From a virus: a stretch of 39,143 nucleotides of DNA. Shown one piece after another: positions 1 through 39,143 of the stretch. The stretch's first letter is position 1, and each line of letters begins with the position of its first letter. A program made the translations under genes and the position numbers. The stretch lies in the IMG/VR virus record IMGVR_UViG_3300020201_000052, positions 1-39,143 of that record, one strand, 5' to 3'. Below the pieces are notes generated by a model, which was not told the DNA's origin, did no database searches, and saw only the letters and a list, made by a program, of their open reading frames with translations.

Positions 1-2
1 AG

Positions 3-578
3 CCCCTCGCGGCACCCGCGCGGATCCAACAGGCGGTACAGCCCGCCACGGCATCCTCGATCTTCGCTGGCGTCGAGCAAGCGAGGGTGATGACTGGATC
101 GAACTACGTCCGCGACGGACGCTACTTCGCACTCGTCAATCGAGTGAAGGAGGGTAAGAACCGCAACAACGTCGGTTTCGTGGCGATCGAGATGACGATC
201 CTCGTGATCCTGCCCGGCATGGATGCCATGCACCGTGAGGGCGAAGAGGTCTCGCACCTCCTCAGCTCGAACAAGCCCGTCTACTTCCTGTCAGACCTGA
301 AAAAGTTCATCGCGGTCGCAGGCAACGGGACGGTCGATGAGGTGACGCTCGACATCTGTAAGCAAGTCTCCTCGGATGACAATCCGATGGGCGGAACGCT
401 GATCGAGTTCGAAGCCAAGACGATCTTGACCAAGGAGAAGAAGCAAGATTTCACCGTCGTCACCTACAGGCGGACGGTCCCGGCAATCGAGGTCGCGGAG
501 AAGGTGCGTGCGGAGATCGCTGATCAGGTGATGGGCAAGGGCGTCCTCGAAGCCCTCGTCGCCAAGGAAGCGCAGTAG
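3..578 (+). CDS. Putative phage ssDNA-binding or replication-associated protein, 5' end outside the window
   Basis: The frame is open to the left edge, so the gene probably begins outside the window. An ATG at 87 (GTG at 84) lies inside it, but the upstream residues (for example IFAGVEQARV) read as normal coding sequence. The visible part has a beta-rich core (GRYFALVNRVKEG, VGFVAIEMTILVIL) followed by a charged helical tail ending in KEAQ. It lies directly before a family A polymerase, where phages often keep their ssDNA-binding protein, and the beta-rich core fits an OB-like fold. I recognise no specific motif, so the function rests on position and general appearance. The coding call is firm; the role is a guess. 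Confidence 0.6.
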   Translation, partial: PLAAPARIQQAVQPATASSIFAGVEQARVMTGSNYVRDGRYFALVNRVKEGKNRNNVGFVAIEMTILVILPGMDAMHREGEEVSHLLSSNKPVYFLSDLKKFIAVAGNGTVDEVTLDICKQVSSDDNPMGGTLIEFEAKTILTKEKKQDFTVVTYRRTVPAIEVAEKVRAEIADQVMGKGVLEALVAKEAQ

Positions 579-593
579 GAGCCAGTCTCGATT

Positions 594-620
594 GAGGGGG
601 CGACATTCGGTCGCCCCCTC
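594..620 (+). terminator. Perfect 11-bp hairpin between the first gene and the polymerase
   Basis: GAGGGGGCGAC (594-604) pairs perfectly with GTCGCCCCCTC (610-620) around a 5-nt loop. No T-run follows, so it may be a weak terminator, a processing site or an mRNA-stabilising 3' structure. The polymerase ribosome-binding site lies about 17 nt downstream. Confidence 0.5.
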
Positions 621-648
621 CCACTACCCTCACTGCAAGGAGGTCCGC

Positions 649-2682
649 ATGAAGCTACTCGCTCTCGACACGGAAACACACCTGATTGGCCCGTGCGCCG
701 TCGCGCCGAAGCTGGTCTGCGTCACCCTCGCCTACGACGATGTGACCGAGATTTATTCCCACGTCGATCCCGACTTGGAAGGGCTCCTCCTTTCGATCCT
801 CCAAGGCGACTACACGATCGTCGGGCAGAACATCGCCTACGACATGGGCGTGATCGCCAGCTACTTCCCGAACCTGATCCTGCCGATCTTCAAGGCGTAC
901 GACGATCAGCGGATCCACTGCACCAGGATCCGTGAGAAGGAGATCGTCCTGGCGCAGACCGGCAATCTGAAGTTCGAGGTGCTGCCCGATGGTGGCAACC
1001 TGCCCAGGAGGTTCTCGCTGCAAGAACTCGCCATGCGTTACTTGGGCGAGGATCTGTCCGACTCGAAGAACGCCGAGGATTCCTGGCGGCTCAACTTCTC
1101 GATGCTCGACGGTCTCCAGACTTCTGAATACCCCGAGGAGGCCAGACAATACGCCATGCGCGACGCGGCGCTGACCCTGCGGGTCTACGAAGCGCAGGCA
1201 TCCGAGTACCCCACGCACGCCTTCCACGCGGCGGTTGACTTCGCGCTGTTCCTCACGACGTGCTACGGCATCGCGATCGATCCCGAGGAACGACAGAAGA
1301 TCGAGGACATGCTCACGGTCGAGCTGTCTCCAGAGAAGACGCGCCTTCTCCTGGCAACCGGCATCCTCGATCCTGGGGAGGATCCTCGGCCCAAGAAAAA
1401 CGGCGAGCTGACCAAGGGCAAGAAGCCCTCGATCAAGCAAGCGCCGCTGCACGCGAAGATCAAGGAGGTCTGCGAAAAGAACGGCATCGAGGTCAAATAC
1501 ACTCCGACCGAGCGGGTGAGCGCCGACGCGGACGTGCTCGATCTGATCGCCCACTTCGATCCGGTGCTAGAGGAGTACGCGCACAGGCAAGCCCTTCAGA
1601 AGCTCGTCACGACAGAGCTGCCCCGGATCAACGCGCCCGTGGTCCACCCGAGCTTCGATGTCTTGAAGGAGTCCGGGCGGGTGTCCTCGATGGCGTCGGA
1701 TCTCTACCCCTCGTGCAACATCCAAAATGTCGATCCTCGTGTTCGTCCTTGTTATATCCCGCGCCCTGGTCATCTGTTTCTCTCGGTCGATTACTCGTCG
1801 ATCGAGCTGGTGACCCTGGCGCAGAAGCTCCTCGATCTCTTCGGTCGATCGCTGCTCGCGAATCTCATCAACGCGGGGATCAACCCGCACGAGTTCCTCG
1901 GGGCGCAGATGGCCTACGCCTTCGTCCCCCACTTCCAGGAGGCGTGCCAGCAAGCGGACCTGTCGAGCCGCGAGGACATCTACCGCGTCTTCCACGAGCT
2001 GAAGAAATCCGACGTTCAGGAGGAGCGGGAGTTCTTCAAGAAGTACCGCACGTTCGCGAAGCCCACTGGCCTCGGATACCCAGGCGGCCTGGGGGCCGAG
2101 ACGTTCGTGACCTACGCGAAGGGCACGTTCGGCGTGGTCATCACGGTGGAGCAAGCGGTCCAGTTCAAGAAGATTTGGTTCGACACCTACCCGGAGATGC
2201 ACGAGTATTTCAAGTGGATCACCTGGAGCTGCAAGGATCCGAACCACCCCGGCGAGTTCGCCTACGTCTCCCCGATGGGAATGCTGCGCTCCAACGTGGG
2301 TTACTGCCCGGCATCCAACGGGGCCGGGATGCAGACCCCGGCAGCCGAGGGCGGGAAGCTGGCCTACTACGAAGCCGTCAGGGCGTGCTTCGATTACGTT
2401 ACTGCCCCAGCCGAGGGCTTGGTTTCACTCTTCGGGTGTCGTCCCCAGGCGTGGATCCACGACGAGATCATGCTGATGATCCCGGACGACGAGTTTTGTC
2501 ACGAAAGGGCCTTGGCTCTCTCGAAGGTCATGGTAGACTGTATGCGTCAGATCACACCTGATGTAGCGGTGACGACGGAGGCCAAGCTGATGCGTCGCTG
2601 GTACAAGGAAGCGGAGTCGGTGTTCGACCAAGCCGGTCGGCTGGTTCCGTGGATACCCCAAACGAAGGAGACACACTCATGA
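649..2682 (+). CDS. polA: Family A (Pol I-like) DNA polymerase with 3'-5' exonuclease
   Basis: This is the replicative polymerase of the phage. The 677-aa protein has an N-terminal proofreading exonuclease: DxE in LALDTET (D7, E9), a second metal Asp in QNIAYD (D65) and YxxxD in YAMRD (near 168-172). The polymerase domain has motif A SVDYSSIEL (D381), motif B from R467 and K471 to a GYPGG stretch, and motif C IHDE (H604, D605). All catalytic residues expected of the family are present. There is no 5' nuclease domain, as is usual in phages. I chose the ATG at 649 because AAGGAGG precedes it at good spacing; a TTG at 592 would add 19 residues translated through the upstream hairpin. The stop overlaps the next gene as ATGA, implying coupled translation. 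Confidence 0.95.
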   Translation: MKLLALDTETHLIGPCAVAPKLVCVTLAYDDVTEIYSHVDPDLEGLLLSILQGDYTIVGQNIAYDMGVIASYFPNLILPIFKAYDDQRIHCTRIREKEIVLAQTGNLKFEVLPDGGNLPRRFSLQELAMRYLGEDLSDSKNAEDSWRLNFSMLDGLQTSEYPEEARQYAMRDAALTLRVYEAQASEYPTHAFHAAVDFALFLTTCYGIAIDPEERQKIEDMLTVELSPEKTRLLLATGILDPGEDPRPKKNGELTKGKKPSIKQAPLHAKIKEVCEKNGIEVKYTPTERVSADADVLDLIAHFDPVLEEYAHRQALQKLVTTELPRINAPVVHPSFDVLKESGRVSSMASDLYPSCNIQNVDPRVRPCYIPRPGHLFLSVDYSSIELVTLAQKLLDLFGRSLLANLINAGINPHEFLGAQMAYAFVPHFQEACQQADLSSREDIYRVFHELKKSDVQEEREFFKKYRTFAKPTGLGYPGGLGAETFVTYAKGTFGVVITVEQAVQFKKIWFDTYPEMHEYFKWITWSCKDPNHPGEFAYVSPMGMLRSNVGYCPASNGAGMQTPAAEGGKLAYYEAVRACFDYVTAPAEGLVSLFGCRPQAWIHDEIMLMIPDDEFCHERALALSKVMVDCMRQITPDVAVTTEAKLMRRWYKEAESVFDQAGRLVPWIPQTKETHS

Positions 2683-3023
2683 GCACGAAGACCATCAAGC
2701 GTCCCGCCAAGCTGAAGCCCGAAGTTTCGAAGCGTTTCAACGAAGACCATCTCGGGGAGATCATCTCCACGAAGGACGTTGCCTTCAGCCGACGGCGCAC
2801 GAGCGAGCACTACATTCCGCTGGTCCAGAAGGTGCTCGGCATGAAGGTCGGGCAGTCGCTTCCGATCAGCGTCCCGGAAGGTTCGAACATCGCGAACTTC
2901 CGTGCGACGGTCGCCGCGACGCTCCGCAAGCGCACGGCGGGGATGCTCGGCAAGAACCGCCTGACGTTCGGCATCACGGGCGACAACCGCCTCGTGGTAA
3001 GCATCGTGCCGAACAAGGACTGA
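2679..3023 (+). CDS. Small basic phage protein of unknown function
   Basis: A 114-aa Lys/Arg-rich protein that I do not recognise. The start at 2679 overlaps the polymerase stop (ATGA) and is preceded by AAGGAG at 2664; a GTG at 2649 would add ten residues but has no comparable site. The middle (LVQKVLGMKVGQSLPISVP) and the C-terminal part, with alternating strands (LTFGITGDNRLVVSIV), suggest a small compact alpha/beta fold. Tight coupling to the polymerase and the basic charge make a DNA-associated replication accessory plausible, but this is inference. A terminator-like hairpin follows at 3051-3079. Confidence 0.75.
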   Translation: MSTKTIKRPAKLKPEVSKRFNEDHLGEIISTKDVAFSRRRTSEHYIPLVQKVLGMKVGQSLPISVPEGSNIANFRATVAATLRKRTAGMLGKNRLTFGITGDNRLVVSIVPNKD

Positions 3024-3050
3024 TCTGATCCGTCGAGGACGCTAGATGTG

Positions 3051-3079
3051 AGAGGGCGGTCCTAGACCGCTCTCTTTTC
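3051..3079 (+). terminator. Rho-independent terminator-like hairpin
   Basis: AGAGGGCGGTC (3051-3061) pairs with GACCGCTCTCT (3065-3075) with one G-U wobble and a 3-nt loop, followed by a T-rich stretch (TTTCTCTT). It sits between the small protein and the DUF6378-like gene. The following ribosome-binding segment (ACTGCAAGGAGG) is the same as that before the polymerase. Confidence 0.65.
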
Positions 3080-3107
3080 TCTTCACCTAACTGCAAGGAG
3101 GCCGAGA

Positions 3108-3404
3108 ATGAGTAAGTGGAACCCAGACCAAGCGCTCGATTGCTTAGGCGAATCGAGCAGTATCGTCAACGGCGATAGGCGAATCGAGTACGGCACCCCG
3201 CTCGACAATCACGAGCGGACGGCGAAGATGTGGACCGCCTATCTCGGGGCACGCATATCTGCCGAAGATGTCTGCATGATGAACATCCTCCAGAAGATCT
3301 CTCGCAACGCCTTCAAGGAGAAGCGGGACAACATCGTGGACATCATCGGCTACGCGGCGAATTACGACTTGGTGAAGCGGGAGCGGGAGTATAGGGGAGA
3401 ATGA
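3108..3404 (+). CDS. DUF6378-like small phage protein
   Basis: A 98-aa protein with the pattern RRIEYGTPLDNHERTAKMW near residues 24-42, then AEDVCMMNILQKISR and DNIVDIIGYAANYD. This order (a 'YG.P..N..R.A..W' stretch, a helix with ILxKIxR, then DNxxDIxGYA) matches a family of small phage proteins of unknown function that I know as DUF6378-like; the Asp and Glu residues on predicted helices recall all-alpha NTP pyrophosphatase-type proteins. A strong AAGGAGG precedes the ATG. The stop overlaps the start of the RuvC gene (ATGA), so the two are probably co-translated. The family resemblance is from memory; the biochemical role is unknown. Confidence 0.75.
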   Translation: MSKWNPDQALDCLGESSSIVNGDRRIEYGTPLDNHERTAKMWTAYLGARISAEDVCMMNILQKISRNAFKEKRDNIVDIIGYAANYDLVKREREYRGE

Positions 3405-4009
3405 GCTACTATCTCGGTATCGACCCGGACCTGCACCACGCCGGGATCGCGTTGCTCAACTCGAAGAGTGGCGAAGGCAGGCTTTGGGTTGCGAAAGCTC
3501 CTAGCAAGCTGAAGGGAGAGGAAGCCAACGTAGCGATGGCGCAGTCCCTACGACATATCGTGCTTGTCTTGGGCTGGGTCGATTCGGTCGATTCGGTCGA
3601 TTCGGTCGAAATTGTCATAGAGTCCCAGAAGATCCGTCCGGGAACTTCCGTGAATCCTCAAGACATCGTGATGCTTGCTCAAGCTGCGGGGGTCGCTGTG
3701 GGAGTCCTTTCTGGCTTGTCTGACAACATCTCCCTGGTACAGCCGCAGGACTGGAAGGGATCCATCCCCAAGGAGGCCCACCACGCAGTCATCCGCGAGC
3801 ACTACCGGATCGAGAAGGGGCAGCTTGGGCCGCACGAGAGCCACTTGCTCGATGCCGTGGGTCTCGCAGCCTGGGGCTGGCTCAGAGACTCACTACCGAG
3901 GTCTCCCGATCGAAACCCTCAGTCAAGGCTTCTAGGTAGTGTGCTATCGAAACAGCGACTAGCTCGTCTACCACGCCTGAGTCTAGAACTTGTTGCCACG
4001 CTCGGGTGA
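3401..4009 (+). CDS. ruvC: RuvC-like Holliday junction resolvase
   Basis: An RNase H-fold nuclease expected to resolve branched DNA before packaging. The 202-aa protein begins YYLGIDPDLHHAGIALL, the typical RuvC first strand with catalytic D8. The second acidic residue lies in EIVIESQK (E74), and the last acidic cluster is HESHLLDAVGLAAWG (H145, D151). Just before the E74 strand there is an in-frame run of three VDS units encoded by a 9-bp tandem repeat (3581-3607). The last ~40 codons overlap the converging minus-strand gene and are rich in Arg/Ser/Leu; they come after the conserved core and may be dispensable. Start supported by the ATGA overlap with the upstream gene. Confidence 0.85.
   Translation: MSYYLGIDPDLHHAGIALLNSKSGEGRLWVAKAPSKLKGEEANVAMAQSLRHIVLVLGWVDSVDSVDSVEIVIESQKIRPGTSVNPQDIVMLAQAAGVAVGVLSGLSDNISLVQPQDWKGSIPKEAHHAVIREHYRIEKGQLGPHESHLLDAVGLAAWGWLRDSLPRSPDRNPQSRLLGSVLSKQRLARLPRLSLELVATLG
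3581..3607 (+). repeat. 9-bp tandem repeat inside ruvC
   Basis: Three exact head-to-tail copies of GATTCGGTC, flanked by partial copies (GGTC before, GA after). The unit keeps the frame and encodes Val-Asp-Ser. Copy-number change would add or remove three residues without a frameshift. Confidence 0.9.
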
Positions 4010-4442
4010 AGAAGAACTCGCCAGCGACCGGACCAACGCTGCGGGTGACCACCATGATCGGTGGGGCACCCGCCTTCTTTCGCACTCGGTTCTCCTCGCG
4101 GAAGAGCTTGTATTCGTCCGTAGATAGCGATTTGCGATCTCCGCGCGTCTTCGGGTAGTTCGTACCGTAGCTCGTGCGCGGATCGTCCCGACGATCAGGG
4201 AAGAAGATCATGTATTTCCCTGCCGGGAGGTCGATCCGCTTTCGTCCATCGTGGACGAACTTGGCCCAGAAGTAGGGCAGCTTCAGCGTGATCTTCGCCA
4301 CGCCTCCAGGGACCCCGATGTCCACTTCGAACGTCAGCTCGCGCCGCAGCGTCGCGGAGCCCATGAGCCCCGTGGACTCCAACTGCACGATGTCCCCAAT
4401 CGCCTTGTAGGTGGTCTCCTTGACGCGATCGAGCAGGGTCAT
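3882..4442 (-). CDS. Putative head-tail/minor tail protein (HK97 gp10-like by position)
   Basis: A 186-aa protein starting 2 nt after the portal stop, so the two are one transcriptional unit. Central features are LPYFWAKFVHDGRKRID, then a Lys/Arg-rich stretch, and near the end FFFTRAWQQVLDSG. A 'surface, H-G-R, ..., FF..A' layout recalls HK97 gp10-type neck or tail-completion proteins, in which the chain binds the tail terminator region. I could not match it with certainty. It runs convergently into ruvC and the coding regions overlap by 128 nt at their 3' ends, which is unusual for phages. The minus frame uses normal codons throughout, so I consider both genes real. Confidence 0.65.
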   Translation of the reverse strand: MTLLDRVKETTYKAIGDIVQLESTGLMGSATLRRELTFEVDIGVPGGVAKITLKLPYFWAKFVHDGRKRIDLPAGKYMIFFPDRRDDPRTSYGTNYPKTRGDRKSLSTDEYKLFREENRVRKKAGAPPIMVVTRSVGPVAGEFFFTRAWQQVLDSGVVDELVAVSIAHYLEALTEGFDRETSVVSL

Positions 4443-4444
4443 CC

Positions 4445-5845
4445 TCAGTCCTTCACGCCCGCTGAGAGGTCGCGCCCGCTGGCCGAGGCAGCGGGCGTCC
4501 GCATCCGGCTCATCGTGTCCATCTCCTTGAGCCCTGGGGCAGCGCCGGTCGTCTGCGCGCCCATGCCGAGCGGGATCTCCTCGGTGACTTTCTTGAACAC
4601 GAAGTCAGCCTTCTTGAGCCCGAGGCCGCTGTTGTGCTCCTTGTTGCCCAGGGTCGAGCCGAGGATCGCAGTGAACGTGACTTGCTCAGGACCGATCACG
4701 AGCACCTGGAAGGCCAGGAGCGCGTTCGGCAGCTCGTTGACCGCACCGAGCTTGCCAGAGATCTGAATGCCTGCCAGGAGCGGGGGCGTCCTGTGCGCGG
4801 TCACGATGTCGAGCGAGAGCGCCTCGCGCAGATCCGAGAGCCCGGCGCTGCCTGCGTCCTCCATCGCGAGCTTCTCGACTTGGATCTTGGCAAGCTCTGA
4901 ATCGACGTTGATCGCCATCGTCTTGTGCTGGTTACCCAAGCCGATCGTGTTCTGGATCCCGTTCTCGATCTTCTCCCACGTCTTGCCATCGATCTTCGCG
5001 CCCGAGATGAACAGGATGAACTCAGGCACGCCTCGGTTGAGGAAGAAGTCGTACCGCTCCTGCGTCATCATCTGCACCAGCTCGATGCTGGCAACCGCCG
5101 AGAGCCAGTCAGGGAAGCCGTACCAGCGCGACATCGACGTGCGGCGCGCGAAGTGGATGATCTCGCTGCGCTCCGAAGGTGTGCCGTAGCTGTTGTAGAC
5201 GCTTCGATAGTCAACGGTGGTGTCGGGTACGCCGTTGCTGTCAACCGATTCGCCGTTCAAGCGTGCGAGGAATTCTTCCAGCTCCCCGTAAGGAGCCATG
5301 ACCCTCGGGGAAGATCCTTCGCCTCCGCTCTCTCCTACGATGTAGTGGCGGCGGTACTCGATGTCCTCGATGCACACCTTCACCGTTGCAGCCGGAACGT
5401 GGTGGAGGCCCTTGACCTTGCCGCCATCGTCACGAACGACTTCCATATAACCGTTGCCTACCTGCCAGTAATCCTCAGCAACGCTGTCCAGCACTTCCAT
5501 GAACGTGCTGTCGCACAACGGATCCAACAGGTCGGTAGCTTTGTCCGTCGTGAATCCGAGTCCGGTCATCGCTCTCGACTTCGCTTCGATGCACGTCGAG
5601 TGGTGTACGTTCTGGTTCTTGAACGCGATGGCCGCAGCCATGTTGAAGGGGTGCTCCTTCACTCCAAGGTTCACGCCCTGGTCACTCGCCTGATCGGGCC
5701 GGTCCTCGGGAGAGTGCGTCTTGAAGAGCACCTCGGCCCAAGTCTTCATTCCCTCCTTGGCAGTCGAATCGAAGATGTCGCGGTGCTCGCTGTGCCCTCT
5801 TACGACCCGGACCTCAGTGGTTTCCGTGCTACCCGTATCACTCAT
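4445..5845 (-). CDS. Portal protein
   Basis: A 466-aa protein of the phage portal family, forming the dodecameric channel through which DNA enters the head. Diagnostic parts are FNMAAAIAFKNQNVHHSTC near the N-terminus, DYWQVGNGYMEVVRD (the 'GN.Y.E' strand of portals), HHVPAATVKV, then HFARRTSMSRWYGFPDW, and a long C-terminal helical segment (TAHRTPPLLAGI). Length fits PBSX/HK97-type portals. It is on the minus strand, divergent from the protease gene (58-nt gap), while capsid and tail genes are on the plus strand and the terminase is 24 kb away. A short AGGAAG lies upstream of the ATG. Confidence 0.9.
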   Translation of the reverse strand: MSDTGSTETTEVRVVRGHSEHRDIFDSTAKEGMKTWAEVLFKTHSPEDRPDQASDQGVNLGVKEHPFNMAAAIAFKNQNVHHSTCIEAKSRAMTGLGFTTDKATDLLDPLCDSTFMEVLDSVAEDYWQVGNGYMEVVRDDGGKVKGLHHVPAATVKVCIEDIEYRRHYIVGESGGEGSSPRVMAPYGELEEFLARLNGESVDSNGVPDTTVDYRSVYNSYGTPSERSEIIHFARRTSMSRWYGFPDWLSAVASIELVQMMTQERYDFFLNRGVPEFILFISGAKIDGKTWEKIENGIQNTIGLGNQHKTMAINVDSELAKIQVEKLAMEDAGSAGLSDLREALSLDIVTAHRTPPLLAGIQISGKLGAVNELPNALLAFQVLVIGPEQVTFTAILGSTLGNKEHNSGLGLKKADFVFKKVTEEIPLGMGAQTTGAAPGLKEMDTMSRMRTPAASASGRDLSAGVKD

Positions 5846-5903
5846 CGGTGCTTCCTAGACGCGGGGCCTTGCATTGCAACGCAAACCCTAACATCCTCAG
5901 ATC
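5846..5903. promoter_or_regulatory. Divergent intergenic region between portal and protease genes
   Basis: Only 58 bp separate the two divergent start codons, so promoters for both directions must lie here or within the flanking genes. It contains an inverted repeat-like patch, TTGCATTGCAACGCAA. No clear -10/-35 pairs were recognised. Confidence 0.35.
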
Positions 5904-6941
5904 ATGCGGCGCATCAAAAAGGTCACGGTCAAGTGCCTGAGCCTGTGCAAGCGCGGGGCCAACCAGCTTCCAGTGCTCTACAAGGCCGAAGACGGCACCG
6001 TGGAGATCCAGACGCTCACGAAAGCCCTCCCTGACTTCGAGGAGCGTGGCGAGCTGCTCGTGGTGGGCTACGCCCCCGAGCACCGAGACAGCCAGGGCGA
6101 CATCGCGGACGCTGCCGTGTGCAAGGAGATGGCCCACACCTTCATGCACGAGGGCGCGAACCTCGACATCCGCCACGACGGCAACCTGATCTCGCGCGAG
6201 CGCGCGTTCGTGGCCGAATCCTTCATCATCCAGAAGGACGATCCCCGCTTCGTTGACTTCAAGGACTACTCCGGCAAGCCGGTAGACGTCACGAACGGCT
6301 GGGGCGCGCTCATCAAGATCGAAGACAAGGAACTTCGAAAACTCTTCAAGTCCGAAGGGTGGAACGGAGTTTCGTTGAGTGGTCCTGCCGAACTAGAACC
6401 CGACGATTCGGTGCGTAAGGCGCTGGATCACTTCAGACAGTCACAGGAGTATGAAATGAAGCCCGAAGAACTGGCGGAAGTTCTGCGAAAGAACAACGAG
6501 GCGCTCGTAGCGGCTCTCCGTCCCGCGCCTGTCGCGCCCGCCGCACCTACCATCGCTGATCCCTCGGCTCCTTCCTTCACGGGCGATCCGCTCAAGAAGG
6601 AAGACGTGGAGAAGTACGCGCGCGAGCTGAAGTCGTACCAGCTTCGCAAGAGCGTGGACTGGAAGGACACCAACGCCGTCGATGCGTACCTCGCGACGCT
6701 CACGAAGGGTCCTGGCGATGACGACGATGACGACGTTGCCGACGATGCGGACGACGACGCACCCGCTCCGAAGGTCAAGAAGGAGCAACGTCGCAGCGAT
6801 CAGCCGACCACGGACGGCGCGCGTCGCAAGTCGAAGGTGCCCGAGGAGATGCAGGGCATGAATCTTTCCAAGGAAGAACTCGAAGGCTTCGAAATCGGTA
6901 AGCGGATGGCTGACTGGGCCAACACGCAAGGAGTGAAGTGA
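5904..6941 (+). CDS. XkdF-like prohead protease fused to a scaffolding domain
   Basis: A 345-aa two-part protein. Residues ~45-165 resemble XkdF-type serine proteases: PEHRDSQGDIADAAV, then LDIRHDG (H91 probable catalytic His), VAESFIIQKDD, and WNGVSLSG (S157 probable nucleophile). Residues ~185-345 are highly charged, with a Pro/Ala linker, an Asp-rich run near 273-290 and a helical end, as expected of a scaffold that is digested during head maturation. The ATG at 5904 is the first start after an in-frame stop; it lacks a good Shine-Dalgarno. An internal start at 6456 could yield the scaffold alone. The gene lies just before the decoration and capsid genes, the usual position. Confidence 0.85.
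   Translation: MRRIKKVTVKCLSLCKRGANQLPVLYKAEDGTVEIQTLTKALPDFEERGELLVVGYAPEHRDSQGDIADAAVCKEMAHTFMHEGANLDIRHDGNLISRERAFVAESFIIQKDDPRFVDFKDYSGKPVDVTNGWGALIKIEDKELRKLFKSEGWNGVSLSGPAELEPDDSVRKALDHFRQSQEYEMKPEELAEVLRKNNEALVAALRPAPVAPAAPTIADPSAPSFTGDPLKKEDVEKYARELKSYQLRKSVDWKDTNAVDAYLATLTKGPGDDDDDDVADDADDDAPAPKVKKEQRRSDQPTTDGARRKSKVPEEMQGMNLSKEELEGFEIGKRMADWANTQGVK
6456..6941 (+). CDS. Scaffolding protein from an internal in-frame start
   Basis: In the protease gene, CAGGAG (6444-6449) sits 6 nt before an in-frame ATG at 6456 (M185). This site looks stronger than that of the full-length gene. Translation would give a 161-aa protein (MKPEELAEVLRKNNEAL...) made only of the charged scaffold part. Nested scaffold genes of this kind are known from lambda (C/Nu3). 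The ribosome site and frame are seen; use of the start is inferred. Confidence 0.6.
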   Translation: MKPEELAEVLRKNNEALVAALRPAPVAPAAPTIADPSAPSFTGDPLKKEDVEKYARELKSYQLRKSVDWKDTNAVDAYLATLTKGPGDDDDDDVADDADDDAPAPKVKKEQRRSDQPTTDGARRKSKVPEEMQGMNLSKEELEGFEIGKRMADWANTQGVK

Positions 6942-6945
6942 TCCC

Positions 6946-7347
6946 ATGGCATACGCAGTCAACAACCTCGTTTCGGCAGCCACCACGCGCGGCCCCTCGC
7001 TTCGGGTCATCCCGATCTCGATCCACCCGAAGACCCTCGCCAACGTCGCAGCGGCTCCGCTCTATCCGACGCTGACGCCGATGGCGTTCAACACGGCCAC
7101 GGGCTTCTGGGTTGTCTGGGCTACCGGCGGCGCGAACGGCACGGGCTCGATCGGCGGCTTCCTCGCGGAACCGACGCAGACGGACGCCGTGGGCGAAGTG
7201 CTCGCCAACATGCTCATGGAAGCCAAGATCCACGCTGGGGACATCCCCACGCCTGCGGGTCAAACGCTCGCCAACCTTCGAATCGCTCTCCGAGTGGGGA
7301 TGCGCGCTCTCGGCTTCGACATCAGCGGCCTCGATGATGTCCACTAA
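6946..7347 (+). CDS. Probable head decoration protein
   Basis: A 133-aa protein, beta-rich and Gly/Ala-rich, starting 5 nt after the protease stop. The central part TGSIGGFLAEPTQTDAVGEV, followed by MEAKIHAGDI, has the look of small lambda gpD-type or similar capsid-stabilising proteins, whose genes lie between the protease/scaffold and the major capsid gene. It is assigned mostly by position, with size and composition agreeing. It ends with TAA, showing that TAA is a normal stop here. Confidence 0.7.
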   Translation: MAYAVNNLVSAATTRGPSLRVIPISIHPKTLANVAAAPLYPTLTPMAFNTATGFWVVWATGGANGTGSIGGFLAEPTQTDAVGEVLANMLMEAKIHAGDIPTPAGQTLANLRIALRVGMRALGFDISGLDDVH

Positions 7348-7378
7348 CCGCACACCCAACTAGGAAACAACAACCAAC

Positions 7379-8434
7379 ATGGCACTCCCTGTTCCGGCAA
7401 CGACCTGGACCTCGATGACCTCGGCGGTCAACTTGATGAAGCCGCCGGGGAGGTTCGTTACGAACCTCCTCAACATCTCCGAGGAGATCCTCTCCACCGA
7501 AACCATCGAGATCGGCACCTACCGCTCGGAGCGCGACGTTGCGCCCTTCGTGCGCGTCCATGCCGAGGCCGAGATGGTCAAAGGTCTGGGCGAGGAGCTG
7601 TACGTCGTCCAGGCTCCCAACATCCGCATCAAGCGGCCCTTCCGCCCGAGCGAACTCCTCTGGGGTCGCCGCGTGGATTCGGTCATCTACCCGACCTCCA
7701 GTCAGGTGACTTCTGCGGTCGAGCGGCACATCGCCAAAGATCTCCAGCACATGGAGAACATGATCGTCAACGCCGAGGAGTGGATGGCCGCGATGGCCCT
7801 TCGCGGCTCGATCACCTACTCGGTCAAGGACCAAGAGGTGTTCACGATCACGTTCCCGCGCGCTGGCTCGCACTCGATTACGCCTGCGATCTTCTGGGAC
7901 GACGCCACGCCCGCCAGCATCACTGCGATCACCTCCATCCGCTCGATCCTCGCCCTCGTGGCCGAGGACGTGGGCATGGGCGTCACCGATGCGATCCTGG
8001 GCAGCGAGGCAGCGGCGCAGTTCGTGAAGCTGCCCGAGCTGCTGGCGACGATCAAGACGGACTCCGGCATCACGGCTGGTAACGTCGATCTGACCCAGAA
8101 GTACCGTGCTGACGGCGCGATCTTCCTGGCGCGCTGGCTCGGCATCAACTGGTGGGAGTACCCGCGCAGTCTGATGATCGACGGCGTTGCGACGGCCCTG
8201 ATTCGTCCCAAGTACGTCGAGTTCATCTCGGCTGGCTCGGGCCAGTGGACTCGCTACTACGGTGCGATCCCCGACATGGACGCCCTCGAAGGTCGTCGCA
8301 TGGCAGCGAAGCGTTTCGCGAAGAGCTGGAAGCAGCCCGACCCGAGCGCCCTGATCGCCCTCCTCCACAGCCGTCCCCTGGTTGTGAACCGTGTTCCTGA
8401 CAGCACCGTGTCCTTCAAGGCCGTCTCGGGCTGA
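7379..8434 (+). CDS. Major capsid protein, lambda gpE-type
   Basis: A 351-aa HK97-fold capsid protein. The sequence follows the gpE family layout: N-terminal TSAVNLMKPPGRFVTNLL, a middle part PNIRIKRPFRPSELLWGRRV, a long helix with RHIAKDLQHMENMIVNAEEW ending in a conserved ALRGSI, then ITFPRAG, and a C-terminal half with IFLARWLGINWWEYP and ALIRPKYVEF. Length is normal for the family. It follows the decoration gene after 31 nt and precedes connector genes, the canonical head order. No protease-removed N-terminal scaffold segment is present, in keeping with a separate scaffold encoded upstream. Confidence 0.9.
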   Translation: MALPVPATTWTSMTSAVNLMKPPGRFVTNLLNISEEILSTETIEIGTYRSERDVAPFVRVHAEAEMVKGLGEELYVVQAPNIRIKRPFRPSELLWGRRVDSVIYPTSSQVTSAVERHIAKDLQHMENMIVNAEEWMAAMALRGSITYSVKDQEVFTITFPRAGSHSITPAIFWDDATPASITAITSIRSILALVAEDVGMGVTDAILGSEAAAQFVKLPELLATIKTDSGITAGNVDLTQKYRADGAIFLARWLGINWWEYPRSLMIDGVATALIRPKYVEFISAGSGQWTRYYGAIPDMDALEGRRMAAKRFAKSWKQPDPSALIALLHSRPLVVNRVPDSTVSFKAVSG

Positions 8435-8447
8435 TTGGCTAGATCCC

Positions 8448-8882
8448 ATGCAACACCGCCTCTCTCGATACGAAACCCTGATGCTCCCGAACGGGCAACC
8501 GCTCAAGGGCGGCTCGATCCTCTCAGACGAACTCGTCAAGATCATCGGGCCGAAGAACGTCGAAGATCACGTCCGCAACGGACTCCTCATCCCGCTCGGA
8601 AGCGAGCGAGACACCGAGCAGAACGACACTGGCGTTGATCCCAATCTCAAACCCATCAAGTCAGAAGTCACGGACGACGGACGCACTCTGCGTACCTTCG
8701 ACAAGCCCGGAACCCCGAAGCCTCAGCAACCGAAGGGTCGCTGGAACTACGATCCGAAGTTCCTCAAGGGCAAGAGCCTTGAAGACCTCAACCGTCACGT
8801 CATCGAGATCGATCACACGATCGTTCCGTTCCAAACGAAGGAAGAAGCAATCGCTCAACTGAGCACTGACTTCCGAAGCTGA
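8448..8882 (+). CDS. Hypothetical protein in the head-tail connector block
   Basis: A 144-aa protein I do not recognise. I chose the ATG at 8448, 13 nt after the capsid stop; the frame opens earlier at 8391 but that would overlap the capsid gene. The N-terminal half contains ILSDELVKIIGPKNVEDHV; the C-terminal half has a Pro/Lys linker (GTPKPQQPKGRWNYDP) and a short helical module (SLEDLNRHVIEID...FQTKEEAIAQLS) like the tails of some small virion proteins. Position suggests a capsid accessory or connector component. Confidence 0.7.
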   Translation: MQHRLSRYETLMLPNGQPLKGGSILSDELVKIIGPKNVEDHVRNGLLIPLGSERDTEQNDTGVDPNLKPIKSEVTDDGRTLRTFDKPGTPKPQQPKGRWNYDPKFLKGKSLEDLNRHVIEIDHTIVPFQTKEEAIAQLSTDFRS

Positions 8883-8883
8883 C

Positions 8884-9435
8884 ATGGCGATTCTCCCCCT
8901 CTTCAACGCGACCGTCGAATCGGTGAAGGCACGCCTGCGTTTGCAGGGTGTTGCCGCCACCGATCCGGGGCAACCGTTGATCGAGGGGGCGGTCCAAGCC
9001 GTGCGAGTGGGCTTCTACCGGCAGATCGAGCAGGCGCAGATCAACGTGCTCCTGTCCTATTCGTCGGTAGAAAACCCCACCAACGAGCAGGAGGTGCTGC
9101 GCCAGCTCGCGGAAGTGACCGAGCTGAAGTGGATCCGCTACGAGCTGATGCGCTCGATGCCGATGCTCTTCATGGACTCGGCTGCTGGTACGCAGCAAGC
9201 CTGGAACGACGAAGGGATCTTCCGTGGCATGGGCGTAGCCGAGCGCGACGCGGAGCTGAAGCGCCTGTGGAGCGAGATCGTGCAGTCGCTCTCGCTTCTG
9301 ACCGCTGACGAGACGATCCCCGACGAGACGACCATGCGGGTCGATGTTTTCGTCCCCGACTCCGCGCCGATGCGCCCGTTCGGCAGCCTCATGTTCGGCA
9401 GTCCTTGGTACACGGGGATCACGTCGCCGTGGTAG
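8884..9435 (+). CDS. Probable head-tail connector/adaptor protein
   Basis: A 183-aa mostly helical protein in the gene position of gp6/gp15-type adaptors that bind the portal. Features: TVESVKARLRLQG at the N-terminus, LIEGAVQAVRVGFYRQIEQA, ELKWIRYELMRSM, then DAELKRLWSEIVQSLSLLT; a short helix count and a C-terminal beta end (RPFGSLMFGSPWYTGITSPW). It begins one base after the preceding stop and its end overlaps the next gene. The adaptor role is inferred from position and fold appearance. Confidence 0.65.
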   Translation: MAILPLFNATVESVKARLRLQGVAATDPGQPLIEGAVQAVRVGFYRQIEQAQINVLLSYSSVENPTNEQEVLRQLAEVTELKWIRYELMRSMPMLFMDSAAGTQQAWNDEGIFRGMGVAERDAELKRLWSEIVQSLSLLTADETIPDETTMRVDVFVPDSAPMRPFGSLMFGSPWYTGITSPW

Positions 9436-9827
9436 AGACAGCCGATGTCTACGAGGCGCTCTTGGTTTTCTTCCAGACTGCGACCTACCCCGGCGTCACC
9501 TACGATCCGGCCACGCGCGAGCGCCTTGTTGGCGCTGTCGTCCTGCCCGGCTCGATCGAACTCAACGAACTGTCCTCTGACTTCGCCCCTGCGAGAAACC
9601 ACAGGGATGATCTCAGGGACCACTCAGGATGGCTTTGGAGTGCGATCCTTACCTTCGGTGTGGAAGTGGACTTTTCAACGGTGCGTAAAGCACTTCAGAA
9701 AGTCATCCACATCAACAAGGGACGAATCGCGATCCAAAGGATCCGATACACTCACCCGCCTCGACAAGACCCTAATACTGGATCCAGAGCAGAGTTCGTG
9801 TTGAACGTGCTCGTCCAACCTCTGTAG
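9429..9827 (+). CDS. Putative tail terminator/neck protein
   Basis: A 132-aa protein if it starts at the GTG at 9429, which overlaps the previous gene by 7 nt; a TTG at 9405 would add eight residues but has no ribosome site. Sequence features are VYEALLVFFQTATYPGV at the start, GFGVEVDFSTVRKALQKV-type helix in the middle, and a C-terminal strand (RAEFVLNVLVQPL). Size and location, between the adaptor and the tail tube, fit a tail terminator (lambda gpU position). No diagnostic motif seen. Confidence 0.6.
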   Translation: MVETADVYEALLVFFQTATYPGVTYDPATRERLVGAVVLPGSIELNELSSDFAPARNHRDDLRDHSGWLWSAILTFGVEVDFSTVRKALQKVIHINKGRIAIQRIRYTHPPRQDPNTGSRAEFVLNVLVQPL

Positions 9828-9840
9828 GAGCTGACCAACC

Positions 9841-10701
9841 ATGCCCGGACTCTCAAGTGGACGAAACGACCCCCGCGACCACATCCTCGGTCGGGGGGTG
9901 CTCTACTTCTCTCAGCACGACATCAACAGCCATCCGACTTCGTATCGAGACCTCGGCAACGCCACGGCGTTCTCGATCACGATGGACGCGACGGACCTGG
10001 AGCACTTCAGTTCTCGTCGGGGCCTCGCTCTGGCTGACCGCAAGGTCCAACTGACCAAGAGCGCCAACCTCGCGTTCACGCTCGATGAGTGGAACTCCGA
10101 CAACATCGCGCTCTGGATGTCGGGCGCGATCTCGTCAGTCTCGGGCTACAGCGGCGTAGCCGTCGCCGCAGCCCTCAACGGCAACACGACCGCGAACCCG
10201 TCTGTCGGTCGTTGGTACGACCTCGTGAAGACCATTGCCTCGCCTTTCCCTGCCACCCCGTTCGATGACCGCATCTACGACCTCGGCGTTGTCACCGTCA
10301 CCTCCACCACTCCGGCTACCTCAGTCGAGGGAACCACCTATCTCGTTGACTACAAGATGGGTCGTATCATGTTCCTGGAGACAACGGTTCTCACGGGCAT
10401 TGCCGTCGCTGCGAACGTTGCTGGCGTGGCTCCGTACACCGAAGTCCAGATGTACCAGGGTGTCAACCTCACGGGCAGCCTGAAGTTCATCCAGGTCAAC
10501 CCCGCCAACTCCGATCAGCTCATGGAGTACGAGATCCACTCGACGCAGCTCATCTCGACTGGCGAGGCGCAGCTCATCGGAGACGGTTGGTCCGAGATGC
10601 AGTTCACTGGCGGCATCTCGAAGAATCCGGCGCAGTCCGCGGCAAGCCCGTACCTGACCGTCCGCACCTTCCCGCGTGCCCAAGGCTCCGTGGCTGACTG
10701 A
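9841..10701 (+). CDS. Major tail tube protein
   Basis: A 286-aa beta-rich protein with a good ribosome site (TAGGAG) 10 nt before the ATG. It contains KVQLTKSANLAFTLDEW, then a Ser/Thr/Val-rich middle, MGRIMFLETTVLTG, GVNLTGSLKFIQVNP, and YEIHSTQLISTGEAQLIG, a repeated strand pattern typical of tail tube proteins. It lies between the terminator and the chaperone genes, the canonical location, and a hairpin follows that could set apart its high expression. Function by position and composition. Confidence 0.8.
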   Translation: MPGLSSGRNDPRDHILGRGVLYFSQHDINSHPTSYRDLGNATAFSITMDATDLEHFSSRRGLALADRKVQLTKSANLAFTLDEWNSDNIALWMSGAISSVSGYSGVAVAAALNGNTTANPSVGRWYDLVKTIASPFPATPFDDRIYDLGVVTVTSTTPATSVEGTTYLVDYKMGRIMFLETTVLTGIAVAANVAGVAPYTEVQMYQGVNLTGSLKFIQVNPANSDQLMEYEIHSTQLISTGEAQLIGDGWSEMQFTGGISKNPAQSAASPYLTVRTFPRAQGSVAD

Positions 10702-10734
10702 TCCTCTCTAACGACTCCGGTTGTGGTAGGCTCC

Positions 10735-10764
10735 AGGGCCGGGTGGGACTCCTCACTCGGCCCT
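10735..10764 (+). terminator. Hairpin after the tail tube gene
   Basis: AGGGCCGGGTG (10735-10745) pairs with CACTCGGCCCT (10754-10764), one G-U wobble, with an 8-nt loop. No T-run follows. An attenuator here would let the tail tube be made in excess over the chaperones and tape measure. Confidence 0.5.
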
Positions 10765-10792
10765 CTGCATACCCAAGGAGACACACACCAAC

Positions 10793-11431
10793 ATGGCACG
10801 AAGTCTAGCATTCCTGAAAAGCAAGCCGACACCCGTTACGGTCAACGGGGAGATCATCAACTTCTATCCTCTGAGCCTCAACGCAGTCCATCTCCTGAAG
10901 GGATTCGTCGGCCCGGTATCTGGCGCGATCAGCACCCTCTTCGCCAAGACCGACACCGACACTGGCAGGCAGTTCGATGAGTTCGCCAGCAAGGAAGAGG
11001 GGATGGCTTCGAGCAAGACGAAGATCGAACCCGTCTCGGTTGACATGGCACGCTTCCGCAGCCAACAGCGCGAGGCAGCCATCAAGACCCTGATGGACAC
11101 GCTGACCGATCCTGGTCGTCACAGGGAACTCATGCTCATCATCACGGACTCGATGCGCGACGAGTTCCCGGTGAAGCCGAACGACAACCAGCTCGCGGAC
11201 TTCATGCTGAACACGGATGTCCCGTCCGCGATCGAACTCTTCAAGGGCGTGCTCAAGGCCAACGGAGGGCTCTTTGACCCTTTGGTGTCGAGGGTGACGG
11301 AGGCCATGAAGGACCAGACCTCGCCGCCGTCGCCGCTGCTTCAATTCCCGGACTCCCAAAGCCGAGCCGAAACGGCAGGCACAAACCAAAGCCGAAGCGG
11401 GAACACCGAACCCCAGAGCAACGCGAGCTAG
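10793..11431 (+). CDS. Tail assembly chaperone, unshifted form (gpG-like)
   Basis: A 212-aa protein with an AAGGAG site before the ATG. N-terminal part: LAFLKSKPTPVTVNGEIINF, then helical segments (MARFRSQQREAAIKTLMD, MLNTDVPSAIELFKGVLK). Length, helical content and position between tail tube and tape measure fit gpG-type chaperones, which coat the tape measure during tail assembly. The end (from ~11330) becomes Ser/Gln/Asn-rich and less gene-like, while the -1 frame is open there, consistent with a shared frameshift. Confidence 0.8.
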   Translation: MARSLAFLKSKPTPVTVNGEIINFYPLSLNAVHLLKGFVGPVSGAISTLFAKTDTDTGRQFDEFASKEEGMASSKTKIEPVSVDMARFRSQQREAAIKTLMDTLTDPGRHRELMLIITDSMRDEFPVKPNDNQLADFMLNTDVPSAIELFKGVLKANGGLFDPLVSRVTEAMKDQTSPPSPLLQFPDSQSRAETAGTNQSRSGNTEPQSNAS

Positions 11432-11709
11432 AATACTGGCGGTCACTTCAGTCAGCGATCGTCTACGCAGTAACGAAAGGATTCCAACTCGATACCTTGA
11501 TGGCGATGGACCTCCCGAGCTTCAACAGCCTCCTGAGCACGATCCACAAGGTAACCGTGGCCGAGGCAAGCCGAGACGCTTGGACCTCTCTCATCGCTGC
11601 GGCGGTCGATCAGAAGGCAATGAAGTCACACATCAAACAGATTGTTGGACCTGAACAAGTGGCTGACGGTGCTGAAGTGGCTGCGAAACTGAACGAGATG
11701 GGCAAATGA
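10793..11709 (+). CDS. Frameshifted tail assembly chaperone (gpGT-like)
   Basis: The frame that ends at 11709 is -1 relative to the gpG-like gene and is open from just after a TGA at 11275-11277, so the two overlap by about 150 nt. A perfect X-XXY-YYZ heptamer, CCCTTTG, lies at 11278-11284 in the correct phase. Shifting there would join the gpG N-terminus to a C-terminal part with REHRTPEQRELEYWRSLQSA, AVTKGFQLDTLMAMDLPSF and the end segment SHIKQIVGPEQVADGAEVAA. That latter part looks like real coding and would otherwise have only a poor start at 11497. The stop overlaps the tape measure start (ATGA). Fusion chaperones made by -1 shifting are conserved in long-tailed phages. Confidence 0.75.
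11278..11284 (+). other. Candidate -1 frameshift slippery site CCCTTTG
   Basis: In the gpG frame the codons read C CCT TTG, matching X XXY YYZ. It is the only perfect in-phase heptamer I found between the -1 frame's stop at 11277 and the gpG stop at 11431. It begins at the very first base after that stop. Confidence 0.65.
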
Positions 11710-14700
11710 CAAGCGGCGGGTTTGAATACATCATCGAGATTCGCGACCAGTTCGCGAAGCCGATCGCTGAGTTCCAAGCCGCCATTGCAGAAGCCAAGAA
11801 GACAGTAGCCGCGCTCAAGAAGGAACTGGGCGGCCTTGGTGACGCTTCGAAGGAAGCCAAGGCCGCTCTCGGCGGCAACGCGACGGAGATCAAGGCCGCT
11901 ACCAAGGCGCAAGAGGACTACGCCGCTGCCATCGGGAAGGCGACTGCCAAGCAGCGCGCCCAGATGACCGAGGACCAGAGGGTCGAGGACTCCCTCAGCA
12001 AGAAGATCGAGCGACGCGCACACGCTGCCCGAGTAGAGGAGCAGGCAGCCGAACAGGGCATCAGCCTCTCCAAGAAGCGCGTCGTCGCCGCCAAGGAAGA
12101 GGCGACGGTCGAGGATCGGGTCAACGCGATCATCGCGCGCCGGGCGGAGCTAGAGGAGACCAACGCCGCGCTGCGCGGGCGCGGCTTCGATCCCAAGGGC
12201 GCGGACACTCGCCAGCGGGTCGAGGAGATCATTGCCGCACGGAAGGACCTCCAGGACACCAACACCGAGCTGCGTAGCCGTGGGGTCGATGCCAAAGGCG
12301 CGACCACCGAGGCGCGCGTCAACGAGATCCTCGCACGTCGGAACGAGCTGCTCGCGCAGAACAACCTGCTGGAGCAGAGGGGATTCGATCCGAGAGGCAA
12401 CGCGCTTCTCTCCGAGAAGGCGACGATCCAGAAGCGGATCAACGACATCATCGCTCGGCAGGCCCAGCTCCTAGCAGTCAATGCTGGTCTCAAGGCACAG
12501 GGGTTCGACCCTCGTGGCAACGCACTTCTCTCTGAAGCTGGGACGATCCAGAAGCGCGTCAACGACATCATCGCCCGACAGAACCAACTTCTTGCGGTCA
12601 ATGAGCGCCTGAAGCGGCAGGGATTCGACCCGCGCGGGAATGCGCTCCTCTCCGAAGAAGCGACGATCCAGAAGAGGATCAACGACATCATCGCGCGGCA
12701 GACCAAACTGCGTGCGATCAACGCTGGGCTCAAGGCGCAGGGACTCAATCCGCAGGGCAACAAGTTCCTGACGCCCCAGGAGATAGGTGCCGATCAAGCC
12801 GCTGCCAAGTTCCGGAGCCTCCAGATCCGGAAGTTCCGCCAAGAAGCCGAGAGGGCCAACCCGGCGCTGGCGCAACTGCGTCGCGACCTGGGCTTGACCG
12901 AATCGGCTGCCAACCGCATCAGCTTCACCTTCCGTCGCCTCTTCGGGATCATGGCCGCGTTCACCGTGGCACGGCTGGCATTCGCGAAGCTCAAGGAAGC
13001 GATCGTCAGCTCGGTCGCGTTCAACGCCACGATCGAGACCTCAGCCCTGGGCATCGCTTCCCTGGTAGCCGCCACGGGGCAGATCCGAACCGCCACGGGG
13101 CGCGCGGCAGACGCTACCGAGGGTTGGGGGCTCGCCCAGGCAGAAGCGCGCAGACAGCTCGTACTGCTCCGCAAGGATGCGCTGACGACAGCAGCGACCT
13201 TCCCAGAACTCATCAGCGCGTTCCAGACCGCGATCGGTCCGGGTCTCTCTGCGGGCCTGAATCTCGACGAGGTACGGAAGTTCGCATCCGTGATCTCGAA
13301 GGCGGCTTCGGCGCTGGGCGTGGAGCAAGTCCAGCTCGCAGAGGAGATCCGCTCGATCCTCCAGGGCACGATCACCAAGCGCAACACCAGGATCGCCACT
13401 TCGCTTGGGATCTCGAACGATGACATCGCCCGAGCGAAGGAGATGGGCGTCCTGTTCGAGTTCCTGGAGACGCGCTTCCAGGCGTTCAACAAGGCGAGCG
13501 AGGACGGTGCCAAGACCTTCACGGTCCTGCTCTCGAACGCCAAGGATGCGATCTCGAACCTTCTGGGACTGAGCTTCACGGGGCTCTTCAACGAGCTGAA
13601 GACGTTCCTGACGGTCATCAACCGAAGCATCGTCAACATCGAAGATGCCTCGATCAATCCGGCGCTGGTGAAAGCGTTCTCGGCCATCGGGGAAGTGCTG
13701 TCGCTGGCGGTCAGCGAGTCCACGAAGATCATCACCACGCTCTCGGCTGGTGGTGCGGAGAGCACCTTCGAGGGCATCGCGATCATCCTGAAAGGCGCAG
13801 TCATCCTCGCTTCAGACCTGATCCAAGGGATCCTGAAGGGCGCTCGCATCGCGGCAGCGATCCTCTCCCCGATCATCGCCGTGGCACGCGCCATCGCAGA
13901 CGTGCTCGGCCCTACGGTCAACCAGATCCTCATCTGGGGCGTGGCGCTGACGGTGGCGTTCAAGCTCGTGCTGGCTTCGACGATCGGCCTGTACGGCTAT
14001 CTGGTGAAGTCGGTAGTCCAGCTCGGCCTGATGCAACTCCTCTCGCTGGGGCTTGCGCGCAACATCTCCGCTGCTGATGCCTCAGTCGGGAAGATGACCG
14101 CTGGTACGTTCACCCTGAGCACGTTGTGGACCGCGATTAGTGCGAAGATCGCAACCGCGTTTACCGCTGTCAAGGCGTTCCTCGCCGTCTGGGGGCTCAC
14201 GCTCCTGGGCGTGGCTGCGGTCGGCCTCGAAATCAAGCTGCTTGGGGACGAGCTGGAACGCGCGAGCGGCAAGACTGCCTCCCTCGGTGCGCTGCTAAAG
14301 GCGACGATCTATGGCGTAGGAGAAGTTATCCTGTTCGTCGGCAGGACCATCCTCGACTTCTTCGAGACATCCATCCGAACGGTTATCTCTCACATACTCT
14401 CGTTTCAGTTGTCTGTGGGCAAGCTGCTCTCCAGGCTTGCTGACATCGCAGGGAAGATTCCTGGAGGGGAAGTAGCGGCAGCCCTGCTAAAAGCCAGGAT
14501 TGCTCAGGTGTCGAAAGCGTTCGAGGACTTCCAGACCAAGGTTGACGCGACCGATGGGTTCAGCGGCTTTGCTGACAGGGCCGATGAGAACTTCACGAGG
14601 GTCGGGCAACGTACCGTAGACTACTACTCGGAGCTGGCTGACGGAGAAGCCGAGGCAGCCGCACGGACGAACTTCTGGGACAACATCCCGGCGCTGATCT

Positions 14701-17045
14701 CCAGCTCCTCGCGCGAGATGGAGTCGATGGTCGCAGGAACACAGAAGCTCAAGGACGAGATTACGGGTGCGAACGAGGAGCTGATCTCCGGGATCGCCAC
14801 CCTTCGTGCCCAGGGTGCGATCCAGCAACAGGTGAAGCTCATCACCGAAGCGCGCAGCCGCGTCGAGAAGGAGTCGAAGGTCTTCCTCGCCGATCGAGTG
14901 CAAGCCGAACGCGACCTCGCGCGGGCACAGAAAGACCGCCTGGAGGCCGAGGAGAAGATCGCCAAGGCGACCAAGGAACAGAGGGCACAGATAACGAACG
15001 TCCTGGATGTCTTCCAGGAGATCGATCGCCTGCGAGGACAGCTAGGTGAAGCCAAGTCGAAGCAAGGGCTCGCGAAAAGCCTCTTCGACAGTGGCAAGGG
15101 CTCCCTCGGAGAGGTCTCTGCCGCCAACGCGCGCGTGGTCGAGCTGGAGGAGCTGCTCGCCCAGACTGCCGAGAAGGGCAAGGGCATCGGCGCTTCCAAG
15201 GAGACCGAGGATCTCGCGCTCGCACTGAACGACGCGCTGCGTCGTCGCGAAGACGCCATCCGCCGCAACAACGAGGCGCTGGAGAACCAGAAGGAGCTGA
15301 GCAAGGAAATCTTCGATCTCTACGAGACCAAGATCGCCCTGGTCGGCGCGCTGGAATTCGCGGAGTCCAAGAAGCGCCAGCGCGAGACCAAGATCCAGTT
15401 CGACGCAGCGAAGCGCTTGCTCGGTGTCTCCGAGTCGCGTTCCCCGATCGACAGCGCACTCGCGCAGGCAGACAACGAAGTCGCGGCTGAGCGTGAGAAG
15501 CTCGTGCTCCTCCAGGAACAGAACCTCGCCCAGCAGAACGCCCTACGCTTCGTGATCGAGCGTACGAAGGACACGCAGCTCCAGGTCGCGCTGACGACCC
15601 AGTTCACCAAGCTGACTGCCGAAGGTGCTGACGCCGAGGCGCTGGCCGCTGCCAACGTCGCACTCGCCTTGGCTGGCAAGAGGGTCATCGTCCGCGACCA
15701 AACCGACGCCAACCGCCAAGCTGCGCTTGCTACGAAGGCAGAGCTGGGGGACATGCGGGCGCAGATCGACGCCGAAGGCAAGCTCCTCGAAGCCAAGCAG
15801 AAGGGCACGGCCTTCGACCAACAACGGGTCGAGCTGGAGACGCAGATCGCTCTCTCGAAGATCAAGGACAAGGCCATCCAGGACGGCTTCCGCGAAGAGG
15901 AACAGTCGCTCAACATCCAACTGACGGCCACCAGAGACTCCGACGAACAGGCGAAGATCGAGCAACAACTGACCGATCTTCGCAGCAAGTCGCTCCTCAC
16001 CCTCATCCTCCAGAACATCCAGATCGAGAAGCTCAAGGAGAACCTGCGCCAGCTCGGCATCCAGGAGCAGAACCGCAACCGCGAGCTGTCGGTTTCGACG
16101 GCTGCGAGCCGCGATCAGTTCGACGTCGAGCAGGGAGTGGACCGCGAAGCCATCCAACTCACGGCTGTCTCGAACGCACTGAAGCAGGAGCAAACGATCC
16201 TCGACTCGATCCGCGCGCTCCACACGGAGAGCCGCTACGAGATCGCGGCTCAGATCGAGAAGATCCGACAGCTCCAGATCGAACTCGACAAGACCAAAGA
16301 GAAGATAGAATCGCCCATCAGCTCGGGACTCCTGGACGGTATGAGACGATTCGTCCTCGAAGCGCCGACGATGTTCGAAGCTGCTTCGGACATCATGCTC
16401 AACACTCTCAAGGGCATCACTGATGTCCTTGCCGATTCGCTGACTGGCCTCTTTGATCCGAACAACACTAAGACCCTGAAGGAACGTCTAGGTCAGCTTT
16501 TCCTCGACATCGGCAACCAGATCTTCAAGAAAATCTTCGAGCGACTGATTGCAGATCTGATCTCCAAACTCTCCTTCAGCACCTCCAGCAGCTTCATCGG
16601 ACCTCCCGAGGTCGGGATCTTCAACTCGGGCGGCCTCATCGGAGCCAACTCGGGTGGTCAGATCCCGCGATACTTCGCCTCGGGCGGCTTGAGGGGCTCT
16701 CGCAAACGCCACCCGAAGGACACGGTGCCTGCCTTCCTGACCCCTGGTGAGTTCGTGATCCGCGAACCCGTGGTGAGGGGTCTAGGTACGGAGTTCTTCG
16801 AGGGTCTCAACAGCATGTCCCTGGGCAACGCAGGCGTGCGCGACATCGGCAAGATGGGATTCTCCGGCCCCAGGGTCACACCCCAACGCGCGGCCCCTGC
16901 CGCCGCCGCACAGGCGCAGGCAGCGCCCCTGCGCGCGTACCTCGTCCCATCCGAGGATTCGATGGAGCAACTCCTGGCACAGGGGGATGGCGCTATGCAA
17001 CGCTACCTCAGTGAGCGAGGATACCGCCCGGCATGGCGCTCCTGA
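11706..17045 (+). CDS. Tape measure protein
   Basis: A 1779-aa protein that sets tail length and is expected to enter the host envelope during DNA injection. Residues 1-130 are Ala/Lys-rich coiled coil; ~138-375 hold six tandem repeats (33 or 40 residues each). Around 412-435 a hydrophobic start (RLFGIMAAFTVARLAF) leads into a globular part; membrane-like stretches occur near 738-780 (ILIWGVALTVAFKLVLAS, LIGLYGYL-like) and 818-880 (FLAVWGLTLLGVAAVGLEI, GEVILFVGRTI). A long coiled coil follows to ~1560. The C-terminus has a Gly-rich part and PAFLTPGEFVIREP, the usual tape measure ending. At about 1.5 angstrom per residue the tail would be roughly 265 nm (inference). Start overlaps the chaperone stop. 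Confidence 0.95.
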   Translation: MTSGGFEYIIEIRDQFAKPIAEFQAAIAEAKKTVAALKKELGGLGDASKEAKAALGGNATEIKAATKAQEDYAAAIGKATAKQRAQMTEDQRVEDSLSKKIERRAHAARVEEQAAEQGISLSKKRVVAAKEEATVEDRVNAIIARRAELEETNAALRGRGFDPKGADTRQRVEEIIAARKDLQDTNTELRSRGVDAKGATTEARVNEILARRNELLAQNNLLEQRGFDPRGNALLSEKATIQKRINDIIARQAQLLAVNAGLKAQGFDPRGNALLSEAGTIQKRVNDIIARQNQLLAVNERLKRQGFDPRGNALLSEEATIQKRINDIIARQTKLRAINAGLKAQGLNPQGNKFLTPQEIGADQAAAKFRSLQIRKFRQEAERANPALAQLRRDLGLTESAANRISFTFRRLFGIMAAFTVARLAFAKLKEAIVSSVAFNATIETSALGIASLVAATGQIRTATGRAADATEGWGLAQAEARRQLVLLRKDALTTAATFPELISAFQTAIGPGLSAGLNLDEVRKFASVISKAASALGVEQVQLAEEIRSILQGTITKRNTRIATSLGISNDDIARAKEMGVLFEFLETRFQAFNKASEDGAKTFTVLLSNAKDAISNLLGLSFTGLFNELKTFLTVINRSIVNIEDASINPALVKAFSAIGEVLSLAVSESTKIITTLSAGGAESTFEGIAIILKGAVILASDLIQGILKGARIAAAILSPIIAVARAIADVLGPTVNQILIWGVALTVAFKLVLASTIGLYGYLVKSVVQLGLMQLLSLGLARNISAADASVGKMTAGTFTLSTLWTAISAKIATAFTAVKAFLAVWGLTLLGVAAVGLEIKLLGDELERASGKTASLGALLKATIYGVGEVILFVGRTILDFFETSIRTVISHILSFQLSVGKLLSRLADIAGKIPGGEVAAALLKARIAQVSKAFEDFQTKVDATDGFSGFADRADENFTRVGQRTVDYYSELADGEAEAAARTNFWDNIPALISSSSREMESMVAGTQKLKDEITGANEELISGIATLRAQGAIQQQVKLITEARSRVEKESKVFLADRVQAERDLARAQKDRLEAEEKIAKATKEQRAQITNVLDVFQEIDRLRGQLGEAKSKQGLAKSLFDSGKGSLGEVSAANARVVELEELLAQTAEKGKGIGASKETEDLALALNDALRRREDAIRRNNEALENQKELSKEIFDLYETKIALVGALEFAESKKRQRETKIQFDAAKRLLGVSESRSPIDSALAQADNEVAAEREKLVLLQEQNLAQQNALRFVIERTKDTQLQVALTTQFTKLTAEGADAEALAAANVALALAGKRVIVRDQTDANRQAALATKAELGDMRAQIDAEGKLLEAKQKGTAFDQQRVELETQIALSKIKDKAIQDGFREEEQSLNIQLTATRDSDEQAKIEQQLTDLRSKSLLTLILQNIQIEKLKENLRQLGIQEQNRNRELSVSTAASRDQFDVEQGVDREAIQLTAVSNALKQEQTILDSIRALHTESRYEIAAQIEKIRQLQIELDKTKEKIESPISSGLLDGMRRFVLEAPTMFEAASDIMLNTLKGITDVLADSLTGLFDPNNTKTLKERLGQLFLDIGNQIFKKIFERLIADLISKLSFSTSSSFIGPPEVGIFNSGGLIGANSGGQIPRYFASGGLRGSRKRHPKDTVPAFLTPGEFVIREPVVRGLGTEFFEGLNSMSLGNAGVRDIGKMGFSGPRVTPQRAAPAAAAQAQAAPLRAYLVPSEDSMEQLLAQGDGAMQRYLSERGYRPAWRS
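12117..12794 (+). repeat. Six tandem repeats in the tape measure gene, 99 bp then 120 bp
   Basis: Units begin at 12117, 12216, 12315, 12435, 12555 and 12675. The first two are 33 codons, the later ones 40 codons. Each starts with R(V/I)NxII(A)R and carries GFDP(K/R)G; the longer units gain a seven-residue GNALLSE insert. The three 120-bp copies are the most alike. Confidence 0.9.
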
Positions 17046-18097
17046 TCGCAGAAGGCTTCGAGCACATCCACGGCAGCGTCGATGCTGGGCGTCGCTTCAC
17101 CGATTCCGTCACAGGCATTCCTACCTCGCTCGCGTTCCAGGCAGGGCGTCTGCCGAACGGACGCTGCCTGCGCGCACAAAACGGCGAGTCCTTCACGCTC
17201 CGCTCCGGTGCGCTGTCTCCAGGCTCAACGACGGCGATCCTGGGCGTGGCCGTTCGGGCGAACGGCAACAACGCCGTGTCTGCCATCGTGCGGCTCGTCA
17301 ACGCCGCCAACGCTGAACAACTCTCGCTCTCGTTCACAGACATCGGCGGCCTGCTCAAGGTGGAGCTGAAGCGCGGCGCTGCTGTGCTCGCCACCTCGCC
17401 TACGTTCCCCCTCGACCAGTTCATCTATGTTGAGCTGTTCGCTACTGTCGATGCGACGCTAGGTGTGTGGGAACTTCGCATCAACGAGATGACGATCGCT
17501 TCCGGTACTGGCAACACTGCCAATGCCGGTGGTGCAGGCTTCTCGAAACTCCTACTCAACCTCGTAGCGAATGTCGGGGTAACGAACTACTTCGACATCG
17601 ATGACCTCTACCTCCTTAGCTCGACAGGAGAAGCACCGCTCAATCAATTGCTCGGTGCGATCGGCATCGAATCGGTCGTTCCATTCCGCTTGATTACCGA
17701 AGGAACCTTTCCCTGGACACCTAACACCGGAACCAATGAGCAAGCAGTGGATGATGGCGACGCTGGTCCGGTAGACGACGACGCTACCTACGTCGCCTAC
17801 ACGCTCCAGGATAAGATGGACCTGTATCAGATGAACAAAATACGATCAGTCAGGTCCTCGATGCTGAACCTGAGACTGTCCGAAGACCTGACGAATACCG
17901 ACCCAGTAGATCAAGAGCCGTTCCACACAGTCTCCTTCAAGGACAAGAAGATCAACCTGGAAGCCCTCCTCATCGCGGCGGCGTCCCCGTATGCCCGCTA
18001 CAAAACCGATGCTCCGCCAGTGACATCCGAAGTCTTTGCTGAGACACTGTACGGGTATGCCAACACCATAGCAGCGCAAGCCATCCCGCAGCCGTGA
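17033..18097 (+). CDS. Minor tail protein with a lectin-like (jelly-roll) N-terminal part
   Basis: A 354-aa protein overlapping the tape measure end by 13 nt. Residues 1-200 follow a concanavalin/LamG-like layout common in phage minor tail proteins: LIAEGFEHIHG, GRCLRAQNGESFTLRSG, TTAILGVAVRANGNN, then strands such as GLLKVELKRGAAVLAT and YFDIDDLYLLSSTGE. The rest (TEGTFPWTPNTGTNEQAVDD; LNLRLSEDLTNTDP) is another globular part. The position right after the tape measure suggests a distal tail or tail-tip component that may bind host glycans. Fold call is by pattern only. Confidence 0.7.
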   Translation: MALLIAEGFEHIHGSVDAGRRFTDSVTGIPTSLAFQAGRLPNGRCLRAQNGESFTLRSGALSPGSTTAILGVAVRANGNNAVSAIVRLVNAANAEQLSLSFTDIGGLLKVELKRGAAVLATSPTFPLDQFIYVELFATVDATLGVWELRINEMTIASGTGNTANAGGAGFSKLLLNLVANVGVTNYFDIDDLYLLSSTGEAPLNQLLGAIGIESVVPFRLITEGTFPWTPNTGTNEQAVDDGDAGPVDDDATYVAYTLQDKMDLYQMNKIRSVRSSMLNLRLSEDLTNTDPVDQEPFHTVSFKDKKINLEALLIAAASPYARYKTDAPPVTSEVFAETLYGYANTIAAQAIPQP

Positions 18098-19377
18098 CCA
18101 TCCGTCTCACCAAGTTCGGAGTCGAAGTTCTCGGGTACGCCTACCCGCCGGTCGTCGTCGATCCGTTCGCCAACACCATCTTCCCATTGATCTCGGAGGG
18201 CGACTGGCGCGGAGAGTTCTCGATCGAAACCATCTGGCAGACAGCGATCTCGAAGTCCCAGAGCACGGGAGCCGAGGAACGCGAAGGAAGGGTCTCTCGC
18301 CCGACAAGGATCCTCCGCACCCTCTGCACCGGCATGAGCCGTAGTGAGACGACGCGGATGCTCGCCAACGCCTTCTCGCAGGCGGGCACGCGCTACCCGG
18401 CTGCAATCTACCCGGACTTCACGTTCACCACGAACTCGTCCACCACCTCACTGCTCTGCGACACCTCATACAAGCGATTTTTTCCTGGGCAACGGGTTGC
18501 TGTCCTCCCAGAGAACTACTCGCTGTCAGCCACACACCTGCAAGCTCAGCTCGGGATCATCGACTATGTTACCCCAGACGAGATCAAGCTTCTTTTTCCG
18601 CTGGACGTTGCATGTGCTGCTGGCGATATCGTATTTCCCCTGGCTGACTGTCAGATCAAACTATCGCAAGAACTCAACGCTCGTACCGACGCCATTGCCG
18701 AATGGCTCCAGGAATGCGTCGAACTCTCGGGAACGGCTACTCTCCCAGGACTCTCCGAGGAAGACGTTCACTATCTCGGGATGTCCTACTATCAGGGATA
18801 CCCCATCTTTGACCTTGAGCCAAACTGGCGAGATTCCGTCAGGGTTGGGGTTGCACGCGAAGGTGCGTCCGTCCAGTCCGGGAACACGAACATCGTCTCA
18901 GCAGACGGAGACCCGTTCCTGACCTTCGGAGGCTCGTTCGAGGAGTACGATCGCGCTGCCATCTGGCGCGCGGGACGGTTCTTCGATTCCAGAAATGGCC
19001 GCCTGCGTCCGTTCTGGGCGGTCAATCCGCTGGTGCTGTTCGACATCGTCAGCATCCCCACCCTCGCCAGCTTCGCAGTCACCACCGCCAGCGCCTCGGG
19101 GCAGCTCACCGATCTGGTGAAGCACGTCGGCATTCGATACACCAGCGGGGCCTTGCAGGTCATCCAAGTCACCTCCATCGTCAACAACGTGAACGGAACC
19201 ACCACCATCAACCTGATCGAGGACATGGCAGTCGGAGTCGAATCAGTGACCTCAGCACATCTCTCACGCTTCGATCAGGACAGCTTCAAAGAAACCTGGC
19301 GAACTGATGAGATATGCCAGTTCGATCTCAACTACCGCAGCCTACTGGATGAGGCAACCTACGCTGTGATCCCATGA
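18094..19377 (+). CDS. Distal tail/minor tail protein
   Basis: A 427-aa protein starting at a GTG that overlaps the upstream stop (GTGA). The N-terminal part has FPLISEGDWRGEFSIETIW and REGRVSRPTRIL; the centre has SYKRFFPGQRVAVLPENYSL (a small beta barrel-like segment), and the C-terminal half contains WRAGRFFDSRNGRLRPFW and DEICQFDLNYRSLLDE, both typical of tail-tip proteins that precede BR0599-type genes. In gene-order terms it matches GTA gp12-like or equivalent hub proteins, though I cannot assign the family with certainty. Next gene overlaps by ATGA. Confidence 0.7.
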   Translation: MTIRLTKFGVEVLGYAYPPVVVDPFANTIFPLISEGDWRGEFSIETIWQTAISKSQSTGAEEREGRVSRPTRILRTLCTGMSRSETTRMLANAFSQAGTRYPAAIYPDFTFTTNSSTTSLLCDTSYKRFFPGQRVAVLPENYSLSATHLQAQLGIIDYVTPDEIKLLFPLDVACAAGDIVFPLADCQIKLSQELNARTDAIAEWLQECVELSGTATLPGLSEEDVHYLGMSYYQGYPIFDLEPNWRDSVRVGVAREGASVQSGNTNIVSADGDPFLTFGGSFEEYDRAAIWRAGRFFDSRNGRLRPFWAVNPLVLFDIVSIPTLASFAVTTASASGQLTDLVKHVGIRYTSGALQVIQVTSIVNNVNGTTTINLIEDMAVGVESVTSAHLSRFDQDSFKETWRTDEICQFDLNYRSLLDEATYAVIP

Positions 19378-20216
19378 CGGTAATAACCGACACAGAGAAG
19401 AGCATCGTCGTTCTCCTGGAGATCACCTGGGGGAACTCCTCGATCATCAGACTCAACGATGTCCAGGAACGTCTCGTGCTGCCCATCGGGACGTTCGAAG
19501 CCAACCCATCTCTGAAGATCAGCCTGCCTCCCTACACGGGAATCTTCGAACGCAAGACGATCGACATCGAGTTTGCCTTCCTGGACACTGCCTTCCTCTT
19601 CGCTGCCGCGATCACCAACGGTCGCGCCTTCTCTCCAGCATTCGTACGAGCATGGCAGTGGATCCGAACCCCAGGCTCAGATCGGCTCAGAAAACTCTTC
19701 GACGGTCGCGTCACCTCTGCCACCCGCAACCCAGGCGGTCGGCAGGACATCCTGAAGCTCCAAGCGATCACAGCCAAGTCGGAAGCTATGCGCGCATGTG
19801 GGATCGTAGCCAGCAACGGGTGCGAATGGACGTTCGGAGATCCGAAGACCTGCACCGTCGACCTCGTCCCCCTGCGTGAGACAGGGACAATCACTGCCAT
19901 CGATCGTAACTTCGTCACGATCACCGGACTCGCTGCTCACGCAGATCGCTACTGGCACAAGGGCTACATCGAGGCTGACGGCGTCAGGATCAAGGTCCGC
20001 GAGTGGATCAGTGGAACGGCGTTCATCCTGTCGAAGCTAGTTCCGAAAGATTGGGAGGAAACAGTTCTAGGAAACGGATTCAAGACGATCGTAGTTACTC
20101 CTGGATGCGATAAGAGACCTGAAACCTGCAAGAACACCTGGAACAACGAACCGAACAACATGACAATCGGCATCGCTATTCCGGCATACAATCCGTTCTT
20201 TGAGGACGGCTCGTGA
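19374..20216 (+). CDS. BR0599/DUF2163-type tail hub protein
   Basis: A 280-aa protein. The C-terminal segment TPGCDKRPETCKNTWNN, then IAIPAYNPFF, matches the signature of the phage BR0599 family (a GCD...C..+F.N pattern with paired Cys). Other Cys residues (ACGIVASNGCEW, KTCTVD) fit the iron-sulfur or zinc-binding tail hub seen in gene transfer agent gp13-type proteins. The N-terminal two-thirds is beta-rich. It lies just before the NlpC/P60 gene, the normal order in this tail-tip type, and both junctions overlap by 4 nt. Confidence 0.8.
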   Translation: MTVITDTEKSIVVLLEITWGNSSIIRLNDVQERLVLPIGTFEANPSLKISLPPYTGIFERKTIDIEFAFLDTAFLFAAAITNGRAFSPAFVRAWQWIRTPGSDRLRKLFDGRVTSATRNPGGRQDILKLQAITAKSEAMRACGIVASNGCEWTFGDPKTCTVDLVPLRETGTITAIDRNFVTITGLAAHADRYWHKGYIEADGVRIKVREWISGTAFILSKLVPKDWEETVLGNGFKTIVVTPGCDKRPETCKNTWNNEPNNMTIGIAIPAYNPFFEDGS

Positions 20217-20590
20217 TTGCCGTCCTGAGGAAGGAGTGGCGCACCCTGCCATGCAGTGAGCGAGTTGATGAGATCCTGACATCCTGGTCTGGAACTCCCT
20301 ACATGGCGCTCCAGGCGCGCAAGGGCAGGGGCGGGGGGATCGACTGCGTGCGGTTCGTATGCTGCGCCGCTGACGAGCTGTACGGCTTCTCCCGAGGGCC
20401 GGTGGAGAGCCTCCCGCCCGATCAGGCGCTCCACGACCGCAAAGGCGCAATCGAAGCCATGCGAGCGATCTGCCGCCGGTACGAGCCACTGGACGACGCC
20501 ACCGAGAGTGCCTACATCGAGCCCGGCGACATCTTCGTGGTGGGACCCATCGGCGGGGGTCCTGGGCACGCTATGATCGTCGGCGGCTAA
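20213..20590 (+). CDS. NlpC/P60 cell-wall peptidase of the tail tip, cut by an in-frame stop
   Basis: A 125-aa reading frame with the catalytic Cys in GIDCVRFV (C45) and the His in GPGHAMIVGG (H119), placing it in the NlpC/P60 family of peptidoglycan peptidases used by tail tips during entry. It starts at a GTG overlapping the upstream stop. The TAA at 20588-20590 comes directly after the His motif. The same frame then continues 40 codons to a TAA at 20711-20713, with sequence that fits the family's last strands (see next entry). As written, the protein lacks the third active-site residue and final strands, so it is truncated, read through, or the base is a sequencing error. Confidence 0.8.
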   Translation: MIAVLRKEWRTLPCSERVDEILTSWSGTPYMALQARKGRGGGIDCVRFVCCAADELYGFSRGPVESLPPDQALHDRKGAIEAMRAICRRYEPLDDATESAYIEPGDIFVVGPIGGGPGHAMIVGG

Positions 20591-20713
20591 CGGGGCCACA
20601 TCTGGGAGTGCCTCCAGGACGGGGGAGTCCGCAGGTCCGGAATGCCTCTGCTCGGGGAGCACACAGAATTGTTCCGCATCTACAGAGTGAAAGATAAGCA
20701 CCTGTGGTCGTAA
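20591..20713 (+). pseudogene. Detached C-terminal part of the NlpC/P60 gene
   Basis: In frame with the peptidase after the TAA: RGHIWECLQDGGVRRSG, then MPLLGEHTELFRIYRVKD and LWS before TAA at 20711. The His in GHIWEC is where the third catalytic residue of NlpC/P60 enzymes is expected, and the 'R-I-Y-R' end is the usual last strand. The final stop overlaps the GTG start of the next gene by 10 nt, as other junctions in this block do. No ribosome site was seen for separate translation. Confidence 0.7.
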
Positions 20714-23700
20714 GCATCCCTCTATTCATAGCGCAAGCGACGGCTGGACTGATCATCTCAGGGATCGCTTCGTCGCTACTCAAGAAGAAGCAGAAAAATC
20801 CGATAGTAGACGAAAAGCCCAACTCTCCGAGCACTCGCGGCGCATACGCGCCCGTCCTACTCGGAAGACGAAGAATCGGACCGCTCATCGCCTGGGTAGG
20901 AGACCGCACCACTGTCCCAGAGAGTCCGGCTGGCGGCAAGGGATCAACAGGAAACGGATCACTCCAGCTCGTCTACAGAGAGAACGCGCACCACATCCTC
21001 TGTGTCGGTCCTGGGCACGCGCTGCACCGGATCTGGATCAACGGCAAGACGGTCTACGCCCCCGTGGGCGGCATCACGCCGCTCTCTCACCCGAGCGGCT
21101 CACAGATCGACCTAGTGGGTGTCGGACAGTTCCGCATCTACTGGGGCGAAGTGAACAGCCCAGTTGACTCGTTCATGGGCGCTGGAACGAGGATGCAGAT
21201 ACAGTCGCGTTGGAAATTCCTCGTGCGCGTGGTCTGGATCGGCTGCCGTCTCGGAGGCTTCCCTACATGGCCCGCGATCGAGTACGAGATCCAGGTCAAG
21301 CCCTACAAGCCTGGAGATACCATCTCAGTTGACTACGACTCGTTGCCCGAGCGCCTCAATGGGTCCGAAGGCTGGCTCGACAACGAGTTCGGCTCTCCTG
21401 GAACAGTATTCAACATCCTTGATGGCTTCACCTTCGAAGAATCTATTCCGCGTGGAAACATCAAAATTGCTGGCAACCAGACAAGTGCCTTCCCCCTCGG
21501 AGCAAGAGCTAGGGTACTAGGACAGCCCTACCCAGGGTACTCCAACAAGTATTTGAACGTCACCTCGTCCGCACACAACGCAGCCGAGGTACGGTTCATT
21601 CCAACGGGCTACAACGTCGGAGATGCTCCTGCTCCAGTCACTAGAATATTCAATTCTGAGTGGGTGCGACAAAATACCACCGTAACCGGCTCTGGCCCCG
21701 CTGCCCCCTCTGGGGGGCTTCCGTCTGACGGGATTCTTCACACAGGTAGCGCCCCACACACTGTTACCTGGAACGGAGCCCACGGGAACGTGAACGGCAC
21801 GTTTCTCTTGAATAGGTATCGGAATAAATTCGTCTTCTTCGTGTACTTCTTCGGAGCCTTTGGGTTCAGGGACATCACTGTTGGCATCCTACCATTCCTG
21901 GGAGCAACAACGCACTCTCACACTGTACGGATCGAGTGGATCGACGGTGTGATACGCCTCACCAACTCCAACGGCCTGAAGTCGTCTTGGTCCCAAGTAG
22001 ATGCAAACTGGAGACGCTTCGAGCTAGTGTATGTAGCAGAGCACGGAACCACTCCGTCACTGAACAACTACAACATCTCAGTAGTCATAGACACCTCCAA
22101 TACCGACTTCGGAACTGAGATGTATTTCTCGATCGGGACTTTCCATAAGGACAGTGGTACTCCGGTCGTTGGCGTCACCACAGTCGCTTTCGCGGAACAG
22201 ATCCAAGCCATCGACGACGCGATAGGAACTCTCACGAACTTCCTGCCTGGATTCGGTCCTGGAGGGCCGAATGCGGCACACGTTCTGGATCAACTCATGT
22301 TCGAGACCTTCCCGCACGGTGCGGGATTGGATCGCTCGCTATTCGACATCACATCGCTCGAAGAAGTAGGAGCTGACCTTGAAGCCGAAGGACTTCGTAC
22401 TCACGTCTATGGTCCTGACGGAGATGAATTCGAAGGAATCATCGCAACAATCTTCCAGGACGTCGGACTCTTCTGTTCCTGGGATAGGGTCACAGGTAAG
22501 TTCGTCTTCATTCTTATCAGGGAGCCGGTTGGTACAGTCCCTACGATTCCCGAGCAACTCATCTCTGATCCGAAGCCTGAGAGATTCTCTCAACGAGAAG
22601 ACACTACCAACGATAAAGCCATTTTTGGCTTCCCCGATTCTGCCATCGGATACCGAGACAACATAGTCGTTGACTTCGACGATGGGCTGGCCTCCCTCGA
22701 TCAGAACCAGAAGGGCGACATCGTTCAGCTTCGGACCGTGATCGATGCCGACATGGCTGTCCAGATCGCGGAGCGCCGATCGGCAGAGATCCTGACGCCC
22801 CTCGACAAGTCAACGGTCACGGTCCTGCGCGACGCGGGCGACTTCTATCCGGGCCAGCGCGTAAGCGTCCACGACTTCGACTCGATCCAGCGGATCCTCG
22901 AATCCAAGGTAGACCCCAAGACGCGCAAGGTCGTCCACGACATCCTCACAGACAACTACGCGATCACGCCCAGCACCCAGAACCTCGGCGTGGTACTGAT
23001 CCCGCCGGAATCACCGGAGCCGCTGGCTGACCCCTCGGTCAAGATCGTCGAGCTGCCCGAGGAACTGCGTCTAGCGAGCAGGCGCGCGATCTCGATCCTG
23101 CGGATCCGCGCTGCCGAACACATCGGACCGGCTGCTGTGTACCTGTCTGGCGACGACCTGACCTACACGCAAGTTTCGGGCGGAATCAAGCACGTCACAG
23201 GAGGCACCCTATTCGACGCCTTTGCTGCCTCGGCTGCGGACATCGCAGACGGTCCTGTGTTCTACGGCCTCGGCCCGGACGTTGCGGCACTGTCCCAATC
23301 CCTCACAGACGCCAACCGAGACCTGGGCAGGCAGCTCTTGATCGTCAACGACGAGATCATGTTCATCAAAGAGGTGGCTCCTCTTGGAGAGAATATGTAT
23401 CAACTCAAGGGAGTCCGACGAGCTAAGTACGGAACAAGCGCACCGGCGCACGCTATCGGAGACATGGTCTACATCGTCGATCCTAAGCGGCTCGACGCAA
23501 TCTACGACCCATCGGTCCAGGCGCTCGACACAATCTACGTCAAGACACAACCAAGGACCTCTTCCAGGGCGATCTCACTATCCCTGGTAACTCCTGTTGA
23601 CCGGATCATCTCAGCCACACCCCCTACCCCGGTCACGGAGTTCTTCGCGGAAACCCCTACCGGGGCGATCAATGGATCCAACGCTGTATTCGTTCTCGTG

Positions 23701-23868
23701 AACGCACCTAACCCTCCAGAGAGCCTCATCATGGTCAAGAACGGAATAGACCAAAGAGAGGGAGTTGGGGACGACTACACAATCTCAGGGAACACCATCA
23801 CCTTCGAGGCGGGCAACGTCCCTCAAACAGGTGACTCTCTCGTTGCTAGAAGATATCTCTCGCTATGA
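20704..23868 (+). CDS. Tail-tip / host-specificity protein
   Basis: A 1054-aa central tail protein (the position of GTA gp15, lambda gpJ). A hydrophobic N-terminus (AQATAGLIISGIASSLL) is followed by RGAYAPVLLGRRRIGPLIAW, the usual tail-tip start. Residues ~243-490 look like an inserted jelly-roll/lectin-like domain. A conserved tail-tip core resumes (DGDEFEGIIATIFQDVGLFC, WDRVTGKFVFILI; LDKSTVTVLRDAGDFYPGQR). Residues ~978-1054 carry a small domain (AETPTGAINGSNAVF ... DDYTISGNTITFEAG) that recurs in the next gene. GTG start overlaps the peptidase frame's second stop. Likely determines adsorption and connects fibers. Confidence 0.8.
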   Translation: MVVSIPLFIAQATAGLIISGIASSLLKKKQKNPIVDEKPNSPSTRGAYAPVLLGRRRIGPLIAWVGDRTTVPESPAGGKGSTGNGSLQLVYRENAHHILCVGPGHALHRIWINGKTVYAPVGGITPLSHPSGSQIDLVGVGQFRIYWGEVNSPVDSFMGAGTRMQIQSRWKFLVRVVWIGCRLGGFPTWPAIEYEIQVKPYKPGDTISVDYDSLPERLNGSEGWLDNEFGSPGTVFNILDGFTFEESIPRGNIKIAGNQTSAFPLGARARVLGQPYPGYSNKYLNVTSSAHNAAEVRFIPTGYNVGDAPAPVTRIFNSEWVRQNTTVTGSGPAAPSGGLPSDGILHTGSAPHTVTWNGAHGNVNGTFLLNRYRNKFVFFVYFFGAFGFRDITVGILPFLGATTHSHTVRIEWIDGVIRLTNSNGLKSSWSQVDANWRRFELVYVAEHGTTPSLNNYNISVVIDTSNTDFGTEMYFSIGTFHKDSGTPVVGVTTVAFAEQIQAIDDAIGTLTNFLPGFGPGGPNAAHVLDQLMFETFPHGAGLDRSLFDITSLEEVGADLEAEGLRTHVYGPDGDEFEGIIATIFQDVGLFCSWDRVTGKFVFILIREPVGTVPTIPEQLISDPKPERFSQREDTTNDKAIFGFPDSAIGYRDNIVVDFDDGLASLDQNQKGDIVQLRTVIDADMAVQIAERRSAEILTPLDKSTVTVLRDAGDFYPGQRVSVHDFDSIQRILESKVDPKTRKVVHDILTDNYAITPSTQNLGVVLIPPESPEPLADPSVKIVELPEELRLASRRAISILRIRAAEHIGPAAVYLSGDDLTYTQVSGGIKHVTGGTLFDAFAASAADIADGPVFYGLGPDVAALSQSLTDANRDLGRQLLIVNDEIMFIKEVAPLGENMYQLKGVRRAKYGTSAPAHAIGDMVYIVDPKRLDAIYDPSVQALDTIYVKTQPRTSSRAISLSLVTPVDRIISATPPTPVTEFFAETPTGAINGSNAVFVLVNAPNPPESLIMVKNGIDQREGVGDDYTISGNTITFEAGNVPQTGDSLVARRYLSL

Positions 23869-24251
23869 CCGTCACAAAGATCCGTCAACCCCAGATCGAT
23901 TCCGACTCCGTTGGCACTTCTCAGATCATCGCTACCTCCGTAGTAGCAGCTTCCTACACCCTCGCCTCGATCACAGTCGATGCGGATGGTCGCCTCACTG
24001 CGGCCTCAAACGGCTCGGTTGCGGCTGTCCCTACCTTCGTGGACAACGAGGTCCCGGCAGGAGCCATCGACGGTACGAACGCTTCCTTCACCCTGGCTAC
24101 CACCCCGACTGCTGGTTCCACACACGCCTACCTCAACGGTGTGCGGATGTTCCCCGGAGCCGGAAACGACTACACGATCTCTGGTCTGACCATCACAATG
24201 CTCGTCATCCCTAAAACTGGTGACCGGCTTACTACTGACTACCGCTACTAG
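23865..24251 (+). CDS. Small tail-fiber-associated protein with a repeated attachment domain
   Basis: A 128-aa protein, start overlapping the previous stop (ATGA). Residues ~1-50 (TSQIIATSVVAASYTLASIT) resemble fiber N-termini; residues ~58-128 (NEVPAGAIDGTNASFTLAT ... NDYTISGLTITM ... GDRLTTDYRY) are the same domain found at the C-terminus of the upstream tail-tip protein. This domain type is common in tail fibers. It may link the fiber below to the tail tip; partner is inferred. Confidence 0.7.
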   Translation: MTVTKIRQPQIDSDSVGTSQIIATSVVAASYTLASITVDADGRLTAASNGSVAAVPTFVDNEVPAGAIDGTNASFTLATTPTAGSTHAYLNGVRMFPGAGNDYTISGLTITMLVIPKTGDRLTTDYRY

Positions 24252-24257
24252 GAAACG

Positions 24258-25838
24258 ATGGCAACAACGCAAGTACGAACGGGCCAGATAGGTGACGGGG
24301 GGGTCACCCTGGCCGACATGGCTGATCTGGCACAGGACCAGTTCATCGGGCGCACCTCGGCAAGCACTGGAGTTCCGCAGACTGCCACGATCACCGCGTT
24401 CGCACGCACGTTCCTAGACGACGTAGATGCTGCTGCCGCTCGCACGACGTTGGGTGCTACGGCGACAGGGCACACGCACGACGGCGCCGACATCGTGACC
24501 GGCACGGTCGGGACCGACGTCGGCGGAACCGGGCAAGACCTGAGTGGCGGAGCGGCCGAGGGCGCGCTCGTGTGGCTCGCTGGCGCGGCTTCGCTCGCTG
24601 CGCCGGGCACGTCTGGCTGGGTGCTCACCTCGCAGGGGCTCGGCCTCGCGCCTGCGTTCGCGGCAGCAGGCGGCGTCTCAGACGGCGACAAGGGCGATAT
24701 CACCGTCTCTGGCAGTGGCGCGACTTGGACGGTAGACACTGCGGCGATCACCCTCGCCAAGATGGCGAACCTCGCCCAGGACCAGTTCATCGGGCGCACC
24801 ACGGCAAGCACGGGAGTTCCGCAGACTGCCACGATCACCGCTGCCGCGCGCACGGTGCTCAAAGACACAACCGTCGCGGAGATGGTGGACACGCTCGGCG
24901 GCGCAGTCTCGACCGGCACAGGCGGGCTGGTGCGCGCGACCTCACCCGCGATCGTCACTCCAACAATCGCGAGCTTCGCGAACGCCAACCACGACCACAC
25001 GAACGCCGCTGGCGGCGGACAGATCTCAAACTTAGGAATCAGCAACGCGACCGCGACGCCAGGATCCAGCAAGATCGTGATGTCGGACGGCTTCGGGTTG
25101 ATCGCCGCTGGCTGGCTCACCGACATTCTCGCTCTCTCCGACTTGTCTGACGTGGCGGCCAAGACGGGCACCGGCAGCACGGTCGTCATGTCGGCGTCTC
25201 CTACCCTTACGGGCACTCCTGTCGTGCCCGGCTATGCCACGCTCGTCGGTGGGTACGTCCCGCTCGCGAACACGAGACCTGAAGGACCGCACGATTATGC
25301 TAAGACTGGCACAGGCAACTACACAGCTTACTATTGCGCCAACATCGCCAGCGGCATCGCGCTGACAACGCTGGCCCTCGTTGCGAACCGCTTCTTCGCT
25401 GTTCCGTTCGTCGCACCTAGCCGTGGGGGCACGCTGGATCAGCTTGAAGTATACGTCACCACTGGAGTTGCTGCTACCAACATATACCTGGGCATCTACA
25501 ACAACTCAAACCTGTATCCGAGCACGCTGCTGCTGGATGCCGGAACTACTGCCAGTGCTACCAGCGCCACGAAGATCACTAAGGCGATCTCCCAAGCCCT
25601 CACTCCTGGGCAGCTCTACTGGCTCGTGTGCCTTAGCAACGGAGCGCCGACGATCCGAGCTGGAGCTGCCAACGGGGCCAGCATGATCATGGGCACGGCA
25701 TCTAGCGTGAACACCACGGTCACCACGAGCCTCTACGCCGCACAGACCTACGGGGCACTGCCTGCCAATTTCCCAGGAACTCCAACAGCAGTAGCAGGCA
25801 CAGCGTTCCCTGGTCTGTTCTACCGCTTCTCCGCCTGA
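24258..25838 (+). CDS. Tail fiber protein
   Basis: A 526-aa Gly/Ala/Thr-rich protein with low-complexity fiber-like sequence. A ~34-residue element, DLAQDQFIGRTSASTGVPQT-type, occurs twice (about residues 18-51 and 165-199), with matching DNA repeats. HTHDGADIVTGTVG resembles the His-containing patterns of metal-binding trimeric fibers, and a further NHDHTN follows. The C-terminal ~180 residues (AVPFVAPSRGGTLDQLEVYV, ATNIYLGIYNNSN, PGQLYWLVCLSN) form a compact beta-sandwich-like tip, the likely receptor-binding end. It starts 6 nt after the preceding gene. Confidence 0.8.
   Translation: MATTQVRTGQIGDGGVTLADMADLAQDQFIGRTSASTGVPQTATITAFARTFLDDVDAAAARTTLGATATGHTHDGADIVTGTVGTDVGGTGQDLSGGAAEGALVWLAGAASLAAPGTSGWVLTSQGLGLAPAFAAAGGVSDGDKGDITVSGSGATWTVDTAAITLAKMANLAQDQFIGRTTASTGVPQTATITAAARTVLKDTTVAEMVDTLGGAVSTGTGGLVRATSPAIVTPTIASFANANHDHTNAAGGGQISNLGISNATATPGSSKIVMSDGFGLIAAGWLTDILALSDLSDVAAKTGTGSTVVMSASPTLTGTPVVPGYATLVGGYVPLANTRPEGPHDYAKTGTGNYTAYYCANIASGIALTTLALVANRFFAVPFVAPSRGGTLDQLEVYVTTGVAATNIYLGIYNNSNLYPSTLLLDAGTTASATSATKITKAISQALTPGQLYWLVCLSNGAPTIRAGAANGASMIMGTASSVNTTVTTSLYAAQTYGALPANFPGTPTAVAGTAFPGLFYRFSA
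24309..24855 (+). repeat. Direct repeat pair within the tail fiber gene
   Basis: Segments at about 24309-24410 and 24752-24855 are near-identical at the DNA level (shared CAGGACCAGTTCATCGGGCG, then GGAGTTCCGCAGACTGCC and ATCACCG). They code the repeated AQDQFIGRT and GVPQTATIT motifs. They are substrates for in-frame recombination that would remove about 440 bp (close to 147-148 codons). Confidence 0.75.
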
Positions 25839-25955
25839 TACGAAGAGGCGGCGCACCTCGGAGTGAGGTGGCTGCTTGGTCGTCGTGCATGGTGGTGGTA
25901 TCCTGCCCCTGCGGGGGATCCCCTGCAACCCTCGTTCCCAAGGAAAGGCACACCC

Positions 25956-27497
25956 ATGCAGTTTGCAATTGTCGATCAGGCAGAAAAGAAGATCGTAGAG
26001 AAGGAGCTTCAGCCGGGCTGGAATGCCCTGGTCGGCTCCCTCGGGTGTCACTACTGGCCCAGGAACGGCTGCATCCGGCTCTCGAACGGGGTCTATGACG
26101 GGGCCTGGGTGGGAGGAGTCTACATTTCCCACATCGAGATCAACGGTTCCCGTCGTGGGAACGGTCGGGAGTACCTGCCCCCGCGCTCGGTGCTCTACCT
26201 CGACACGTTCGGCGGCGCTCGACCCGGCCACGCGACCGCAGGCGTCGTCGGGGGAGTCCCGGTGCCTTTCTCCCAGGACGCTGCCTCGATGCACAGGGCG
26301 CGCGGGGAAGCCACCTACACGGAAGCCCTGGGCGATCTGTGGAAGGTCGCTGGCGTGCCTCAGCCCAACCCTCCCGGCGTTGAGTGGATCGAACCTGTCT
26401 GTGGCTGGCAGATGAACGGTCCGTTCCACTGGGAGCGCCACAAGGCCACAATGGGGCGCACGGCGCTCGACTGCCTGCAGGCTGCCAATGGCGAACCGTA
26501 CCGAAATCCTGCCCGCAACGGCTACTACACCGGCTCGCGTGGCTGGGGCAAGGTCACGCAACTTCCGCGCTTCGCTGCGCTGAATAGTGATCAGTACGAC
26601 GATCGCCGCATGCCGATCGATTGGAACACCGGCAACTGCCCGTACCGAGATCGCCTTCTCGGGCTGAACCAGTACAACGGCTGGTTGCCCTCAGACGACC
26701 AGCACCTAGGCAACACGACCGCGAGCGCCAAGGCGCTCGATCTAGTCGGCTGGGAGCCCGCACAGTTCGACCTCTCGATGATTGGTTGGGACTGCTCCTA
26801 CGCACGCGACTCGATCCCCGCAACCGTCGCAGGACAGGGCAGCGACTTCTACGGTCGCCGCGCTGTCGCTTGGTCGATCGACACGATGCGGATGGACAGG
26901 CAGTTGTTTCCGCGCTCGCGCCTCCTCGTCGATCAGACGCTCAAGGCGATGACTCCTGCCGGGCAGGTCATGCGCGTGTCCGAAGGCTCGCAAGCAGCGC
27001 AGGGATTCTCTCCCGCTCTCTGGACCGCTGGTCCTGGCGTCCCTGATCCCCTGCCGACGAGCGAGGACATCGGCTACACCTACGAGCTGTGGCTGACCGC
27101 GTACGCGCTGGCAACACACGGCGAGTGGCGCGCTGTACAGAAGATCGTCAATGGGATGTTCGCCGCTTCGGGGGTCTTTCCATCTATCGTGAAGAAGAGG
27201 GGCTATGTACCGAAGGGCGTCGCGGTCGGACGAAAGGACGGCGTAGCCTACCCGGTCATCGCAGCGGGCGCAGGCATTCCCGACTTCATGCCGTCGATCG
27301 GCATCGGCTTACTTGCCTGTCAGGCAATTCACGAGGGCCGTAACCCGAAGAAGTATTTGGAGTTTGGACTCTTGTTCTCAACTCCAACTCAAGGCAAGGC
27401 GACTACTCTCATCGATCTCCGCAATCGTCTGAGAAACGAATGGGGCGGGCGTTCGCAGGTCGTTTGCTTGCTGTCAGCTCTGGAACGATCCGTCTGA
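25956..27497 (+). CDS. Unrecognised 513-aa protein at the end of the tail operon
   Basis: The ATG at 25956 follows AAGGAAAGG; the longer frame from 25863 runs through apparently non-coding sequence. The protein is rich in Trp, Tyr, Gly and His and has a central region with GWQMNGPFHWERHKATMG, YYTGSRGWGKVTQLP, DWNTGNCPYRDRLLGLNQYN, SDDQHLGNTTASAKALDL and WLTAYALATHGEWRAVQ. These helical, aromatic-rich parts recall alpha/alpha-barrel carbohydrate enzymes, but I see no established catalytic motif and name none. No signal peptide. As the last gene before the converging operon it is probably a virion-attached enzyme or fiber component. A 14-bp terminator-like hairpin follows directly. Confidence 0.65.
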   Translation: MQFAIVDQAEKKIVEKELQPGWNALVGSLGCHYWPRNGCIRLSNGVYDGAWVGGVYISHIEINGSRRGNGREYLPPRSVLYLDTFGGARPGHATAGVVGGVPVPFSQDAASMHRARGEATYTEALGDLWKVAGVPQPNPPGVEWIEPVCGWQMNGPFHWERHKATMGRTALDCLQAANGEPYRNPARNGYYTGSRGWGKVTQLPRFAALNSDQYDDRRMPIDWNTGNCPYRDRLLGLNQYNGWLPSDDQHLGNTTASAKALDLVGWEPAQFDLSMIGWDCSYARDSIPATVAGQGSDFYGRRAVAWSIDTMRMDRQLFPRSRLLVDQTLKAMTPAGQVMRVSEGSQAAQGFSPALWTAGPGVPDPLPTSEDIGYTYELWLTAYALATHGEWRAVQKIVNGMFAASGVFPSIVKKRGYVPKGVAVGRKDGVAYPVIAAGAGIPDFMPSIGIGLLACQAIHEGRNPKKYLEFGLLFSTPTQGKATTLIDLRNRLRNEWGGRSQVVCLLSALERSV

Positions 27498-27503
27498 AAA
27501 GAG

Positions 27504-27534
27504 AAGCGCCATCGAGAAAATCTCGATGGCGCTT
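27504..27534 (+). terminator. Perfect 14-bp hairpin ending the structural operon
   Basis: AAGCGCCATCGAGA (27504-27517) pairs perfectly with TCTCGATGGCGCTT (27521-27534) across a 3-nt AAA loop, beginning 6 nt after the stop of the 513-aa gene. A-rich sequence precedes it, so it may end transcription from both sides. Confidence 0.75.
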
Positions 27535-27555
27535 GGCAGACTTAGGCCGGAACTC

Positions 27556-27606
27556 CCCCGCTCAAGAGGTAATCCCGACCCGCAGGCATGTTACCAGAGA
27601 GCGGGG
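27556..27606. other. Nested stem-loop
   Basis: CCCCGCTC (27556-27563) pairs with GAGCGGGG (27599-27606); inside it GGTAA (27568-27572) pairs with TTACC (27591-27595). It is one of four structures packed between the converging operons. Confidence 0.5.
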
Positions 27607-27612
27607 TAGAGC

Positions 27613-27644
27613 GGGGGCGGCGCATCTCCACAGTCGCCGCCCCC
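27613..27644. terminator. GC-rich hairpin between converging operons
   Basis: GGGGGCGGCG (27613-27622) pairs perfectly with CGCCGCCCCC (27635-27644), with a 12-nt loop. No T-run; may act as a barrier to converging transcription. Confidence 0.5.
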
Positions 27645-27647
27645 TGA

Positions 27648-27690
27648 CCCATGACTAGCTCGAACACTTCCCCCCGAATCGGGTCATGGG
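27648..27690 (-). terminator. Stem-loop just past the end of the minus-strand operon
   Basis: CCCATGAC (27648-27655) pairs with GTCATGGG (27683-27690), enclosing a GC-rich loop that can fold again (CCCCCGAATCGGG). It lies within 2 bases of the stop of the last minus-strand gene, the position expected of its terminator. Confidence 0.5.
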
Positions 27691-27691
27691 A

Positions 27692-28240
27692 TTACTGGAG
27701 CCACTCGTAAGACACATCAGCCGCCCAGCGTGATTCGTTCAGCCAAGTCAGATAGGCGAAGATTCCGCCCGGCGGCACGGTGAGGTCGATGGTCCACGCG
27801 CTGCGAGCGTGCGTACGGATCGAGAGCGAGTCAACCGCCGAGACAGGCACGGTGGCCGTGCCGTCCGTCTCTCTCAGCAACGAGACCGAGCCGCCCGAGA
27901 ACCCGGCGTAGTCCAAGGAGCCGTCGAACGGCACGCATGTTCCAGCCGCGTGCGTGATCTGGCTCACGCGCCTTGAAAGCAGGTGCCCGCTCTGCTGCAC
28001 GCGCAGATCCCAGCCCGCTGAGATCCAGGCATCAACCGACCACGACGACACGCCGTCGCCGTCTGTCTCCCAGCCGTGGCGAATCAGCGTGTCGTGATCC
28101 ACGCGCAGCCGAACGCGCGTTGCCCCCAGCGGGGGAGTTGGCAGCACAACGGCGCGCTCGCTGTTCGTGAACCCACCGTCGATGTGGACGGTTCCGCCGC
28201 CTAGACCGAACGCGACCAGGAGCAGAGCAATCATGGTCAT
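27692..28240 (-). CDS. Exported hypothetical protein
   Basis: A 182-aa protein with a hydrophobic N-terminus (MIALLLVAFGLGGGTVHID) that reads as a signal peptide or anchor, followed by a beta-rich body (RVRLRVDHDTLIRHGWE, SWSVDAWISAGWDLRVQQSG) with Trp-rich strands and an aromatic end (FAYLTWLNESRWAADVSYEW). It is the last gene of the minus operon and overlaps the upstream gene's stop by 4 nt. No enzymatic motif was seen. Its place after membrane proteins suggests a lysis- or envelope-related role, but that is guesswork. Confidence 0.65.
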   Translation of the reverse strand: MTMIALLLVAFGLGGGTVHIDGGFTNSERAVVLPTPPLGATRVRLRVDHDTLIRHGWETDGDGVSSWSVDAWISAGWDLRVQQSGHLLSRRVSQITHAAGTCVPFDGSLDYAGFSGGSVSLLRETDGTATVPVSAVDSLSIRTHARSAWTIDLTVPPGGIFAYLTWLNESRWAADVSYEWLQ

Positions 28241-28605
28241 CGAACCTCAGGTACTTTCATTAGGGGATTGTCGATCTGCATACGCAAGAACAGCGCCCTC
28301 AGCTCCCACACCTGGACGACGCCAGAGATCCGAGAGTCCACGCCATCCAATCGGTACACCAGCCGTTGTTCGGTTTGCGCGATCAGAGCCTTCGTCGCCG
28401 CTGCGTCGGCCGAAGCGGCGGCGGCGCGAGTGTCCGCAGCGGTCTGTAGGCTGTTCAGCGCCGACGTCAGCCACAGGACGCCGCCTATAACCACGACGAC
28501 GAAGGCGATAGGGACGAGGGTGCCCTGGTCGAAGACCGTTCGGCCTCGACGATCATCCGGATCCAGCCGTCGCTCGTCCGACTGGGTGTCGTCGTCTACA
28601 CTCAT
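28237..28605 (-). CDS. Single-pass membrane protein of the lysis cassette
   Basis: A 122-aa protein starting with MSVDDDTQSDERR. A charged, probably cytoplasmic N-terminus of ~33 residues precedes one membrane segment (LVPIAFVVVVIGGVLWLTSA) and then an Ala/Thr/Arg-rich coiled coil (TRAAAASADAAATKALI, RLVYRLDGVDSRI). This N-in/C-out arrangement occurs in pinholin partners and inner-membrane spanins. A longer frame reaches 28752 but overlaps the 55-aa membrane gene, so I chose 28605. Stop overlaps the next start by 4 nt. Confidence 0.65.
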   Translation of the reverse strand: MSVDDDTQSDERRLDPDDRRGRTVFDQGTLVPIAFVVVVIGGVLWLTSALNSLQTAADTRAAAASADAAATKALIAQTEQRLVYRLDGVDSRISGVVQVWELRALFLRMQIDNPLMKVPEVR

Positions 28606-28613
28606 CGGGGCGG

Positions 28614-28781
28614 CTAGAAGTCGAGCAACTTGCCGAAGACTCGCCAGCCGAGCATTCCGAACATCACCCAGCCAACGATTGCGGGCCACTTGTTCGCGAA
28701 GCTCTCTCCCTTGGTACGGAAGAAGACGATCCCCACGAGCAGGGCGAGCCACATGACACAGTAGATAAGAGCTGCACTCAT
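28614..28781 (-). CDS. 55-aa two-segment membrane protein, holin candidate
   Basis: A short gene of 55 codons. Two hydrophobic segments, ALIYCVMWLALLVGIVFF and WPAIVGWVMFGMLGWRVFG, flank a charged turn RTKGESFANK. This is the shape of small class II holins. The ATG overlaps the upstream stop (ATGA) and is preceded by AAGGGA; the gene ends 8 nt before the next start. Function by topology and neighbourhood only, since holins share no sequence signature. Confidence 0.65.
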   Translation of the reverse strand: MSAALIYCVMWLALLVGIVFFRTKGESFANKWPAIVGWVMFGMLGWRVFGKLLDF

Positions 28782-29059
28782 TTCGATCCCTTCAGCTTGC
28801 GAGCCGCTTTGGCTCTGGATTTCAGGTCAAGCCGCTTCGCAGCTTTTTCGGGACCTGTGTTCAGTTTCACGTCGAGCTGGCACGCCATGGCGGCGGCGGT
28901 CTTCAAGCACTTGGCTTTGGAGCTGTACTCTTCGCTACTCGCCAAAATCTCGGGCACGGCGCTGTGGTCCTTGACGCGCCAGCGCCATTTCTTATTCCTG
29001 CCTTGGTACATCTCGACTTCAGCCACGATGCCGGAGGAACCCATGCCTAGAAAGCTCAT
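28778..29059 (-). CDS. DUF1508 (YegP-like) domain protein
   Basis: A 93-aa protein whose core, MYQGRNKKWRWRVKD then EILASSEEYSSKAKCLK, follows the DUF1508 pattern of a two-strand '..G+WRWR.....G+ILA.SE.Y.SK' unit. Typical family members carry two units; only one is present here, followed by a Lys/Arg/Ala-rich basic tail (KRLDLKSRAKAARKLKGSK) that may bind nucleic acid. Both gene junctions overlap as ATGA. Role of the family is poorly known; presence within a lysis cassette is unusual. Confidence 0.8.
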   Translation of the reverse strand: MSFLGMGSSGIVAEVEMYQGRNKKWRWRVKDHSAVPEILASSEEYSSKAKCLKTAAAMACQLDVKLNTGPEKAAKRLDLKSRAKAARKLKGSK

Positions 29060-29637
29060 ACGAATTTTCCTGTCTTCGGATCAAATCTGGGAGGAACCCT
29101 ATCGGTCTCGGCAGCAACACGAGCGGTCTCTACCGCCTCGTCGCGGAAATAACCCTTTTCATGCGCTTCTTGGACTGTGTTGGCTTCCCCGCGCGTCTCC
29201 CGCGCCGCATCGCGCTCTTCGTTGACCTGCTTCACCGCATCCTTCTTCGTCTTCTGATAGCCAGCGACGGCGGCGAGGAGGATTGCCGCAACAGTTCCTA
29301 GTGGGCCACCGATGTTGCCTAGCCATGCCCACTGCCCGACATCTGCGGGGGGCGGGGGCGGCGGGATGGCGATCGGAGCTTTGCGACCTGGAACCGGATA
29401 CTGCTCCAAAACACTCTGAAGATAAGCAGTGATCCCCGGTACCGTTCCTTCCAATGATCTGCCAACCGCGATCGTTGTCTGTGTTGCTTTCGTATCGACT
29501 GCATCGATGCGATCTTCGGTGTTTTTTACCGACTGGTCGACCTTGCCGTCAATCAGCGCATCGCGCTCGTTGACGAAGTCCTCTGTCGCTAAGCAACTCG
29601 AAAGACCGAGCAAACTGACAACAAGGAGGGGGCGCAT
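29056..29637 (-). CDS. Lipoprotein with a membrane segment, u-spanin candidate
   Basis: From the ATG at 29637 the 193-aa protein begins MRPLLVVSLLGLSSCLATED, with a lipobox LSSC (Cys 15) at the end of a short signal peptide. Next come a coiled coil (EDFVNERDALIDGKVDQSV...), a proline-rich linker (APIAIPPPPPPADVG) and a membrane segment near 112-128 (GPLGTVAAILLAAVAGY). A charged C-terminal tail of ~65 residues follows. N-terminal lipid plus internal membrane segment and a Pro-rich linker is the layout of unimolecular spanins, though their C-terminal tails are normally short. Alternative starts at 29646 and 29673 exist; none has a strong ribosome site. Confidence 0.7.
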   Translation of the reverse strand: MRPLLVVSLLGLSSCLATEDFVNERDALIDGKVDQSVKNTEDRIDAVDTKATQTTIAVGRSLEGTVPGITAYLQSVLEQYPVPGRKAPIAIPPPPPPADVGQWAWLGNIGGPLGTVAAILLAAVAGYQKTKKDAVKQVNEERDAARETRGEANTVQEAHEKGYFRDEAVETARVAAETDRVPPRFDPKTGKFV

Positions 29638-29681
29638 GGCCCCCATAGTGTAGTCTCGACCGTGGGACCACAAGGGGTTAT

Positions 29682-29750
29682 CCTCTGCCCAAGCCCCCTC
29701 GGGGGCCAGAGACCCACCTAGGGCAGATCCTTCTTGCAGAGGAGCTGCCC
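29682..29750 (-). promoter_or_regulatory. Leader with mutually exclusive hairpins before the lysis cassette
   Basis: On the minus strand GGGCAG (29745-29750), CCTCTGC (29736-29742), TCTGCCC (29721-29727) and GGGCAGAGG (29682-29690) can form three alternative pairings, and GCCCCC/GGGGGC (29693-29698/29701-29706) forms a compact hairpin between them. The switch-like layout lies between the zinc-ribbon stop and the lipoprotein start and could act as an attenuator. Confidence 0.35.
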
Positions 29751-29757
29751 AAACGCG

Positions 29758-29994
29758 CTAGGCGGTCTCGGGGCGGCACGGTTCTCGGTGTGTCTCCGTT
29801 GCCGCCCCTTTTTTCTTCCTCATCTGCCTAGCCACCGTACTCGCGTGCCCCTTCGCTTCCTGAGGGAACATCTCAGCAACGATCGTGAATTTGCGCCCGC
29901 AGACCACGCACACCCCGCTCTGCGTCTTATGAGTCCCCTCGACCACATAGACATGCGTAACGTCAACCCTGCCGTTGTCGTGCGGGCACCTCAT
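29758..29994 (-). CDS. Small zinc-ribbon protein
   Basis: A 78-aa protein with a CPHD motif at the N-terminus (C3, H5) and CVVCGRKF near residues 29-36, with VYVVEGTHKTQSG between. A CxH/C...CxxC spacing of this length fits a zinc ribbon like those at the N-termini of NrdR and Ogr/Delta regulators. The rest is a basic tail. It overlaps the terminase stop by 4 nt, so it is made with the packaging motor; it may regulate late genes or assist packaging. Role is inferred. Confidence 0.65.
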   Translation of the reverse strand: MRCPHDNGRVDVTHVYVVEGTHKTQSGVCVVCGRKFTIVAEMFPQEAKGHASTVARQMRKKKGAATETHREPCRPETA

Positions 29995-31445
29995 CTTCGG
30001 GTCTCGAATCGGTTAGTCCTCGGCAGCGCAACCGATGCAACTTGGGTGTCCGCTTCCACCTCATCGTAGTAGCACATCACCACGGCATCTGCACGGTCAG
30101 GCGAGGGGAATCCTCGCTTCATATACTTGTCCTTGGACTCCACGCGCACGCGACCCCTGGAGTCGATGTCGTACTGCCTCGTCGTAAGCTGCTGGATCAG
30201 AATCGGATCGTTTTTCAGCAAAACAGCCGATTTCTTGCACTTCTGAGCGAACGTGAACCACGCTTCGGTGATCTTGTCGGAGTATTCTCGGCTTCTGCGA
30301 GCGTTCTGTTGTGCCTTGAATTCGTGGACAGTGCGCCCTGATTCCTTGAAATCGACCATCACCGAGTCACCTAGGCCGTTGGCGTCGGCACAAAATGCCG
30401 CTTGTTCGTTCGTCCAGCCTGCTTCTAGCTGCTTTTTGAAGGCCAGCTTATTGATATGCCTCGGTTCCGTGTGCGGATAGAACTCCAATCCCATCAACGC
30501 CTGCCCGCTGCGCCACGCGATGACGTTTTCGTCGCCACCGAAGCGCGCGTAGTCGATCCCGAACTGCTTTGCTGGGGCGATCTTGCCTGCGAACTTGCGC
30601 GGAACCCGCATCGCATCGTAAAGCGGCGTTCTCAGGCACCTTTCCACTTCTTCGACCGAAATGATGCAGTTTGGGTCCATGTGCGGGAACTCTCCCAGCA
30701 CGCGGACCCTGAAAACGTCCGAATCTCGACCGTAAGTATCGATAATGAACTGGATTTGATCCTTCGAAGTGAGCGGGGAGTCCTCGGAGTTGAACGTCAT
30801 GCACGTCCAACGGGCTCTCTCGCTTGAGAAGAAGCGAAAAAAGCCGCAGTCGCGCAAGTTTGGGTTACCGACAGCGATTTCCATCGAGTTCTGGTTCGTC
30901 AGGGTGCCTGCGATAGCCTCCAGGAACGGGTCTTCGATGCCTGACGCTTCATCCAGGATGAATGTCAGGTTCTCTTGGTGAATTCCTTGAATCGCCTCAG
31001 GTTTGGTAGCAGTGACGAAGCCGATTCTCCACTTCTCTCTCCCGGCGAGCACGATCTGGCTCTTCGTGGGTTTGAAGAGCCTCCGCATCAGCGGGTTCCG
31101 AGCGTTGTCCAGGATGCGACCGAACTCGGTGAGCCACTGGCGGCACTGGCGCATGGTCGGAGACGTGACCATCGTGAGCGCATCGACGTGCTGGAACGTC
31201 CTCCAGGCCCCTGCGATGCACGTCCCGGCGCTCTTCCCGACACCGTGGCCGCTCTTGGCCGCGATGCGGGGGCTGCCTACCTGGACCGCCTGGAACAGCT
31301 CCGCCTGCTGCGGCGTGGGATCGACCCCCATTGCCTCGGAGAATTTGAAAATGTCTTCTCGAAGAGGACGGTAGAAGTCACCGAGGCGCGTTTCGAGGGC
31401 TGATGCCACGGTATCACGTTGCCAGGATGTTGTTGAGTGCCGCAC
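29991..31445 (-). CDS. terL: Terminase large subunit
   Basis: The 484-aa DNA-packaging motor. Walker A SGHGVGKSAG (near residue 65), the Walker B strand LTFILDEASGIED and a coupling stretch (IAVGNP) mark the ATPase; the C-terminal RNase H-type nuclease has GIDYARFGGDENV, AFCADANGLGDSVMVDF and SPDRADAVVM carrying its three acidic positions. Full length for the family. The GTG at 31445 is the first possible start after an upstream in-frame stop; no strong ribosome site seen, and a GTG at 31409 is possible. It lies among receptor-binding and lysis genes instead of beside the portal, and no small subunit was recognised. Confidence 0.95.
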   Translation of the reverse strand: MRHSTTSWQRDTVASALETRLGDFYRPLREDIFKFSEAMGVDPTPQQAELFQAVQVGSPRIAAKSGHGVGKSAGTCIAGAWRTFQHVDALTMVTSPTMRQCRQWLTEFGRILDNARNPLMRRLFKPTKSQIVLAGREKWRIGFVTATKPEAIQGIHQENLTFILDEASGIEDPFLEAIAGTLTNQNSMEIAVGNPNLRDCGFFRFFSSERARWTCMTFNSEDSPLTSKDQIQFIIDTYGRDSDVFRVRVLGEFPHMDPNCIISVEEVERCLRTPLYDAMRVPRKFAGKIAPAKQFGIDYARFGGDENVIAWRSGQALMGLEFYPHTEPRHINKLAFKKQLEAGWTNEQAAFCADANGLGDSVMVDFKESGRTVHEFKAQQNARRSREYSDKITEAWFTFAQKCKKSAVLLKNDPILIQQLTTRQYDIDSRGRVRVESKDKYMKRGFPSPDRADAVVMCYYDEVEADTQVASVALPRTNRFETRR

Positions 31446-31530
31446 GGAGGGCTGCCGCTGCGCTAATCGTCTCGGGTCCCTCCCCGAACTGCGGTCGATA
31501 CTGCCCTCGGTGCATTTGCTACAGGCATTC

Positions 31531-33186
31531 CTAGACTGCTAGAATCGCATTCATCTGAGCACGCAGAGCAGCCGCAACAGCGAGCGTGGCTGACGAAGGC
31601 GCTCCCGCAAGCAGGTTGGCGCTCTCAGGCTGTCGGAAGCCCGAGTAGCCGTTGCCTGCGTTGCTCGCGTGCAGGAAGAGCTTCTCCGTGACCGTGGTGC
31701 CGCCCTGGCGAACGAAGCTGTGGACCCCATCGGAGACGGCGGCATTGAGCTGCGAGGGGGAAGAAACGTACCGTCTTGTGGCCGGGTCCCAGCCGTACCC
31801 GGCGTACTGCCCCCCGTTCATCGAGTAGAGCAGCGTGCGCTGGGTCGGGACCGTTTTGTCTCTGAGGTGGCCGATGATGCCCACGCTGTCCTTAGGCCGC
31901 TCTCCGTTGAGCAGGTTGGCATCAGCTCCTGCGGGATAGACCTTGCAGATGTCTCGGATCAGCTTCCCGATGTCAGGAGTACACACGAAGGCGTTCGAGA
32001 TGCGCGGGGCTTCGCCGCAGATCGCGCCTCCGATGAACAGCGGACAGTTCACGCCGCCACGGTAGACGAACCGCTTGGCACGATCGACTGCGAACGGCGC
32101 TTCCACGCAGTCCCCGCTGGTGCCGTTGTCCGTGAGAACGATGAAGATTGTCTTCGTGTACTGCCCGTTGGCCTGAAGCACCGAGACGACTCGCCCGAAC
32201 ACCTCATCTGCGGATTCGATGCAGTGCTTCTGGCACATCACCCGCTTGGCGATCTCTGTCGGATCTGCGGAGTTAGGATAGTTGTGGTTTGTGCCAGCAG
32301 CCGGGTACGCCTCTCCGAAAGCCGTAGTCCAGTCCGCGACCGACAAGGCCGAGATCGCGCCCACGCCGGTCGTCGGCGGGGATTGGTAGACCGCGTGCCC
32401 GACGCTCGGTGCCCACCAGAGGAAGAACGAACGATCAGCCGCCGCTGCATCGTCCAGGAACTCCGTCATGTCCGTCAGCTCACGCGCGGGACCGTACTCC
32501 GTTATGAGGTCGGCGGTGATGGTGATCTCGTCAGTATCTACGTCTCGTACGTTGGTGATATACTGCCAGTTCACAAACTGATCCGAGAGGTTCATCTGAT
32601 GACCCTTGAAGATGTCCCAGCCCTCTCCTCTCGTACACCAGTCATAGTTGTCTAGCTGTGCTGTGTGGCTCTTGCCGATCTTAGCATTCCGATAGACCCT
32701 GTTCGGCCTCCCGTTCCTGATCGCGGTCGGTAGGCATTGGATCAGTTGCGGAACACGGTTCTGTTTGTCTAGTGGATCTTGCCCGAGGTAGAAATTACCA
32801 CTCTCAACTCCGGGGTTCTCCGTGATGTTCGTGAAAAGCCCGTGGTGGTGCGGCCACATCTCGCTGCTGATGCCTGCCCTGGTAGGTCCGCAGGTCGGGT
32901 TGGCCCAGAAGTTGTTGAACGTCACTCCCCGATCCTGCACATGGGTTCGGATGTTGTGGATTCGGATGACTTGTCCGGAGTAGCCAGTGATCCCTACATA
33001 GCTGTTGAACTTCTCCAGCCCAACGTCATCGAGGATCACCACCACGACGTTGTAGTCGTACGGCACCTGACTGATGGCGGCTGCTACTGCATCCGGTGCA
33101 TCCTCTACCGAGATGCCGGTAGGGCCTAAGGCGACGCTGCCTTTGACCGCTCCGGTAGTTCCGCTGGGTGCGTTTGTTACGGGCAT
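31531..33186 (-). CDS. Type I sulfatase (formylglycine-dependent)
   Basis: A 551-aa enzyme of the alkaline phosphatase/sulfatase superfamily that should hydrolyse sulfate esters. Active-site parts are in the family order: VVVVILDDVGLEKFNSY (metal ligands D53, D54), NPTCGPTRAGISS (C99-x-P-T-R, the site turned into formylglycine), GKSH (172-174, in the place of GKWH), PSVGHAVYQSPP (H264), LTDNG (D353, N354) and YRGGVNCPLFIGG. No signal peptide; residues 1-45 are a flexible Gly/Ala/Val leader. It lies between a beta-helix spike and the terminase, both on the same strand, so it is likely a virion enzyme acting on a sulfated surface glycan. Activity depends on a maturase not encoded in this window. 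Confidence 0.9.
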   Translation of the reverse strand: MPVTNAPSGTTGAVKGSVALGPTGISVEDAPDAVAAAISQVPYDYNVVVVILDDVGLEKFNSYVGITGYSGQVIRIHNIRTHVQDRGVTFNNFWANPTCGPTRAGISSEMWPHHHGLFTNITENPGVESGNFYLGQDPLDKQNRVPQLIQCLPTAIRNGRPNRVYRNAKIGKSHTAQLDNYDWCTRGEGWDIFKGHQMNLSDQFVNWQYITNVRDVDTDEITITADLITEYGPARELTDMTEFLDDAAAADRSFFLWWAPSVGHAVYQSPPTTGVGAISALSVADWTTAFGEAYPAAGTNHNYPNSADPTEIAKRVMCQKHCIESADEVFGRVVSVLQANGQYTKTIFIVLTDNGTSGDCVEAPFAVDRAKRFVYRGGVNCPLFIGGAICGEAPRISNAFVCTPDIGKLIRDICKVYPAGADANLLNGERPKDSVGIIGHLRDKTVPTQRTLLYSMNGGQYAGYGWDPATRRYVSSPSQLNAAVSDGVHSFVRQGGTTVTEKLFLHASNAGNGYSGFRQPESANLLAGAPSSATLAVAAALRAQMNAILAV

Positions 33187-33191
33187 GGGCT

Positions 33192-35264
33192 CTAGCTAGA
33201 ATACTTGGTAGTGACTTGCAGTTGATCGATTGACCAGTTGCCTTCGAAGGCGCGATACTTGTACCCGTTGAGGGTGATTTCCATGTCCCAACGTCCGGCC
33301 AATACCTGCCCGACAACCTGCTCGGTTTCGTTGCGCATGAGGTGCAACCAAATCTTGCCGGTCGTCCTGAGTGGGTCCAGGTAGACCAGGGGGACTGGGC
33401 AGCCCGTCTTGACCCCGGTGGGCAAGGCCGCGGTACGGAACTCGCACTGGATGTCCGTGGCGACGACCACGGCGGTCAGGTCTACGATCGTGCCATCGAT
33501 GTCGCGCAGGACCAGCCCGAGGAAGTAGTCGCTGCCTTGGACGATCTGGAGGATGCCGCTCAGGTCCACCTTCTCGGGCAGGACCACGATCTCGGGGCTG
33601 CCGGTGATCGGCGCGATCCCGCCGCCGGGGTACTCGAACGCTCCGATGTCCCAGGCAAGCTGTGGGCCTGCGGGTCGGTTCGTCCAGTCGTAGTCGAACC
33701 AGACCGGCAGCGTCGTGCCCGTGTCGATGCAGGGGCTCGTGGGCTGGAGCCGGAAGTTCCCGCCCGATTCGTTCTCGAAGAGCGGATCCAGGAGGTAGTT
33801 CGTCGCCGTGACGACCGGCCCAGGGCCAGTGGTGACGTTGACGCTCGTGATGAGCGAGCGGACGATGTTGTTCTGGACCGAGACGGAGTTGATGCCGTTG
33901 TTTTCGACGAAGTGCCACGTTCCACCCGCCGATGTCGAGCGGTAGACGGTGTTGTTGTGGACTCGTACTTCGGTCGGGTAGGGGTTGTTGATCCCCCGGC
34001 GGTCCACCTCGATCGTGCCGCCCCAGTTAGCGCCCGAGTGATCGAAGATGTTGTTTCGGACATCGACCTTGCTGGCCCAGCACTCGATGAACCGGCTGAC
34101 CGCTGACCCCGGCGTGGCGATCCTGAAGTAGTTGCCCTCGACCAGCACGTTCTCGACGAAGCGCGGGTACTCCGCAGTTCCCTCGGGTCCCAGCTCCATG
34201 ACCCAGGTGGTGCCGCCGTCTGCCGTGAACGAGTTGTCCGTGACGCAGACGAGGTGAGTCTTGAGCGGCGGGAGCAAGCCCATCACCCGCAGCATGGTCG
34301 AATTGCACAGGCCGAAGACGTTGCTCTGTACCGCTGACCGACAGGCGTACGACCGGAAGTGCGCTTGGTTTCCTCCTGCCTGTGTGAACTTGTTGTTCAA
34401 CAGAGCCAAGTAGTCCAGCGTCGTTAGGTCAGCACCACTCGATGCGTAGACTCCGTAGTTTACTTGGTTCGAGAAATCGTTCCCCGCGAATACCACGCCT
34501 GTTTTCGCAGCGCCGTATACCTGTGTTGCGATTACGAAGCTGTCGATCTGGTTGCGATACAGTAGTCCGTAGGACCCAAGCTCAATCCCGATCTCACAGC
34601 TAGTGTTGCCCTTGATGTTCATGTCCAGGATCCTGAGATCCGTGACATCGGCAGTCAGGTTGAACCATGTATCCGAGGGTCCTACGGTAGAGTAAGTGAC
34701 GTTCAGGATCGGGTTGGCTCCTGAGCCATACGCTCCGATCTCGAACGGCCCGGTCTTGCCGGTTGTCGCGACGGCAGTTGAGACGGTCCAGTTCTCGCCT
34801 CGGTTGAAGAGCATCCTGCGTGGGCCGTTGGAGGCCAGCAGGATTGTCATGGCGTAGTCGAAGGTCTGGAACGGTGCGGCGGGGCTCAGGCCGTCGTTGG
34901 CGTTCGACCCGGTTGCGTTCGAGACGTAGTAGGTCTGGTTGGCCGGGTAGGTGGCGTTCTGCGCGGTGACGGTGACGACTTGGGTGTGGGTCTCGGTCGT
35001 GCCGTCTTCTTTCGTGATCGTGCAGGTTGCCGAGTAGGTCCCTGAGGAATCGAAGACGACTGCGGCGATGGGGCCGGTTGCTTTGCTCAGGCTCTTGCCG
35101 CTGTGGCTTGCTCCTGGAGCTGATAGGGCGTTGCCGAAGTTCCAGCGGTAGTCGAAGAGGTTGTAGTTCCCTCCTGTCGGTTGTGTGGTTCCGCTGGCTG
35201 GCGCTGCGGCGTCGAAGATTACGGCCAGGGGGGCGACGCCGGTGATTCTGTTTGCGAGTGCCAT
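33192..35264 (-). CDS. Tailspike: PKD domain, right-handed beta-helix, C-terminal attachment domain
   Basis: A 690-aa protein in three parts. Residues 1-100 form a PKD-like domain (GVAPLAVIFDAA; FDYRWNFGN; FDSSGTYSATCTI). Residues ~105-560 begin YYVSNATGSNANDGLSPAAP, the typical start of parallel beta-helix lyase-like spikes, then show repeated N/V/G rungs (NNPYPTEVRVHNNTVYRSTS). Residues ~575-690 match the tail-fiber domain with QGSDYFLGLVLRDIDGTIVD, ...TGKIWLHLM..., and a terminal W-D strand, also seen in the gene upstream. It probably binds or cuts the host's surface polysaccharide; no catalytic residues can be assigned by eye. Confidence 0.85.
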   Translation of the reverse strand: MALANRITGVAPLAVIFDAAAPASGTTQPTGGNYNLFDYRWNFGNALSAPGASHSGKSLSKATGPIAAVVFDSSGTYSATCTITKEDGTTETHTQVVTVTAQNATYPANQTYYVSNATGSNANDGLSPAAPFQTFDYAMTILLASNGPRRMLFNRGENWTVSTAVATTGKTGPFEIGAYGSGANPILNVTYSTVGPSDTWFNLTADVTDLRILDMNIKGNTSCEIGIELGSYGLLYRNQIDSFVIATQVYGAAKTGVVFAGNDFSNQVNYGVYASSGADLTTLDYLALLNNKFTQAGGNQAHFRSYACRSAVQSNVFGLCNSTMLRVMGLLPPLKTHLVCVTDNSFTADGGTTWVMELGPEGTAEYPRFVENVLVEGNYFRIATPGSAVSRFIECWASKVDVRNNIFDHSGANWGGTIEVDRRGINNPYPTEVRVHNNTVYRSTSAGGTWHFVENNGINSVSVQNNIVRSLITSVNVTTGPGPVVTATNYLLDPLFENESGGNFRLQPTSPCIDTGTTLPVWFDYDWTNRPAGPQLAWDIGAFEYPGGGIAPITGSPEIVVLPEKVDLSGILQIVQGSDYFLGLVLRDIDGTIVDLTAVVVATDIQCEFRTAALPTGVKTGCPVPLVYLDPLRTTGKIWLHLMRNETEQVVGQVLAGRWDMEITLNGYKYRAFEGNWSIDQLQVTTKYSS

Positions 35265-35270
35265 GTGGGG

Positions 35271-35786
35271 TCAGGGAATGACCAGCGGGTCAGTGACTTC
35301 GGTATCGATGGTCCAGGTCCCGGTGACGGCGCGTTGGACGGACCGTGAGCTGTTGCCGCTGGCTGCGCCACCGATGGAGGACAGGTCGAGGTTTTGGTCC
35401 ATGACCTGGATGTCGAAGACCCCGCTGCCTGAGAAGGCTTGGGCGTTCTTCGTACCCCGGTGATTCACGAGCAGGAAGAAGTCCAGCTCGGGCACGACGA
35501 CGTGGATCTGTCCCCCTACGCCCCCGTTCAACCATTCGGAAAGGGCTTTGGATCCTGCTGGGACAATCCCACTGGCTGCTTGCGCTTGCGGCCAGTCACC
35601 AGGGATGATGCCACCAGCGGTGCGGCTCAGGTTACTGAACCTGATGTGCGGGAGAACGAGCGCGTACTGGCTCATGTCCTTCGGCAACCCGTTTTCCAGC
35701 ACTGTGAAAACGAACGTGTTGTCCGATCCCCGAACCAACTTTATTGCGACTACGGTTGGACGGAGCGTCTCGATCAGGTTGGGCAT
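35271..35786 (-). CDS. Tail attachment protein with the same fiber domain as the spike
   Basis: A 171-aa protein, MPNLIETLRPTVVAIKLVRG, with a beta-sandwich layout: RGSDNTFVFTVLENGLPKD, IRFSNLSRTAGG, GVFDIQVMDQN and VTGTWTIDTEVTDPLVIP. The order (charged G-S/D start, polar strands, 'F/W-D-I/L-x' then 'G-T-W-x-I' and 'V-T-D') parallels the C-terminal domain of the beta-helix spike, indicating paralogous structural modules. It is encoded just before the spike and may form the base on which spike and sulfatase are mounted (inference). Confidence 0.7.
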   Translation of the reverse strand: MPNLIETLRPTVVAIKLVRGSDNTFVFTVLENGLPKDMSQYALVLPHIRFSNLSRTAGGIIPGDWPQAQAASGIVPAGSKALSEWLNGGVGGQIHVVVPELDFFLLVNHRGTKNAQAFSGSGVFDIQVMDQNLDLSSIGGAASGNSSRSVQRAVTGTWTIDTEVTDPLVIP

Positions 35787-35798
35787 GGTCCCGTAAGG

Positions 35799-36656
35799 CT
35801 ACTCCGGATCGTCCTCTTGGTCTACCTGGGGGTCCTCTGGGTCCTCGGGGTCGTAACCTAGGGCTGGGGCTCGGGTTACATCCAGTGTGCTAGGGGTGCG
35901 GGCGTGGGAGTCCTTGAGTACCACCCGTGCGAAGGTGTCCAGGAGGCCCTCGGGGGCCGATTTTGTGATTCCTCGCACCAGGGCCTCCATCTTCAGCGCG
36001 TTCATCTCTTCCCTCAGGTTGAGGCCCGCGCGTGCCCGCTGTTGCAGCTCTTGCAGCCTGAGCGTCATAAGACTTCGTTCGTCCTCTTGATCGTAGTCCG
36101 CGAACTCTTTCGCATGTGTCCGGGCCATCGCAATCAGGGATTGCGCTTCGATGGGTAGCAGGTACATCGACTTCAGCAACTTGTGATGCACCTCCAGGGT
36201 TGATACCTGGGTTAGCATCTTGAGCGTGTACTGTATTGCCTTGCCCTCGTAGGAGATGATTTCTCTGAGGGACGGCCAGTTGGCGCGTAGGGACTCGTTG
36301 GGGTGGAATAGACCCCAGGTGAATTCGGATGTCTGTAGCGGATCGGTTGGGAGGATCACTTCCGTATTCAGCTCCTTGGCGAGCTGTATGACTGCTCTAG
36401 CCCAGTCCACTGAGTAGTTGAGTGAGTCTCCCGGATGACATGGGAACTTCTGGCCACTCAAAGAGGTCAAGTGCATCTCAGCAATCTGGGCTGATGGCAG
36501 CACCTCCCGGATGAGCGCAGCCGGGTGCGGCAGACGGTCGTGGACCCGCAAGCACCCGCGCGTGATCCGCCACGCAACCCTCGTGCGAGCACGGTGCGTC
36601 TTGCGGGCAAGTTTCTCACCGGATGGCGAGGACTGGAGCCGATTGAAAAGCGACAT
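35799..36656 (-). CDS. Unrecognised helical protein at the start of the minus operon
   Basis: A 285-aa protein from the ATG at 36656 (MSLFNRLQSSPSGEKLARKT). The frame opens earlier, at 36899, but that part is translated 93-bp repeat DNA and is not believed. The N-terminus is Arg-rich; the middle has WARAVIQLAKELNTEVILP and helical stretches (LREIISYEGKAIQYTLKML, LRLQELQQRARAGLNLREEM); the C-terminus is acidic with repeated D-P-E (YDPEDPEDPQVDQEDDPE). I know no match. Basic helical front and acidic tail would be compatible with a small terminase or scaffold role, but no helix-turn-helix is clear. No Shine-Dalgarno seen. Confidence 0.6.
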   Translation of the reverse strand: MSLFNRLQSSPSGEKLARKTHRARTRVAWRITRGCLRVHDRLPHPAALIREVLPSAQIAEMHLTSLSGQKFPCHPGDSLNYSVDWARAVIQLAKELNTEVILPTDPLQTSEFTWGLFHPNESLRANWPSLREIISYEGKAIQYTLKMLTQVSTLEVHHKLLKSMYLLPIEAQSLIAMARTHAKEFADYDQEDERSLMTLRLQELQQRARAGLNLREEMNALKMEALVRGITKSAPEGLLDTFARVVLKDSHARTPSTLDVTRAPALGYDPEDPEDPQVDQEDDPE

Positions 36657-36730
36657 AGGGGCCGGGATAGCACTATGGGCTCGACTACGCAAGGGCGGTG
36701 CGCCTTCCGGCAAGGTCCCGCTCGCGAACA

Positions 36731-36909
36731 CCTGCACGGGGGAAAAATAGCCCCGCATTTCCTGCACACCTGCACAGGGGAAAAATAGCCCCCGGGAAAA
36801 AATCACCCCGCATTTCCTGCACACCTGCACAGGGGAAAAATAGCCCCGCATTTCCTGCACATCTGCACAGGGGAAAAATAGCCCCCGGGAAAAAATCACC
36901 CCGCATTTC
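36731..36909. repeat. Two copies of a 93-bp composite repeat (A-B-A-B)
   Basis: A core (C/T)CTGCAC(A/G)GGGGAAAAATAG starts at 36731, 36769, 36824 and 36862, spaced 38, 55 and 38 bp. The 38-bp unit ends CCCCGCATTTCCTGCACA; the 55-bp unit carries an extra CCCGGGAAAAAATCACC. Inverted CCTG..CAGG arms and GGGG/CCCC arms occur in each unit. The array lies 75-255 bp upstream of the first minus-strand gene, so it could be its control region, a replication origin or a packaging site. Confidence 0.85.
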
Positions 36910-37435
36910 TAATATTGCCCCTTCCTCGCCTTACATATCTCTTACGTAGCGGTTGCAATCGGCGCGTGGCATGGCACAACATGTATAGCCAACATGCTCT
37001 ATGCATAGTGACTCTTATTGAATTATCGCATCCGTGCGTCTGGACTAATATGCATAGCCAACATGCTCTATGCATAGTGATTCTTATTGGACTATCGCAT
37101 CCGTGCGTCCGTGGACGATATTCGGAAAGTAATCTATCTTGATTTATAGCGATTTATAATAATAATTAGGCGAAGGTTCTCCCCGATGCCCTAATCACGC
37201 CGAATATTGAAATATGGTATCCAGGCCCGGAGGTCATTTACTTGTGAGGTATATTTAGGTCGCTTAGCGGGCTTCAAATGAAAGTTTCTAGGGTATCGAT
37301 AAAATATTAAATGACTAGTAAATTTTAGCTTCCGACCAATTCTGCGCTATTTTCCAGGCCGTTGCCATTAGTACCCGACAGGAACCCTAACGAGCTCTCT
37401 GTAAAAAAGACGTAAGGGGTCCGAATTGCCACAAA
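36910..37435. other. AT-richer gap without convincing genes
   Basis: About 525 bp of lower GC content with stops in all frames. It holds the 69-bp direct repeats (separate entry) and an AT-rich stretch near 37130-37165 with a TATAAT at 37155, which might be a -10 box or part of an origin. The drop in GC content from the neighbouring genes is visible by eye. Confidence 0.6.
36981..37118. repeat. 69-bp direct repeat carrying a CTATGCATAG palindrome
   Basis: Copies start at 36981 and 37050. Each has ATAGCCAACATGCTCTATGC, AGTG(A)(C/T)TCTTATTG, an AT-rich stretch and CTATCGCATCCGTGCGTC (first copy TTATCGCATCCGTGCGTC). The perfect 10-bp palindrome CTATGCATAG lies at 36999-37008 and 37068-37077. 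Operator or replication-protein sites are possible. Confidence 0.85.
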
Positions 37436-37574
37436 GGCCCAGGATCGACGCTACCGAAGTCGATCGACCGAAGGGCGGCCCCACTACTAACGTCGATCCT
37501 GGGCCCGCCTGCGGCTCCGCAGGCTGGCCAGTGTGCTAGAACGGTGACGCTGAGGCCGAATAGCGGACACTGGC
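37436..37574. ncRNA. Cluster of three adjacent stem-loops; structured RNA or DNA element
   Basis: GGCCCAGGATCGACG (37436-37450) pairs perfectly with CGTCGATCCTGGGCC (37491-37505) around 40 nt that contain a GTCGATCGAC palindrome; GCCTGCGG/CCGCAGGC forms a tight hairpin at 37507-37524; GCCAGTGT (37526-37533) pairs with ACACTGGC (37567-37574). Three consecutive stems in non-coding DNA suggest a structured RNA or a DNA site for replication, recombination or packaging. Type is not certain. Confidence 0.4.
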
Positions 37575-37638
37575 ATCCTGGATCCCAAACTTTTGTCAAA
37601 ACCCCCTCTGTTGTCGCGGAGCGCGGAAACACTTTATC

Positions 37639-37662
37639 CATTTTCACGAAAACGTGAAAATG
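37639..37662. other. Perfect 10-bp inverted repeat with AAAA loop
   Basis: CATTTTCACG (37639-37648) pairs with CGTGAAAATG (37653-37662). It could be an operator or a small hairpin terminator; no open gene adjoins it. Confidence 0.6.
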
Positions 37663-38170
37663 CTTAGTAACCAATAGATTGCTTCCACCTTCCTCTCTGC
37701 TATACCACCTTTTTGAAGCGAGACCATCCTGCGCTACAGAAAGAATACATACTATTCCGTTCCTAGGTAATTGCATTGCCGGGGGTTCCGACATTCCTCA
37801 ACGTATTATTACTGTAAACAGCGGTTTCCAGCCGATTATGCGATTTTTTGTTTGCTTCCGAGCACCTTGCCTCTCCAAGCCGCAGGAACGCGCAGGATGC
37901 ACGCTGGCCGGAAGTGACCTAGATAGCTCAACCGGCATACGATCGTCAAAATTAGGATAAGCAACGCTCCCATATAGAGTTATGACGATACTAGGAGTGT
38001 GCAAAATACCGTGCAAAAATACGCTGGAACGGTGCGCTACGGCACGGTTCTAGCAGACAACGCTACAGGGTACAGCTTACAGTACCCTTACAGAAAAGAT
38101 AGGTGGAACAGTTGCAAGCCAGCCGCGGAGAGTTACGATGAATGCACGGGAGTGAAAAATCCCTCGCACC
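37663..38170. other. Gap before the alanine-rich array, no convincing genes
   Basis: About 500 bp with short frames only. It contains a 7-bp inverted repeat (ACCGTGC 38008-38014 / GCACGGT 38042-38048) and a hairpin (AGGGTAC 38067-38073 / GTACCCT 38082-38088). Short frames here lack ribosome sites and normal codon use. Confidence 0.5.
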
Positions 38171-38199
38171 GAAACCCCGAAACCCGAAACCCCGATCCC
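38171..38199 (+). repeat. GAAACCC(C) leader repeat before alanine-rich gene 1
   Basis: Reads GAAACCCC-GAAACCC-GAAACCCC-GATCCC directly up to the ATG. There is no Shine-Dalgarno. The complementary strand carries several runs of three or four G, spaced by 3-4 nt. Confidence 0.9.
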
Positions 38200-38469
38200 A
38201 TGACCTCTACTGACATCGCTCGCGCTGACCTCGCCGCCGCCGCCGCCGCCGCCTACTCTGTCACCCTCGACCTCGCACACTCTGCCCGCGCCCGCGCTGA
38301 TGCGGCATACGATGCCGCCGTTTGCACCCGCGCTGACGCTGTTCGCGCCCTGGCCGAAGCCGCCAGCGCTCACGCTGACGCTGTTCGCGCCCGTGCCGAT
38401 GCCGCTGCCGCTGATGCCGCCCTCGCCCTCGCCCTCGCCGATGTCGGCCGCGCCCGCGCCGATTCCTGA
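38200..38469 (+). CDS. Alanine-rich repeat protein 1
   Basis: An 89-aa frame starting MTSTDIARADLAAAAAAAYS and ending GRARADS. It is almost entirely Ala, Arg, Asp and Leu in short repeats (ARADAA, ADAVRA) with a shared YDAAVC motif. Codons nearly always end in C or T (GCC/GCT, CGC, GAC/GAT, CTC), as expected of a real gene. A single long amphipathic helix or coiled coil is likely. It resembles no virion or enzyme family that I know; Ala-rich helices occur in antifreeze and stress proteins and this is only a resemblance. No ribosome-binding site. Confidence 0.5.
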   Translation: MTSTDIARADLAAAAAAAYSVTLDLAHSARARADAAYDAAVCTRADAVRALAEAASAHADAVRARADAAAADAALALALADVGRARADS

Positions 38470-38504
38470 AACCCCGAAACCCCGACACCCGAAACCCCGA
38501 TCCC
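38470..38504 (+). repeat. GAAACCCC spacer between alanine-rich genes 1 and 2
   Basis: The TGA stop of gene 1 runs straight into the repeat (GAAACCCC-GAAACCCC-GACACCC-GAAACCCC-GATCCC) that ends at the next ATG. The opposite strand has five runs of three or more G spaced by 3-4 nt. Confidence 0.9.
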
Positions 38505-38981
38505 ATGCCCGATACAGCCCTCGCCCTCGCCTTCGCTCGCTTCCTGGCTGATGCCGCCCTGGCCGATGCCGCTCGCACCGACGTCGCCCGCGCCGATACA
38601 GCCCTCGCCCTTGCTCGCGCTCGCGCCAATGCCGATGCCGCCCTCGCCGATGGCGCTCGCGCCCGTGCCGATGCCGCTCGCGCCCAGTACGATGCCGCCG
38701 TTTGCAACCGCGCCGTTTGCAATCGCGCCGATGCCGCTCGCGCCGATGTCAGACTCTCTAATAGTGCCCTCGACCTAGCTCGCGCCGATGTAGCCAGCGC
38801 TCGCGCTCGCGCCCTGGCCGATGCCGCCAGCGCCAGCGCCGATGCCGACGACGCCGCCGACGCCGCCGCCAGTGCCCGCGCCCGTGTCGATGCCGCCGAG
38901 GCCAATGCGGCTTTTTCCGATGCGGCCTTTTCCGATGCCCTCCGCGCCGTCAATGCCGGCCGCGCCCGCGCCGATTCCTGA
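38505..38981 (+). CDS. Alanine-rich repeat protein 2
   Basis: A 158-aa frame of the same type as gene 1, nearly twice as long, beginning MPDTALALAFARFLADAA and ending in the same seven residues, GRARADS, with the same 3' nucleotides. It shares YDAAVCNRA with gene 1, duplicated as VCNRAVCNRA. Asp and Arg are scattered at 5-residue-like steps (ADAALADAARTDVARAD). Slippage and unequal recombination have clearly shaped it. Uses mainly GCC and CGC codons. Function unknown; no signal peptide or membrane segment. Confidence 0.5.
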   Translation: MPDTALALAFARFLADAALADAARTDVARADTALALARARANADAALADGARARADAARAQYDAAVCNRAVCNRADAARADVRLSNSALDLARADVASARARALADAASASADADDAADAAASARARVDAAEANAAFSDAAFSDALRAVNAGRARADS

Positions 38982-39024
38982 AACCCGAAACCCGAAACCC
39001 GAAACCCGACACCCGAGCCCGATC
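38982..39024 (+). repeat. GAAACCC spacer between alanine-rich genes 2 and 3
   Basis: Again the stop of the upstream gene merges into the repeat, here mostly 7-bp GAAACCC units, then GACACCC-GAGCCC-GATC and the ATG. Confidence 0.9.
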
Positions 39025-39143
39025 ATGACCACCTCCCGAGCCGCTGCTGCTGACGCTGCCTACGCTGCTGTCCGTGCTGCTGCTGCCCGTGCTGCTGCCT
39101 ACGCTGCTGACGCTGCTGCTGCCCGTGCTGCTGACGCCCGTGC
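39025..39143 (+). CDS. Alanine-rich repeat protein 3, cut by the window end
   Basis: Starts MTTSRAAAADAAYAAVRAAA and stays open to the edge with the same Ala/Asp/Arg/Tyr make-up. It uses GCT and CGT codons, where gene 2 uses mainly GCC and CGC, so peptide composition is kept while the DNA differs. The array therefore has at least three members and continues beyond the window. Confidence 0.45.
   Translation, partial: MTTSRAAAADAAYAAVRAAAARAAAYAADAAAARAADAR

Follow-up and report, generated by a model that had tools for sequence, protein, structure and literature searches.

A tailed phage gene for a predicted type I sulfatase, located beside a probable spike gene

The gene at positions 31531 to 33186 of the DNA analysed here almost certainly encodes a type I sulfatase with an alkaline-phosphatase-like fold. 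The assignment is based on the protein family, the predicted fold and the presence of all the catalytic positions; the activity itself is a prediction. The gene is located among tail and spike genes of a tailed phage, and a distantly related sulfatase domain forms part of a baseplate protein in another phage. We therefore put forward, tentatively and at slightly less than even odds, the suggestion that some tailed phages carry a virion sulfatase for entry, matured by the FGE of the host. It would be free-standing beside a spike in the phage studied here, and fused to gp46 in a Mu-like phage.

The sulfatase gene and its surroundings

The stretch studied (the window) is the whole of the IMG/VR viral record IMGVR_UViG_3300020201_000052, which has 39,143 bases and is classed as linear; no contig-end repeat was found in it. 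The contig is assigned to a tailed phage because it contains genes for portal, head protease, major capsid protein, tail assembly proteins and large terminase, all found with Pfam and PHROG profiles, together with a putative tape measure. The last of these has 1779 aa and no family match, and is probably a tape measure as judged by size and position. Relatives of the terminase and capsid proteins are 24-33% identical, and come from unrelated hosts. The portal gene (4445-5845) is a single minus-strand gene surrounded by head genes of the plus strand, and a long way from the terminase at 30-31 kb.

The sulfatase reading frame is unbroken from ATG to stop on the minus strand, and the plus-strand reading of the same span has stops. 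The initial annotation had proposed this gene without giving a strand, and the frame is real. It has a GC content of 0.60. Because it is similar to its neighbours and to the rest of the phage in GC content and codon use, it is not an obvious recent insertion.

The gene forms part of a tight run on the minus strand (Table 1), in the order small protein, 6 bp, probable spike, 5 bp, sulfatase, 85 bp, terminase, which agrees with the position described earlier, with a spike gene on one side and the terminase on the other. The spike was recognized by its choice-of-anchor Q match; its PKD and beta-helix matches are below the Pfam cut-offs, and no phage match to it was found. The small protein possibly carries a tail-associated domain. 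A domain common to this protein and the C-terminus of the spike was also considered, and the match is very weak, too weak to be claimed.

Two repeat regions were noted elsewhere. Approximately three tandem copies of a 120-bp unit (74% matches) occur at 12380-12761 inside the probable tape measure gene and give rise to a 40-aa protein repeat. A low-GC stretch at 36728-37109 has near-perfect tandem repeats of 93 bp and 69 bp (93-97% matches), and is possibly a regulatory or replication site.

Table 1. Positions of the genes and predicted catalytic codons. Positions are those of the window, except in the last row.
Feature	Position	Strand	Evidence
Small protein upstream of spike, 6-bp gap	35271..35786	minus	Weak PHROG 1084 match (function not annotated)
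Probable beta-helix spike, 690 aa, directly upstream of sulfatase, 5-bp gap	33192..35264	minus	NCBIfam choice_anch_Q, 33 bits, cut-off 25
Type I (formylglycine-type) sulfatase, 551 aa	31531..33186	minus	PF00884, 66.2 bits, E 3.9e-18; AlphaFold core resembles sulfatase structures, Z about 32
D53-D54 codons, predicted metal ligands	33025..33030	minus	Both invariant against cellular set; in viral set D53 invariant, D54 nearly
Cys99 codon TGC, predicted formylglycine precursor in C-G-P-T-R	32890..32892	minus	Column invariant in viral set
K172-S-H174 codons (GK-x-H)	32665..32673	minus	Alignments with cellular and viral sulfatases
H264 codon	32395..32397	minus	Invariant in cellular and viral alignments
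D353-N354 codons, predicted metal ligands	32125..32130	minus	Alignments with cellular and viral sulfatases
K371 codon, conserved active-site lysine	32074..32076	minus	Invariant in cellular and viral alignments
Terminase large subunit, next gene downstream of sulfatase, 85-bp gap	29991..31445	minus	PHROG 2 (terminase large subunit), 110.6 bits; phage tblastn matches
gp46-sulfatase fusion, 720 aa	715-2874 of G008 = IMGVR_UViG_3300049483_000194 (22 kb)	minus	One in-frame protein

Family and catalytic residues

The window protein matches the Pfam Sulfatase family (PF00884) over residues 46-385, scoring 66.2 bits where the cut-off is 25 (E = 3.9e-18). The motifs listed in the initial annotation (D53/D54, C99-G-P-T-R103, G171-K172-S-H174, H264 and D353-N354) are all at the residues given there, and K371 can be added to them. 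In an alignment with eight bacterial and archaeal sulfatases, D53, D54, P101, R103, G171, K172, H264, D353, G355 and K371 are invariant. C99, H174 and N354 have counterparts in most of the eight, with Ser replacing Cys in the Ser-type enzymes. Against ten viral sulfatases, the invariant residues are C99, P101, R103, K172, H264, D353 and K371, and D54 and N354 are nearly so.

The metal pair D-N is found in many S1 sulfatases, whereas phosphonate monoester hydrolases have D-H. The window protein has D-N, and a sulfatase is therefore favoured over a phosphonate monoester hydrolase.

The core maturation motif C/S-x-P-x-R is present as C99-G-P-T-R103. The longer PROSITE-type signature that follows it (PS00523) is broken, having GISSEMW instead of an LLTGR-type stretch. 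The active site, which had been described as intact, is thus complete at every catalytic position, whereas this longer signature is not. The longer signature is not required of all type I sulfatases, and the C-x-P-x-R core by itself suffices for FGE in short tags. The degenerate stretch could weaken maturation of the window protein.

Predicted structure

The structure was predicted with AlphaFold using an alignment of 11 rows, all of them sulfatases; prediction from the single sequence gave a pLDDT of 32. The model has a pTM of 0.66, with pLDDT of about 75-95 in the best blocks of the core, and a helix begins at C99. The model is poor in residues 451-538 (much of 451-551) and in the loops 118-148 and 265-306. 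Foldseek places the model with sulfatases (E 8.7e-16), and VIA-align superimposes it on sulfatases with Z up to 32.4, over 330 aligned residues at an rmsd of 3.2. The predicted fold is thus that of a sulfatase, as had been expected, in a model whose input alignment itself consisted of sulfatases.

A comparison with a library of predicted viral structures gave, at E <= 0.001, giant-virus sulfatase, phosphatase and phosphodiesterase entries. There is no phage row at this threshold, an absence that proves nothing.

Carrageenan, GAG and mucin sulfatases are among the best structural matches, and the substrate type is most likely to be a sulfated polysaccharide, as far as the model can suggest. The best PDB sequence match has an E of 6.6e-6, and structural matches within 1 Z unit include unrelated specificities.

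Maturation and secretion

Type I sulfatases require conversion of the Cys to formylglycine, by FGE or by an anaerobic radical-SAM maturase, and in bacteria this takes place in the cytoplasm, while the chain is still unfolded. Genes for FGE (PF03781) and radical-SAM (PF04055) proteins are absent from the 39-kb contig. The host must therefore supply the maturase, unless one is encoded in a missing part of an incomplete genome; this is consistent with the dependence on a host maturase proposed previously. No strongly hydrophobic stretch was found near the N-terminus of the window protein, which consequently has no evident secretion signal, again as previously noted. This is compatible with maturation in the cytoplasm followed by virion assembly, and equally with a cytosolic enzyme.

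A fusion of gp46 and sulfatase

Scans of IMG/VR for relatives revealed a protein in which gp46 and a sulfatase are fused (Table 1). The contig concerned, G008, comes from a myophage that resembles Mu. Its structural genes follow one another as portal, head protease/capsid, sheath, tape measure, hub and gp47-type baseplate, and the fusion gene stands between the baseplate hub and gp47 genes. Residues 2-128 of the fusion match the baseplate wedge family PHROG 180, and residues 28-127 match PF07409 with 87 bits. The sulfatase domain keeps the full catalytic set, in the form ICGPTRA, GKGH, PPHAP, DNG and SKR. BLASTP aligns it with the window protein in two segments (E 1e-10 and 1e-8). In a tree, the window protein groups with the fusion, the G006 sulfatase and a further viral sulfatase; the support is weak (80/71) and the branches are long.

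The fusion was seen in one contig only, and because of this an assembly error is conceivable. The frame of 720 codons is unbroken and both domains are complete, which speaks against such an error. Distant in sequence though it is, the fusion provides the strongest hint that the sulfatase may be borne on the virion.

Other viral sulfatases

No match to the window protein was found at 1e-5 in the 50,697 phage records of INPHARED. The weak matches up to E 10 are mostly short alignments to tailspikes. Many of the INPHARED records that hold sulfatases look bacterial (one fecal record has them in seven places), and these were left out as phage sulfatases. Single-protein, alignment and pattern scans of IMG/VR and GTDB genomes gave no close relatives except the gp46 fusion, and a scan with a degenerate CGP pattern gave no true sulfatase among the matches listed.

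Two degenerate motif scans of IMG/VR gave 14 loci with profile-confirmed sulfatases, representing about eleven distinct proteins. This count is a lower bound, because both scans are biased towards GC-rich codons and the usual motif. Five other viral sulfatase lineages are located among verified head or tail genes. These are G001 (near terminase, portal and capsid), G005 (tape measure), G006/G009 (terminase, portal and capsid), G011/G014 (terminase and portal) and G008. In the window, in G006/G009 and in G011/G014, sulfatase and terminase share a strand, with the sulfatase upstream. By eye, the sulfatases of G001, G005 and G011/G014 have a signal- or lipoprotein-like start, and those of the window, G006/G009 and G008 do not. 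Phage sulfatases are therefore not all virion parts.

All six of the viral sulfatases that were scanned against PHROGs, including the window protein and the G008 fusion, match PHROG 19870, which is annotated as of unknown function and can on this basis be named sulfatase-like. It also includes a protein of Campylobacter phages A11a and A18a, sulfatase-like with C-x-P-x-R and of another lineage than the window protein. In A11a the gene is at 3058-4548, in a record marked UNVERIFIED.

Two further contigs have sulfatases in other settings. In G007 (IMGVR_UViG_3300048065_001187, a viral contig of 150766 bp), bases 60000-79000 contain three Sulfotransfer_2 genes and a sulfatase without a signal sequence, in a region that also has sugar epimerases and a glycosyltransferase and adjoins UvsX and DnaB. 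This is possibly a viral pathway for adding and removing sulfate on glycans. In G002 (a viral contig of 18042 bp, region 4062-8355), a signal-like sulfatase adjoins an 861-aa protein that has a match to the middle domain of hydrazine synthase alpha, and is also near a 1779-aa protein with no assigned function.

Comparison with known enzymes

The closest known enzymes are the type I sulfatases (PF00884; SulfAtlas S1), for example ZgCgsA (9hh2, an S1_19 carrageenan sulfatase), PsFucS1 (7aj0), human arylsulfatase A (1auk) and 4-sulfatase (1fsu). The window protein shares with this class the fold, the CxPxR cysteine, both Asp pairs, the Lys/His set and D-N, and is about 22-25% identical to the aligned cellular sulfatases. 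It differs from these in having no evident signal peptide, in being part of a phage gene run and in being degenerate after CxPxR. Several of the aligned cellular sulfatases adjoin their own maturase gene, which the window sulfatase does not. Like the window protein, the G008 fusion combines CGPTR with a complete catalytic set, lacks a signal sequence and has a phage tail context. Its sulfatase domain is joined to gp46, whereas the window sulfatase stands alone next to a spike, and the sulfatase parts of the two share about 28% identity when aligned globally.

Phage capsule depolymerases and deacetylating tail proteins cut or deacetylate the surface polymer of the host. The purpose proposed here for the window sulfatase is the same, namely remodelling of a surface polymer at entry. 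Unlike these enzymes, it would remove sulfate and need formylglycine made by the host.

Proteins with an FGE-sulfatase domain (PF03781) are maturase-like or lectin-fold proteins, not sulfatases. Such proteins are named in phage papers, including in connection with diversity-generating retroelements (PMC12724379, PMC11318856). They were rejected as a precedent, being a different domain despite the similar name and absent from the window contig. No report of a phage-encoded sulfatase in virions was found in the open-access literature. The enzyme family is old; the phage setting and the gp46 fusion appear to be new.

Possible function

The late operon would make spike and sulfatase together. From what is known of the family, a host maturase would oxidise Cys99 of CGPTR to formylglycine in the host cytoplasm; the hydrated formylglycine would attack the sulfate ester, with a divalent metal held by D53, D54, D353 and N354. 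Gene order and the relatives suggest that the folded sulfatase may be built into the tail tip, or bind to it. At the next cell it would strip sulfate from the capsule, slime or outer glycan of the host, and this desulfation would let the beta-helix spike alongside bind or cut the polymer beneath.

In our view, the chances are about even that the virion carries the sulfatase and uses it to remove sulfate from the host coat during entry. This reading draws on the operon position (5 bp after the probable spike, and upstream of the terminase), the missing signal sequence and the distant gp46 fusion. No tail-attachment domain was recognized in the window sulfatase with Pfam, PHROGs or NCBIfam. Of the earlier proposal of a phage sulfatase for entry, the identity as a type I sulfatase is upheld by family, alignment and fold, whereas virion location and desulfation at entry are inferred only.

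There are two main rivals. The first is a cytosolic auxiliary enzyme that is no component of the particle and acts on small sulfate esters within the infected cell, to obtain sulfur or to dispose of toxic esters. The lack of an evident signal sequence would suit such an enzyme, and sulfatases have been reported as auxiliary genes, 13 of them having been described on viral contigs or prophage regions of a fish-gut metagenome (PMC11077953). The gene is, however, in a tight run between the probable spike and the terminase rather than with genes for replication or metabolism. In addition, polysaccharides or aryl sulfates are the substrates of the closest solved structures, although a substrate does not follow from the fold alone. 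On balance we regard this rival as unlikely.

The second, also rather improbable, is that the enzyme is made late and released at lysis, free of the virion, to desulfate the coats or matrix of neighbouring cells. The gene run with the probable spike and the absence of any recognized anchor domain would both be expected in that case, whereas the distant relative has its sulfatase domain covalently within a baseplate protein.

The sulfatase superfamily includes promiscuous phosphonate monoester hydrolases. A different reaction (phosphonate or phosphodiester hydrolysis), or an inactive glycan-binding remnant, is suggested by the degenerate motif after CxPxR and by the presence of such a hydrolase (2w8s) among the structural matches, and is very unlikely given the sulfatase set of D-N metal pair, H264, K371, K172 and H174, a score of only 18 bits against a cut-off of 900 for the NCBIfam equivalog PehA (phosphoric/sulfuric ester hydrolase) and, for a remnant, the retention of all catalytic residues.

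The idea of a virion sulfatase is directly testable in the Mu-like baseplate by virtue of the gp46 fusion. If it is true, desulfation would join the short list of enzyme activities on phage tails. With a virion sulfatase matured by host FGE, infectivity would depend on whether the previous host had a maturase, and would therefore rest on a post-translational modification from the cell where the phage was made. Desulfation would also open a way into bacteria that have a coat of sulfated polysaccharides, and such phages would be a source of compact sulfatases.
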